A DNA stretch of 64,000 bases from Glutinoglossum americanum (taxonomy: Eukaryota; Ascomycota; Geoglossomycetes; Geoglossales; Geoglossaceae): assembly GCA_020080175.1 (NCBI GenBank), contig JAGHQL010000159.1, positions 1 to 64,000 of the forward strand. Direction: 5' to 3'. Both the position numbers and the translations under genes were made by a program. The first letter of the stretch is position 1. Each line of letters starts with the position of its first letter. Positions 1 to 64,000 of this stretch are shown piece after piece. The notes below the pieces were generated by a model. The model saw nothing but the letters and a program-made list of their open reading frames with translations, was not told the DNA's origin and did not search any database.

Positions 1-960
1 AGGCGGGGAAGGGGGGGAGGGGGGGGGGTTGTAAAACGAGGTGCTGCGCGGGTACTCCCAGAGCATGGGGGGGGGGGCGCTTTGGGTAGATGCGGGATAC
101 GGGCGTTGGGCGGGTAGGCGTTCCGGGTAGCATAGGCAAGATGCCAGCTTGGTGTTGAGCGGAGTTTCATCCAGCCTGTGACCCCGGTGTGGTTTCCATG
201 AGCTGTGATCGAATCCCTATTCGCTTTGGACTGCAGGACAAATTCACAAGCGTGCGGCCGGACGGACGGACGGACGGACGTTCAATTAGGCTACGTTTCG
301 CTTTATTTCGTAGCAGTGGCTCGATCGTCTGGTTCGACAAGCCCTAGAGTAGTGTACAGTACAAACATGGCATTTGCTTTTGGTGGTCAATCGGAGAACT
401 ATAAAGAGAGAGAGAAAAGGACATATGTCGTCGTCATTTTTGTAGAGCCGGGAGTTTTCCTGAAAACAGAATCTGGGAGAAAATTTTCAGAGAATCGCCG
501 GGATTCACAAGAGCAACAATTTTCGATCTCTCAATATGAAAGAGGCACATTCTGAGCAACCGCGAAACCAAGGAAGCGATGTGGCCTTTGAGGAGAACGG
601 GAGAAGTATACGGAATGCCATAAAGCAACCACAGCGAAAGACCATCCAGCAACTAAGCGAGGATACCCAAAGCTGATGGATAGCAGGCTCAGAGATGTCC
701 TGAATTAAGGGAAACACTGAAAGAGTTTAGACTTGATGAAACGGAAATGTAAAACACCAATGCCAGCCGGACGCCCAAGTCATGTATTTAGAGGGTCATT
801 AATAGAGCATACCGAACGACATTAACCTCCCCAAGGACGCAATAGAAGAAGGGAACGGTCCGAGCCGCAAATTTGCGCCATTTCAATGTCAGAGAATCGA
901 AGATAGTCGTAAGTGTTAGATACGCCGAAGAACGGCTGATACCCAGTGTGTAGAAGTAGA
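1..960. other. gene-free left edge, G-rich runs and GGAC microsatellite
   Basis: I see no supported gene here. The first 80 bases carry long G runs, and a (GGAC)n microsatellite of about five units lies at 259-280. The open frames across 205-717 have no recognisable protein and overlap on both strands. The right end is the 3' flank of the Seb1-like gene. Confidence 0.6.
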
Positions 961-3643
961 CTACATGTTCTGTCCAGGTGGCGGCGGCTGCTGGGGGGTA
1001 AGGCCAGGGAACGCAAATCCAGGAGGGAAGATCGGCATGCCGTTCGGAAACCCGGGGATTGGGGGGAATCCGAACCCAGGAACAGGTGGAGCAACGCCGA
1101 TGGCGTTGGTGTTGATGTTGGTATCGCGGTTTCCGGAATCCTCACGCTCGTTTCGCCTGTAGCGCGGAGGTCCGTCTCTGGGCTCCCGGGTGGATCGCGG
1201 GCCTGTCTTTCCGCCCTGGTCGGTCGCCATGCGTCGACTTATTGCTACGTAGAGGAAGGCTAGAGTTAGCGGAGACCACAAAGACTAATTGGGACACCAA
1301 ATACAAACCCTTCGATGACACTCCCTGACCAATCTCGATGTCGGGCTCTTCAACTATCATACCGCCTTCGATAGGCTTGCCTCCAGACCCGCCATACTCG
1401 GCCGTCAACATCCATTTACGGTCCGCATCGGTCAACCTATCAATTGGGATGATGCTTATGCCGGTCTGATAATCACTGCAGTCTCGGGGACCAAAGCCAA
1501 CACCCCACCGAGTCTGTCATAGTTAGTGTAAGCTTCTTCCAAAATCCCCCACGAAAATGTTGAAAATTTACCGAACGTACTCTTAATTGCATATCTGCAG
1601 GTTTGTGCGCATCCATGCCGTCCTTTGCAGCGATAGCATCCTGGCGAGTGATCATCTTGATGAACGCATGGCGCTTTTCGTGGTTGACTATGCAAGTCTG
1701 GACCGTTCCGTATTGAGCGAATAGCGTCCTCAAATCATCCTCCGCACATCTGTGGTTAGTTAGCTAAGCAAAATTTGCTTTCCTCCCAAAAGGACAACTC
1801 ACGTTACGCCGCCCACAAAAAGGGTTCTGCTTAGAACTAAGGAACAGTTAATAAGACTCCTGGGGCGTAGATGCGAGCGCGCTCACCTTTGATTTTGTCA
1901 TTACCAATAGAGTAATCGTAGTCAACCCACTTGGGCGCTCCAGCCGTTGCACCATCCCGACGTCGATCATGGGGACTCGCACTCCTACGGCGAGCAGGAA
2001 TAGGACTCCTACGCCGGTACTCATTCCCGCGACCTCGACCTCCTCTACTCTTGCCTCCTCGATCTCCACGGCGATCCCAGTCATCTCCGCGGTTGCCAGT
2101 CCGGTTATCAGACTCCCCGTTGTATTCACCATAAGTCGGGCTGTCCCTACGACGGGGAACGGGAGAGTCACGATCTCTTCCCCATACTGGAGGCGAACGG
2201 GAACGTTCATGGTTTCGATATCGATTGGGTGGCGAACGAGGATGGGGCTCGTGGCGACCATTTCTATCACGTGACATATCCTCCGTCCTATTGTTCCATG
2301 TGTTTTGGTTGTTCCAAGCCGGCAAAGCAGCAGCAGCCATTCCACTTGCACTGTTGGCATTAAGAGCAGCGATAATAGGTCCCCATTGGTCTTGAGGGAT
2401 TCCTTGTTGTGCAAGAACCTGCAGAAGCATCAACTGCTGTTGCAAAACCTCCGGTGCAGGGTTTGCTTGAGCTTGCGGAAACATAGAGGCTAGAGCTCCC
2501 AGTGGATTCGGCATAGCATTGGGTTGATTCTGGGTATTATGATTCAAACTAGTCCCCTGAAATAGAGCTGCCAAATTTGCTCCTCCGATTGGCACATTTA
2601 CAGGCTGCGCAGGTGGCGGCATCGCTGCAGCTTGGTTTACGGACGAAGGCACGCCTTGCGGGACTCCATTGTGCGTATTTGATACATTATTTGAATTATC
2701 CATAGGGACAGGGTTGGCCGCGGTGTTCTGCTTTGCGATGTTCGCGAGGGCTGCCAAGATTGCAGAGGTATTCGGTGGATTCGTTGGCTGCGTCCCAAGA
2801 GTCTGATTGATATCTCGAGGTGGTGAGCCATCAGGGGTGGTGGATCGTACGTCTACATGAAAGGAAATTCGTCAGATTCTATTTCCTTCTTCTAATGCAT
2901 AATGCTTGAAGGAGGCTCCCGTGGAGGCAACAGGTGAGATCATCTTACTTTGCGGAGGCGCGCTATTCAGTTTTTCCTTGAATGAAGCAAGCATATGAGC
3001 GGGAAAAGTGCTCCCTCGCTCCCAGATGTCAACAAGCTTCTTGATTTTCTCCTAGAAGGCACATGGTTATACGTAAGTCGGGAGCTTGCTCTAACAATAA
3101 TGTGCATTTGCAACTGAGTCTTTCGTCGGAAGAATGATATGGCATATATATGGTATCCAAATGTTCTGCCAAAAAACACAGCCACCAAGCGATCATCAAA
3201 ATGCGTACCTTTTGATCTTCAGGAGCGTGTTGGATGATATCAGTCATCAATACGGGCAAAAGTTCCGTCACTCTATTAACGCCAGCGGCAAATGTACCGT
3301 CCTGGGCAGCATTGCCGGCTGGTTGGCCAGTCTTCTTTGCCTGTTCTACCCATTGTCGAGTTACAGAGTCTACAACGTAGAGCACGCCCAATTTATGTGT
3401 TCCAGGGGTCTTTTTGAAATGGGTGAAGATTTTTTGGATGAGAACCGATTCTGACTATTGGGAGCAGGTTATGTTAGCATTGCCTAGTAGATTACCCCCT
3501 CAAGCGAGAAGCGGAAGTGGCTGTACCTGAACATTTGCCATGCACAAAGCAGTGATACTATTGATCTTCGAACCAGAGACGCCTGGAGGTTTGAGTGACT
3601 GCATCGCCTGGAGCGCATTCTCCAAATCCGCTACAGCCGACAT
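961..3643 (-). CDS. SEB1: Seb1/Nrd1-type RNA polymerase II CTD- and RNA-binding protein
   Basis: Predicted protein of 707 residues from eight exons (3643-3527, 3454-3209, 3051-2949, 2852-1887, 1836-1803, 1749-1581, 1513-1309, 1244-961); all junctions are GT-AG and the frame closes exactly. The N-terminus (residues about 5-135) reads as a CTD-interacting domain, with the stretch LGVLYVVDSVTRQW. A Q/N/P-rich linker and an Arg/Ser/Gly-rich stretch (about 390-475) follow. An RRM begins at VLSRTLFVGGVT (about 480), continued by the conserved RWGVGFGPRDCSDYQTG and GQGVSSKAISRRMATD blocks; the end is a Pro/Gly/Phe-rich tail. In yeasts Nrd1/Seb1 binds Ser-phosphorylated Pol II CTD and nascent RNA and controls termination and poly(A) site choice in the nucleus. 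The order CID - RS/RG - RRM - proline-rich tail matches that family. The start is the first ATG in frame, followed by MSAVADLENAL as expected. Divergent from citrate synthase. Confidence 0.9.
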
Positions 3644-4365
3644 GACTATTTCTTTTAACCGTACCAAACCAACTCAGATCATTGACAAGTGACCGTCTAG
3701 AAGGTCAAAAGAGGCCGACTGCTATGCTCTCGATCGCACTTTACTTGCTTCAGATCAACTCCTTGATTGAAATATTCAGATCTGTGCGGAATGAAAGGTG
3801 GCGATGGAAGCTCAAGACGCCTTGGTACTTCAACTACTGGTTGCCGACCGCGTCACAAAGTCGAATCCACAGTGTGGCTACTAGCTTTAGAAATCCGTCC
3901 ACAGGTCTTCTGGCTGTTACGCGCTGCGTACGAATGAACTCCCTGTCAGTTTTCTCGATGTTATTAACTAGAAAAGTGTTAGGAAGTGATGCAGAAGGAT
4001 GAAGTTGGAAGATGGTGTTGGTTGAAAGAAAGAGGGGAACTGAGGATTTCGGGTCGGCTTTTGGCGCCTGGAATTACACTGCACGTGGCTTATTGGTCAA
4101 CATGGTCAATTAACTAAGTATATGTATATTTAAATCAGGAGTCAGAAATCGTTCATTGGCCTAGTTTTGAGCTAAGATATTTTGTCAGAATAAGCTCAGT
4201 GAATAAATTTTAGATTTCAAAATGGGTTGATGCGCCGTGATCATTGCATAGATAGCGTCTCGGCTCCAAAAAGCCCAAAAACCCTCGTCCGTTCGTCCAT
4301 TCCCTCAACCAGTTCTTCCAAATCTTCATTCACCCAACAAACTCAACAAAGCTTCTCCTTATCCA
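3644..4365. promoter_or_regulatory. divergent promoter region, SEB1 / citrate synthase
   Basis: A 722-base spacer between two divergent starts; it should hold both promoters. The citrate synthase side (about 4260-4365) is C/T- and CAA-rich, typical of fungal 5' leaders. An AT-rich patch with TATA-like sequence lies near 4118-4134. I see no further specific site I would defend. Confidence 0.5.
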
Positions 4366-6215
4366 ATGGCTTCAGTTTCAAGATTAGGTACTGCAGCTCT
4401 ACGGTCCTCACTGTCCTTTTCTTCTATTAGTGCAAGGTCAGCATCGTTCAATGCAGCCCGTTGCTACTCTTCCGCAAAATCTCAGGTAGGGTCAGTAGCT
4501 CTGGTAATGTAGCAATTGCCCTAATTCTCAGCTATATAGTCATTGAAAGAGCGGTTTGCCGAAAAGCTACCAGAGGAGCTTGAGAAGGTGAAGAAATTGA
4601 GAAAGTAAGTACGCTCGAAGAGTCGATCAGCTTGCTCTAGCTAAGCATTGCCGCCCTCAGAGAACATGGTTCAAAAGTTATCGGTGAGGTCACCCTAGAT
4701 CAGGTCTACGGTGGTGCTCGCGGTATCAAATCCCTTGTCTGGGAGGTGGGAAATTACAGACCCATCACTCTGAACTCTCATTAATCGAGGGTCTAGGGCT
4801 CTGTTCTCGATTCAGAAGAAGGCATCCGCTTCAGAGGCAAGACGGTAAGGACAAGTTAAGATCATTTGAGAATAGCGTTAGTTCTCTAATACCTCTTAGA
4901 TCCCAGAATGCCAGCAGGTTCTGCCCAAAGCTCCTGGCGGCGAGGAACCTCTTCCAGAAGGTTGTCCAGCCGAACCCACCCACTTTACCCACGACAGTCT
5001 ACTAATGTAGATCAGGTCTCTTTTGGCTTCTCCTAACTGGCGAAGTTCCTACTGAGCAGCAAGTTCGCAACCTCTCCTCCGAATGGGCAGCCCGCTCCGA
5101 TGTGCCAAAGTTCATCGAAGAGCTCATTGACCGTTGCCCCAGCGACCTCCATCCGATGGCCCAGTTCTCTCTTGCAGTGACTGCACTCGAGCATGAGTCC
5201 GTCTTTGCAAAGGCATACGCCAAGGGCATCAATAAAAAAGAATATTGGCAATACACATTTGAGGACTCTATGGATTTGATTGCGAAACTGCCTACTATCG
5301 CCTCGAAAATTTACCGCAATGTTTTCAAGGACGGCAAGGTTGCACCAGTTCAGAAAGACAAGGATTATGGTTTCAACCTGGCTAATCAGTTGGGCTATGG
5401 CGAGAATAAAGATTTTGTTGACTTAATGAGATTGTACCTCGTCATCCACTCTGACCACGTGTGTATCCCGGTAGGCATAGCGGAGTGAATTACATACTAA
5501 CAGATATATAGGAGGGTGGAAACGTCAGTGCTCACACCACCCACTTGGTTGGCAGCGCACTAAGTTCTCCGATGCTCTCTCTTGCTGCCGGCCTGAACGG
5601 CCTTGCCGGCCCACTCCATGGATTGTAAGTCTTACATGTGGGATATTAAACAGAGGTACCTAACCCCGAGGCTAGGGCCAACCAGGAGGTTCTCAATTGG
5701 CTGTTCAAGATGAAGAAGACTATTGGCAACGATCTCAGCGACCAGGCTATCACCGACTACCTCTGGTCTACGCTCAACGCTGGCCAAGTTGTTCCGGGCT
5801 ATGGCCATGCCGTCCTCCGCAAGACTGACCCGCGCTACGTGTCTCAACGCGAGTTCGCCCAACGAAAACTCCCAGATGACCCAATGTTCAAGTTGGTAAG
5901 CCAGGTCTACAAGATTGCACCGAAAGTGCTCACGGAGCACGGGAAGACTAAGAATCCGTATCCCAATGTCGATGCTGTAAGTACGAACCCTAGAAATTTT
6001 GGGATAAGCAACTAATTGAAGCCTAGCACTCTGGTGTGCTTTTGCAATACTACGGGTTGACTGAGGCCAGCTACTACACTGTCCTCTTTGGCGTTTCCCG
6101 TGCTCTTGGTGTGCTACCCCAGCTCATCATCGACCGTGCCTTTGGTGCTCCTATCGAGCGCCCCAAGTCTTTCAGCACTGCAGCCTATGCTAAGCTTGTT
6201 GGTGCAAAGCTGTAA
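4366..6215 (+). CDS. CIT1: citrate synthase, mitochondrial, with C-terminal AKL
   Basis: Predicted 474 residues from nine exons (4366-4485, 4540-4604, 4661-4745, 4797-4844, 4900-4960, 5016-5458, 5512-5624, 5676-5976, 6027-6215), the usual length for fungal mitochondrial citrate synthase. It condenses acetyl-CoA and oxaloacetate to citrate. The first about 38 residues are rich in Ala, Ser and Arg with no acid, a classic mitochondrial presequence. The catalytic triad of the family is present: His310 in GPLHG, His356 in PGYGH and Asp411 in YPNVDA. The protein ends KLVGAKL, so the last three residues AKL match a type 1 peroxisomal targeting signal; Aspergillus CitA is reported to have the same arrangement. 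Intron 5 ends at CAG (5013-5015) rather than the nearer TAG, because only that keeps the frame. The Yhm2 citrate carrier lies 644 bases downstream in the same direction. Confidence 0.96.
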
Positions 6216-6859
6216 GGTCCTATAAATGATAGGCCTGAGCCATTGGCCAGGCTAGAGGAGTGATGTAGAATGGGATTGTATTCTGGGGGTCGCAAATTTG
6301 CGTTTAATTTTCACAAGCCTTGTCGTAAAATGGTGGTTTATTCAATGCGGCCTCGTTGCACGGCTGCTTCTCATACTTGTATTTTAGACTACCTTCTCAA
6401 ATGATTTTAATCGGACAGGGCCAAAACTCAGATCCACTAGGCACACTATTTCCGCTCTTACAATGTTAATTGCCCAATTGAATGCAGGATCCCCAACGAT
6501 CGGCTCGCGTAGGGAAGAGCTGAAAGTTAGCCGATCGATCCCATCATTTTTCGGGTGCCCCTAATAAAGGTAAAATGGGTAAAAAGTCTCACCAAGCCTC
6601 CACGGTCCAAAACCATCCGTGCTTTCGACTCACCACGCTTCCACAACAACCCTCTAGAAAGAATTCAATATTCTCCACTCTTCCCGATCTTGCTCCAGGC
6701 ACTATACATTGCTCCAAATATTCGATCTTCTTACCCTGAGCTTATCTCGAGCATAGCGACTCCTTGCTTCAGAACCCACATAAGCTCTTTGAGCTTAATT
6801 TCCGCGACGAAGCGTCCAACTCCCTTGGTCAGGGCCATAGCCAGTAACCTATCCTAGCA
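6216..6859. other. spacer between citrate synthase and YHM2
   Basis: Holds the citrate synthase 3' flank and the YHM2 promoter. C/T-rich leader sequence runs from about 6590 to 6850. The open frame at 6555-6857 is low-complexity leader and not a gene. Confidence 0.5.
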
Positions 6860-8337
6860 ATGTCAACCGCCGCAGGGCCGGAGCCCAAAAAGCTCGAGAA
6901 GAAGCCCGTCAAGTTCAGCAACTTGCTACGTAAGTTACCCTTCGACACACCAGCATAATAGTCAATGGTTGACTCGAGAGTTTGAGGATTGTAGTGGGCG
7001 CCGGATTGAACATGTTTGAGTAAGTTCATTATTTAAACCTCCAGGATCTCATGCTGACAGCTGGCTCACAGGGTTACGACCTTAGGACAGGTGTGCTCCT
7101 CGTTCCCCGGTTATTGAGCAATCGCGCTGACAGCTACATGTGCAACACTAGCCTTTGGAGGTTGTAAAGGTTAGTCCCAAAACTGCTCAGCCAAGGTGTA
7201 GATATTCTGGTGCTAACTACGAGAATATTAGACAACCATGGCCGCGAACAGAGGAGACAGCTTTGCAAGTGCACTGGGTAGAGTCTGGGGCCGCGGTGGG
7301 GTTCTTGGCTGTTAGTATCTAACGTATCTGGATGTACGGATGTCTCACTGACAAAAATTGATCAATAGTTTACCAAGGCCTAATTCCTTGGGTAAGTGCC
7401 CACTCCTCGGCCTGGCAAACGTGTCTTAGCCTTCAACCCATCCGGCTACCACAAGACCATTTTATGGCTTCTGGTGCTTGCAATAACCACTGACTTACCG
7501 GACCAATATACAGGCATGGATCGAAGCATCAACAAAAGGGGCAGTTTTACTCTTCGTTGCATCTGAAGCCGAGTATGCACATTTTCTTCCTCGGCTATTG
7601 GCAGCACATGTTTACATTTTTTTTTTTTTAGGTACTATGCTCGATCTTTCGGTGCACAAGAATTCGTAGCAGGCATTACGGGCGGTGTCGCCGGCGGTGT
7701 CGCTCAGGCCTACGCTACCATGGGGTTCTGTACCTGCATGAAGACCGTGGAGATCACGCGCCACAAAGTAGCCGCGGTCGGTGTGAAGCCCCCGGGGACT
7801 TTTGCCGTCTTCATGGACATCTATCGGAAGGAAGGAATTAGGGGAATCAACAAAGGCGTCAATGCTGTTGCAATTCGACAGATGACAAACTGGGGTTCTC
7901 GTTTCGGGCTCAGTCGATTAGCAGAACAAGGTATCCGAAAATTCACAGGGAAGAAAGAAGGAGAGAAACTAGCTGCATGGGAGAAGATCGCCGCCTCAGG
8001 CCTTGGCGGTGGTTTGAGTGCATGGAACCAGCCCATTGAAGTCATCCGAGTTGAGATGCAGTCTAAGACTGTGGATCCAAACCGACCGAAAAAGCTGACT
8101 GTCGGGTCCACATTGAAATATATTTACCAGAGCAACGGTATCAGGGGCCTATATCGTGGTGTTACGCCTAGAATCGGTCTTGGGGTTTGGCAGACAATTT
8201 GCATGGTTGGAATGGGTGACATGTGAGATTCGTCCTACCCCCATAAGACTCTTAAGAATTCTACTGAACGCTCGCGTTGCAGGGCCAAGGAAGCTGTTGA
8301 GAGACTTACTGGTGATAAAGTCACAGCTAAGCACTAG
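6860..8337 (+). CDS. YHM2: mitochondrial citrate/2-oxoglutarate carrier Yhm2
   Basis: Predicted 312 residues from nine exons (6860-6929, 6995-7019, 7072-7090, 7152-7169, 7232-7310, 7369-7391, 7514-7572, 7632-8222, 8283-8337). This is the usual size of a three-repeat mitochondrial carrier. Signature motifs are PLEVVK (residues 39-44) in repeat 1 and QPIEVIR in repeat 3. The unusual repeat 2 stretch GFCTCMKTVEITRHK is characteristic of Yhm2, and this is what separates it from other carriers. In yeast Yhm2 exchanges citrate for 2-oxoglutarate across the inner membrane and also binds mitochondrial DNA. Exons 2-4 are only 25, 19 and 18 bases, exon 4 encoding exactly PLEVVK. The gene follows citrate synthase on the same strand, a functional pairing. 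Confidence 0.94.
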
Positions 8338-9100
8338 GTTGGTCCAATAAACGAATTCTTCGATCAAATGTCGAGCCGCAATGCGAACCGTGCGATTATC
8401 CAGAAGTATCTTCCTATTTTAATGTGTTTTTACTGCGGGCCCGACAATATTCTTTCGATCCTAGTGGAAGTACAGAGGCCGTAGAGTTCGTGTTTCTGCA
8501 ACATCTTTTTTTCGGTTTCTCGAAATGATAGAGCTTTCCCAAGGATGCTGGATGCTTCCAGCAGCGTTGTTTTCTTTCGAATCCCTTACAGTTCTCGGAG
8601 GGAGCCGCGAGTATAATGTATTTCCTACAACTCCCCGCTGGAAAACCGCATGTATTCGTGACGGTCTGATAGACACTCTTTAGAGAACGCAAAGGAATCA
8701 AACTTAGTACATGCAGCTTCTTCAATTGTGGCGTTACTCCCGTTGAGTGAACATCGTCTGAGACTATTTAATACAGCGATTGCAGCATAGTTAGATCTAC
8801 GAAGTTAATCGTTCAGGATTCGCCCTTATGATGCTCCACATGACTTTTGTGAACTTCACTTTGACGGATAAGGTTCGTATTTACGTTTTATAAGCCGGAC
8901 TATCTTTTATAACCGTTGCATATATACCGGGTATACCATGAAAGGAGACGTAATCTATTCTTTTGTTTATAATCCTTTGTTCCATTCCCGAGATCTCTTC
9001 CTTTGTACAAAGAACCTAACGCAGTTCTTTATCCGCTCGAACTTTGAATAACAGCTGGTACAAGGAACCAGAAAAAGAGGCCTGAAATCTTCCCAAGACT
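8338..9100. other. convergent 3' spacer
   Basis: Lies between the ends of YHM2 (+) and the large WD40 gene (-). It is AT-richer than the coding DNA and should hold both terminators. I see no gene. Confidence 0.5.
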
Positions 9101-12100
9101 TTAGCCCAGGTCCATGGGGTCACAATCATCAAGGCTCTCAAGGCCGTGACTCTCGTCGATTTCCATGGAACTGCCGGGGCGGTCGAGGTCCACGGCATTA
9201 TTGTCATTGCTATCTTGGCCCTGGTGTGCCCTCGTATAGATTTCGTCGAGTTCCTCTTCCAAGGCTTGCCTCCGCTTATCGGCGGTCCGGTAGTTGGGCC
9301 CCTGATATGGTCGACCATGGTGCATCACTACCTGACCGCTAGTGACCAATCTATCAGCCTCTTCGCAGCCCTCGAGGCCATTCTCCTCCACTTTTTCAGC
9401 GGGCTCGAACTTCATCTTCTCGACCTGCCCGCCGTCGTCCATGCCCGTCATCAGAACGTGGACACTGCCCTTGCCATCGCCAACTAGCAACCTGGAATGG
9501 TCTGGTGAAAAGGCCCCACTCATAACGATGGATCGAATATTGGCGACATCGGCGACGAGCACATCTTCGGTCGCCCGTTTGATGTTCCACGACTTTATCA
9601 TCCCATCTGAGCTGCCAGTGTAGAGGCGATCGCTAGTCGGGCCCCATTGTGTGAAGCGAACCCCTGTGTCGGTCCTCTCACGTGGCTCATTTTCAGACAG
9701 AGGAACTATGGGCTCTGAAGATAGAACTAAAATTAGTACCAGTTGAAATGGGAGAGTAAGGATATTTTGATTGGCTAGAGTAGAAAACAGGAGGAAGCGT
9801 TGAAATACCTCCATGCTGAAGCACATGTAACCAGCCATGGTCTGCTTGTACGAATCTCGTGTCCCAAACATATACAGTACCATCCGTACAGCTAGCAGTG
9901 ACATAGGTAGCATCAGAGCTATCACCAGAATTAGCCCCAGCAGCCAACCAAAAGACCACAGGAAATTCACATACCTCCAAGTAACATCATTTATGTCATA
10001 GGCAGGGCATCCAAGTTCACAGTCGTCCCTAAAGCCTCCGCCCACCGGACGATATGTTCGTACGCAAGTACGCATACGGTCAGGCCTCTTTGTAGACTCC
10101 GACCCTGGAAGCGCGCAGCCAACAACAAACGCTGCCATACTTGGGTGCCAAACCGCATCAAAGGTGTTTTGCGCGGCAGGCGACACAGAGATTCGAGATT
10201 CAGAACCCGCGTCCCACAGAACAATGTCTCCTTTACGACCAGGTCCGCTCCGCTCCTCACCTGAGAACCCAACCAAAAGGTATTGGTTCACTGAGGAATG
10301 CTGACCCCATTGCATACAGGAAGGGTACACAGCAGGTCCCTTCCTCAATGAACTGAAGGAAGCGTAGAGTTTGGACAAAGAGGGGTTCGCCTTATCAACG
10401 TTCCAAACCTTGACGGTTGCTTGGTCATCTCTCGATCCAGTTGCAAGGTGCTCATCGGCAGAGAGCGCCATTACATCAACATCGGCACCCTGGTGGAGAG
10501 TAGCTAGAAGGCGATTGTGCGCGTCGGAAGCCGCAAAATCCCATATCTTGACGGTTTTATCAAAGGATGCAGAGTACATGCGCTTGCCTTTGGCCGCAAA
10601 CTTCACCTGGCTAACAGTTTGATAGAGGAACAGGTCATCGACAATGCTCACTAGCTCAGTTCTTGGCCGCGGCACCCGATGGTCTGGGAACTCCTTGACC
10701 GTATTCCTCCATATGTCTCCGAGCACGAGGCTGTTTCGGCGGTTGTATTGCATGTTGTATGCATCGGTCAAAGTGGAAAAGCCAGCTGCGAAATATTCGC
10801 CCGTGATATCCCAAGCAACAGACGCCGTGTCGCTTGAACCACCGTTCCAAGTCTTCCATTCCTTCATCGTGTCACAAATACGGAGCGTCAACTCTGACTC
10901 GATTGCCGTAGGAGAGTGCCAACCGCCCCTAGCGTGGCCAAGTCCGAACTCGCGACGTCGAAGGAGAGAGTCAGTCGATGTAGAGAACACATGGTCCCCT
11001 AGTTTCGGGGATGGAGCCGCTATGATCACCTGAATAATGGAGGGTGACGCGGTTAAACACCCAAGTGCAGCGTCCACCAAAAACCGATGGACGTCTTCAA
11101 CACCGCGCCCTGGCAAAAGCCCGTCCTTGATAAAACTGGCCCCAATAGAGGAAATATCTCTGTCGGCCATCTTACTCGCGAGAGTCATTAACTTCTGATG
11201 TACCGGCGGCTCGAGAAAGCCAGCAAAAGGGAGGAGTCTGGCATCTATCGCCTTATCGGAGCCTTCAAGTACTTGCAGTACTTTTGCCATCTCGTCCTCT
11301 GAGAAGTCAACGTGGAGTACTTTGCCCACGCTCCACCATCCATGAAAACAACCCTCTTCTAAGGATCCGCGATCGCAGTCAGACACGAAGGGTTTTGCTG
11401 ACTTAACTATCGCCATGAGGCGGTCCTTCACCAGCGAAGACTCCGATGCACTGCCGCGCCGAAGGTTGGCCACAGGGTCCTCGATCGGGAGCTGGGCATC
11501 ACGAAGTCGATTGAGATTTTTCTCAAGTATCCTGCTTGACGACCGTCTTCCGTCCATGTCGTCAGAAGAATCAGATTCTAGCAAAATCGGCTCAATAGAT
11601 GTTGGAGATCTTTGAGCTGCGAGCGGTTTTCCGTGTTTTTCACTGGTAACAACCGTTCGCACATCAGCAGAAATCGATCTGTCCGAACTGCTCTGTAGGC
11701 TTGGTGACCTTACCAGAGATGACAGATGTTGGAGTGAGGACGATAACTCGTCCAAGGCCTTAGATGCTCTGGATATGTTGGATCCCTCAAGCTCAGGCAA
11801 TGCGTTGTGTTTAGTTCTGACTATATATGAGAACGAGATCTATTAGAGCAAAAACCTAAAAATTTTGAGTGTATCTGCAGCCCATGAAGAATAATTTACC
11901 TTTGGTAAAGTTAGAACTTGCCCTTGCCCGTACGGTTTGGAGCTTTGCGGATCGTGACGGAGGGACACGCTGTCGAGTGCTAGAACCAGCAAAGCTGTGT
12001 TTGGGCAGATGCCCCACAGGACGCAAAGATGGATCCTCGCTAATGAACTTCAATAAATGGGCTCTGCCTACAGAAAGCTTGATGATATGACTGCGAGTAG

Positions 12101-13775
12101 GAGTAGCCGTTGGCGTGGTAGCCATAGAGCCGCCATCCAAATACGGCGAGATATAGCCCTCCGCCCTGCCGTTACCCTGCGTAACCCGTGGAAGAGGAGC
12201 CGCTGTCGCGATAACCATAGAGCTGCCACCCGGATACGGCGAGATATAGCCATTCGCCCCGCTGATAGAGGGAGCTTTGATCACACCATCTACAGTGCGT
12301 TTCGATGAGATTGCACTCCCTATTGCAGTGCCAGTAAGTGATCCATCTTGGCCACCTGGAGGGCGTTTCGGATCGGTTATGCCAGCAAAGCCATCCAGAG
12401 CCCATATAACCTCTGCAATTTCATCCGGCCCAAGTTTAACACCAACTACCGAGCCTTGCCTCTGGCCACCTCGCTCAACAATGCCGTCTACCGCAGCTAC
12501 TTGCCGCTCCCTCTCTCCAACAACTTCGTCAAAGGAGGCCTTCACAAAGGCCTTAATCTCGTTCTCACGAGCTTTGGCTGAAGTCGCGTTGCTGTTTAGG
12601 AGAGTCTCTTCGAAGTATGGCTTCGCAAACATCTTCCTGATAGTCTAGTCGGACCCGAAATGTTAATACTGCCTAGCATCCGCGATTGAGAGGTCAGGGA
12701 GCGGCGCTCACCTCCTTACCGATTTGCCTTCGTTCCTCAGGCGTTTTTATATACTTGGACACGTCCATTATTCCGGCCAAATGCGGAAAAACCTGCGTGC
12801 GAAGAAACTCTATAGCCATTTTCTTGCTAACGCCCTGCCTAATCCCGTTCTCACCAACTGACAGCTCATTCTTCGTAGAGTTCCTTATTTGTCCGACGAA
12901 CATAGCCTTTTCCTTACTCGGTAAGGAGCTATGGTTGGTCTGCTGGATCAGTTCCAGTTCTCCACTCCTTCCCTTGGTGATATGGTGTTCCTCCAAGGCT
13001 ATCCTCTTGTGGATCTCAAGAGTATTGCCAACGCAATTCTCGTTCCTCCTGCCACCATATTGTCCGTTGGATGACGGCCTAGCTCTATGAAAGAAGCCTT
13101 CGATTGTCGTTTGTGTATGAGCAAGAGCAGGGTTCCTTAGCCGCGGCTCTACTCGTGGCGGGCCCGCAAGAGATGCGACAGCGCCCTTTAAGGGCGGAGA
13201 AAAACGCGGGCCCCCGAAATCCCCTGCCGGCCGTGGTGGGCTCCCAACAGCCAGCGCCGATACGCTGGGTCTCTTTGCCGGTGAGTTTGACGGCGGAACA
13301 GAGGGGCCATGACTGGGAACGGTTGCCAGCAAACTTGCTGCAGCCAGACGTCTTGTACTCTCTTTGGCTGCCTCCAACAACGTATCTTGGATCGCATCCG
13401 AGAAGGCAGGTGGAAGCCCCGATGGATGGTGGTGCTCCGCCACCGACGTTGGAACCAAAATCTTACCGCCGTCGTCGTCGTCGTCGTCTTCATCAGACCC
13501 GGTAAGGTCGATAAAGTTCGGCAACTTCCTATAACAATATAATGCAGCCATTAGCTTGCTGCCTAAGCACCAGCGATGCGAGGATATATAGTATCCGCCT
13601 CGAGTTCCAAGCACGAAACACAAGCAGACGCGCAAATCACGAACAAAGGAACGCGTTCTGCTCTGCCCCAGTCGAAGTACCTCGAGCACGCGAAAAGAAA
13701 AAGATATATATATATATATATATAAAAGGAGGTTGCAAGTGTAGCTCACCCTCCTAAGGACATAACGGCGGCCAT
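9101..13775 (-). CDS. large WD40-repeat protein with N-terminal SIM and PIP-box motifs
   Basis: Predicted 1385 residues from six exons (13775-13750, 13528-12712, 12644-11900, 11820-9975, 9918-9809, 9714-9101), with the frame closing exactly. Exon 3 needs the GACTAG acceptor at 12650-12645, because the nearer CAG breaks the frame. The N-terminal half is mostly disordered and begins near NFIDLTGSDEDDDDDD, a SUMO-interaction-like motif followed by an acidic run. Residues 148-155 (QTTIEGFF) fit the PCNA-binding consensus. A conserved helical part follows (FLRTQVFPHLAGIMDVSKYIKTPEERR). The C-terminal half is a WD40 propeller (YSASFDKTVKIWDF, DGTVYVWDTR, LYTGSSDGMIKSWNI). The propeller region has the look of fungal Rik1-associated factor 1 / DIM-9-like proteins of heterochromatin ubiquitin ligases, but I hold that name loosely. 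Intron 1 is long (221 bases) and contains an (AT)n tract. An alternative start is MAALYCYRK at about 13553. Confidence 0.8.
13704..13724. repeat. (AT)n microsatellite inside intron 1 of the WD40 gene
   Basis: About ten AT units directly between the donor of intron 1 and its acceptor; flanked by purine-rich sequence. Confidence 0.9.
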
Positions 13776-14582
13776 GGCAGGACGTGCCGAGGAACGAGTG
13801 TCAAGGAGGATGGATCATTGAAGCATATATAGTGGTTAGCGTGTCAAAGAGGAGGAAGAAAGGTGGAGTTGAATGTTGAAAGTTGCACAAGGATGGATTG
13901 GTTCGCTTCGGGTCCGATAAAATTCACCAGGGTCGGCTCATTCCGAAGAGCCGCATCTCGTGACAGTCTTCACGCGACAGTCACTCCAGCATCGATAGAG
14001 AAGACATACATGTAATCGACAAGATGTATATGTGTTAGACGTACCGGTCTCCATCCACACTTGGTTGGAAAGAGCAAGACAAACAGGGACCCATTCCTGC
14101 TAGCTGGAGACATCAAGAAGGTGGTTGATGAAGTCGAACGCACCCCCGGAGCTGCACCTAACAAGATTCGAGAGAACAAGCAGAGGGGGCAGCCGGTATG
14201 GAGAGGGAAGGAGTCCCTCGGAGGGGGCTTGGACTCCCAAGAGAGGGAAGCCCAACAGCAACTACGTGCTGAAGGACGGTTTGACCCTGCGGGACCAAGT
14301 CAATCACCGGGGGATCGGCTTGAGGCTGGGGACGAAGAAGCGGGGGGAAGAGAACCAGGCACTCCGCAACAAGACGGGCAGTCAGAGGAGGAGGGTCAGG
14401 AGCCACTCCCAGTCCGTCCGGGCTCCGCCGAACCCTCTGAAAGCGCCAGCCCTACCTCAGGCGTACCGGAGGCTAAGTCGACTTGTTCCTGCTTTCCCTT
14501 GCTGAGTAGGGGACTTGACGCAACCCGCGGGTTACTATCCGATGAGTAAGGCCTGCAGCTTGTGCGAAGGGCCGTCAATTCC
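13776..14582. other. spacer at the left of the accessory island
   Basis: The first about 200 bases are the promoter of the WD40 gene. From about 14060 the DNA becomes GC-rich, and two overlapping + frames (14061-14549 and 14125-14505) are open, both rich in Arg, Gly, Glu and Pro. I recognise neither. They could be the upstream part of the decayed gene that follows. Confidence 0.4.
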
Positions 14583-14845
14583 AGGCTGAACAGCCTTTGC
14601 ACCCCCACCTCCGGGAGTTAGCAAAATCCTCGGTAGGTCTGAAGAATAACCATGGTCAGCAACCACGCGTGGAACCTCGCCACGTCAAGAACCAGTTATC
14701 CTGACTAGTTTGTGAAGGGTCGTAGGCCGGCACGACACTATAGCCGAGTTAGGTATCTACAGGTTCGGGGCGGAACCCTCTGCGCCTCTCAAGCTGGACG
14801 TCCGACGCATCCTGAAACGGTTTGCAGGGCCCGGTGCCCAAGAAG
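14583..14845 (+). repeat. direct repeat, copy A
   Basis: Diverged but plainly alignable with 15475-15770. Shared blocks include AAGAACCAGTTATCCTGACT, GTAGGCC, ATCTACAG and CTCTCAAGCTGGA in the same order and similar spacing. It corresponds to the N-terminal coding part of the gene relic at 14716-15483. Confidence 0.85.
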
Positions 14846-15483
14846 CATGGGAAAAAGAAGGAACCATCACTCCGGACGTCTTCGGGTTCCTTAACCAACC
14901 GGACCTTCGACAGATGATCGACCACGAGTTTGCCACGTACCAACATCACTCGTCCACCAGCGAAGGTCGACCAAGGCAAGGGTGGTGCAGAAACATGTAC
15001 TACAGCCTGATACAACAGCTAGTACGTCAGGACCCCATCTGGTACGCACGCTGCGCTGCCTTGCAGGGAAGGACCGACCTGGTCGCCCATCCATACATCG
15101 CCAAGGGTGCGAACGTCAAGGAGAAGACGGGGTTTCTACACCTCGACATCAACGTGGACAAGTATTTGAAGTCGGCTAGGGACGGCATCTACCTGTTGTC
15201 AAGCAGCCTTTCCCTAGACGGTGAGGTAGTCGATAGACGCACACTGGTAGTTCCGGGTTTCTACCGTCACATTAAGGAGTGGTGGGATAGGGCCAGTGGT
15301 GAGGGCAGCTGCGGGTTTGCAAACAACTGCCCCACCTCCCACCACAAGGGGGATGAAGAAATCTGGGGCAAACCCCAGCCAGCGCCCTACTCGGCCTTCA
15401 CCATGCGGATCACCAGACCCGACATCACCCACGGGTCGACCAGCGTAGCTCCCAGACGGCGCCGAACTCCAGCTGCAGGTTGA
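14716..15483 (+). pseudogene. decayed gene, 2-oxoglutarate/Fe(II) oxygenase-like (fungal TET/JBP-like family?)
   Basis: An open frame of about 255 codons with no matching start region. It reads ELGIYRF, PLKLDVRRILKRFAGPGA, then MIDHEFATY, YYSLIQQLVRQDPIWYAR, HPYIAKGANV, GFLHLDINVDKYL, LVVPGFYRHIKEWW and finally RITRPDITHGSTSVAPRRRRT. The HLD (H-x-D) followed far downstream by ITHGST and an Arg is the metal- and cosubstrate-binding layout of a double-stranded beta-helix oxygenase. I recall ascomycete multi-copy genes with the same block order, and H-x-D-x-N is typical of TET/JBP relatives, but the assignment is from memory. The gene looks broken: the upstream part is not open in one frame and the C-terminus runs straight into a second partial copy. 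No function should be assumed. Confidence 0.45.
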
Positions 15484-15770
15484 AGAGCCTTTACCACTTC
15501 TACTTCCGAGAACTGGCAGAATCCTCAGCAGGCCCGAGGAGCGGTCTTACAGCCCGTAAGTCTATCCATAGGTTAACCATGGTCGACTCTCATGCCAGGA
15601 ATCTCGTCGGGTTAAGAACCAGTTATCCTGACTGGTTTGTCAAGGATTGTAGGCCTAATACAGCAACCGAGCAGCTAGGGATCTACAGATACCCGGCGTC
15701 ATCTTTTGTACCTCTCAAGCTGGATTGTCGCTGCACCCTAGAAAGGCTTGTAGGGTCCGGCGCCTCCTAA
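15475..15770 (+). repeat. direct repeat, copy B (partial second gene copy)
   Basis: Starts immediately after the end of the oxygenase-like frame. It repeats the N-terminal portion of that gene (copy A at 14583-14845). Its translation in one frame contains LRTSYPDWFVKDC and EQLGIYRYPAS, which resemble ELGIYRF in the first copy. This is a head-to-tail tandem arrangement whose second unit is cut off just before the LTR sequence at 15814. Confidence 0.8.
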
Positions 15771-15813
15771 ACACCCCCGAGGCAAATCTACCCACCATTG
15801 CAACACTACGAAA

Positions 15814-16110
15814 TGTTGGAAACGGCTATTTCCGAGGCAGCCCTGAGCCTGCCTTTAGGGTTCGCTCTGGCCATCGCTTAGCCCTCGAGCAGAGTCTAAC
15901 ACCTCGTATCCATTCACGGATACGAGCTACTAGAATAGGGTCTCTATTCTCGCTTTTCGGCCTGCCATGGTAGCTGGGCTATGGCCGGGCTATGGAGGAT
16001 GGGGCCGTTGGGGCCGAAGCATTCTTCGCTATACAGCTAGCTAGTTCCCCATTGTTTCTGCTCTCTAGCGGTCAATTGAATTACATTCTATATACTAGTT
16101 TTATGTACTT
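15814..16110 (+). mobile_element. diverged LTR fragment (LTR retrotransposon family, superfamily unassigned)
   Basis: Begins TGTTGGAAACGG and shares ordered blocks with the reverse complement of the solo LTR at 60350-60628. These include the start, TTCGCTCTG, TAGCCCT, a CTAGAATAG/TTCTATTCT-type block with CTTTTCGG, CTAGCTAG and an AT-rich end. The 3' limit is approximate. No target duplication is evident, and no internal retrotransposon genes are nearby. It is an old fossil copy, more decayed than the one at 60 kb. Confidence 0.6.
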
Positions 16111-17200
16111 CCTCCGTACCAATTGCTTCCAATACAAAAGACCCTGGGCGGGACACCAAGCCACACACACCTATATAAAAGACCCTTTCCCACAGAAAAC
16201 CCCAGCCCCAAAAAGGCACCCTCCCAACCCCTATATTCTGAAGAACCCCTCTACCCACACGTCTAAGGCCCCAAAGTTGCAGGAAGCGCATCGAGAAAAA
16301 ACGGGGGGGGGGGATGAGAAAACAATTCAACATGCCCTTAGTATACGGAAATATCACCAGAGACAAATGAAAAAAGAAGCGGAATAAAAGGCCGGATTTA
16401 ACGAGCGAGTCTCGATTATAGACATAAGAAGCGACGCCGGTAAATGGAGAATGGTACTTACCACCCAGCAAACCCCCATGAAAAAAAAAAAAATGCTTGG
16501 AAGTTTCCCTACCGGGGAAAAAAAATATATATATTAATAAAAAAAAAATACCGTTTCACACCTCCATGCGCCAGCACAGACCCCGGGTTGTTTTTCTCCT
16601 TTTACCTCCGTGGCCGTTAGGGGAGTTATCGTTCAGGTATATATCTTCCACCCGCTCCCCTCGGCATGATCGCTCGTACTGAGGGCTGGAGTTGGAAAAT
16701 TTAGGGATGTGGGGGAGCAGGTTGGTCACTATAGGCATCGTAACGCCATCGACTGGTACTGTCTTTAAAAAGTAAAGCTTTTTCTAGCAGAGGGAGGGAG
16801 AGTTACCCCCCCCACGCTGTCCCGCCAGCGTCCATGTTGGTAAGGACAGTCAGTCCAAGACTGGGACGGTTGAGCAGACATGCCCGTCTCACCTATCATA
16901 CAATAGCTAAAAATTTTTTTTTTTTCGTCATTAAAAACCAAAAATTTACTGTTCCCCTTTTTGTTTGGAGCGAATGCCCAATCCCGTGGGTCACTTGAGG
17001 GCTCACCTCCAAAAAACCCTACCCAAGCGGAAACGTTTGAGCACCAGATCGAAAAAAAAAAAAGAACTCCAACGCTGAATGAGCGCGATCCCTCACCGCT
17101 GAGCCGGACTGAAAATCCTATTCCAGAGAAATGAATTTATGCTCCCCCGCCCAAAAAAAAGTGCCAAGCTGCCTGGTCTTCTACGTCTTGGGCATTTTTG
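16111..17200. other. homopolymer-rich spacer
   Basis: No gene seen. It carries an unusual density of homopolymer runs: G at about 16302-16312, A at about 16482-16493 and 16519-16550 (with TA alternation), T at about 16914-16925 and A at about 17051-17062. The right end is the 3' flank of the Abp2 gene. The frames at 15992-16387 and 16497-16682 are low-complexity. Confidence 0.5.
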
Positions 17201-20050
17201 TTAAAGTACCGCATCAAGAACCTTTCGTTTCAGTCTGCTGAGTTCATCTTCTTTCTCCTTGACCAGCTTCTGCATTTCCATGAACTTCTTCTTCCAGTCC
17301 GTCTCTCCACCTTCTTCGTCGAAGCTACCACCTAAATCGCCAGCCGCTGATGTCCCGCCATTTTCATTGCTCTCGAACCGGTCGAGCGACTCTATGAAAT
17401 GACCCCCCACTTGCCCACTTAGCTCCGTGGTGTTTGATGTAGGGTGCTGGTGATGGCCACCGGCGGCTGGAACAGTAACATGAAGTGCGAAACGGGCAGA
17501 GAGTGGACCGAACTGCAACTGCCACGATATGTCGTAAACGTAGTTGCTGGTGTTTCCGGTCTTATGGCGACTAGTGATCCCACCGCCTCTCGCTTGTCCG
17601 CTAGGACCAACGGCGTCGGCTTCTACACCCTCGACATTGTCAAGGTGCTGTTCTAGTTCATCGCCCTCCTCACTCGCTATGCTCCTGGACGAGCCGTTGC
17701 CGACTGGGCCCTGGGAACGCTCTACTTTAAAGTTCTTCACGTGACTCGAGCTCCCTAGCCCCATCCACTCAGCAACTCCTAACCACGCCGAGACGTTGAG
17801 TAGGAAAGCGTCTTCGTTCCCACCGCTACCAGCGCCGCCAGCGCTTCCACTAGCGCCACCACCACCACCACCACCACCGACACCGACACCGCCACCGCCA
17901 CCGCCACCGCCACCACTACCGGCGGAGCTTGTTCGTAGCTCTTGCAAGGCCTTCTCGGAAATCCTTTTTGCTTCCTCCGAGCCAAGCGGCTGGCCATCGC
18001 CAAGCCCTGCGCCCATTAGCCTTGCTATTAAAGTCCTCTCTGCATCTTCTGTAAGAGAAGCCCCATGCAGATGTTCACCCTGCTGTGATGAGAAGTCGTC
18101 ATCTCCAGCACCACTGCCACCGCCAGGGTCATCAAAGAAGGTAGGCGAAGGCCTAAGACCCCGGTCCTTACTTGGCAGCGAAGGGGGAAAGGATTGGTTG
18201 TTGCTCTCGCCGTTAACCAAGACAGTTGGTGTAGCTAATTGCACACTCCCTCCTGCTCGCTGTGGGACCTGTAGGTGCAGCCCGCTTGGTTTGCCCTGTA
18301 CCGGTTGCTGGCTTGATCCTCCACTAGGCGGAGCCGGTGGTGGAAATTGGAAGTGCTGTGGCGTCTCAGGATTGCCTTCCCCCCGGGCAGAAATAGGGGT
18401 GGAGACTGGGGTGTTTCCGAGATCGATAACTGGACCTTCTCTCGTTTTCGGATTAGCGGGGAAAGTCGAGAATGGGCCGTCGCGCACAGAGCGATTGCTT
18501 GGGGGTCTGCCCCTGAGTTTTCCAGTTAATGGGTTACCGCTGCTCGGCCACGCAGAAGAAACTGCGGGGCCGTGTCGTCGACGAGATCGGCCTTTATGAC
18601 CTGTTGGGGTCATTGCTGAATGAGGCTCATCGAATATGGAATCCGGGGGATGACTGAGCCTAGGTGTCATTGCTGAATGCGGGTGAGGAGTGGATGGCGT
18701 GCCCTCGCGAGCGTTGAGCCGCCATCGAAAATGTTGGCCTCCGGAGCTAGAGGCGGGATGTGGGGTCGCGAGCTGGGGGCCGGAGCTAGCAGTGATAGCA
18801 CCCGGCGTGATTGCTGAGGCGGCAGCCCAAGGGTCAAGGTTGTCAACGTAGCGCTCCATGTCATCTGGGTGCGCACTTGGTGGAATAGCACTGTTAGGAA
18901 ATAGTGCCGAGTGCGGTCCCCCAAACTCATCATCCATGCCCGCCGTAGCCGGAGAAGTATCTAAATGGGGTCGTTTTGCTGGCGATGATCCTTTTTCGCT
19001 ATCATTATCTTTATCTTCAGTTTTTCGTCTTCCACGCTTTGGCCTTGACTCCGGATGTAGTGCGCGTAATGCAAGATCCTCTTCTAATGGCACGCCATCC
19101 CGACCGAATTCTGGGTGCGGCGCGCTAAGTGGTGGAACTTGGGTGTAATAGGAATGCGGCTTTCCGAGGCAGTATTCAAAAAACGCATCGACATGCATGG
19201 CATGCATCCATCGCTGTGTTACCATTAGCTGATGCCTAAAAAGAGAATGGGGAAGGGAGCCTCATCGTGAAGCTTTGGAAATGAGGCACAGAATTGGCCC
19301 TTTCAATTGAACACTAACCTTCAGTCTAACAGCGTATTGTTGGACCTTTTGCGCACTTTGATTTTTGGCCACCTTCGGAGGTTCAACACCAAGCTGAATA
19401 GCCAAACTAGTCCACGTCCGGATCTCCTTGTTTTCGAATTTGCGAATTAGCTCCAACAAGGTGAAGGTATTAAAACTCTTCCCGTCGCTCTTCGGAGGGG
19501 TTCTGAAACCTCTTCGTAATTCGGCTGTGTCAGTGGAGAGGGAGACCGAGGGATTGCAATAGAGAATGAATGCGACGTATGCATCATCAATGCTCGCATC
19601 CGTTACATCCCTCGACGGTAGGGACCGGTCGTTTGGGGTGTACGCAGGGAGGAGCTGTTTCTGGTGATTCTGCGGCGTATTGGGAAAACGAGTCGTTATC
19701 GCGGACGGCGGGTCAGTGGGAGTATGGGGCGATAATGCTGTACGAGCCATATCCGTATACAGTTGCCGTGGAAATTGTTGAGGGTTCAACGTACCATTAT
19801 TGTGATGAGTCGAGGAAGGAGAGAAGGTATTATGCACATCTAACGTGCTGTTGTTGCCATTTGATCCCGGAAGCCCTTCGCCCTCGAGCGAAGGATCAAT
19901 TGCAGGAACGGAAGGGTGGCGGTACTCAGTGTGAGAAAATGACGGGGACGTCGAAGACTGCGAGTTGGTGTGTTGGTGATTGCGGCTTGCCAGGTGTCTG
20001 ACCAACGATTCATCATCATCCTCTGGCGAAGGATTGTAGTGATCGTCCAT
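17201..20050 (-). CDS. ABP2: ARS-binding protein 2 (Abp2) family
   Basis: Predicted 914 residues from two exons (20050-19319, 19213-17201). The family core crosses the single intron: FRTPPKSDGKSFNTFTLLEL, RTWTSLAIQLGVEPPKVAK, SAQKVQQYAVRLK then RWMHAMHVDAFFEYCLGKPH. In fission yeast Abp2 binds AT-rich ARS elements. The domain occupies about residues 150-285. Downstream there is a basic segment (RPKRGRRK), long Ser/Pro-rich disorder and a glycine tract. A second conserved block follows (VYDISWQLQFGPLSARFALHV), then a C-terminal coiled coil (KKKFMEMQKLVKEKEDELSR). The glycine tract is encoded by GGT/GGC runs that appear on the + strand as CCACC repeats at about 17850-17925. Divergent from the peroxisomal carrier gene. 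Confidence 0.88.
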
Positions 20051-21054
20051 TGCGCCAGTGCGGGATATACTGGGGCTAATCGATTCGTTTGAACAAAAGT
20101 TGCGCTTTTAAGGGTAGATGCAATTGCATAACGGTGGAGAATGTTGAAGGTCAGATGGACATTCATTCGAACGCGAAGGCGCATTCAAGTAAGTATCGTG
20201 GAGGAGGCAGCTGTCACGGTATCAAAGGTGCAGCGGGTGCCAATGCGCTGACCTATTTTGCGCAGCCAATTGCCTCCATGTGTCTGACGAGCTTCCTCTA
20301 GCCGCAAACAAGGCGTGCCCGAAGAAGGCGATACTCGGGGAAAGGGAGCAAAATGGGAAACGGGGAAATTAGTCGACGTTGGGGTTTGGCTGCTAAAAGG
20401 GCAAAAATAGAAGAATTAGGGGGAAAGTGGGGAAGCGGAGTTGGGCGTTGAGCCACCGTGTTGCATGCTTCATGTGCATGGCTGTGTGTGCGACCGTCAC
20501 GAGCGGTAGCAACGCCAATAGGATGAATAGGGCGAGGAGACGGGAAGAAGTTTGTCTAATTTAACAAAGGTCGGTCGCGATGGTTTATTTTCTGCCCGGC
20601 CGACGGGCCAATCCTGACTCCCAACTCACGACGCATCTCACCATCTTCACGAGACGCTGAGAATGTTTGATACCGACTCCGATTCCAGAAGCCTGAGACT
20701 TGGCGCAAGGGGAGACAGACAGCCAGACCACCAGACAGCCAGAACAGCCAGAACAGCCGATGTGCACAACCGAAAAATGGGTAGGGTGGTGGTCGCTAGA
20801 ATTCACGGACCTCGGCACTGGCGGTCGTCTTGGCCGAAGCTTCCCAGCATTCAATCAGAGTCCCTCTCTTAGACCCTCTCGCCCGCAACGAGGATATTTC
20901 GGCTTGTGATGTGCAGAGATAAAGAGAATATAGAGCTCTTTGCCGTCCTCATCTCTTGCTCGTCCCTGTGTCCTTGCTCTATCCCAAAACGCAGACCCCG
21001 CCATTCACTCTTCCGGACTCCCTTGATTGAACCTACAATCGCATCTCAATCGCC
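20051..21054. promoter_or_regulatory. divergent promoter region, ABP2 / ANT1
   Basis: About 1 kb between divergent starts. It contains a degenerate AGACAGCCAGA-type tandem repeat at 20711-20760. One CCTCGG hexamer at 20810-20815 matches the FarA/FarB fatty-acid response core known from Aspergillus. The last about 100 bases before ANT1 are C/T-rich leader. Confidence 0.5.
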
Positions 21055-22263
21055 ATGGCAGCAAATACCGCTCCGCAGAGTGACAATATCGCGCATGCCC
21101 TCGCCGGCGCCGGTTAGTGTCCCCTTTATTGTCCTTTCGTTTCTGGTGCGAGTGAGCTTCACTGACGTCCCGGGCAAGGCGGTGGGCTCCTTTCTATGAC
21201 CCTCACGTAAGATCCCATACTCCCTTTACGCGCAGAAATAAAGGGAAGCCTAACTGAGCCGCTTTGCGATCCAGCTATCCATTGATTACCCTTTCAACTC
21301 GCGCACAAATTGAATCGAAACGTGCACAGTCCTCTGTACTTGATGCTATTCGCCGCATCGTGGAGCGAGAGGGGGTTACTGGGCTCTATGCCGGGTTGGA
21401 ATCCGCACTCTTTGGGATTAGCGTCACCAATTTCGTATACTACTATTGTATGTATATCTCCCTGCGACTTTAACATTCGCTAATCAGCCGCAACAGGGTA
21501 CGAATGGACTCGCGTGGGATTTGAGCGAGCCGCTATCAAAGCTGGTCGTCTCTCGAAAAAATTGACGACTGTTGAGTCTATGATCGCTGGTGCTCTTGCC
21601 GGCAGCGCCACCGTTCTTATAACCAACCCCATCTGGGTTGTCAATACGCGCATGACGGCGCGCAAGGGGGACTCTGATGAGGAGGTCTTGCCCGGCTCAG
21701 CGCCTAGGAAAGCTCCATCCACCCTGGGGACCCTGCTTGCGCTGCTCAAAAACGATGGCCCAGGTGCGCTATTCGCAGGCGTCATCCCAGCTCTTGTGTT
21801 AGTGATCAATCCGATCCTGCAATACACGATTTTTGAGCAACTGAAAAACTACGTCGCTAAGAAACGGCGAGTGACGCCTACGGATGCCTTCTTCCTGGGT
21901 GCTCTGGGAAAACTTATGGCGACCGCAATCACCTACCCTTACATCACGGTTAAAAGTAGGATGCATGTTGCGGGTAAGGAGAAAGTGACCATGTCTGAAG
22001 GCCTAAAGAAGATTGTGCGAGAAGAGGGATGGAAAAGCTTGTACAAGGGTAAGTATCAATCTTGAAAAACTGCCCTTTTTTTTAAACAAAAAAAGGAGGG
22101 CCCCGATGATTTGCTGACTCGAATCTCCGCAACCGTAGGTATAGGACCCAAGATTACACAGAGCGTCATCACCGCAGCGTTCTTGTTTGCCTTTAAAGAT
22201 GCTTTGTATGGTATGACAGTTAGGGCACGACGAAAGCTACCCGTCAAAATTGCGACCAAGTAG
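21055..22263 (+). CDS. ANT1: peroxisomal adenine nucleotide carrier (Ant1/PMP47 type)
   Basis: Predicted 311 residues from five exons (21055-21112, 21179-21206, 21275-21447, 21497-22048, 22139-22263). A three-repeat carrier of the mitochondrial carrier family. The Ant1/PMP47 branch is indicated by HALAGAGGGLLSMTLTYPL in repeat 1, TNPIWVVNTRM (with Trp in the signature) in repeat 2 and TYPYITVKSRM in repeat 3. In yeast Ant1 brings ATP into peroxisomes in exchange for AMP, to feed acyl-CoA synthetase inside the organelle. A peroxisomal acyl-CoA synthetase gene lies 3.7 kb downstream on the same strand. The start is the first ATG and gives MAANTAPQSDNIAHAL, as expected for this short-N-terminus family. 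Confidence 0.9.
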
Positions 22264-23238
22264 AGTCAACTCATTCCCAACGCGAAACCAAAGCGTCTCG
22301 GGTGTGTACAGCACTGGCTCATAAGATTGTCATCGGACTAACAGAAACTAAAACTCGGCAATACTTGTCACTCCGACTTGCAGGAGCATATGGTTGACAA
22401 TATGTCAGTGGTAGAGGCTATGCTCCAAAGAAGCTACCGCTTCCTGTGAGATTTTTTTTTCCTCCTCTCGGGGAGCTCTGTTGCCATTACATTCATTTGT
22501 TTATAATAGACGGTGTATCAATGGGTACGAATATAGTTAATGGCTCCGAGAAATGCCAAAAAGTAGGTTGAACTTTTCTCCGAGAAGTCCGAACACGATG
22601 CAAACATATGCATAGTTTTTCAGGAGGGCTATGTTCCTCGGGATGGAATCTCAAATCACACGAGCCGGTGATCCTATGACGGTAAGGATATTTGTTTTCC
22701 TTTATATGTAATGATACGAGCAGGCCATATATAGTTTCGGATGGAGGGAAGAATCGAAAGGACGACGCCTGGTACGGATCTGGTTGGTGGGTCGGTAACT
22801 GCCGAGCCGCCTCTTCGGCGTGGGGGGGATTCGCAAGGTTAAAGCCCTGTACGGATACGAAACGAAGGCGGTAAGCCGAGACGTAGTACGAACCCAGTAC
22901 GGGATAAAGTACCCAGACAAAAAGAAAAAAAAATGACCACCAGATCGCTAGTTTGGAAGGTTTTTGTTCTCGTAGCTAACGGGCCTCACTATATCACGTC
23001 ATTTTTAGCCACACTGGTGTATTCTTACCTTGTGGGATCGCGCGGGCGGGGGTTAACCATGGGCCCCTTACGATATTTTAACCTCTTCGTACCCCGACCC
23101 TTACTGAAGCTCAACCCAATTCACCCCCGACCTTTTTTTGTCGAAGCTCAATTTATTCCTCGATACCAACAACAGCCAGCGCGTTCACTACTCGGTAGCA
23201 ATAGCCAGCAAACCCTATAGCTCGCAACTCCCACGACC
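22264..23238. other. spacer between ANT1 and MET17
   Basis: 975 bases with the ANT1 3' flank and MET17 promoter; AT-rich with T runs near 22450. A CCTCGG hexamer occurs at 22636-22641. Frames at 22692-23220 are short and have no family resemblance. Confidence 0.5.
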
Positions 23239-25190
<1,952 letters not shown>

Positions 25191-25974
25191 ATTTAAAAGA
25201 TTTCGATAATAGGTGACTACTTAAGTATTTCATTGCCTCGTATTTCATTGCTTCGTTCTCCGAAAGCACTAGTCTCAAAAAGGTCAATCCAACTATTCCA
25301 TCTTGGAACAATTGTCCGAGCACTCCCGCGCCCTCGTGACGGAACCGAGAGATGCGCATCCTTACCCGAACTCATCGCAAGCAGTGACATGTGAAAGAAC
25401 GGTGGCGGCTATGGGCCATAGCTGAAGATCTTACCCGTGGCAATCTTATCTTGTCTTACTTATTTGACGTAGTGCAAGCACCAATATCGGCTAAGCGTAT
25501 CAGATGAGAATAGAGCACTATCGGGAATACCGAGGTAGCGAGGCACGCGCTAAAGGGAAGATGGAGGAACAATTTAGGGAGGGAATTCCCCCTAGAAAAT
25601 TTTACACTACAGTGTCAGAGTATCGGAGAGGAGACGGTGAATGCTATTTTCAGTTTCTAGGTGAATAGGTGAGCTTTGAATTGTCCTGCTTATTGTTTTT
25701 CCCGCTGTAGGGAATGCATGTCACTGGCCTGGTCAAGGTCCCATCGAAAGTCAAGCAAGATTCATTCACTCTAAGCTGACACACAAACAACTCAAAGAAA
25801 ACCTCCACGGGCGGCTCCACTCCGTACAGGCTATCGCCGTCCACCTCCAAGCTAAAGACAATATACCGATCGGCCAGAAGGCTATCTGTTCCCGTTCCGT
25901 TGGGTACTTCTCTATAAATCTACTGCTACTACACGAGAACTCCTACCACTATCGGCGAGGCAAATAAGGACAAA
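25191..25974. other. spacer between MET17 and the acyl-CoA synthetase gene
   Basis: 784 bases. A CCGAGG hexamer (reverse of CCTCGG) lies at 25530-25535, about 440 bases before the downstream start. The right end is an AC/CT-rich leader. No gene is seen. Confidence 0.5.
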
Positions 25975-28512
25975 ATGTCTGTCATAGCTCAGGCTCGTAT
26001 GAAGGAGATCTTTCCTCCGCCTCCGCCTGGCTCGCCGTATAGCGTTCCGCTACCTGGATCGGAGAAAGAGGGTAGGAGTAGGGTTTATAGACATTGGAGG
26101 TTCACAGATGCCATGTTGAAGACTCTAGATCCGGCGGTGAGACGGCTGCTTCCTGTGTAAAGTTTTGTTGTTTGTGTTCTTTTTGTTTGGGCGGCTTTGT
26201 CCAGGGCTTAACCGTTACACAACAGCGAATACTTTAAAAATTTTAATCTTTATTTTCTATTTTTGTATTTTTGGTTTCGGATAACGCTAGGATGCAAACC
26301 CGGAAATAGCGATTGCTGATACCGTATGCTTGAGCAGGTTACGACGGCGCATGAGATATTTGAAGATACTGGTGAGAACCTTATGCGGGTTGTGAGTCCC
26401 TGGGGCTAACATTACGGTTAGTAAAACGTCAACCCACAAGAAAGGCCTTGGGACACCGTCCGTATGACCCAGTAAAAAAGATCTTCGGCCCATACCAGTG
26501 GATAGATTATCAGACGCTCCAAAAGCGGCGAACTGAATTCGGTGTCGGCCTCTTGGAGCTGCATGAGAAGGTAGGTATCACGGGCTCGAAGTATGGCGTG
26601 GGATTGTGGTGCCAAAATAGGCCTGAATGGCAGGTTACCGGTATGTGATACCTCCGTCAGAATCAACCGCATGGCTATATATCGATTGCTGAAGGGGTTA
26701 TCAGATCTGGCCTGCATGTCCCAATCGTTATTCACTGTGTCCATATACGATACTCTCGGGCCAGACACAACGGAGTATATTATAAACCATGCGTCTCTGG
26801 CTTGCGTGGTGACGAGCGTAAACCATATTCCCACCCTTCTGGCATTAAAGCCCAAGCTACCGAGCCTCAAGTTAATCATCTCGCTCGATCCTTTGGATGC
26901 CGGGGAACTTCCTGGTCAGAGAAAGAAGGACCTTCTGGATGCATGGGGACATGAACAAGGAGTTGATCTCCACTTCATCGAGGATGTTGAAGCATTAGGT
27001 CGCACAAATCCACGTCCTATGAACCCCCCGCGTCCTGAAGATATTGTTACTATTAACTACACATCCGGCACCACCGGCAACCCTAAAGGCGTTGTTCTTA
27101 CTCACGCTCATGCAGTCGCTGCTGCATCGTGTAGCCAGACGCTTGTTCCTATGACCAACGCCGACGTTATTTGCTCTTACCTGCCGCTCGCCCACATCTA
27201 CCAGCGAGTTTGTGAGCATGCGGCGCTATGGGCTGGTGCGCAGGTCGGGTATTTTCACGGAAACATTTTGGAGCTTGTTGATGACCTGAAGCTTATCAGA
27301 CCAACAACATTCGTCTCCGTTCCTCGCCTCTACAATCGTTTCGGAACCCTCATTCGCGCCGGGACAGTCGAGCAACCTGGCATCAAGGGCGCCATGTCCC
27401 GGCACATCGTCTCCACTAAAATGGCGAACCTCAAGGCACCCGGCGGCACAAACAAGCACGCACTATACGACCGCATCTGGTCTAGAAAAGTCACGGCTGC
27501 CATCGGCCTCGACCGTTGCAGGCAGATGGTTTCTGGCTCCGCACCCATTGATCCGTCTCTGCACCAATTCTTACGTGTCGTCTTCGCAAATCACTTTCTT
27601 CAAGGCTTCGGTATGACTGAGTCCTACTCTGTAGGCTTTGGTCAACATGAGGGCGATTATACCGCTGGAAACTGCGGTGGTTGCGCTACTACTGATGAAG
27701 TGTGCCTCCTGGATGTCCCCTCCATGGATTACTACAGCACGGATAAGCCCTACCCACGCGGCGAGCTCCTCATCCGGGGTAACACGATCTTCAAGGAGTA
27801 CTACCGTAACCCAGAAGAAACAGCTAAGGCTATTCTTCCAGATGGCTGGTTTCGTACAGGAGATATTGCAAGCGTTGACGAAATGGGCCGCTTCACCATC
27901 ATCGACCGCGTTAAGAACGTGCTCAAGCTCGCTCAAGGCGAATATGTCTCCCCTGAGCGTATCGAGAACGCCTATCTGGCTCAGATTCCCTTCCTAGCGC
28001 AGGCCTATGTCCACGGTGACAGCATGCAGACATTTCTCGTCGCCGTCTTTGGCATCAGCCCAGAACCCTTTGCTGTATTCGCGAGCAAAGTCATTGGCAG
28101 GAAGATTGAACCGTCGAACCTTGAGGCTATTCAGGCGGTGGCACAGGACAACCGTGTGCGGAAAGCCGTCGTTCGTGAACTGGACAAAGTTGGCAAAAAA
28201 GGAAAATTCAATCGGTACGAATATGTGCGTAGTGTGTATCTCGCCATCGAGCCGTTTACCATCGAAAATGAACTACTCACACCTACGTAAGCCTTCCTCA
28301 CGATCTTGCGCACATCTATACCTTCTCTCTCCCCTTGATCCTTTTTCTCCATCCAAATAAACCTAACAAGCTAAGCTAACACTCGAGCCAATAGGCTAAA
28401 GCTCAAACGCCCACAGACGGTCAAGATGTTCCGTCCGCAGCTTGATCGGCTGTATGAGGAAGCGTTGGCCGAGGAAGCTAAAAAGGACGGGGGATTCAAG
28501 GCAAAGCTGTAG
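25975..28512 (+). CDS. long-chain acyl-CoA synthetase, peroxisomal (Faa2-like)
   Basis: Predicted 704 residues from five exons (25975-26136, 26338-26371, 26422-26640, 26705-28286, 28395-28512). It activates fatty acids to acyl-CoA with ATP. The AMP-binding P-loop TSGTTGNPKG is at about residue 258; SYLPLAHIYQR, GFGMTESY, GWFRTGDIASVDEMGRFTIIDRVKNVLKLAQGEYVSPE cover the remaining adenylation motifs in order. The last residues are GGFKAKL, ending AKL, a type 1 peroxisomal targeting signal. Exon 2 is 34 bases; I chose its junctions because they rebuild the family stretch DPAVTTAHEIFEDTVKRQP. Intron 1 is long (201 bases). With the upstream peroxisomal ATP carrier, this suggests a local peroxisomal beta-oxidation entry module. 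Confidence 0.93.
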
Positions 28513-30668
28513 AGAGATATCTGGGGGGAGTAATAACCTCCATCTGTACTTGTAGCTATAGAATAAAGCTTTCCATCTAAATTTCCTTGTCGCCGTTGAC
28601 GGGGGCGGTGGAGTAGATGGGATGGAGTCGAACATGATAATAACATCCGCAGGAACCCGCTGCTAGCTCACCCTCCACCCATCCAGTTCGGGCGGATAAG
28701 CCACGCCACCCTGTGCTCGCGCGAGCAGGCTGAGCCGGTGATTCGATGGAGTCACCCTCGCGTTAAGCGCTAGTCTCGCAAGCAGGGCTCGGGAGAGACT
28801 GATCTAGAGAGTGATCTACTTTGGCCCCTAGACCCGGTTCTCATTAGAGTCTTGGTAGCAGCCGTCCTGACCCCAATCCTTGGGGCTCCGATCGCGGTCA
28901 TAGCGCCACCGGTTGCTCTCGTGCAAGGGAAAGGCGTCGACTAAGCTCAGTGCGCAAGCGGAGAACCGCAGTGTGGATTTGTCGGGGACTCTGGCCTCTG
29001 TGGCTTGGGGGTGCGTTTGGGGATGGCTCTCGTCGTGGATAGCTAGAGCATCGGATCAATGTCGTTGTTCGTTTGCTAACGGGCGGAGATACTAGCTTGG
29101 TGCTATCTATACAGGTAATTGGATACTATCGGCTTAGCATGAAAGCGCGATAGAAAGCTAGCTGCTGCTGGTGACGTGCCCTCTCCCCTCAGCCGGGGAG
29201 CGTGATTGGCCACCCGCTGCTCTAGTATGTGCTCTTCACTTTCCCAAGTCTGCACCTCAGTCATTTGATGTTGAACGAGCTTTCAAGCACTGGTCCAAGC
29301 TGTCTTGAAAGAAGCCGCTTTTGCAGAGATACGCTTAGCTTTATAGAACACTCTTTCCTATGGAACAAATAAGGTAATCCCGCTTCACATTAAGCTCGAG
29401 TTCTTCATTCCCCAAAGCCCTCGCGCAATTCCACATGACATTTCCACATGACATTGTCCATAAACTTTCCTTCAGAGTGCTTTCAACCTCTTTACGCAAG
29501 GAGCTTCCACCTTCTAGCCGGCATATCCTCTTCTGTTTAGAAACTCTCTTTCATCGACGTGGTTCTGATATCTCGATGCCTGGTCTAGTCTATCGTTACT
29601 TTATGTTAGAGATTCTGTCTGATTTCATTTCAAGGCCCGGAATCAATCGAGTATACGCACCAGATTTAACTTCCTAAATTTCTCAGCCTTTCCCTTCTCA
29701 ATTACGCCATCGGCAAGATCCAAAGTTTGATAGAGGCTCTTTGAGCGCGCTCTCTAAACGCCATGTGTCCTATCCCGAAATCTTTCGAGTCTCTATGGCC
29801 ATATTTCTGATGCATGTCAACTATTATATCAAGACAGCAACTCGACCTGCCGCCGTGATCTCTCGGTCATTTCTCTACCCGCCCTTGACGAATCCCATCG
29901 CCATAATGCGCCAATTCTTCAAGAGATATGTCAATTGGTTTTCTTGAAGCGGCGGAGCTCGCGGCTTGGATTAACCTAGTGCCGCTACCTCAATTAGCCA
30001 TCCACACCCCTCCAACCTTTGAGCAAGCGTTTAGCGAGAATATATAGCAGGAATAGATTACACTATTCCGGTCCGGAAACCGAGATGCTAGACACCGGCG
30101 ATCGGGAGGTGGTAGTTTAGGAGAAACAGAGGGGTGCGCTGAGCCCGGATGCTATCTCTCCGTCCCTTGAAGTTCCTATACCGTCACATACTGCCCAATG
30201 GATGGTTCTCCGAAAGCCACGTTAGCCTCTCACGCCTTAGCGCTGGCGCCTCTTACTGGCTACAACGCTCCCTGCACAACGCTCCGGGAGATAGAGGATC
30301 TATCTAGAGATGGAGGATTTAGAAATGAGAGGGTGGCCTCGAGCTATGCGGTCTCCTGGTTCACCATTTGTTCTGGAATCAGGCGTTCAGGCCAGGTGGA
30401 GGGCAGAAAAGCTGTCACAGGTATCCACACAATGTTGCACCAAGAGGCTAAGCCTCACCTTTGCCATCACGCTGGAGACCCTTCGATTCCATGTCATGCT
30501 CTGACTGGGAGGAAATATTCTGGTGAGAGGAACTGCCCTTCGATTGTGACCCGCCGCGGGATTGCGCGGGAGAAGGTAATGAAAAGTGATCATGTCCTTT
30601 TCTAGCGTTAGGACTAGGGCTGCAGCTTCAGTCGTGCGCGGTCATTATTTTTGTGGAAATGGTTAGAC
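28513..30668. other. gene-free 2.1 kb stretch
   Basis: I see no gene I can support. Frames are short and stop-rich on both strands. The longest (29435-29677, 30198-30605) have no recognisable motif. Base composition changes along it, with a GC-richer part at 28650-29100. It may be decayed transposon or gene DNA, but nothing diagnostic is left. Confidence 0.4.
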
Positions 30669-31390
30669 TTACGCCAGGCGTCTCCGAGCGGCCAGATCCT
30701 GCATTCTCTTCTTCAACTTAGAACCGGAGTCATACGCCCCTACCGCGGCAACGATCAGCGTCGGTATACCGAGACCTATACCGCACCCCAATGCGATTTT
30801 TTGATCCCTGGTATAACCGCCACTGTGTGACGTGGCATTAGAATCTAAAGCTGTCAGTGCCGGAGCTCAGAAGTCCAGGGGAACCTTTTAGCAATGAGTA
30901 ACTCTCTGATGATACAAAAGTAAACGCAGGACTCACTAGATAGAGATGTAGCAGTGGTACAATTTTTTGGTGTCTGCGGCTTCGGTGGGAATGTGTATGT
31001 GCTGAAATTATTGGTTCTACAGTACGTCGCGAGTATAGAAACAACGTCTGTGTAATCCGCATCGGGCAGTTCCGTGAAATCCATAGCGCATGCCTCTACC
31101 AGGCACTCGCCGATAAACTCCATACTCCTCACAAAACTCTGACCTACACATAGGCAGGCATCGGTGTGACAGCCTAAGCTGTCCATTCCTGTCATACTGG
31201 GGAAGCATGTGGCCGGGTTAGAAGGTTTGCTGCAATCGTCCGATGCGCCCCGGCATCCAGTAAGGCACCACTTTGCGCAATTGCGGAGCGCGGAGTAGTT
31301 CCCCCAGGTATTTGGTGGTTTATAGCCGGATTCTGTAGCAGAAGCTGCTTCGAAAGTTAAGCACAAAAGAGCGACAAAGAGGTAAAACAT
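30669..31390 (-). CDS. cysteine-rich single-pass membrane protein (CFEM-like), member A
   Basis: Predicted 211 residues from two exons (31390-30937, 30850-30669). It has a signal peptide (MFYLFVALLCLTFEAASA), then a 12-cysteine ectodomain. The pattern is C-x3-C-x3-C (NCAKWCLTGC), later GCHTDACLC (C-x4-C-x-C), ECLVEAC (C-x4-C) and ATYC. A Thr/Ser/Asn stalk with several N-glycosylation sites follows. One membrane helix (ALGCGIGLGIPTLIVAAVGA) and a basic cytosolic tail (KLKKRM...ARRRLA) complete it. This resembles fungal CFEM-type extracellular membrane proteins, but I cannot assign a proper CFEM domain. The exon 2 splice is supported because it yields the stalk and helix. It starts 227 bases from its divergent paralogue at 31618 and shares its cysteine spacing. 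Confidence 0.78.
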
Positions 31391-31617
31391 TGCAATATCT
31401 TGAAGTGTCTGTTAATACATGTATGAAACGGCGATTTCTTGGAATCTTTACTCCAGCGGAGAGAAGGGGAGGAGCAGCTATATTTATACGGAAAGAGGCT
31501 GGGAGCTGATGCCGCGTGAGACGCCACCAATCCCCGTCAGGGGGAGACAACTTCGATTATAGTCAAGCGGTGGCTCTTGTCAGCGAGCGATCCCGCAAAC
31601 CCTCTATTTCCCTCACA
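31391..31617. promoter_or_regulatory. shared divergent promoter of the CFEM-like pair
   Basis: Only 227 bases separate the two start codons. A TATA-like sequence lies on the minus-strand side (TATATTTATACGG region, 31479-31491, seen on the + strand). Confidence 0.5.
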
Positions 31618-32516
31618 ATGACCTCTCCAGCTAGATCTCTATTGCGAATCTCTCAAGTTCTCTGGGTCCTTTTCCGCCTCACCACCCCGCAAACCCTTAC
31701 AGGCGAGCCATGGAGCGCTATCACAGCCTTCGCGGGTTACATCGACCTCCGTCACTGTGCGGCAGATTGCCTCTATCAGGACTGTCATGCCGATCCAGTC
31801 TGTGAGGGAAAGAGAGGGAGTATCGACGCGAAACTCGGCTGCACAGACTTTCGTTGCATTTGCCAACAAGCACAAATTTCCAGTGCCTCTGCTCCGATAT
31901 CTTCCTGCGCCGTAGCAGCTTGTAGTGCAGAGGTCGATGCGATCGCCGCATGGAACGTGTTTACGAGCTATTGCTATGCATATTCTCCACCATTACCGAC
32001 GCCAGTAACACAGGTGCCTCAGCCGACCGTGGAATCAAGTGAGAGACCAGCTCATTTAAAGTTTTTGGAATCCAAATAGTGGACTGGAAGTTGACCGTCC
32101 ATAACAGCAACTAAGACAATACCTCAGGGCTATGGAACAATTGTTACGGGAACCGACGGAATAATCACACCTATACTTGTCACCGGTATGACGACAGTCC
32201 CGATGGGTTATCCCCTCAATATTGGTACCCCCCCAAACTCAAGTCAGTCGAATTCCCTCTTAATCCTTCTCGGGCTGTGCTGCTTTGCGAGGTCCCGATG
32301 CTAACATATCTCGATCTGGCTGCTTTAGGACAAACCCCAGTCTCTCTGAAGATTGGTTTGGGGGTTGGCCTGAGCTTGGGGGTTCTCATCAGTCTCGCAT
32401 TATTAGTCTGCGTCTCTGCTCGCCACTATCTACAGAAGCCAAATCCGGATCCTCCAATGTGGGCGAGGAAGCTAATGGGGGTAGATGACACTGCAGTCGC
32501 CCCACCAAACACATAA
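31618..32516 (+). CDS. cysteine-rich single-pass membrane protein (CFEM-like), member B
   Basis: Predicted 247 residues from three exons (31618-32038, 32108-32242, 32329-32516). An N-terminal hydrophobic segment (SQVLWVLFRLTT) can act as signal. The ectodomain has ten cysteines: HCAADCLYQDC, GCTDFRCIC, SCAVAAC and TSYC, in the same order and nearly the same spacing as in the divergent neighbour (there NCAKWCLTGC, GCHTDACLC, ECLVEAC, ATYC). Next comes a Pro/Thr-rich stalk, then a long membrane helix (LGVGLSLGVLISLALLVCVS) and a short tail. The acceptor of intron 1 is the CAG at 32105-32107, since two other acceptors give stops or lose the stalk. Sequence identity between the two is low apart from the cysteine frame, so the duplication is old. 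Role unknown; cell-surface or wall-facing. Confidence 0.75.
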
Positions 32517-33516
32517 ATAGCACTAAGGCAGGGAATGTAATGTATGACACCACCTATTTTGCCCTTCGCCTCTACTTCCTACCGTTTCCTATCACGATCT
32601 AGTTGTCATGCAAGCATTATCTCCAGAGCCAGTTCTCCGGGTATGTGGCGCCTTGAGTTCCTGAGATCTGAAATCTCTCCGACTGGCTATACGGGGTTTT
32701 GTGGTTGGACGTGCCAGCCTCGGGGAGTATGACACAGGTCGTCACGGCCCCCGAATCCATATCAGCGTCACGGGAAATGAGCATATCACGTTGACGTAAA
32801 GGAATGAGCGATCTAGAAGAGCGATTCGAGCAACGCGGCTCACTAATTACCTGAAGCCAAGTCGGCGGGGGTGACGTGAGTGTGCCCGAAAAGAATCATT
32901 CTGATTGTGATGGGGCAAATTGTCGATTGGACAGCCTTGGCGGTCTGCCTAGGAGTCGCCAGAGGATGCAGCTCCCTTGAAAATATCTGTTATTGATCGT
33001 CTTGGTCATGAAGCAATGTCAGGGGTACATCGACTTGGCCGTTTCGCTATTCTTCAAACAGCATGATTACAATATCTTCTAGAACCCGAAAGGAAGAGGG
33101 GTTGTATATAAAAAGGAGATGGGTATCGCGGTGGTGTACGGGTTGGAAGGCGGATTGTTGGATGATTGATTGATTAAGAGCCCGATGATACCCATGGCGT
33201 ACTATCCAAGTAGTTAAACTCAACTCGAGTATCTTTCTGTCAAGCCAATCTAGGATCTCCGCGCTTACGCTCGTAGGATCGAAGGACTGATGACCGGCTA
33301 CCAGATCAACGTCTGTCGCCACCCTGATTCTGAACTCCCTTGTATGGGAAGCCGGGGTTTTGAGAAGGATGGGTTTAAGAGGGAGCACCATGCGAATTCG
33401 CAGCTCGTATGAACCGTGTGTTTGTACGAGCCCTATGCTCGTGTGATCTGCATGTTTGTGCGAATATAGCAATCGTAGGAGCTCTGCATTCATACGATCG
33501 CTGTGTTCGCACGAGC
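32517..33516. other. spacer, with one unassigned minus frame
   Basis: Contains the 3' flanks of the CFEM-like member B and of the membrane-protein gene at 33517. A 148-codon minus frame (33493-33047) has no recognised motif. Imperfect inverted repeats around GCTCGTATGAA / TTCATACGATC occupy about 33400-33515. Confidence 0.4.
33047..33493 (-). CDS. unassigned open frame, 148 codons
   Basis: It begins MNAELLRLLYSHKH and ends EDIVIMLFEE. It has no signal peptide, membrane span or family motif I know. Its start overlaps the inverted-repeat patch. It may be a chance frame. Confidence 0.15.
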   Translation of the reverse strand: MNAELLRLLYSHKHADHTSIGLVQTHGSYELRIRMVLPLKPILLKTPASHTREFRIRVATDVDLVAGHQSFDPTSVSAEILDWLDRKILELSLTTWIVRHGYHRALNQSIIQQSAFQPVHHRDTHLLFIYNPSSFRVLEDIVIMLFEE

Positions 33517-34813
33517 TTATTCAGCCGGGATGACGACGGCAGCTACTATTTCCCAAAGCACGGGTGCCCATACAAATGGTGATAGAACCTGGCCGAAGCC
33601 CCACTGGCCGCCTTCCCAGGACGCTCCGCTAAGCTCGTACCCTGTACGAAGTGTCTTTCGATAAAGAAATTGTCGAATAAGTGTGGAGGTTCCAGCGGAG
33701 GATACCAAGAGGTAGATGATCGTTATTCCCACGACGGGGAGTACGCCCCTGGAGGATAGATGCTGGGGCAGGATCGGAGAGGTAAAGTACAACTGATGTG
33801 ATTTCTACTTCCGACGGATAGAGCCCAACTAAGGCTAATTCTAGATCGTCCTGCAAATCATTGATATGCCTAGGAAAAGGTAATATGAGAGGAGTATGCC
33901 AAACCCGGCGATGCTGAACATATGCAATTTTCATTTTAGAAGAGGGTTTGTTTGAATACACTTTCCTGCCAAATGTCTTTAGAGCATCCCGCTCCGAGAG
34001 TTGCGAAGAATGGGGCGGCAGATCGTATGATCAGTTCATTATTGAGAGGGGCTGAGATTCTCAACGAAGCAATAAATAGGACCAGTGCCGGCAGAGTAGC
34101 AGCGAAACGCGCCAAAGGCTGTCGAGAGTAGTATCCAACCAAGTTGTATGCCAATATAAAGCAACCAAGTGTGAGGCTATTGCCTCGAGGAGAAAAAAAT
34201 TTTGAGAAATCTGCGCTTCGTCTTTAAAGCTCCAGGTGACACACCCAAACCCAATCGGGGTGGCAACAAGTACGGAAGTGATGAAAAAAGTGATGAAAAC
34301 TTGATATGGTTTGAATCTAATGGAGTGGTCCGAGCTCTCAGTATCAACTGCCATTTCCCTCCGTATTCCGTTTTGTAACCCAGTTGGCTAGAGTGCAGAT
34401 CGGACATAGCACCATGGATAGAATAAATTGTAGTGTGTATGATACGGTAGCCTATAGGAAATAAATCAGCATATATTACAACACCCTGTAACATAGTTGA
34501 GAGGCTATCTTACCCCGATTCCTGAAACGTCGGAGTTTGCAGAGCCATATGGAAGCAAATAGATGCCAGCGCATTTCATAAGCTCATCTCGGAACGGTTG
34601 CCCTGCAGCACCATCGGCATTTTCCCAAGTTACCTCTGGATATGCTTCGAATGCCTCATTAGCAACCTTTGTATTGGCGATGGCCTTGCAATCAATAAAG
34701 AATGATGCGGGAGGGATTTGGGGCAACGCCCCGCTCAAACCCAAGGGCTGGGAATGTACAGCACAGGCTAGAGTTGACAGGAGAATGAGGCAAATCATGC
34801 TGGCTCGTCGCAA
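33517..34813 (-). CDS. polytopic membrane protein of unknown function (exon structure unresolved)
   Basis: The first exon (from 34813, or from the second ATG at 34798) encodes a signal peptide (MICLILLSTLACAVHS). A short extracellular part follows (FFIDCKAIANTKVANEAF ... DELMKCAGIYLLPYG) and ends NSDVSGIG before a GTAAGA donor. Minus-strand frames further down contain membrane-like segments: VSYTLQFILSMVLC, YQVFITFFITSVLVATPIGFG, LTLGCFILAYNLVGYY and FAATLPALVLFIASLR. The last exon ends GVLPVVGITIIYLLVSSAG ... GQWGFGQVLSPFVWAPVLWEIVAAV and stops at 33517. The GIG-then-helices start and the QWGFGQ ending recall a widespread fungal polytopic membrane family without a known role. I could not fix all junctions by eye. 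It lies beside the CFEM-like pair. Confidence 0.55.
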
Positions 34814-36635
34814 AAGCGCTTGGAACTAGATGACGGCATTATGCAATAGAGAGCGGAGCAAAGTATGCGGGAGTAATTCGGCGGCGTAGCAGAACTAGGC
34901 CGATAGGGTAAGTAGGTGTGATGACAGCACAATGGAAACTGTAACAGCGAGGAAGAGGACGAGTGAGACTAAGACAATGCAAGCAGGTAACGTTTGTTGA
35001 ATTGTTAATAAGCATCCCCCATATATTATCTTATGGTAAAGACAGGCTATTTTGCAAAGAAAGTGGCGACACATTTGCCACATCCTCGACGACCTAGCTA
35101 CCAGAAACGATTTCCCGGCTGTCAAAGTTTGGGTGTCGTAAGGACATAACAAACGCAAGGTTTTTCTAGTAAGGAATCGCATTTGCGTCACCGGCAATTT
35201 CATTCGTACGGGTTGTCTCGACCGACACCCCTCTTTAGAAAGTGGAGACCTGCGATGCTTTGCAGGCCTCTGAATCACCCAATTGAAGGATGGCTTAGAA
35301 GTGAAACAGCTCGAGGAGAGTTGAAAGTCGGCATGCGCTCCCTTTATGTCCCCGTATCCTCTAGGTTAAGGTATTCTAAAGTCACCTGTCTCCTTTGCAC
35401 GCTGGGCAGTACTCATCACCCTTGTCCTCCTGCCAGTCATGGATATTGTCTCGCTGGATTGTAGGAGACACCACCGGAGACGCCCTAAGAGGATAATGGC
35501 TAGACTATTATGAAATTAGAGATTGAATTTGTATTTAAAGAGTAGTAGCAATTTCCTCACCGCCCCTCCTTATTCCAGCGACAAGTTCCTGCTCCCTTCT
35601 TCCACCCCACGCGTACGAGTGACATCTAGACTTTGCCCTCCCAATCTATCCATCTCGAGAAATAAAAGTCTTATAGGCATTTAGCGTCGGCAATGTCAAT
35701 GATGGATCTCCGGTGACTCTGGGCCCTAAGGCAGAAACGCGTTGGTGGTGCAGGCTTGCAGATTCTGAAGCACCCTACACGAACATTTTGGGAGAAACTG
35801 GCGTGACTCCGCAAGCCCAGAGTTTGTCAGGAAGGTTAAATTGAGCGGTAGATGTTGGAGATGGAGTTTGGCGCGCAGTGGAGATACATGTGACAAGAGC
35901 ACTTGAAGCGGCACTGGAGAACCCAGAGCCACCGGCTCAGCCCGCTCGGGGGAGCACAGGGCGGCGTGGCTCACCGACAGAAATCCGCTGCATCTAGTTG
36001 GTGCCGCTTTAATTGGCCAGAGAGCTTACTTTTTGGGCTTAAACCATTCATTTAGTTGATACCCGTTTACATGAGACAACTCACTTTGAGCTTGACAGCA
36101 GGAAAGCAGACTGGGTATTCGCCCCTCCGAAACGAAAGAAGAAAATGAAAGGAAAGGAGAAGGAGAATGGGCGCGGATGTTGCGGCCATTTTCTTAGTAT
36201 CGGGAAGTGGGTTGTCTGTCGGTAGGGTATGTTGGTTGCTGCGAGAGGAGCGATTAACCAGACGACGTGGTCCAATATCCTCTCGTTCGCATTAGAAAAC
36301 CCAGAACCGTCTTATCACCCATGCACCACACTACACAGAAAATGCCCTTTCGTACCCCATGCCAGCCCATTGGCCTTTTCCCTCTCCCGAAGCCCCGCCC
36401 AGTTGGTTGTGGGGTGAGTTGGGTTGTACCCTGCCTTTTTTTCCCCTCTATGAGAGTCGACGAAACGTCACTCTTCACCCTACAATCGAGTGAATAGCGA
36501 CGTTTTGCCTTCTGCTTCTGCTTCTTCTTCTACTTCTTGCACCATTCGCGATCTTTTTCACGAGAAAGAAGGATAAGCACAGCGGATTGCTACGGACTGC
36601 CTTGTCGAACAGACGGACGGACGAACAAACTAGAT
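34814..36635. other. gene-free 1.8 kb stretch
   Basis: No gene supported. A minus frame at 35278-34895 and a plus patch near 35395-35510 contain hydrophobic runs but no start-to-stop structure I trust. From about 36300 the DNA is C/T-rich, the probable leader of the MARVEL-like gene. A short GACGGACGGACGAAC repeat lies near 36610. Confidence 0.4.
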
Positions 36636-37356
36636 ATGGTGCTAGTTATTAACGTCACGAAGCTACTGCGTGTGATGCAAGCGGCGTTTGCGCTGATTGT
36701 ACTCTCGACTACAGCTTATGGTCGGTAGAATATCAAATTCAGTGTTTTTCCTCTAAATAAGCTTAGCTGATGGGTGGCTTCGGCTGTGTTTAGTGGCGAG
36801 TTGGTATAATGCGGGAGGCTATTCCGTTTCGCCGGATGCGGTTAATTTTTTGTTATTTACGGTAAGATGGGTTTCTGGCAGAGGCTCCCCGTCGATTGGA
36901 GTGGTATAGAGGAGAAGTTTTGCTAAATGGTGTGTAGTCACTATGGACTTTCCTTGCGATAGCATACCTCATGTTCTGCGAAACCCGCGCTCCTAAACTC
37001 TATCATATCCGTGGAGTTACGGTTTGTTTCCCTCCTCCTTGCTTCACAAATAAATAATTACCAACGTTATCCCAGGGCTTCGAAGCCCTCACCATGATCT
37101 TCTGGTTTTGTGGGTTCATCGCCCTCGCAGCTCTCGTCAACCAAATGCACGTCTGCCGAGGAGACGTTTGCCATGCAGCGCAGGCTGCCATCGTATTCGC
37201 ATCTTTCGAATGGTACGTCTGCAATTCTGTTGCTGGGTGGACCTAATTGGAAAGAACTAATGATTATGCAGGGTTATGTGGTTGATAACGATGGTTATGT
37301 GGATGCAAGCGGCCTCACATGCAAATTCGGAGACCGAAAAAGCAGAGGGTGGCTAG
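36636..37356 (+). CDS. MARVEL-like four-helix membrane protein
   Basis: Predicted 152 residues from five exons (36636-36720, 36794-36861, 36938-37021, 37076-37212, 37272-37356); each junction keeps the frame. Four hydrophobic segments are visible: LLRVMQAAFALIVLSTTAYG, AVNFLLFTSLWTFLAIAYLM, ALTMIFWFCGFIALAALVNQ and AAQAAIVFASFEWVMWLITM. The stretch GFEALTMIFWFCGFIALAAL and the CRG...C..AQAA block before the last helix are typical of small fungal MARVEL-domain proteins. These sit in the plasma membrane or vesicles. Role otherwise unknown. The tail is short and charged (HANSETEKAEGG). Confidence 0.82.
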
Positions 37357-39240
37357 TCGGCCGCTGTTCGGAGAGCCTGATGCGTAAACCGACTACGGAG
37401 GACGGTGTTTTGTGACTATTTAATCTAGCGAGGGAGTTTTAAGGAGTTTGTTTTGGGCATTAAAGGGGGTTTCTTCTCTGGACGACGTTTACGAGACGTT
37501 TACGACTGTAACATCGAGCAACAGCTCTTCTTGACGGCCAACCATACTCATGTGTTTTCCATTTCCAGTCCGGGTTTCCAATTTACGGGAGGATATTCAA
37601 CAGCACTCAAGGATCTAGCGAATATGAAATTGAGAAACGTCTGCTTGCTGCTTCCGTCTACAAACAATCACTTTAGCTCTCCTAAACACCGTGAATCATT
37701 CCCGTACACCCGCTCTTCACGACCTTTTCACCCACCTCGAACTTCCTCGAACTTCCCCAATCGAGAAGGAAGATATCCTCTAAGGAGAAACAAACACCGG
37801 TCTCCTAACCGTACGTCTCTCCACTACATGAAGCCAGCAACACTGGCGAATGTGGTACCCGCCGAAGGAAATACGCGGATTTTAAGTATAGTCAACGAGA
37901 GCGGGATGCCTATGGAGTTCTTGCAGTGCAGAGCATTGTAGAGATATGATAACCGGCACCCCAGAACGCTAGCATGCCAGCGGCGTCCCTCACCCCCCTC
38001 ACCCCCCCATTTTCTCATGGGGTTTAAACGTTGGAATCTAGCATTCTAGTACTCCGTATGTATGTACGAAAGCAGGCGACATAGGTCCCTACGCAACCCT
38101 CGAGGTCACCCACATATCTCTATCTTATTCGACGCCGCTGCTAGTTCTGCGGGCAGTCTACACGCCTCCCTGAGACGAAAGTTGAAAAAATAAAAAAAAT
38201 TAGAAAAAAACTAGCGTCCTCCCTAGGAGAGCCAAAAAAAGGTTCGGAGGATCCTCCTACTTCCTTTGTCGTCATGATTTATTTGTTCGATAGCAACTTA
38301 TTTTGCGCCTGTTAATTATTTTAATTATTTTTATTTTTGGTATTGTTGCTTACATATGTTCTTTCCCTCCTGCTTTCTGCCCCCTTTTTATTTTGCGCTT
38401 GTCGAGATTTGAACTGCGGACGTGCCGGGCTCAACTTAGCGGGCTCCTGCGTCAGGTTTACTTGCGCCAAGTTGCCGGGTTAATGTGAGGCGTCTTAATT
38501 TTGTTTATGTGCCTTTCTGAAGGGGTGGGTTTTGCGCGCGGCAGACTAACTTTCTTAGAAGACCCGGTGGTACCCACGTAACACACATCATAAGTAGGCC
38601 TTTGTTTGAGGAAACTCGGCGTAACGCAGTGGAGCTCGTTCTTGTGTGTTGTGAGATCTAATTTGTGGCCTTGTTGTAGAGGTTATATTCCCCTTTAAGT
38701 ACTTGTTCTACAATAACCCTTACTACTGGGAGTCGCCCACCACGTATAGATAATATACATATAATATTTATCATTACAAGTATCTAAACTAATGCGATCC
38801 TTTGAACTGTAATATGTAGATTTAGTGTCTACTACATATTCGTCGGCCTGGTGTTTAGGATTCTCCACAATAAGGGAGGGGGATTACCACCCTACCGGAA
38901 AATGATGAGCGATTTGCGTGCGATGGAGGTTCCGTCTCTCGTGCTTATGCTATCATGTAGGTTTTAGAAGCTTAGCTTTATATCCGCTACCTAACTGTGG
39001 GTTTCATATCTTCGAGTACTGACGGGACTCTACATCCATGTAAAGAAGCATGTAGGTGGACCCGGCTAATTGGTCAGCTAAAGCCCTATTCTTGTGAGAG
39101 GATTTGAATTCTTGTTGCTTTAGGGAGTGGTGTTTTTATTTTTATTTTAAATTCAACCCCTTCTATCTCCGGGTGGATGTAATTATAGCTTCGTGATCAT
39201 TCCGCTTGTATTTGTGAAGGTGACAACCTCTAGATCGACT
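37357..39240. other. AT-rich spacer
   Basis: 1.9 kb without a supportable gene. It has A-rich tracts near 38185-38240, low GC from 38270 to 39200 and a weak tRNA-like patch at 38405-38469. The 37453-37941 frame is low in family-like sequence. This could be decayed transposon DNA. Confidence 0.4.
38405..38469 (-). other. possible tRNA-derived (SINE-like) Pol III box pair
   Basis: On the minus strand TGGCGCAAGT (A-box-like, 38469-38460) is followed by GTTCAAATC (B-box match, 38413-38405). No cloverleaf that I could fold is complete, so a functional tRNA is unlikely. It may be a SINE head or chance. Confidence 0.2.
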
Positions 39241-42200
39241 TCACTTCACACTATCAGTTATTTTTGGTACAATCCAAAATGGGTGATAGCCTCCCTGCCC
39301 CGCTGCAGAAAGCTCCTGCGCCAGGTCAACATTAACCGTTGGAAGTCGTCCCTGATATGTCGATTGGCCCATAGCTTTGACAGCTTTAATTAGTGTAGCC
39401 ACAGCAATGCCAGTAGCGATGCCCGCGCGCAGTGAGTCCTTAAGATTCTGTACGTTTGGAGCCGTTAAAGTCTATAAAAGCTAATGCATGGGGTATGTAT
39501 ATATCATACCTTCGTCCACCATTCCTGACAAAGCGTCGAATGTGTTGTGACGGGGTCCATCTTACCCATGATTTCGTAGTCCTTACGGAGTCGAGCAATA
39601 GCACTGGCAGCAGCATCAAGAAGCCTAGAGGCCTATGAAGCAGCGATATAAATAAATTAGCGAGCCCAAGGGCTAGGAGCGAGCTCGATGCTTGGGCCGT
39701 ACTCACGTCATCTTGTGGCTGAACCACAAATGCTCTGAAGTCCTCAAAGGGGACCAGTTCCGGGAGGCCAATATGCAAAAATGGCTTCATGCGTATTTCA
39801 TAGCGTAGGATGTCAGTACTGTAGGGTCGAGGGGGAGAATCGATATAATGGAGTTGGTATAAGGCAGAGTAGAACTGGCGACTCGCTGTTAGTACGTAGT
39901 TACTTTCATCTCCAAACACCTTTCTATATTGGGGCATGTGTCAAGGCATTCTCACGTAAAACATAGCACCGGAGAAGGTCTGGGTTGCCGAAGCCTCTAA
40001 CATTGAGAAATTAAGAAACGAGAGAGACCTGGTAATCTCTTTCTGGACCTTCGGATCTTCGGCTAAAGGAGAGGGTTCGTTCAGTTTCCTCGTCACAAAT
40101 CCTCTTATGCGCTCAAGGTGCCGGATGCGCGTTTGGACTATGTGTTGGAGGTACCTGTGGGCACTTTAGATATGTTTGATACTGATAGAGGCTGTGCGCC
40201 TACCAGTACATGCCTAGAAACTCGTCAGGCTGATAAATTTGGAGCTCAAAACCAAGTTGTATGATCCATTCCATTTGTTTGAGCTTGTGGTAGTAAGCCC
40301 ATGAGGAGAGCGGGAAAGCAAATATCGGCTCCGGAGCGATACTAAGATCGATCACAGGTTCTTCGCCGGTGAAAGGACGCAGTTCGTTATCCAGTTCCTC
40401 GGCCTGCAAATCTTTGAGCTCAACTTCAAAAGAATCTGGTGAGGATGCACTTTGCTTACATCCATCTGGAGGCTTTCCCAGTCACGTAGGGTGTGACATA
40501 ATGTTCGCCGAATTCTCGATCTGTTTTGGCAAATCGCTCGGAAGACATCGATGTATGACTATTGTCCGCACGGTAAGCGTAGCTCTTCAATTTCGGTAAC
40601 AACATACATGACCAGCTCTGGCAGCAAACTCGTCCATTCTCTTCCGAATTTGAAACCTCCGATCTCGTGGGTGTTCAACCCCCCAATTCTGGGAGTCCAG
40701 CAATATATCTGCCGGAAGTACAATCTCTGAGAGGTCATTAAAGAGAAGTTGCTTGACGGATATCTTGCCCAAAACTACGTCCTGGCTATATAAGAGTGTT
40801 TGGAGTAGGGCTCGTATGTAGACTGAAGGCTGGGGCTTCCTTGACTGGAATGTCCACAAGAAGGTCTGTTTAACCAAATTAGGCATATGGGGCATCATAT
40901 TGAGGGACCCCCGACCTACCAGCAAGTCGTTGCTTCCGCGGAAATCTAGGACCGCTGCCAAATCTGTACCATCCTGGCATAGCTTTCTTAAGTGCAGTAT
41001 TGCATTTTCGAAACTAATGTTAACCATAGGTCTTGGTGGAACAGTGCTAGCTAGCTTGCGTTGGATTTTGACACTAAACGATTGTTCCACTGGCTTTCCG
41101 AGATGATGGGAATCTTCTACCGCTTGTAGCTGCTTAGCACAAGTCTCCCATTCTATGGTCGACGGATCTTTGATGATGCCTAGGTCTTTAGATACTGCCC
41201 CAAGGAATGCCTTTCGAAACTGTAAACGGGTCTTTAGTGCGTCCCTGAGGTGCTCAGATATAGTTCTGGCTTGTTTTTTCTCGAGCCACCATAATGCCTC
41301 ATCCAGCAAAGAAAATACCTCGGTATCGGTGATTTCAGTGAGCAGGCTACGATTGTAGAGATGCGTTACGAAGTCCTCTTCCTGGTGACCTGGTTAGTTA
41401 TTGCATGTAATCGTGTGGGAGATGCCCGTCCGTGAGAACGGACCCTCGAGGAGTACGCACCTCATAGCAGTGTTCCGCTTCTATTCTCCGGTGGACAAAA
41501 TCGCAGCACTTCACTAAAGCTAGGCAGTAGGTTCTGAGAACGACGTGTAGTAAACTCGCAGAAGCATTCTCCTTAGGTATGGCCGGATTAAATTGAGGGG
41601 CGAAACACGCATCCTTCAGCACTTTTGGCGATGTTGAAAGTAATTTGTCAATATAGAGCGAACTGAATAGTGTCTGGGAAAGCGGGTTTCCTTGATGCCA
41701 TGCCATCTTTTGCTCGATTTTATCAGTTTCTCCATGTAAACAACAGGGTAATTTGGGGGAAAAAAAATACCTCACGACATAGAAGTTGATCCATAATTCC
41801 GATAATCTCGGGGGGTAGTAAGGCTTTTGTAACATCGTATTCGTTTTCTAGAGATTCCCCAGGCGCCAGATACCCATTGTCCATCTTCGGGTCCATGATC
41901 TAAGTTATCAGCGAGTGTTTGGGAAGCAAGCCAGCTAAATCCGAACCTCCAGGGCGCCCACTGCTTCAAAAAGCGTGAAAAATTCATCCTTCACCAACTG
42001 TCCAGTCCTAAGGGCTATATGTGCATACAATGTGTCAGCAAAGTCTAAAAGTTGAGATAGTCATTGTTACAAACCAGAAGACGCATTTGTGAATTGTGGA
42101 GTTATATCCCTAGCTTTTACTTCGGTGCTATGTATTCTCTGGGTGCCTGGAACAACTGCTGTAGGCTTATCGTTGCTGATAGCAAGCTCTGCTGTATCTG

Positions 42201-42286
42201 TACCATCTACAATCAGCAACCAAATCTCCGTTTTGAGCCGGAACTAGTCTACCTGTAGCGATGCTATCTTCGCCACTGGTATCCAT
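39241..42286 (-). CDS. MAK10: N-alpha-acetyltransferase NatC auxiliary subunit (Mak10/Naa35)
   Basis: Predicted 771 residues from twelve exons (42286-42253, 42113-42075, 42044-41947, 41899-41771, 41706-41461, 41381-40608, 40558-40460, 40403-40204, 40154-39956, 39874-39707, 39632-39510, 39447-39241). Mak10 anchors NatC to the ribosome and supports acetylation of Met-Leu/Ile/Phe N-termini. Family blocks in order are DITPQFTNASS, GQLVKDEFFTLFEAVGALE, IMDPKMDNGYL, EMAWHQGNPLSQTLF, SRKPQPSVYIRALLQTLLY, EIVLPADILLDSQNWG, PLSSWAYYHKLKQMEWI, and the C-terminal GGYHPFWIVPKI. An apparent frame break near 40460 disappears when a 56-base intron (40459-40404) is recognised, joining LQMD to AEELDNELRPF. 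The first exon is short (34 bases) and its start is the least certain part. Confidence 0.9.
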
Positions 42287-43164
42287 AGCTAGTTCTACGA
42301 GCGCTTGCTTTCTAGAAGTTACTCGATCTTTAAAGCCCAAATGGGTTGTTGCACATGAAGAGCAACTTCAGCTTTTTTTTTTCGCTTGATTGATTTCTCT
42401 AAGAGGGACTACGCCCAAATACAAAATGTACAGTTCCCACTTTACTTCCTCCCTAGTTGTCTCTAATTCCCCCCAAATAAACCACTGGCTCACATACCCC
42501 CTCTATTGTGACTGACTCCCTGCTGCGTCCGCCATTGCCTTTGCATTCGCCTCTGCCAAACTCTTACTCTCGCCCTGTTTCCCGTTCTGCCAGTGGGTGC
42601 CGTTAGCCTACCATCCTCCTAATGTCACTCGCCCGACATTAAACTCACTTCCCACTTTGCAAACTTCAGTTCCATCTCGCCTCTCCTCTCGGCCTGCAGC
42701 CGTGGGCCTTCTTTGAGACTTCGGCGCACGACGCGCGCAGAAACGGCCAGGTAGCGGTTGTATCTAATTAGGAACTGTCAATGATATCATCCACATCCTT
42801 CGAAAAAGAAGAAGCGGAGGAGCAATACGTGAGACCGGCAGCTTTCCAAGCAAATGCCATTGTGATTGTGGATTGTTAGGAGGTTTGAGTTGGGAGCTTT
42901 CCTTGTAGGTTTATGGCGGGTGAACTCGGTCGGTTGAGGGTTTGATATCCGCCAAGTTTAATCACGTGATAGATATTGAGACGTTGGGACTGGATTATTA
43001 AAAGCCAAGAACGAGGATAATCTCTTAATGATGGGCCTTGTATTTCACAGGTTTCACACTAGGCAAGTATGCTATGTTCAAAAAAAAGGAATAATGTCTA
43101 AGCAGGCCTTTCCCCCATCAAAAGCTGTTGATACATACGCTGCAGAACCTTTTGCTCCCTCTTA
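42287..43164. other. spacer between MAK10 and QCR2
   Basis: The MAK10 promoter (with C/T-rich DNA at 42430-42720) and the QCR2 3' flank. A palindromic TCACGTGA lies near 42962. No gene is seen. Confidence 0.5.
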
Positions 43165-44758
43165 TCAAACCGTCAATCCGATTTCTTCTGCGAACGGTAG
43201 GACATATAGATCTCCTACTGCTGACACGGTCGCCTTGCCCGATAACATGCCCTTGGCAGCCTATTGTAATGTTAGGAATTTCATCGAGTGATATATGGTT
43301 AGGGCTACGAAGATACACACCTTTGTGACTTGTTCAACATTCACAGCCCCTATAGTCCTTGCGACCTCATCTAATTGAAGTGGTTTTATTCCATGGATTA
43401 GCCCAGATCCCATGAGTTCCAAACTAGAAGTGATCTCCTGCCCTGCTTCTAGCGCCCTGAACTTCGCAAGCGCCACGGCCTTCGAGAAGTCCTCTTTGCT
43501 GACTTCACCGGCTGCGACGCTCTTAAGAGTCTTGACGACCTCCGCGCTAGCCCCCCGGATGGCATTGGCGTTGCCATTGAGGGTGATGAATAGCAGCCCC
43601 GCATCAGAATATGTGGCATGCGCAGTCGATATTGTAGCGCCTGGGTGTCCCGAAACAGCTTTGCTAAGAAGGGAGAAACCGGACGACCATTTGATGCTTG
43701 GCTGGCCGCCGAGGAGGGCAGCAAGTACAGTAATTTCCGGTTTGTAAGAACTACCAGTGGCGAAAGAACGTGAGCCAGAAAAGGCAATAACTAACGAATT
43801 TCCAGACTTGTGGTCGGTTCGCTCCTCCCCACCATAGTATTTGCTGGCAGAGCTCTCGAGTATTGTCGCCTCTCTGGACGTGGGATAATCCTTAAAGAAC
43901 TCACCAGCCCATTTAGAAAGGATGGATGGGTCAGCACCATTAGCGACAACTGCTATATTAGGCTTCGCGTAGGCCGCAGCGGAATATGCAGCGATGGCCG
44001 CCTCTTCGGTGAGATATTTGGATAAAGTCGAGGGTGTTGCATGGAGCGGCGCACCAAGACCTCGGTGAAAGGCAATACCGTGTGCCGAATTATGAGCTAG
44101 ATCTTGCGTAGACGTAAGGAAGCGCTGGTGATGGAGAGTAAGGATTGGGATGACCTCCTCATGGAATTCATGGGCTTAGGAGAGTCAGCAATACCATCTA
44201 CCAAGAGCTTCATTGGGTCGGCCTACCGGTAAAATTTGTCTTGCTAGCAACTTCTGCGAGGAGCTCAACAAAATACGGTAGGTCATCTCTTAGGAACTTT
44301 GCTTGTAAGACGAGATTCTCTCTAGAGTGGTACGCAGATATCTCTCCACCGAGAAGCTCTGCTTCTCGAGTGATTCGTAAAGACGAGCGCTTCTCGGTAT
44401 TCTAGGTTCCCGCACAGATAGAGTCAGTGAAAACATCCGTCTTCAGTTGAATTGAGTCTCAATGATGTTGCAATTAGCGGATCCAAGCATTTAAACTAAC
44501 CTTGTACGCGAACTTCTCTAACCCATCTACTATGCCCGGTAGAGTTTGATACCGCGTCCCAGCCTTTGCAACTAGTGACAGTGTCGTAGTGGGCCCAGTT
44601 AGATCTCTGCTGGCGATCTTGACACCAGCAGCTTCACCGGTCTGAAATTTGAAAGACTCAGAAACTGCGGCGGCCAAACCTCGGCGATTTGCCGGTTGGT
44701 AACAGCATTGCTTGAAATTGAGCTGGGTGATTCGCCCAAGCGAGGACCGGGAGATCAT
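43165..44758 (-). CDS. QCR2: cytochrome bc1 complex core protein 2
   Basis: Predicted 460 residues from four exons (44758-44501, 44401-44227, 44174-43321, 43260-43165), the usual core 2 size. It is a structural subunit of respiratory complex III, related to processing peptidases. Typical blocks are VKIASRDLTGPTTTLSLVAK, RYQTLPGIVDGLEKFAYK, ITREAELLGGEISAYHSREN and the end VSAVGDLYVLPFAEEIGLTV. The zinc-binding H-x-x-E-H of active peptidases is absent (here GLEKFAYKNTEK), as expected for core 2. The N-terminus has an Arg/Gln-rich mitochondrial presequence. A 323-base spacer separates it from the divergent RPC82 gene. Confidence 0.93.
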
Positions 44759-45081
44759 AGCTGAGGAGGGATTGAATTGCGGCGCGTATAGGAGAGATTA
44801 GTTGATGTGGTGAAGCTTCAATTCGGGGGGAAACTTTCGGGAGAACGGCCTGAGGTTGTTTTGTGGTTTTAGCGGCTAGTGATCTTTATTACGCACTGGA
44901 TTGCAGGGCTGAGCATTAGGAGTAAGGAAAAGCAGAACGCTAGCTATGCCCCGCGCTAAAAGGTTGCTGGCCCACATTCGCGAAATATTTAGGGCTCGGT
45001 ATCTCTGCCTCAATGAACCAACAACGGTAGCCCTCATGAGAGATTTAGAGAAGCCGAGACATTCTCTGGACTGTGGAAGCA
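44759..45081. promoter_or_regulatory. divergent promoter, QCR2 / RPC82
   Basis: 323 bases between divergent start codons; both promoters must overlap here. No individual site stands out. Confidence 0.5.
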
Positions 45082-47339
45082 ATGTCTCAAGTGAGTCTGC
45101 TCGCTTTTTTGGCGATTTCACCTATAAAAACGGTTAAATTAGAAGTGTGATGAATGATATACTGATGACTGGATTGTAGCACGCACTGGAGCTTTGCACG
45201 CTCCTTGTAGATGACATTTATGGCGAATTGTCTTCGGTAGGTTTCATTTTTGCACTGATTTGCATTTCTGTGTCGTAACTCCTTTATTCCTCCTAAGCTG
45301 TATTCGCATCATAATCATCTTCGGATTCGGTCCTCCGCTGATATCTTTAGCGCGTCCTCTCTACCCTCTTCCGCTATGGCCGTCTTACGGTGTCGCAACT
45401 CTCGCAAAAGTCTCTTCTACCTCTTCGTCAGCTCAAGCACGGTCTGGTAGTTCTCATTCAGCAGCATCTTGCACTTCATTATACGTCTCCTGATGATGGA
45501 GTCACATACTATGAAGCAGATTGGAAATCAAACTATTCATTAGTGCGTGCTGGGAAGGTCATGAGGCTGGTCGAGGAGCGTTTTGGTGAGGCAGCGGGTG
45601 CTGTGATTACGAATCTGTTGCTCCAAGGGCATGTACGGGTTGGTGATTTGGCAGACGCCTATGGTTTGACCGCGGCCGAAACTAGAGGAAATGCTAAAGG
45701 TGGAGGAGCTAGCCATGGTGTGAATGGAAGGGTCAAATGTGGAGATGCCGGGATTGGTGCTGAAAATCAGATATTGACGTTGGGCCAATTACACTGCATT
45801 TTACATCAAATGTTACATTCCGGATATATTACGCAGGTCACCGAAGAACAGTTTTGGCCTCTTGTAGACCACCGAAACCATGTCGAACGGGCCGTCAAGC
45901 GTGAAAAATTCCCTGGGGGCGTTAAAGGACCGAAGCAAAAACAAGAACTGGAAGAGATGGTGAGGGAGAAGATGAGAAAAAGTAGAGAAGAGGCTCATAG
46001 TAAGTTAGAAGTCAACGGTGTTAGCAGAGGCGTAAAGCGACCTGCGGGTGATACTACTGTACGAAGAGGAGGGAAGAGGGTCAAGCTGGATTACGGGTTT
46101 GAAATTGGGCATACAAAAGAAGAAGACAATGCTGAGGACACTTTTGTTAATGTAATCTGCCTTTTGGCTGGCGAGTTGTCAGTATTTCGCTAACACGCAT
46201 AGGAAAATCTTGTTATTCGGGTTAATCATGAGAAATTCGTGGTAGCTTTCCGAAACCAGGAGTTTGTCAACTTATCGGAGAAAAGGATTGGTTCCACTAC
46301 AGCACTAGTCTACGCCGAGCTTCTTCGACGCCTAGAAGCTAGAATTGATAGGTGTAAGGATGACTTGGCTCCCCCTGGGATGCCTGACGGAGGGGAGGAG
46401 AGTCCTTCGATAAGCACTCTTGAATTGTCCGCAACGCTTAGCAAAGATATAGAACTTATCAACTCGATAGGCAAGGCGCCTCCTATTAAGGTGGAGGCGA
46501 AGGTCCAAAACATCTCTGCAAGTAGGAGGAAGCGTCGGCGACTCGAAGTTGGGGCTAGCGTTGTCGGCGACGCGAGCTCTGATGGAGACGAGGATGATGC
46601 TGAAGACGGTAATATTTCAGCTGTGGACTCTGGCTCGGACGACCACTGGGGGGACGAGGATTTTGGCATACCAGCACTCGGAAGCCCCTTAGCGAGAGAC
46701 CAGAAAAACCGTATGGCAGAGATAAAGAGGCACCTCCAGCTTCTTGCAGAAGACTCTTACCACTTCGTTCGTTTAGTCGGTAACCGCGGTCTCGGGGAAT
46801 GGACCGTTGACTTCGAAGCCCTCACGAAGATTCTCAAGCAAGTAGAGTTAGAGGGTATCATCACCGAGCGATTCGATGGGATTGCAACGAGGCTGGTGCG
46901 GGTTCTGACTGAAAAGGGGAAGCTGGATGAGAAACAGGTTTCAAACATATCTCTCTTAAAACAGAAGGAAACCCGCGCTGCCCTCACATCGCTATACGAA
47001 TCGGGCTTTATCCAGCTCCAGGAAGTTCCTCGAGACGCCAACAGGCAGCCAAGCCGTACGATCTATCTTTGGTATTTTGATATGGAGAGGTGTAGGCAAT
47101 TGGTTCTGCAGGACTGTTATAAAGCTATGGCGCGGTGTTTACAGCGTGCCAACACCGAGAAGGAGAAGATGCGTCCCCTTTTAGCAAAAGCAGAGCGAAC
47201 AGACGTCGTTGGGCGCGAGGATCATTACCTGAGCAAGATCGAGAGGACGGCTCTTCAAAATTGGAGGGAGAAGGAAGAAAGGCTTTTGGGGCAGGTGGCG
47301 AGGTTGGATAGGTTGGTAGGGATATTCAGAGATTATTAG
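45082..47339 (+). CDS. RPC82: RNA polymerase III subunit RPC82 (C82/RPC3)
   Basis: Predicted 667 residues from four exons (45082-45090, 45180-45236, 45351-46151, 46203-47339). The first exon encodes only MSQ; it is accepted because MSQHALELCTLLVDDIYGEL is the expected N-terminus of the family. C82 is part of the C82/C34/C31 subcomplex, with tandem winged helices that open the Pol III promoter. Recognisable parts are RYGRLTVSQLSQKSLLPLRQ, DDGVTYYEADWKSNYSLVRA, VNHEKFVVAFRNQEFV and the C-terminal DANRQPSRTIYLWYFD. The end is a basic coiled coil. A long acidic insert (SDGDEDDAEDG, about residue 430) is variable in the family. Confidence 0.9.
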
Positions 47340-48158
47340 GTACCTTTGTTGGCTTCTCCTGGCTCGTCCGCCGTCCTTCCGTGTTTTAAATTAGACCTGC
47401 ATAGCACTCGGTGTCCGTCGGTGAAAATCATGGAGTCTGGGAAATTCCCATCTGTTAACCTGGCCAGCACGTCATGAAGAGTAATTATGTACTTCCTAAG
47501 ACTTAGGGGAGCTTCATGAGCATGACGTAGCCGTCTTTATTCATATATCGCCTAGTTTTAAAAAAATAATAATTTGTGAATCGTTGTCGGGTGCAATATA
47601 GACCAATATCAGTGGCGGGATGGCCGGGAGACAAAGCGCTGCCTAGCCGCAATCGCTATGCAATATTGCTTGTCTTTGCACCCGCCAGGTTTACACTGGA
47701 GCCGCTAGTCAATGCAGCAGTGTGCGGGGAAACGCCAGAAGCGAAATTACGCTGCGTCAGCTTAAATATGGGGCAGGGCCTCGTTATGTGGGACCTACCA
47801 GAGTTAGTGGGATACGGCAATGTGCTTCGGATGTGCACCGGTGCGCTCTCTACGATGGATACCGGGATCGTTGGAGCCCCATCTGCTGGAAAGGGGGATA
47901 AATCCCTATGAAGTCTAGTCTGACATTTTGTGATGTATGTACATACATACCACAAACAGATTTTCAAAAACTCCACCAATGATGCATGCCTGATGGAGTA
48001 GGGAAGAAACCCAAACGAGAAGTCAAATAAAGAACGGCAAATCTGCAAAGAACATATGAGTCAAGCCGCGCTGCGCCCTAACAGTGATTATAAAACTGCG
48101 CTCCCCCTTTCCCGGATTCAACTTCGACCCCTATTTGACACACAGCTCGTAGGTTTCT
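47340..48158. other. convergent 3' spacer
   Basis: 819 bases between the ends of RPC82 (+) and BET1 (-). The short frames at 47576-47911 and 47656-48048 overlap on opposite strands and have no family motif. I see nothing else. Confidence 0.5.
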
Positions 48159-48972
48159 TTAGAACAACCAAACGTACCAAAACAGAAACGCCACCGCTGA
48201 GAAGAAAGCTAGCCACACCTTCCACCCTACGCCCGTCCGCTCTGCCATCCGGAGCATTCGGTTCATCGTTCCTCGTAATCTGACACGTGTGCCCTCGAAT
48301 GAGTCGTTCTGAAAGTATCACGGAGACCTTTGGATCAGCATCCGTATGTTCGGCTCACCCGGGAGGTATGTTATAATGGGGTTGCATACCATCTTCTCCG
48401 CCAGCGCCGAGGACTCCCTTATCTCATCTCCGATAGCAGTCGTGATCTAGCATCCCCATATGGGGCAAAAATTAGCCTCCCAAGTTATCCCTCTGTCCAG
48501 GATACGTATGAATATAATGATAATAATAATATGCTCCTCCCAATACGATGCAAAGGTGGGCTTTAGGAAACTCACATCTTTAAGCATCTTAACCTTTGCG
48601 CTCATCCCCTCAAGCTGCGTATCATTCTGGCTCTCTAACTCGCTCAGCACCGCATCGCTATACTGTCCCCTGCGAAAGTCCCCATTCCTCGAGTCAGTCC
48701 GTTTGCCCAAGCAATCTGTGCTCTTCGATCAATAAAGGAAATCGAACACTACCTCGAATTCGGGGTCGCCGGTCGAAAGGCATTGTACGAGGCACCACCG
48801 GGCGCTGCGCGGGCTGGTGATGGGGTGTTCCGTGTGCTACCGCCGGTGTAGCTTTCGAAGAGAGCAGAGCGAGGGTCGCGTTGATGGAGGGACGAGGATC
48901 CGAATCTGATGTGAGATTTCCGTATTAGGAGTGGCTATGTCAGTTTGAGGAGCTGCGGTACCTTGAGGCCAT
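48159..48972 (-). CDS. BET1: ER-Golgi SNARE Bet1
   Basis: Predicted 154 residues from five exons (48972-48962, 48905-48753, 48669-48576, 48446-48390, 48308-48159). A Qc-SNARE for ER-to-Golgi vesicle fusion. The N-terminus is MASRFGSSSLHQRDPRSALF; the SNARE motif runs from YSDAVLSELESQNDTQLEGM through VKMLKDITTAIGDEIRESSA to NDSFEGTRVRLRGTMNRMLR. A C-terminal membrane anchor (WLAFFSAVAFLFWYVWLF) ends the protein with no lumenal tail, as expected. The first exon holds just 11 bases. Confidence 0.93.
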
Positions 48973-49431
48973 TTTGCTGGTGGTTCTGGAGAATGGTTGC
49001 CCTTTTTTGAGGACAGGTTTGTGCCAAGAAACCTAGGGCTACTATTTGGTCCTGAACGCCAAAAGTCACGTTAATGCACTTGTATGTATTGGTACAGCGA
49101 CGAATAGCATTGCTCGCTTGGTGCTCACTTGTCGAGAATGGGCATTCCATGTAATGCATTTTTTTTCATCTTTTCTTTAGGTTATGAAATCTAAAATACA
49201 GGTGTCTGAAAAGACTTTTTTCCCGTAGAATTAACGCATCCCTTCCCTAGAGCTAGACGCCGCCGTCCAGATTGCCCCCCATGACGACGTTGAAGAACGA
49301 AACTGTATTAGGACTGACAAGTGAGCGATGCATGGCCACTATCCTGTGGTGCGCCTATTGTAGTGTTGAAAATGCAACATCTTCGCGAAGATTGAAACAG
49401 AACAAATGCGCCACTCATCAAGATCAAGCTC
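48973..49431. other. spacer between BET1 and CHZ1
   Basis: 459 bases: BET1 promoter plus CHZ1 3' flank. No feature seen. Confidence 0.5.
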
Positions 49432-49920
49432 CTACTCCTGCATAGCATCGTCGTCGTCCTCGACCGCCTCGAAGTCATCATCATCATCCTCATCCTCTTC
49501 GGGGGCACCTGCCTCGGCAGCAGCCTTAGCATAGTCGACGGTCTTGCCGCGGGTGCGCCTCCCGCTAGTGATAATGTTGCTAGTATCGATCTCAGCCATG
49601 TCATCATCGTCCTCATCATCTTCGGCTTCTACAAATAGGTCAATTAGCGCGGTTGGACGGGATTTGTGGCAGCAGTCACATCATACCAGGTTCAGCAATC
49701 TATTAGAGTCAATCGTCAGCATCGCAGTCCGAGTAGGAGAGATGCCGCAAAATCAAGATGTTAAACATACCCCCTCATCTGCGGTTTCTTCCTCTGAGCT
49801 TTCTTCCTCCTCTTCGACGGGACGGGCGACAGCCTTGCCTTTACCCTTGTCTAGAGGAGGTGCATCGGTAATGTCGACATCGAGGTCATGAGTGGTAGCA
49901 GAGCCGTTTTGCGCGCTCAT
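49432..49920 (-). CDS. CHZ1: histone H2A.Z-H2B chaperone Chz1
   Basis: Predicted 119 residues from three exons (49920-49771, 49699-49687, 49628-49432). The CHZ motif is clear: IDTSNIITSGRRTRGKTVDY, flanked by long acidic runs on both sides, exactly as in Chz1. In yeast it hands H2A.Z-H2B dimers to the SWR1 complex in the nucleus. The middle exon is a 13-base microexon coding IAEP plus one base; leaving it out breaks the frame into the CHZ motif. Divergent from the Mcl1/Ctf4 gene, which also works on chromatin. Confidence 0.9.
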
Positions 49921-50541
49921 GATCGTTGCAGTAGCGATTGTGTTGTAAGAATTTTAAGAGAGTGTATTTAAGGTGTGGATGGTAGGTGACAAGGTTTGAA
50001 GGTGGGCGGGCTTCGATGTTTTGGTGGAAGTCGCGCCCAGGTAATAATGTTCAGCCTGCGCCATACTAATCCGGTCTAGTGCAGCTTCAAAATCGTGACC
50101 TTCTCTTCCATGCAACCCGGAACAGCGAACTAACCCGCGTCCTCGTCGAGAAGGAGATCCCCAGCCGCAAGCTCTTCATCGATTGAATGGCAATCAAATC
50201 ACAAGGCCTTAAAGTGTTCTGTCAGCCGTGATGTGCCCGAAATACTCTGGGGATCGTAGCGTATTGAGAAACGAATATCCCAACACTCTCGAGTATCGTG
50301 AAATGCCTAGGACATCCAACCTGCTTCACACAGGCGCCATCGCCTTAAAACAAAGGTTTTTTTTAATTGATTCCGCAAAAGTCCTAAAAAATAGAGGGGT
50401 TAATTGATATAGCATGGCTCGCATCTTACATAATTTAAGCGAGAACGCGTAAAACGCGTAACGCGAGCACACCGAACTCGGGTTGAGGATCGAGGTGCTA
50501 TAGAATTGCTCCAGCAAAACACCGAGTGATCTGGCAAAGTA
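49921..50541. promoter_or_regulatory. divergent promoter region, CHZ1 / MCL1
   Basis: 621 bases between divergent starts. The MCL1-proximal part contains the MCB cluster listed separately. The frames across it are not genes. Confidence 0.5.
50445..50466. promoter_or_regulatory. MCB (MluI cell-cycle box) cluster upstream of MCL1
   Basis: Two exact ACGCGT boxes (50445-50450, 50454-50459) and a near match ACGCGA (50461-50466) in 22 bases, 76-97 bases before the ATG of the Mcl1/Ctf4 gene. In yeasts MBF binds ACGCGT to drive G1/S expression of replication genes, so the position and target fit. Binding here is inferred. Confidence 0.7.
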
Positions 50542-53500
50542 ATGATGACTGTAACGCAGCAACGACAGCGGGGAAGACCTGCTCGTATGACCCTTATTCT
50601 TGTTTGTGTATCTTATTGCCATTGCTAATAAGATTGCTTGTAGATGCGCCGGGTCAGACATATCTTACTTATACACCCGATGGGAAACGTCTTATCACTG
50701 CGGGCTCTAACAATGCCATTCGCATCTACACCACGGGTTCGGATGGTGAGCCTGTCAATGTCGACGACTGTCAGGAATTAAATACTGCTGTTGTTGCTAC
50801 GGTACGTCTTGCCCTTTTGAGGTTGATTTGGGAGGTTTAACGCTAAGTCATGGCTAGAACGAGTTCTTCGTGACGGGTTCCGAAGATGGCGCAGTATGTG
50901 TGTACTCACTGAAGACGAACCTGTTTGATAAGATGCTTGTGAGATGTACACTGCCGGTCAGAGATGTTGCGTTATCCCCCGATGGGAATTGGGCCGCTGT
51001 AGCCAGCGAGTGTGTTACAGTGTAATCCGATTCCGCACCTCCACGACTAACTCCTTACAGTGAACCGACTGTCAAGATCGTGAATACGCAGGATATGGCA
51101 AGAATCCTTTATCTCCGCGAGCAACCGAAACCCGTGAAGCACCTGTCGTTTCATCCTAGTGGCTCATATCTTGCCGTATCTTGCTCCGACGGCCTCGTCT
51201 ACGTCTATTCCCTTAGCACAGAGGAGCCACAGCTGGTCAAGAAAGTTGATGGACTCATTCGGAGCTTGGAAGCGGATGAGGAGGCCAGCTCCAGGGTAAT
51301 ATGGCATCCGGATGGGACGGCTTTAGCCGCGCCGACAGCAACTAGGGGTATGTTATATTGTAAAAGGAATTACGGTGGTGGCGCTGACCGAATGCCTTTA
51401 GATATACAGGTAGTTTCGAGGAACGACTGGGAGCGACAACGAGCTTTTGCTAGCGGCCACATGGGTGATATCACGGCGTTGGCTTGGTCACCCAATGGCG
51501 CACTTCTCGCGAGTGCAGGCATGGACAGGAAACTCTTGCTTTGGGAGACAAAAACACAGAACATTGTCGCAAGGCAAGATTTGCGAGTTCCCCCCTGATA
51601 ACATACACTAATATTTCCCTACAGATACGAGTATCCCAATGTTGTTTCCCTTGCTTGGCATCCTACAGAGAACATCTTATCGTTCACTAATTCTGATGGT
51701 GAATTATTTATCTACACCGATTTTGTTCCTTCTGAGCATCTTAGCCTATTGAAGAAGCCTCTCCAGTCAGCCCCGTCTATCCATGAAGCCAATATATGGA
51801 GGCCTTCAGTCACCACGATTGAAGATCGGCAACGGGATGTTCGAGCTCGAAGGGGCACCCCGGACACACTCGATGACATACTAGGATCCGACGCAATGCA
51901 GGACGACGAAGACGACTTTATAGTTGATGATGACGGTGCCGGATATGCTGAAGGGGTTAACGGGCACGGAAAACGAAGCAATGGGCATTTGGACCTACTT
52001 GACGGCCCAGGTTATAAAAGAAGAGCCACAAATGGTCTCTGGCGACCAAGAATACACCTACCGTTCCAGCCAGGAAGCACGCCATGGCGAGGGAACAGGA
52101 GGTACCTTTGTTAGTCACCCTTGACGGCATCTAAAAATACTTGGATACTGATAGGTCGACAGGCCTAAATCTCGTTGGATGTGTATGGACTGTCGACCAA
52201 GATACACATAATACGGTAACTGTAGAATTTTATGATCGAGAATACCATAGGGATTTTCATTTTACCGACCCTTTCTTATATGACAAAGCGTGCCTAAGTG
52301 GGTGACCCCCCTGTTGAATACCCTATTTCATGATCTGACTGGCATATAGACGACTATGGGACGCTTTTCTCCTGTTCACCGTCAGATGGTGGACCAGCGA
52401 TGATATTCTATAGACCCCATGAAACGTGGACCTCAAGAGCAGACTGGCGAACCAAATTACCAATGGGAGAAGATGTCACTTGTGGGTCGCTCATTCCTCA
52501 TCTTTTGCATGATTACTAACCTCGTTTCTAGCGATCTCTTTGAGCGAGTCATATGTTGTGGTTACGACCTCTACTAACTACGTTAGAGTATTCACCCTCT
52601 ATGGCACACCTTTCCGCGTCTATCGACAGAAGAGCTCACCAACAGTTACTTGTGCCTCTTGGCGCGACTACGTTCTCACCATGGGCAATGGCTCGGTTGG
52701 TGGAGACGGTAAGACACACTTATTGTACACAATTGAGAATATTAAGCGGGATGAAATTTGTCAGAATGAAGATATTGTAGCATTGCCGGGGGGGGGCGAA
52801 GTAATAAGTGTGTTTTTCTCTGATAACGGGGTTAGTAACCCCAACTCTACTAGCCTTTGTAGCCCACTTGTCTACTCTCCACTTACATATGTTGCACTTC
52901 CAGGATCCTTGTATCTACGACTCCACCGGCGTATTACTTATCCTTCTTCACTGGCGTTCCCCAGGTCAAGCACGATGGGTTCCCCTACTCAACACTAATC
53001 TCTTAGACCGTCTTGCAGGTGGTCGCAAAGAAGAATCGTACTGGCCGGTCGCCGTCGCGCAGGACAAATTTCACTGTATCATTCTCAAAGGTGGCGAGAA
53101 ATATCCGTACTTTCCTCGCCCATTGCTTTCAGAGTTCGACTTCAAGATTCCTCTCTCACAAGAACCCGCCTCCGAAGAAGCAGAAGGGTCATCTGGAACT
53201 GAGGCGGTGAAACTCGAGGAATCCTTTGTCCGGAACTCCGTCACTCTTGCGCTCATAGAAGACCTCCTTGCCGCAACCACAGCTACGCATTTCCAGCGTG
53301 CCGATCTGGCACGCAAAGAACTCGAGGTTGACAAGGTATTGCTACAACTACTTGCAGTGGAGTGTCGTGAAGGTGAGGAGAGGGGCGCAAAGGCATTGGA
53401 GATCGTGGGCCTGATGAAAGACCGTAGTGGCAAGATGATGGAGGCGGCTGGTAAGGTGGCCAATCGGTATGGGAGAAATCTGCTAGAGGAGAAAATTAGG

Positions 53501-53542
53501 GAGTTGGAAGAAAAAAGATTGATTGGGATGGATGAGGAATAG
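50542..53542 (+). CDS. MCL1: replisome adaptor Mcl1/Ctf4 (AND-1/WDHD1)
   Basis: Predicted 833 residues from ten exons (50542-50584, 50644-50801, 50858-51009, 51061-51347, 51402-51573, 51625-52109, 52163-52297, 52350-52481, 52532-52830, 52904-53542). The protein links the CMG helicase with DNA polymerase alpha. An N-terminal WD40 propeller is visible (TPDGKRLITAGSNNAIRIYT, FHPSGSYLAVSCSDGLVYVY, WSPNGALLASAGMDRKLLLW). An acidic linker follows, then the SepB domain (STPWRGNRRYLCLNLVGCVW, YGTLFSCSPSDGG, YVRVFTLYGTPFRVYR) and a C-terminal helical part ending in a coiled coil. Length matches fission yeast Mcl1. The intron at 51574-51624 has a GC donor (AAG/GCAAGA) and a normal AG end. The start could be either of two adjacent ATGs. 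Confidence 0.93.
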
Positions 53543-53988
53543 GAATAATGTACGGGGATCGGGGCGTTTGTGGTCATTTAACTACTATGCTATCCATCAT
53601 ACAGCATCTTTGTATTATGCATTAACCTTATGAGAATAGTCTTCTAGAATAAATCTTTCTTAAAATGTGCGTACAGAACCGTGTCCACGCACCGCCTGGG
53701 GTAGGCATTTATAGACAAGCGGCAGCTTAACCACGGCTCTCATCGCTGAGATTCATGCACATAGGTTCGATATAAGCACATCTTCGGCACAACAACAGTC
53801 ATGGATTAAGACTGAATTGCAATTTGACATCCGTGCTAGTAATAGAACTACTTTGTCGGATCAACTCTCCCGTTTTGGTTGGTCTTATAATTTCAGCGAA
53901 TATGTATGATACAGCCAACTTTCGCTCCGCTAGTTCATCCACCAGCTGATCTAATATATAAGTAAAAGCACATCTTACTGCTAGATAT
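53543..53988. other. convergent 3' spacer
   Basis: 446 AT-rich bases between MCL1 (+) and the NDUFA8 gene (-). Nothing further is seen. Confidence 0.5.
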
Positions 53989-54881
53989 TTAACCATTGAA
54001 AGAGCGAGAGTATATCTGTTTCTCTCGTAGGTGGACCGGGGTTGTACCCTCCGGCGTGCCGGGGATTGTCTTTTCTAGATTCTGTTATGTGGAGGTGTGC
54101 ATGGTCAGCCAGACAATCGACATCGCCCGAATACTCGTGAAAAGGACATGGAAAACTCCAGCATGCAAAGGGAAGAGACAAGCAGGAGTTACTATGCTCA
54201 GAGATTTTATATTTTCAACAGGGGGATTTAGCCAGAAATCTCCATTTAACTCATCATAGCGTTAAAAGGGTTCGGAAATAGATGAAAGCCTCTAAAGTAT
54301 GGCTAAAGGGGTTGCTCATACCAAGTTGTCAAATATGCACTTGTTCAACTTCCTTTCAGGGCGCCGGCAATTCCAGAGCTGCTGGTTGTAGCCTTCGAGA
54401 CATTCCCAGTGTTTGCGGAATTCTGTGAGGCAGTGCTTGTTGATATCTTCTAGCCTATATCGACTGTCAGCCTCGCACAAGCCCCTCACAAAAGCCCAAA
54501 CCGAAGCAAACTTCGACATGACTCAGAAACAGTGTGATTTCGAACGTACACGCTAGCCGCACATCGAGTGACCTTTCTTCCCTCTTTCAGGCATTCTATT
54601 TCACCCTTCCCATTTGCTTGCGTTTTGCATTGCATGAAATCATCATTATAGGCTCTACACCGCGCACCAATAAAGAAGGAAGCGCTAAGCAGTGGTGCAG
54701 AACTAGCACCTATCTCTTTGACCGGTGGGATAGAGTCTGGGAGAGGTGTCGTGTCGAGAAGGACTTGCTGGTTGAATCTGAGGTTAGTTGTGGATGGTTA
54801 GCCATTGAATGAGCAGAGCAAGGAAAATTGGGGGGAGAAGGAGGGGGGAACGATGTCGTACCTGGGTTGTCGCGCCGCCAT
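53989..54881 (-). CDS. NADH:ubiquinone oxidoreductase subunit NDUFA8 (about 20 kDa, twin Cx9C)
   Basis: Predicted 157 residues from four exons (54881-54862, 54777-54550, 54454-54322, 54081-53989). A complex I accessory subunit on the intermembrane-space side. Cx9C pairs are visible: CRAYNDDFMQC, CLTEFRKHWEC and CRRPERKLNKC, the hallmark of Mia40-oxidised subunits of this family. The C-terminus KTIPGTPEGTTPVHLREKQI is typical of fungal NDUFA8. The acceptor of intron 2 is the ATATAG at 54460-54455, because the nearer CTAG breaks the frame. Confidence 0.88.
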
Positions 54882-55274
54882 GGTGGGAAGTGTGTGTATT
54901 GGCGGGAAGTGGTAGTTGGGGATGAGGTGGAGTTGAGTGGTTTAGACAAGCTGCCGCTGTGATTGGCAGGCGAGTAACTAGCCGACAAAGCAACGCGGCT
55001 CTTTTGGATGGAATTTCTTCACAACCTCAACATACACGCGAAAAAGATACAACTTTTATCGGCCGCGGAACCGGTGCTTGCGCGTATTTTCTACGACTCT
55101 GACCTTGGAGAGCTCAAACAAAAAAAAATCCTCAATGCAGTGAAAATTTTGACTCTTCACGAATAATCTACCCGCTTGCTCTCCACACGCGTTGTCGCAT
55201 CTCCCTGAGCGTGCGCTCAGCAACCAGAGGCTTCCTGATACCTCCGCCACTCTCACTCTGGTCGGACCTTGGAT
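54882..55274. promoter_or_regulatory. divergent promoter, NDUFA8 / NUP57
   Basis: 393 bases between divergent starts. A single ACGCGT box is at about 55186-55191. No other site is claimed. Confidence 0.45.
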
Positions 55275-56598
55275 ATGTTTGGAAGCTCCCTCGGCGGCGG
55301 CCTCGGTGCTACGCAGACCCAACCGGCCATCAACCCTTTTGCTAGTTCAAGCAATAAGCCGAGTCCGTTTGGCTCGTTGGGCCTGGGCTTACAGTCTCAG
55401 CAACAACCTCAGGGTAGCAGTATTTTCGGAGTGAATACGCAACAACCTCAGACTGCTTCACCTTTCGGAGCCAGTACGTTTGGGCAACCGCAGCAAAATC
55501 CGTTTTCTGGCTTGATACAGCAGCCCCAACAACAACCGCAACCACAGCAAGCTGGGTCGTTATTTGGTAGTCAACCACCACCTAGTATAGGTAATTTCCA
55601 AGACCACATCCTCACAGCAATCAGATATTTGAACGGCATAGTGACAAATCGATACCATTAGGGCAGCCACAGAAATTAGGCACTTCGTCATTGTGGGAGC
55701 CTGGCGCTGGACTGAGTTCGCGTATGTTTGTTGCTTGTTTATCGTTATATACACCTTGCCTTTACTTCATCTTGTTCAGAGGGCTGACTGAAACCGCACC
55801 ACAGGCCAGAAGTCTGTACCTGAACAGATCGAACAACTTTACGATAAATGGAACCCAGCTTCCTCGACTTGCGCCTTCCAACACTACTTTTACAACTATG
55901 TCGGCCCAGAGAAAGCACCCTTCTATCGCCCGACTCCCCGCGAAGATGAGAAGAAATGGGAAGAGGCTCTCTCTCGGAAACCCGAGGCCGGCTGGGTCCC
56001 GGTGATCGCCATCGGTTTTCAGGAGTTGTTCACACGCATCGTGACGCAGATGCAGATACTCAATGCGTACAATACACGCCTGCACGAGATTAACGGTTGT
56101 TTAGAAGGCATGCTACAGAAGCATGATCTATTAATCACGATTCGTGCTATGGATGCAAAAAGGAGGCATATCGCCCTCGGCCAAAGGTGTCTAGCGCTCG
56201 CAACGAAGGTGCAGGTTCTAAGAAATAGAGGATATGCCATGGGTGGTGATGAGGAAGACCTAAAGAAGAAACTAATTGAACTTGAGAAGGGGGTGGCCGA
56301 TCCGGCCCTTGCGGGAAGGGGGGAAGAGATATGGGCGAGAATGGTAGGCATTAGGGAGAGATCTAAGTTATTACAGGAGGAGATGGCTCGGATGGGGAAG
56401 AAGACGGAGGGAAATGGACTGAACGAGGATGTTTTGAAGCAGGCAGAAAAGGTGAGAGCAGTTTCGATGATTAACTAGAAAATGTATACTAATTTGCTCG
56501 AATCACAGGTTCTGAGCGATTACGCAGAGCAAATATCCCATTTGAAGAAGGAACTTGCAAAAATTCAGCAAGAGTTCAAAGCCTGGGAAGGCGAATGA
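55275..56598 (+). CDS. NUP57: FG nucleoporin Nup57/Nup54
   Basis: Predicted 370 residues from four exons (55275-55590, 55662-55721, 55805-56451, 56509-56598). The N-terminal third is a Gln-rich FG region (PFGSLGLGL, SIFGVNTQQ, SPFGASTFGQPQ, SLFGSQ). The rest is the alpha-helical Nup54 domain: EQIEQLYDKWNPASSTCAFQ, YFYNYVGPEKAPFYRPTP, WVPVIAIGFQELFTRIVTQM, then coiled coil to the end. It belongs to the central-channel Nsp1-Nup57-Nup49 complex. The start MFGSSLGG is the expected GLFG-type N-terminus. Confidence 0.9.
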
Positions 56599-56851
56599 AC
56601 GGCAGCTACCCACCGCAAGGATCTAGCTTCTCAACGCTTTAACGATCTATCCACGCGAAAATTATTCGGAACTATACGGCCGGTGGAGAGCCACGTACTC
56701 GTTAAAGCAGTGGGCAGATGCGAATCCCTGGGTTCTATGTATTGTACACTTGTAGAAAGAAACCTAGTATTACATTCCATAACACCGCGGCCTTAATCTA
56801 GGGAGTTTTCTCATCCGCCTGACCCATTTGTATTCCACCAAGACATTCTCC

Positions 56852-57347
56852 TTATAATAATTTGCGCACGAAATTGATGGCGAAAGGAGCTATGCAGACC
56901 CATCAAAGTCAGCATGACACGTATGCTCGCAAATAGGGGGCTTCTTCCTAGCTCAAGGTGACTCGTGAGTGTAGGATATCGGGCGGAAAACATACAGAGG
57001 TACAGTAGAACCGAACCGACAACGACCGTCTGGACAGTTTGGCGTGCTTCCATTTCTTGTTCCTGAAAGCGTGGATCGATCAATCAGCCATAACTCTTTT
57101 CTCGTACCCACGGTTCTAGAGCAACGAGAACCCCAGGACACCCCAGCGCCCATGACCGCTCCACCAACAACGTAAAACTGCTCCGAAGCTGGCAGAGCAA
57201 TCCCACCACTAAGCCTAGCGCGGATAAAATGACGGACTGACCTTGATCTCGGCTTGGCTCAAGGGCGCGGCAGCTGTACTATAACGTTAAGCAAAAAACG
57301 ACTCCTAAAAGTGGGACCAGTGTATTGAGCTTACGTCCTCCAAACAT
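56852..57347 (-). CDS. TOM5: mitochondrial import receptor small subunit Tom5
   Basis: Predicted 49 residues from four exons (57347-57335, 57273-57242, 57062-56996, 56889-56852), too fragmented to be found as one open frame. The rebuilt protein reads MFGGPAAPLSQAEIKEQEME, then a single hydrophobic segment (VQTVVVGSVLLYLSPFAI) and ends NFVRKLL. The start MFGG, acidic middle and the LYLSPF helix end are hallmarks of fungal Tom5, a tail-anchored subunit of the TOM complex in the outer membrane. Total length (49) and the frame both close. Intron 1 uses the CAG acceptor at 57276-57274, since the upstream TAG gives a stop. Confidence 0.85.
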
Positions 57348-57995
57348 CTTGACGGCTTGTGATGTGAAATCGGGGAGCTGATCGATAAGCAGGCGAGTAA
57401 ATGAATCGGATGGTGTGGTACGAAGTATCGAAACTTGAACGCCGGTTTTTGGAGATCGCGGCTCTTAACTTGAAATTTTGGGCTTTTTTTATTTTGTTTT
57501 TTTGTTGTGCTCGGCTGCCAAGCGTATCGAAATCCCGCCCACCCTGACTTCCGCCTCGTTTGGGCGGCAACATGCCAAGAGCATTCACCCCGCCCTCTCG
57601 ATGCCAGATTTTGTCGCCCAGAACGACCACGTCCTTTCGTTTTGGAACGCGCTGTTGGGCCCCAATACTCCCTATGCATTATCAGTATTGAGGCGGGCAG
57701 GGGTGACAGCCCCACTTGGCCTATAAGGTCGAGCAGCCCGTCAACCTTAGAAATGCATCCGGATCGATTACCTTGATAAGTCTTCACAGGCTCCATGGCG
57801 CCAACGGGCTCATAATACGACGGTTTAGCCATTCTCCCGCCGTTATCTTGCTGTTCTCTCATTGCGGGCCGCTTTTTAAGACCCACACCGCATCCCAACC
57901 TCATCAGACTTTATCTCACGCTTACCTTCCTCTATTTCTCTCCGACACCTCGACCCCTCTAAAATATCCCAGTTTTAGAAAACTGTCTTGCTAGG
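57348..57995. other. spacer between TOM5 and the phosphotransferase gene
   Basis: 648 bases; T-rich patch at 57481-57505. The minus frame 57904-57305 overlaps the first exon of TOM5 antisense to nothing known and is rejected as a gene. A C/T-rich leader precedes 57996. Confidence 0.45.
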
Positions 57996-58847
57996 ATGCG
58001 GCCTATCTATTCCAGTCCGTCGGTGCCCAGTCGGATGCCTACCGTACAGGAAATCAGAGCGTCAACTAATGTCGTCTGGGACACCCACAGGCAAATGGTC
58101 GTGGTGGTATCCGATACGTTCCTTGTCAAATACGGGAACTCCGTCAAGGAAATCGAAGGCTGGAACCTACTATTCGTCGAGCAGTATTTGAAAATACCCG
58201 CGCCGCGTCTCTATGCCATGTTCCAAGAATCTGGAGAGATTTTTCTGGTCATGGAATACATCCGCGGAAACCTATTGCGGGATGTATGGCCTACCCTCGA
58301 AGAACGGGACAAGATGACTATTGTCGGAAAACTTAAGGGCATTTTGTACAGTATGCGGTCGCTTCCCTCTCCAGGGTACTTTGGAAACGTCCTTAGAGGG
58401 CCTTTTTCCGATGAATTCTTCTGGTCGATGTCGTCGGATCCTTCGATCTCTGGTCCATTTCGCAGTGGAAACGAACTCTGCTCAGCCCTAGTGGCGAAGT
58501 TAAAGAGCAATAGTGAGGATCCCAGCAAAGTAGAATTCTTCAAGACGCACCTTCCGCAATTATTAGGTAGGCATCCGCCTACTTTCACCCACACCGACCT
58601 CCAGCAGGAAAATATCATCGTTCAAGAGATAGACCATGGCCAATTGAGGGACTACAAAGTTTTCATTATCGATTGGGAAGATGCTGGTTGGTTCCCTAGC
58701 TACTGGGAATATGCCTCCCTCTTTATTGGGTTTCATTGGAGAGATGATTGGTTAGCCAAAGCGGAGCATTTCGTGGACCCATGGCCAGCCGAAGCTGCAA
58801 TGATGAAGTTCGTGTATATGCAATTGGCACTTTATTGTAATTGTTGA
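57996..58847 (+). CDS. phosphotransferase-fold protein (APH/choline-kinase-like family), tail altered
   Basis: A single-exon frame of 283 residues. It has the fold's catalytic stretch HTDLQQEN (Asp201), the metal-binding IIDWEDAGWFPSYWEY (Asp226), and a nucleotide-binding-side stretch FLVMEYIRGNLL. Fungi have many such genes, mostly of unknown substrate. The true start may be the second Met (MPTVQEIRAS, at 58035), which matches the family's usual start better. The end is odd: about 89 bases of the 3' coding part (58735-58823) are repeated at 58847-58935 with changes, and the stop lies at the junction, so the last few residues (ALYCNC) are probably not ancestral. A broken second copy lies at 60.6-61.1 kb. 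Confidence 0.75.
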   Translation: MRPIYSSPSVPSRMPTVQEIRASTNVVWDTHRQMVVVVSDTFLVKYGNSVKEIEGWNLLFVEQYLKIPAPRLYAMFQESGEIFLVMEYIRGNLLRDVWPTLEERDKMTIVGKLKGILYSMRSLPSPGYFGNVLRGPFSDEFFWSMSSDPSISGPFRSGNELCSALVAKLKSNSEDPSKVEFFKTHLPQLLGRHPPTFTHTDLQQENIIVQEIDHGQLRDYKVFIIDWEDAGWFPSYWEYASLFIGFHWRDDWLAKAEHFVDPWPAEAAMMKFVYMQLALYCNC

Positions 58848-58935
58848 TTGGAACGATGATTGGTCAGCCAAAGTGGAGCATTTCACAGACCCATTGCCAG
58901 CTGAAGCCACATCGAAGCCGTTGATATATATGTAC
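58735..58935 (+). repeat. short tandem duplication at the 3' end of the phosphotransferase gene
   Basis: Units 58735-58823 and 58847-58935 align without gaps over ATTGGA..GATGATTGGT.AGCCAAAG.GGAGCATTTC and onwards through CCAGC.GAAGC. The offset is 112 bases. The second unit has several substitutions, so it is not recent. Confidence 0.85.
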
Positions 58936-60344
58936 TCGACTTTTTGATCTCCAAGTCTCTTGATTCCCAAATACTCGCAACTAGTTATCCTGTCTTCTAA
59001 GATCTTTACTTTCCGTAATATCTATGGGCTGAGAGCAATGTAGTAGCGACCCTCTTTGCCGAGATTCTACTTTGTTGTTTTGGACTTGAAAGACTTGTCC
59101 ACCTGTTCCCCCCCCCCCCGGGCATGCTCGACGTGCTATTGTGTTGGGAGAGTACCGTAATTCATCTCTATATGAAGGATTTTGTTTTTCCAAACACAGC
59201 ATAGTACATGAAAAATAGCAAGGGGAAGGGCTGGTCATGTGGTGCAACCCCCCCTTTCAATTCTATTCTATTTACAGTGGAGAACCGCGACGCCTCCGCG
59301 ACACCTCTTCCTGCCAACAGAACACTCACCGGTGAGATTAGCTGCCAAACCAGGACATGCTAAGGGAGCAATACACGCTATCGCCAAACATAGAATCTTC
59401 CATGACCAATACCTTCATTATACGATGAAATTGATATCCTCAGCAGACAAAGCCTAACGGATCAATAGATTCATATCCTCACAGGAAACAGCCCATGGCA
59501 GCTGCGGTATGAGGCGGCGGCGAATTTAGGTGAATCAATATTTGGTTTGAATTCTCACTTTCCAGAGCCAAATACTATAACACTACCTAACCAACAATAG
59601 CGGAACCGAAGACTATGGCGGCGGCGAATTAAAGACTTGACTAGTACATACGGTGAAAAGTAAAGGCGCAGGAGACTGAAGGGATAAACTTAGGGGTGAC
59701 TATCTGGGGCGTGAGGCGGGCAGGCAGGGGTTGATCCAGGAGAAATCCACCGCTGAGGACTGTTGTATGCGCAGATATCCTACCAGTTGGTAGCAAGTAG
59801 GGTTGCAAAGCAGCCAGCATTAGCCCCGTTGTCCTAGACGTCTATAACCCCCCAAATCCATCTTCGCATACATGTATATGGGCGTACGAGCGTCTTTCCG
59901 GACGGCGTCAGCTCCTTCAACCCCTTTTTAGTCGGGTGATGCGAGGCCGCTGACGATGGGGTTGAGGACCATATGCTCAGACTGCGTCTACGATGCGTGG
60001 CGGGTCCCTCGTACGCGCTCCTGGGAACGGACCGCTCGAGCCGTGCTTCCTCAGTTTGAAAATATCCCGTCCAGCGTCTTCTTCGCCTTCGGTTTGTGAA
60101 TATGGCTTTGTTTCAGGGGGTGCTGTGTTGCTAATTTTATGTAGAGACCCTGAGGTGTGGGGCATGCGAGGGGTATTCTGTGGTATTCCTCGTCTACCAG
60201 AATACGCGCCATCGTCTTCCGGGGGTTGAGACGTCGCTTTTCCAAAAAACATATCGAGGCGGTCGCAGTCGAGAATCTCGAGTTCCGGTCCTATCGCACT
60301 CTTGTTTTAGCCCCAGCCTGCCTTGCACGCTTGATGGCCCCGAT
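58936..60344. other. gene-free 1.4 kb stretch
   Basis: No supported gene. A C run lies near 59109-59119. The frames at 59239-59457 and 59977-60252 have no recognised content. It ends at the target duplication of the solo LTR. Confidence 0.4.
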
Positions 60345-60633
60345 GACTCTGTTGAGAACGGTGGAGGCCATTGGGCATAGAATAGAATTGATTGAATGTT
60401 TAATGGAATGCCTAATTAAGAGCGAGCAAAGTAGGATAGCTAGCTAGCTAGCTATGTAGACGAAAGGAAACGGCCTCATGGCCGAAGCCCGAAAAGCAAG
60501 AATAGAAGTTCTATTCTAGCAGCTCGCTTCCCTTGGCAATGGAAACAAGTTGCCACTCAGCTCCCTAGGGCTAAACCCGCAGAGCGAACCAGGTTCCAGG
60601 CTGCCCCCGGAAACTGCCGTTTCCAACAGACTC
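60345..60633 (-). mobile_element. solo LTR (LTR retrotransposon) with 5-base target duplication
   Basis: The LTR spans 60350-60628 (279 bases). It begins TGTTGAGAACGG and ends CCGTTTCCAACA on the + strand, so its ends are short inverted repeats with TG...CA. Both sides carry GACTC (60345-60349 and 60629-60633), a clean target duplication. The orientation is set by similarity to the fragment at 15814. There are no internal genes, so it is a recombined solo LTR. It contains a CTAGCTAGCTAGCTA repeat. It looks whole as an LTR. Superfamily cannot be told from the LTR alone. Confidence 0.85.
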
Positions 60634-61141
60634 GAGTTGTATTGGCCACCCCAGCCAAGGATCCACTGGTTCAAGCTGGAGAACCATTTCCCGATCCCAA
60701 TGAATTACCCCGATCGCCGCCGGCAAACCCTTCGATCTCCGGCCCATTTCGCGGTGGAAACTATTAGAGGCTGTGCACGAATAGGGGTACAATGCATGTG
60801 GGCCAACGAATTGAATTGCTCGCAACCCTGGAACGCTCGCTACGTAACACGAAGCTATATAAGTAACGGGCTGCCCCGCAGCCCCTTTTCTGCCAACCCA
60901 TGGCAACTCCGGCCAGCCCTGCCGATATTAACCGCACGTAGCGGCTGAGGTGGCGCCGCCACTCCGCTGCTGAGGAACGCTCCTCGGCTCGTCAGGGGTG
61001 CCACGAGGCGGTGCCTGAGCGCCTCGCAACGGAAACGAATTCCGCTTAGCCGTAGTGGCGAAGATGAAGGACCATGGTGAGGAGGATCACAGCAGGATAG
61101 GATTCTTCGAGACGGATCTTCCGCGAGTGTTGGGTTGGTAT
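60634..61141 (+). pseudogene. broken second copy of the phosphotransferase gene, split by an insertion
   Basis: 60729-60761 matches the intact gene around 58439-58471 (CCTTCGATCTC.GG.CCATTTCGC.GTGGAAAC). 61037-61141 matches the directly following part (58472-58572: TAGTGGCGAAG, GAGGAT, ATTCTTC.AGACG, CTTCCGC). The two parts are separated by the insertion at 60762-61030. Upstream similarity before 60700 is faint. The copy is not translatable as one frame and is only a middle fragment of the gene. Confidence 0.8.
60756..61036. mobile_element. 269-base insertion with 6-base target duplication, class uncertain
   Basis: The insertion occupies 60762-61030 inside the broken phosphotransferase copy. 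GGAAAC occurs on both sides (60756-60761, 61031-61036) but only once in the intact gene, so it is a target-site duplication. The element starts TATTAGAGGCTG and ends GCGCCTCGCAAC. It holds a TATA-like GCTATATAAG at about 60853, and its size is right for a solo LTR or short non-autonomous element. Ends show only weak inverted similarity. It is unrelated by eye to the other LTR. Confidence 0.65.
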
Positions 61142-61932
61142 ATCCTATGGTATTAACAGAACGGATGTGCAATGCTCGCTGCAGCACAGCGCTGTGTGGA
61201 ACACGTATTGGCCAGTTTAGATTGACCAATTTGATGCTATAACTTGGTTGATCTGCTTGGCGGACGCAAGTCCCCAGCGAGCGAAGTATGCCCGCCTGGC
61301 AAGGATTCAGATCTGCATTCCTTGCCTCCGTAGCTCTTCTGCCACCCATTACCCTTGACTCCAAAGAGCCGTTACGAGGTTTGACGGGCTACTTAGCGTA
61401 CAGTGATGCTCCATCCCGTTCGTGGGACCTTGTTCTACGGAATGAATGTTGAACACCTGGTTGCCATATCGCCCTGCTGAGGCGATACCCCAGCACTTAC
61501 ACTACGCTTGCAATCTCAATTCCACTCACCATAGGCAGAACGCCAAAGCCCCCTGCTAGGCGCCAGCTCTGTAATATCGACCCTGCAGCGATGAACCGGT
61601 GAGAGTGTGTGGGAGATGGTTGGCTCTTCGCTGCAATCTAACCGCGGCCGGAATTGAGGGCAGAATCTTGAGAATATATCGTGGGCATACGGGACCGAGG
61701 CAAAAGGTGAATGTATTGCTCGTGGGATGGGGGCCGTAAAAGTATAAAAGGTGGCTATTTCTCTCGTTCCGGTGAAGTCAAATTCGACTTTTTGCGAGCC
61801 ATCTGGATAATCTACAACCGGTTTCTCCAGTCTTTCACTGCCTTACCCTTCCTCAGGTTAGAGAACATCTATCACATAACCGCCCTTCCACCTACCTACC
61901 TGCCTACCTACGAAGCCACCAACATCGTCACC
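61142..61932. promoter_or_regulatory. spacer and promoter of the defensin-like gene
   Basis: A consensus TATA box, TATAAAAG, lies at 61743-61750, 183 bases before the ATG. The leader from about 61860 is a CCTACC-rich tract. The rest of the spacer shows no gene. Confidence 0.55.
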
Positions 61933-62232
61933 ATGCAGCCGAAGATTCTCCTTGCCCTCCTCACAGCCCTTATCGCCACCACAACTGCGATTCCGACGCA
62001 GCTCGAGTCCCAAGCTCTCGACCTCGAGAAGCGAGGCTGCCCTTCTGATACAGAGGATAACTGGGAGGCCAGCGGCGGCTGCGATACCGATTGGGCAGGC
62101 CATTGCAACGACAGATGCAATAACGAGGGTTGGAAGCGCGGCTGTTGCCCAGGCACGGTGACTTCGAACATTGTATCCTCACATTGCTGGGTTGGATTTA
62201 ATGTTTGCAAATGCAATTGCAACAAGTCGTAG
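61933..62232 (+). CDS. secreted cysteine-rich peptide precursor, defensin-like (CS-alpha-beta)
   Basis: Intact 99-residue single-exon frame. A signal peptide (MQPKILLALLTALIATTTAI, residues 1-20) is followed by a short pro-region (PTQLESQALDLEKR). The KR at 33-34 is a Kex2-type site. The mature 65 residues start GCPSDTEDNW and carry ten cysteines. The pattern ending in CNDRC (C-x3-C), GCC and VCKC (C-x-C) is the CS-alpha-beta signature of defensins, close in layout to plectasin (C-x3-C ... C ... CKC), with extra cysteines (an additional pair near the N-terminus, GCC and the C-terminal CNC). Fungal defensin-like peptides act as antimicrobials outside the cell. Activity here is inferred. A strong TATA box lies upstream. 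It sits in a repeat-rich, gene-poor end of the window, as effector-like genes often do. Confidence 0.8.
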   Translation: MQPKILLALLTALIATTTAIPTQLESQALDLEKRGCPSDTEDNWEASGGCDTDWAGHCNDRCNNEGWKRGCCPGTVTSNIVSSHCWVGFNVCKCNCNKS

Positions 62233-64000
62233 AGACTATCATGCGTGGTACCGAAGAGGCAAAGGTGGTTGGTAGCTGAAGACGCTCTCTATGGTTGACT
62301 GTGAGCCGATATGTGTCGGTTGCGAACTTGCAACATGCGGCAGGGGTGGTGGTTGGGGACTTCTCCTTCGTTTATAACGTCTGATTAACTTCATAAGAAA
62401 CGGCTTGAAGAACTGCAGACTTATCGTCCCTTCATGAAATTAGTGCTCCTGATACCTATTGTCCCCATTTTTCCCCGTAGCCAAATCAATACAGGAGATG
62501 GCCTTCACTATACCCCACCCCTGAGTCCTGTAGCCTATACAATACCAGGGCGGATACGAGCAATTTCGTCGTTCTTCTCCTCAAGCCCGGCCAGATATTA
62601 ACCCAATGCTCAGTAATATCCAAGGTCGGGAGGTGCCTTGCTCGCAAGGTATCGCTGATACTGTGCCGCGTAACCAACCGGAAAGTCTTTCTCAACTGGG
62701 AGTCCGCCTTGCCTCGTAGAAAGAAAAGCATTCCGACGTCATATGGCACTAATCAGGCTAAATTCTGAGGCACTCTGACCCTGCCGTAGAGGTGGATCGA
62801 CAGGTCTTGAAGATATAGATCTGCGGACGCTACTAGCACAGCCCCCGCCATTTCTAAGAGATTCACATATTAGTTAAAGGACCAGTGAATTATCCCCAGT
62901 GTGCCGCAGAGAATGCTATGCCCCATTGGACGATACCCTTCAATTTAAAGAGAAAGAGGCTAGTCCACGCCATCCAATGCCCGCTAACAAGCTCTAGCAT
63001 ACTAGAGATCGATGTGATCGGTGTTGGGGAAACTTCAACTGCCTGAGCATCAGTCTGCCTTGCCCGGCAGAAAGAAGCATTCTAGCGTCATTCGATGCCG
63101 GTCAGGGAAAAACTGGGGCACTGGAGCCTTTCTATTCGCATGTTCCCCGCTGTAAAACTTGCACTGCCATATGCTAGGTCGAACCGAGGAGAGGCCATCC
63201 GTATCCAACAGCCCTGTTCCCAGCTAGATGGAGTCTGTACTGCTCAGTAGGGCATAACGAATTTCCAAACTAGGCCAGACGTCCGAATGAATGGATTCAC
63301 TCAGCTAGCCAGATGAACCAGAGGTACCGCATCCCCCGCCAAGGGGTTGGCTCGAATTAGTGTGGCTATTTCGTCGCTTAGTCCCCCAGTTAATATCTTC
63401 GAAACAAGTCTGAACAAGGGTTGAGAGTGACCCAAATCACATATTCAGCCTTGCGTCGCTTAGACTGATGACTAGATCGAGGCATTATGCTTTAGTTATG
63501 TGATCGTCGGCTCTGCCTTGAGCCGATTTCTATGCCCGACATAGAGGGGTGTTGCGGCGATAGCACATGCCTGGGAGAGCTGGAGAGAAAAACAGTCCAG
63601 TTGTGCCTGTTCGTAGCGCCAAGGCTCGGAAATGCCCCCTTCTGGCTCAGCTGTCTGCGGTTTGGTCCGTTCACACTATTCGGGTGTTGTAATCTAAATC
63701 TAAGCCTATAGAATATCTCTCCGGTTGTCGATTGCCGTTGTGGACTACCATCAGCTGCCGAGGGTGTCGTTCGTTATATCGTCCATTTGTTACCCCTTTT
63801 CAAGATGAGGTGGGCGTGTATGGTGGTGTTGGGGTGGAGCAGTGCAAAGGACGGGTATATAAGACAAACTCCTACTCTGTCACCGGTCTTGACCCAGTCA
63901 GTCAGTCAGTCAACAGGCCGCTAGCCCCTAACCGACCTGAGCACGTCAACTCCTGATATCCTTTAATTTATTACTCGCTCGCCCCTTACCCTATAACAGC
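62233..64000. other. gene-free right end with diverged repeats
   Basis: No gene supported. Two related segments (about 62699-62785 and 63052-63130) share GCCTTGCC..G.AGAAAG, AGCATTC, GTCAT and GGGGCACT/GAGGCACT blocks in order, a diverged duplication. A TATA-like TATATAAG at 63856-63863, followed by a (CAGT)n run at 63895-63912, may be the promoter of a gene starting beyond the window. Confidence 0.45.

What the first reader, a model, noticed from the sequence alone, without database searches (positions are those of the whole stretch)
61933..62232. Defensin-like secreted peptide with ten cysteines
The sequence directly shows signal peptide, KR processing site and a compact ten-cysteine domain with C-x3-C and C-x-C. 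The six-cysteine CS-alpha-beta frame of plectasin-type fungal defensins can be traced, but four more cysteines predict two extra disulfides. That would be an uncommon, extra-stabilised variant. It sits alone in a repeat-rich region behind a clear TATA box.
Basis: partly seen in the sequence, partly recalled or inferred. Interest (0 to 1): 0.7.

Follow-up and report, generated by a model that had tools for sequence, protein, structure and literature searches.

The report
Ten-cysteine fungal defensin-like secreted peptide
A fungal gene appears to encode a small secreted peptide, probably related in shape to defensins and tightly locked by ten cysteines, in an arrangement known from animal macins and the mushroom antibiotic copsin; it may be a weapon against microbes, but its fold and activity are untested.

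Summary
61933-62232 (+) is an intronless 99-aa ORF: signal-like N-terminus, short propeptide ending in KR, and a 65-aa domain with ten cysteines (C-13-C-7-C-3-C-8-CC-12-C-6-C-1-C-1-C). Codon use is coding-like (0 of 5000 simulated controls as high), the ATG is the first after a TATA box, and own-genome searches find no second copy.

The defensin-like reading is plausible but unproven. [quoted passage not shown] The one PDB sequence match at E<=10 is a CS-alpha-beta peptide, hydramacin-1 (E 0.13-0.22); 0 of 3000 cysteine-fixed shuffles score as high. But there is no Pfam hit, no homologue in the (non-fungal) collections available, and two low-confidence AlphaFold models disagree.

"Plectasin-type" is too specific. 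The N-terminal cysteine and the long, cysteine-bearing loop before C-x-C resemble ten-cysteine macins (theromacin) and twelve-cysteine fungal copsin more. Fungal defensins with three, four and six disulfides are reported; five would be intermediate. The peptide is anionic (about -3), so an antimicrobial role is only the leading guess.

Verdict: real gene, probable new variant of a known kind, moderate interest.

The parts
61743..61748 (+). TATAAA box, 190 bp before the ATG
   Evidence: sequence; first ATG after it is 61933
61933..62232 (+). intronless ORF, 99 aa plus stop, secreted cysteine-rich prepropeptide
   Evidence: codon score reached by 0 of 5000 controls; ATG context GTCACCATGC
61933..61989 (+). 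signal peptide MQPKILLALLTALIATTTA (cleavage site inferred by eye)
   Evidence: most hydrophobic 12-mer ILLALLTALIAT, mean Kyte-Doolittle 2.67; no signal-peptide predictor was available
61990..62034 (+). propeptide IPTQLESQALDLEKR ending in a Kex2-type KR site
   Evidence: signal-propeptide-mature layout is reported for fungal fDEF1/fDEF2 precursors (PMC4165938) and licosin (PMC13199095)
62035..62229 (+). mature 65-aa domain, ten Cys at 2,16,24,28,37,38,51,58,60,62; MW 7018, pI 5.0, charge -3.2 at pH 7
62104..62118 (+). C-x3-C (CNDRC), predicted helix cysteines (array C3, C4)
   Evidence: helix 20-30 in the low-confidence full mature model
62140..62148 (+). GCC: GxC gamma-core-like motif in which x is itself Cys (array C5, C6)
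   Evidence: aligned with KRGQC of hydramacin-1
62185..62187 (+). extra Cys inside the long c-loop (array C7; or the canonical fourth Cys in the alternative reading)
   Evidence: sequence; spacing
62206..62220 (+). C-x-C-x-C (CKCNC), array C8, C9, C10, predicted last strand
   Evidence: sequence; strand 58-62 in the low-confidence model

Best explanation
A filamentous ascomycete gene for a secreted defensin-like peptide. The precursor enters the secretory pathway, loses its signal peptide, and is cut by a Kex2-type protease after KR (inferred from sequence). The 65-residue product most likely folds as a cysteine-stabilised alpha-beta (CS-alpha-beta) domain: a helix carrying C24 and C28 is tied to a strand carrying C58 and C60, and C16 is bonded to C38 or C51 (inferred). 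The other four cysteines add two bonds that pin the N-terminal extension and the C-terminal end to the long loop. The macin pattern would give C2-C51 and C37-C62; a copsin-like pattern (recalled) would swap the partners of the two N-terminal cysteines. Most likely role: a stable extracellular antibiotic against competing, chiefly Gram-positive bacteria, possibly through lipid II as for other characterised fungal defensins. Stepwise: real secreted Kex2-type peptide 0.93; CS-alpha-beta fold 0.65; five disulfides 0.8; antimicrobial role 0.4; lipid II as target 0.25.
Confidence: 0.55

Rival explanations
1. Defensin-like fold but not an antibiotic: a secreted signalling, channel-modulating or interaction peptide of the fungus. 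(These odds overlap with those of the fold in the best explanation.)
For: Net charge about -3. Over 70% of Zymoseptoria fDLPs are reported as neutral or negative and Zytrisin-1 had no activity (PMC5234102). Licosin both kills bacteria and blocks a potassium channel (PMC13199095). An endogenous signalling role was proposed for an Aspergillus nidulans CS-alpha-beta protein (PMC6272156).
Against: Anionic AfusinC is antibacterial; an acidic n-loop patch is functional in plectasin (PMC11222147).
Confidence: 0.35
2. A cysteine-rich secreted peptide of another fold (a small effector or structural peptide); the C-x3-C and C-x-C are coincidental given ten cysteines.
For: The loose C..C-x3-C..C..C-x-C frame arises in 4246 of 40000 composition shuffles. 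The core-only AF2 model is not CS-alpha-beta in topology. No Pfam hit.
Against: Stricter frame with GxC 210 of 40000, ten-position order with GxC 10 of 40000; hydramacin-1 similarity in register. Even for the core-only model, 3 of 12 weak Foldseek matches are CS-alpha-beta peptides: Ts3 (CS-alpha-beta recalled), ETD151 and plectasin, E 4.9-9.3.
Confidence: 0.28
3. A true fungal member of the animal macin family, by descent or horizontal transfer, with bonds C2-C51, C16-C38, C24-C58, C28-C60, C37-C62.
For: Hydramacin-1 is the only PDB match, 0 of 3000 cysteine-fixed shuffles. All ten macin-array positions are present in order, with C3-x3-C4-x9-C6 as in hydramacin-1. GxC at C6.
Against: The Pfam Macin model is not hit (the own-genome search found nothing either, but rang in none of 14 control genomes, so it is not informative alone). 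Similarity to theromacin beyond Cys is ordinary: 317 of 3000, best alignment out of register, theromacin letters incomplete. C1-C2 spacing is 13 here against 6 in hydramacin and theromacin. No fungal macin appeared among the listed rows of four literature searches.
Confidence: 0.12
4. Spurious ORF in decayed repeat DNA.
For: Flanks contain decayed gene and repeat fragments; no homologue or transcript evidence.
Against: Codon usage (0 of 5000), ordered pre-pro-mature layout, first ATG after TATA, no match of the gene's own DNA elsewhere in the genome, unlike the repeats.
Confidence: 0.05

Closest known systems
Ten-cysteine macins (theromacin, PDB 2LN8; hydramacin-1, 2K35, eight Cys)
   Same: CS-alpha-beta array with N-terminal C1, long c-loop carrying C7, and (theromacin) C5 and C10; CNDRC...G.KRG.C shared with hydramacin-1.
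   Different: Reported from animals in the passages read; C1-C2 loop 13 instead of 6; C5 directly next to C6; C9-x-C10; Pfam Macin not hit.
Copsin (Coprinopsis cinerea, PDB 2MN5)
   Same: Fungal, highly disulfide-bonded CS-alpha-beta; n-loop 7, C-x3-C, nine residues from there to the array-C6 cysteine, C7-C8 spacing 7 versus 6; all ten Cys have a counterpart by order.
   Different: Twelve Cys and six bonds; no residue similarity beyond cysteines (893 of 3000 shuffles as good, 1282 at softer gaps). Its bond map is recalled only; the paper is not held.
Plectasin (fDEF1 fungal defensin)
   Same: Propeptide-containing precursor (fDEF1), C-x3-C, GxC, VCKC near the end.
   Different: Six Cys, 40 aa, short c-loop; marginal similarity (152 of 3000 shuffles).
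AfusinC and other anionic fungal CS-alpha-beta peptides
   Same: Negative charge in a defensin-like frame.
   Different: CS-alpha-beta defensins are described there as having three or four bonds; AfusinC's sequence was not compared here.

Membership tests
CS-alpha-beta superfamily | C..C-x3-C..C..C-x-C cysteine frame | tested here: met
   sequence; 4246 of 40000 shuffles for the loose form, 210 with GxC and insect/fungal spacing
CS-alpha-beta superfamily | helix packed on an antiparallel sheet with C-x3-C bonded to C-x-C | tested here: inconclusive
   one AF2 model compatible, one not, both pLDDT 53; bonds not seen
Plectasin-type (fDEF1, insect-type spacing) fungal defensins | six-cysteine frame with short c-loop | tested here: not met
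   ten Cys; spacing differs in either reading
Fungal defensin-like families fDEF3-fDEF5 | their own, nearly fungus-only cysteine patterns | not tested
   PMC5116183 says such patterns exist; the alignments are in figures and supplements not held
Pfam Defensin_2 (PF01097) | match to the model | tested here: not met
   no Pfam hit at E<=10; this locus not listed in the own-genome search
Macin family | C1 and C7 present in the CS-alpha-beta array (fourth bond), C5 and C10 in ten-Cys members | tested here: met
   Cys order against the PMC5116183 array; bonds themselves untested
Macin family | Pfam PF14865 above its cut-off of 27 bits | tested here: not met
   (no hit); cut-off
Macin family | C1-C7 and C5-C10 disulfides | not testable with these tools
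   needs mass spectrometry or NMR
Copsin-type fungal defensin | twelve Cys, six bonds | tested here: not met
   ten Cys
Secreted Kex2-processed peptide | signal peptide, propeptide ending in KR | tested here: met
   sequence and hydrophobicity; processing itself untested

The most novel reading that the evidence does not exclude
A fungal macin: a ten-cysteine, five-disulfide CS-alpha-beta peptide outside animals that shares theromacin's bond pattern and hydramacin's helix-loop signature, so that the macin array either predates the animal-fungus split or moved between kingdoms.
Probability: 0.12. Interest if true: 0.6.

Novelty: new variant of a known kind. Interest (0 to 1): 0.4.

Why it matters
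A 2026 paper says most fungal defensins are held by three, four or six disulfides (PMC13199095, passages). A five-disulfide form with the full ten-position array would link the simple plectasin type to copsin and to animal macins. It would be a useful test of whether the extra bonds arose once or repeatedly, and a candidate stable antibiotic scaffold.

Tried and rejected
Homologue hunts gave nothing. The viral-contig scan had 10 pattern stretches and none confirmed. The genome-contig scan had 128 and none confirmed. Plasmid tblastn found no match. None of these collections is fungal, so absence says little. Own-genome searches: Macin model no match. Defensin_2: one sub-cutoff match on C286 (17.8 bits); the 42-aa open frame there holds a C-x3-C (CHRHC) but no C-x-C, so I took it as chance, though one exon of a split gene is not excluded. 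A weak match on C264 (E 0.035, 29% identity, one TGA and one TAG inside; region viewed) was rejected as chance.

CFEM was rejected for this peptide (no Pfam hit); the CFEM matches belong to two other ORFs. Metal binding was considered because of CKCNC and the copper-chaperone matches of the core-only model, and set aside as unlikely on general grounds for a secreted, tryptophan-containing peptide; it was not tested further.

Foldseek/VIA did not list macins, copsin or plectasin for the mature model; for the core-only model plectasin (E 9.3), the insect defensin mutant ETD151 (E 8.1) and scorpion toxin Ts3 (E 4.9) are among 12 weak matches. With models of this confidence that is not evidence either way.

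Macin-profile and defensin searches of fungal proteomes, and HHpred, could not be run here.

Full report
What is there. The ORF at 61933-62232 on the + strand encodes MQPKILLALLTALIATTTAIPTQLESQALDLEKR followed by a 65-residue domain with ten cysteines. The ATG is the first after a TATA box at 61743 and sits in the context GTCACCATGC; no strong 5' splice site lies in the ORF. Synonymous codon usage, scored against 3823 codons of long ORFs in the window, beats all 5000 background simulations and all 33 windows cut from the training ORFs. The in-frame stretch upstream of the ATG (61711-61932) scores 0.6 over 71 codons against 6.7 over 94 for the ORF, which supports the start at 61933. No second copy is found in a 25.8-Mb, 317-contig assembly; one weak match carries two stops.

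Which organism. The host looks like a filamentous ascomycete (inference). The window holds an Abp2-domain gene, a Nup54/NUP57 gene whose best PDB match is NUP57 of entry 5cws (Chaetomium thermophilum, recalled), RPC82 and CFEM-like proteins. The species was not identified.

Surroundings. The nearest recognised gene in the window is an APH-family kinase ORF (57963-58841). Pieces of it, at 51-61% protein identity, lie at 58849-58932, 60684-60779 and 61025-61135 (E-values 1.5e-6, 0.002 and 4.2e-6), and the latter two cover the direct-repeat copies on the left side. Downstream, 62600-63300 matches seven other places on five other contigs at 68-82%. So the gene lies between decayed fragments. About 1.8 kb downstream, outside the window, an ORF at L005:144-545 encodes a 134-aa protein with a hydrophobic N-terminus and no Pfam hit.

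Is it CS-alpha-beta? The cysteine spacing is C-13-C-7-C-3-C-8-CC-12-C-6-C-1-C-1-C. With ten cysteines a loose C..C-x3-C..C..C-x-C frame is common in shuffles (4246 of 40000). Insect/fungal spacing gives 1494, adding GxC gives 210, the macin-type order gives 89, and that order with GxC gives 10 of 40000. I wrote these patterns after seeing the sequence, so the figures flatter the fit. A PDB-wide phmmer search returns one match at E<=10, hydramacin-1, with E 0.22 for the mature peptide and 0.13 for residues 14-65. The aligned region (GG..T.W...CNDRC...G.KRG.C) puts C24, C28 and C38 opposite hydramacin's helix and GxC cysteines. Shuffling all residues except the cysteines never reaches the observed score (0 of 3000 in each run; score 71, means 32.4 and 29.6), while copsin (893), theromacin (317) and plectasin (152 of 3000; 50 at softer gaps) are ordinary or marginal. 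Hydramacin was picked as the best of 177635 sequences first, so this is suggestive, not proof of homology. Pfam gives no family at E<=10.

Which subtype. Tarr's reference array (PMC5116183; passages and sections 5-6 read) numbers the cysteines C1-C10: C2-C6, C3-C8 and C4-C9 form the core, C1-C7 may define macins, and C5-C10 is added in theromacin. The peptide has one cysteine for every position, in order, with GxC at C6. A nematode survey used the same array and reports ten-cysteine macins (PMC10506718, passages). Copsin (letters from PMC4381204, passages) has the same order plus two more cysteines, the same n-loop length of 7 and the same nine-residue C4-C6 step. Two pairings remain open. In one, C38 is the canonical fourth cysteine, with a long c-loop (macin-like). 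In the other, C51 is canonical, with a six-residue c-loop as in plectasin, and the CC pair takes the extra bonds (copsin-like; copsin's map is recalled only). The GxC motif favours the first. The cysteine patterns of fungal families fDEF3-5, said to be nearly fungus-only, could not be seen and might fit too. An internal KR at precursor residues 68-69 is a possible second processing site.

How it may work. The fungal CS-alpha-beta peptides characterised by 2015 target lipid II (PMC6272156, passages), and plectasin does so in a calcium-sensitive assembly using an acidic n-loop patch (PMC11222147, passages). This peptide has an acidic N-terminal region (DTEDNWE, DTDW) and VCKC near its end as in plectasin, but a net charge of -3.2 and 15 residues before its second cysteine. 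AfusinC shows that an anionic peptide can be antibacterial (PMC6181372, passages); Zytrisin-1, inactive at the doses tried, shows that the fold does not guarantee it (PMC5234102, abstract and results part 1 of 2). I therefore put the antimicrobial role at 0.4 and lipid II at 0.25.

Novelty. One 2026 paper says most fungal defensins have three, four or six disulfides (PMC13199095, passages). A 2025 study predicted knottin or defensin-like proteins in Emergomyces africanus from models (PMC12705615, passages); their cysteine counts were not seen. Nine literature searches, in open-licence PMC papers only and with 6-20 rows listed each of up to 2,675 papers, showed me no fungal five-disulfide or macin-type peptide in the listed titles, abstract starts and passages read. 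Fungal proteomes could not be searched, so unnamed homologues may well exist. I rate it a new variant of a known kind.

Noticed in passing
window 30857-31390 (-) and 31618-32076 (+): Two divergently placed, cysteine-rich ORFs with sub-cutoff CFEM matches (17.5 and 19.1 bits against 22), the minus-strand one with a hydrophobic N-terminus; possibly a divergent CFEM pair.
   Followed up: partly
window 57963-58935 and 60684-61135 (+): APH-kinase-family ORF followed by a partial tandem duplication and two further decayed fragments of the same gene; two other relatives in the genome at 28-29% identity.
   Followed up: partly
window 62600-63300: Diverged dispersed repeat with seven other matches on five other contigs at 68-82% identity; nature unknown.
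   Followed up: partly
window 60477-60628 and 15814-15969: Inverted 165-column match at 69.7% identity between two distant places of the window; nature unknown.
   Followed up: no
L005:144-545 (contig C67, about 64043-64444, just outside the window): 134-aa ORF with a hydrophobic N-terminus and five cysteines (one of them in that N-terminus), no Pfam hit, 1.8 kb downstream of the peptide gene.
   Followed up: partly
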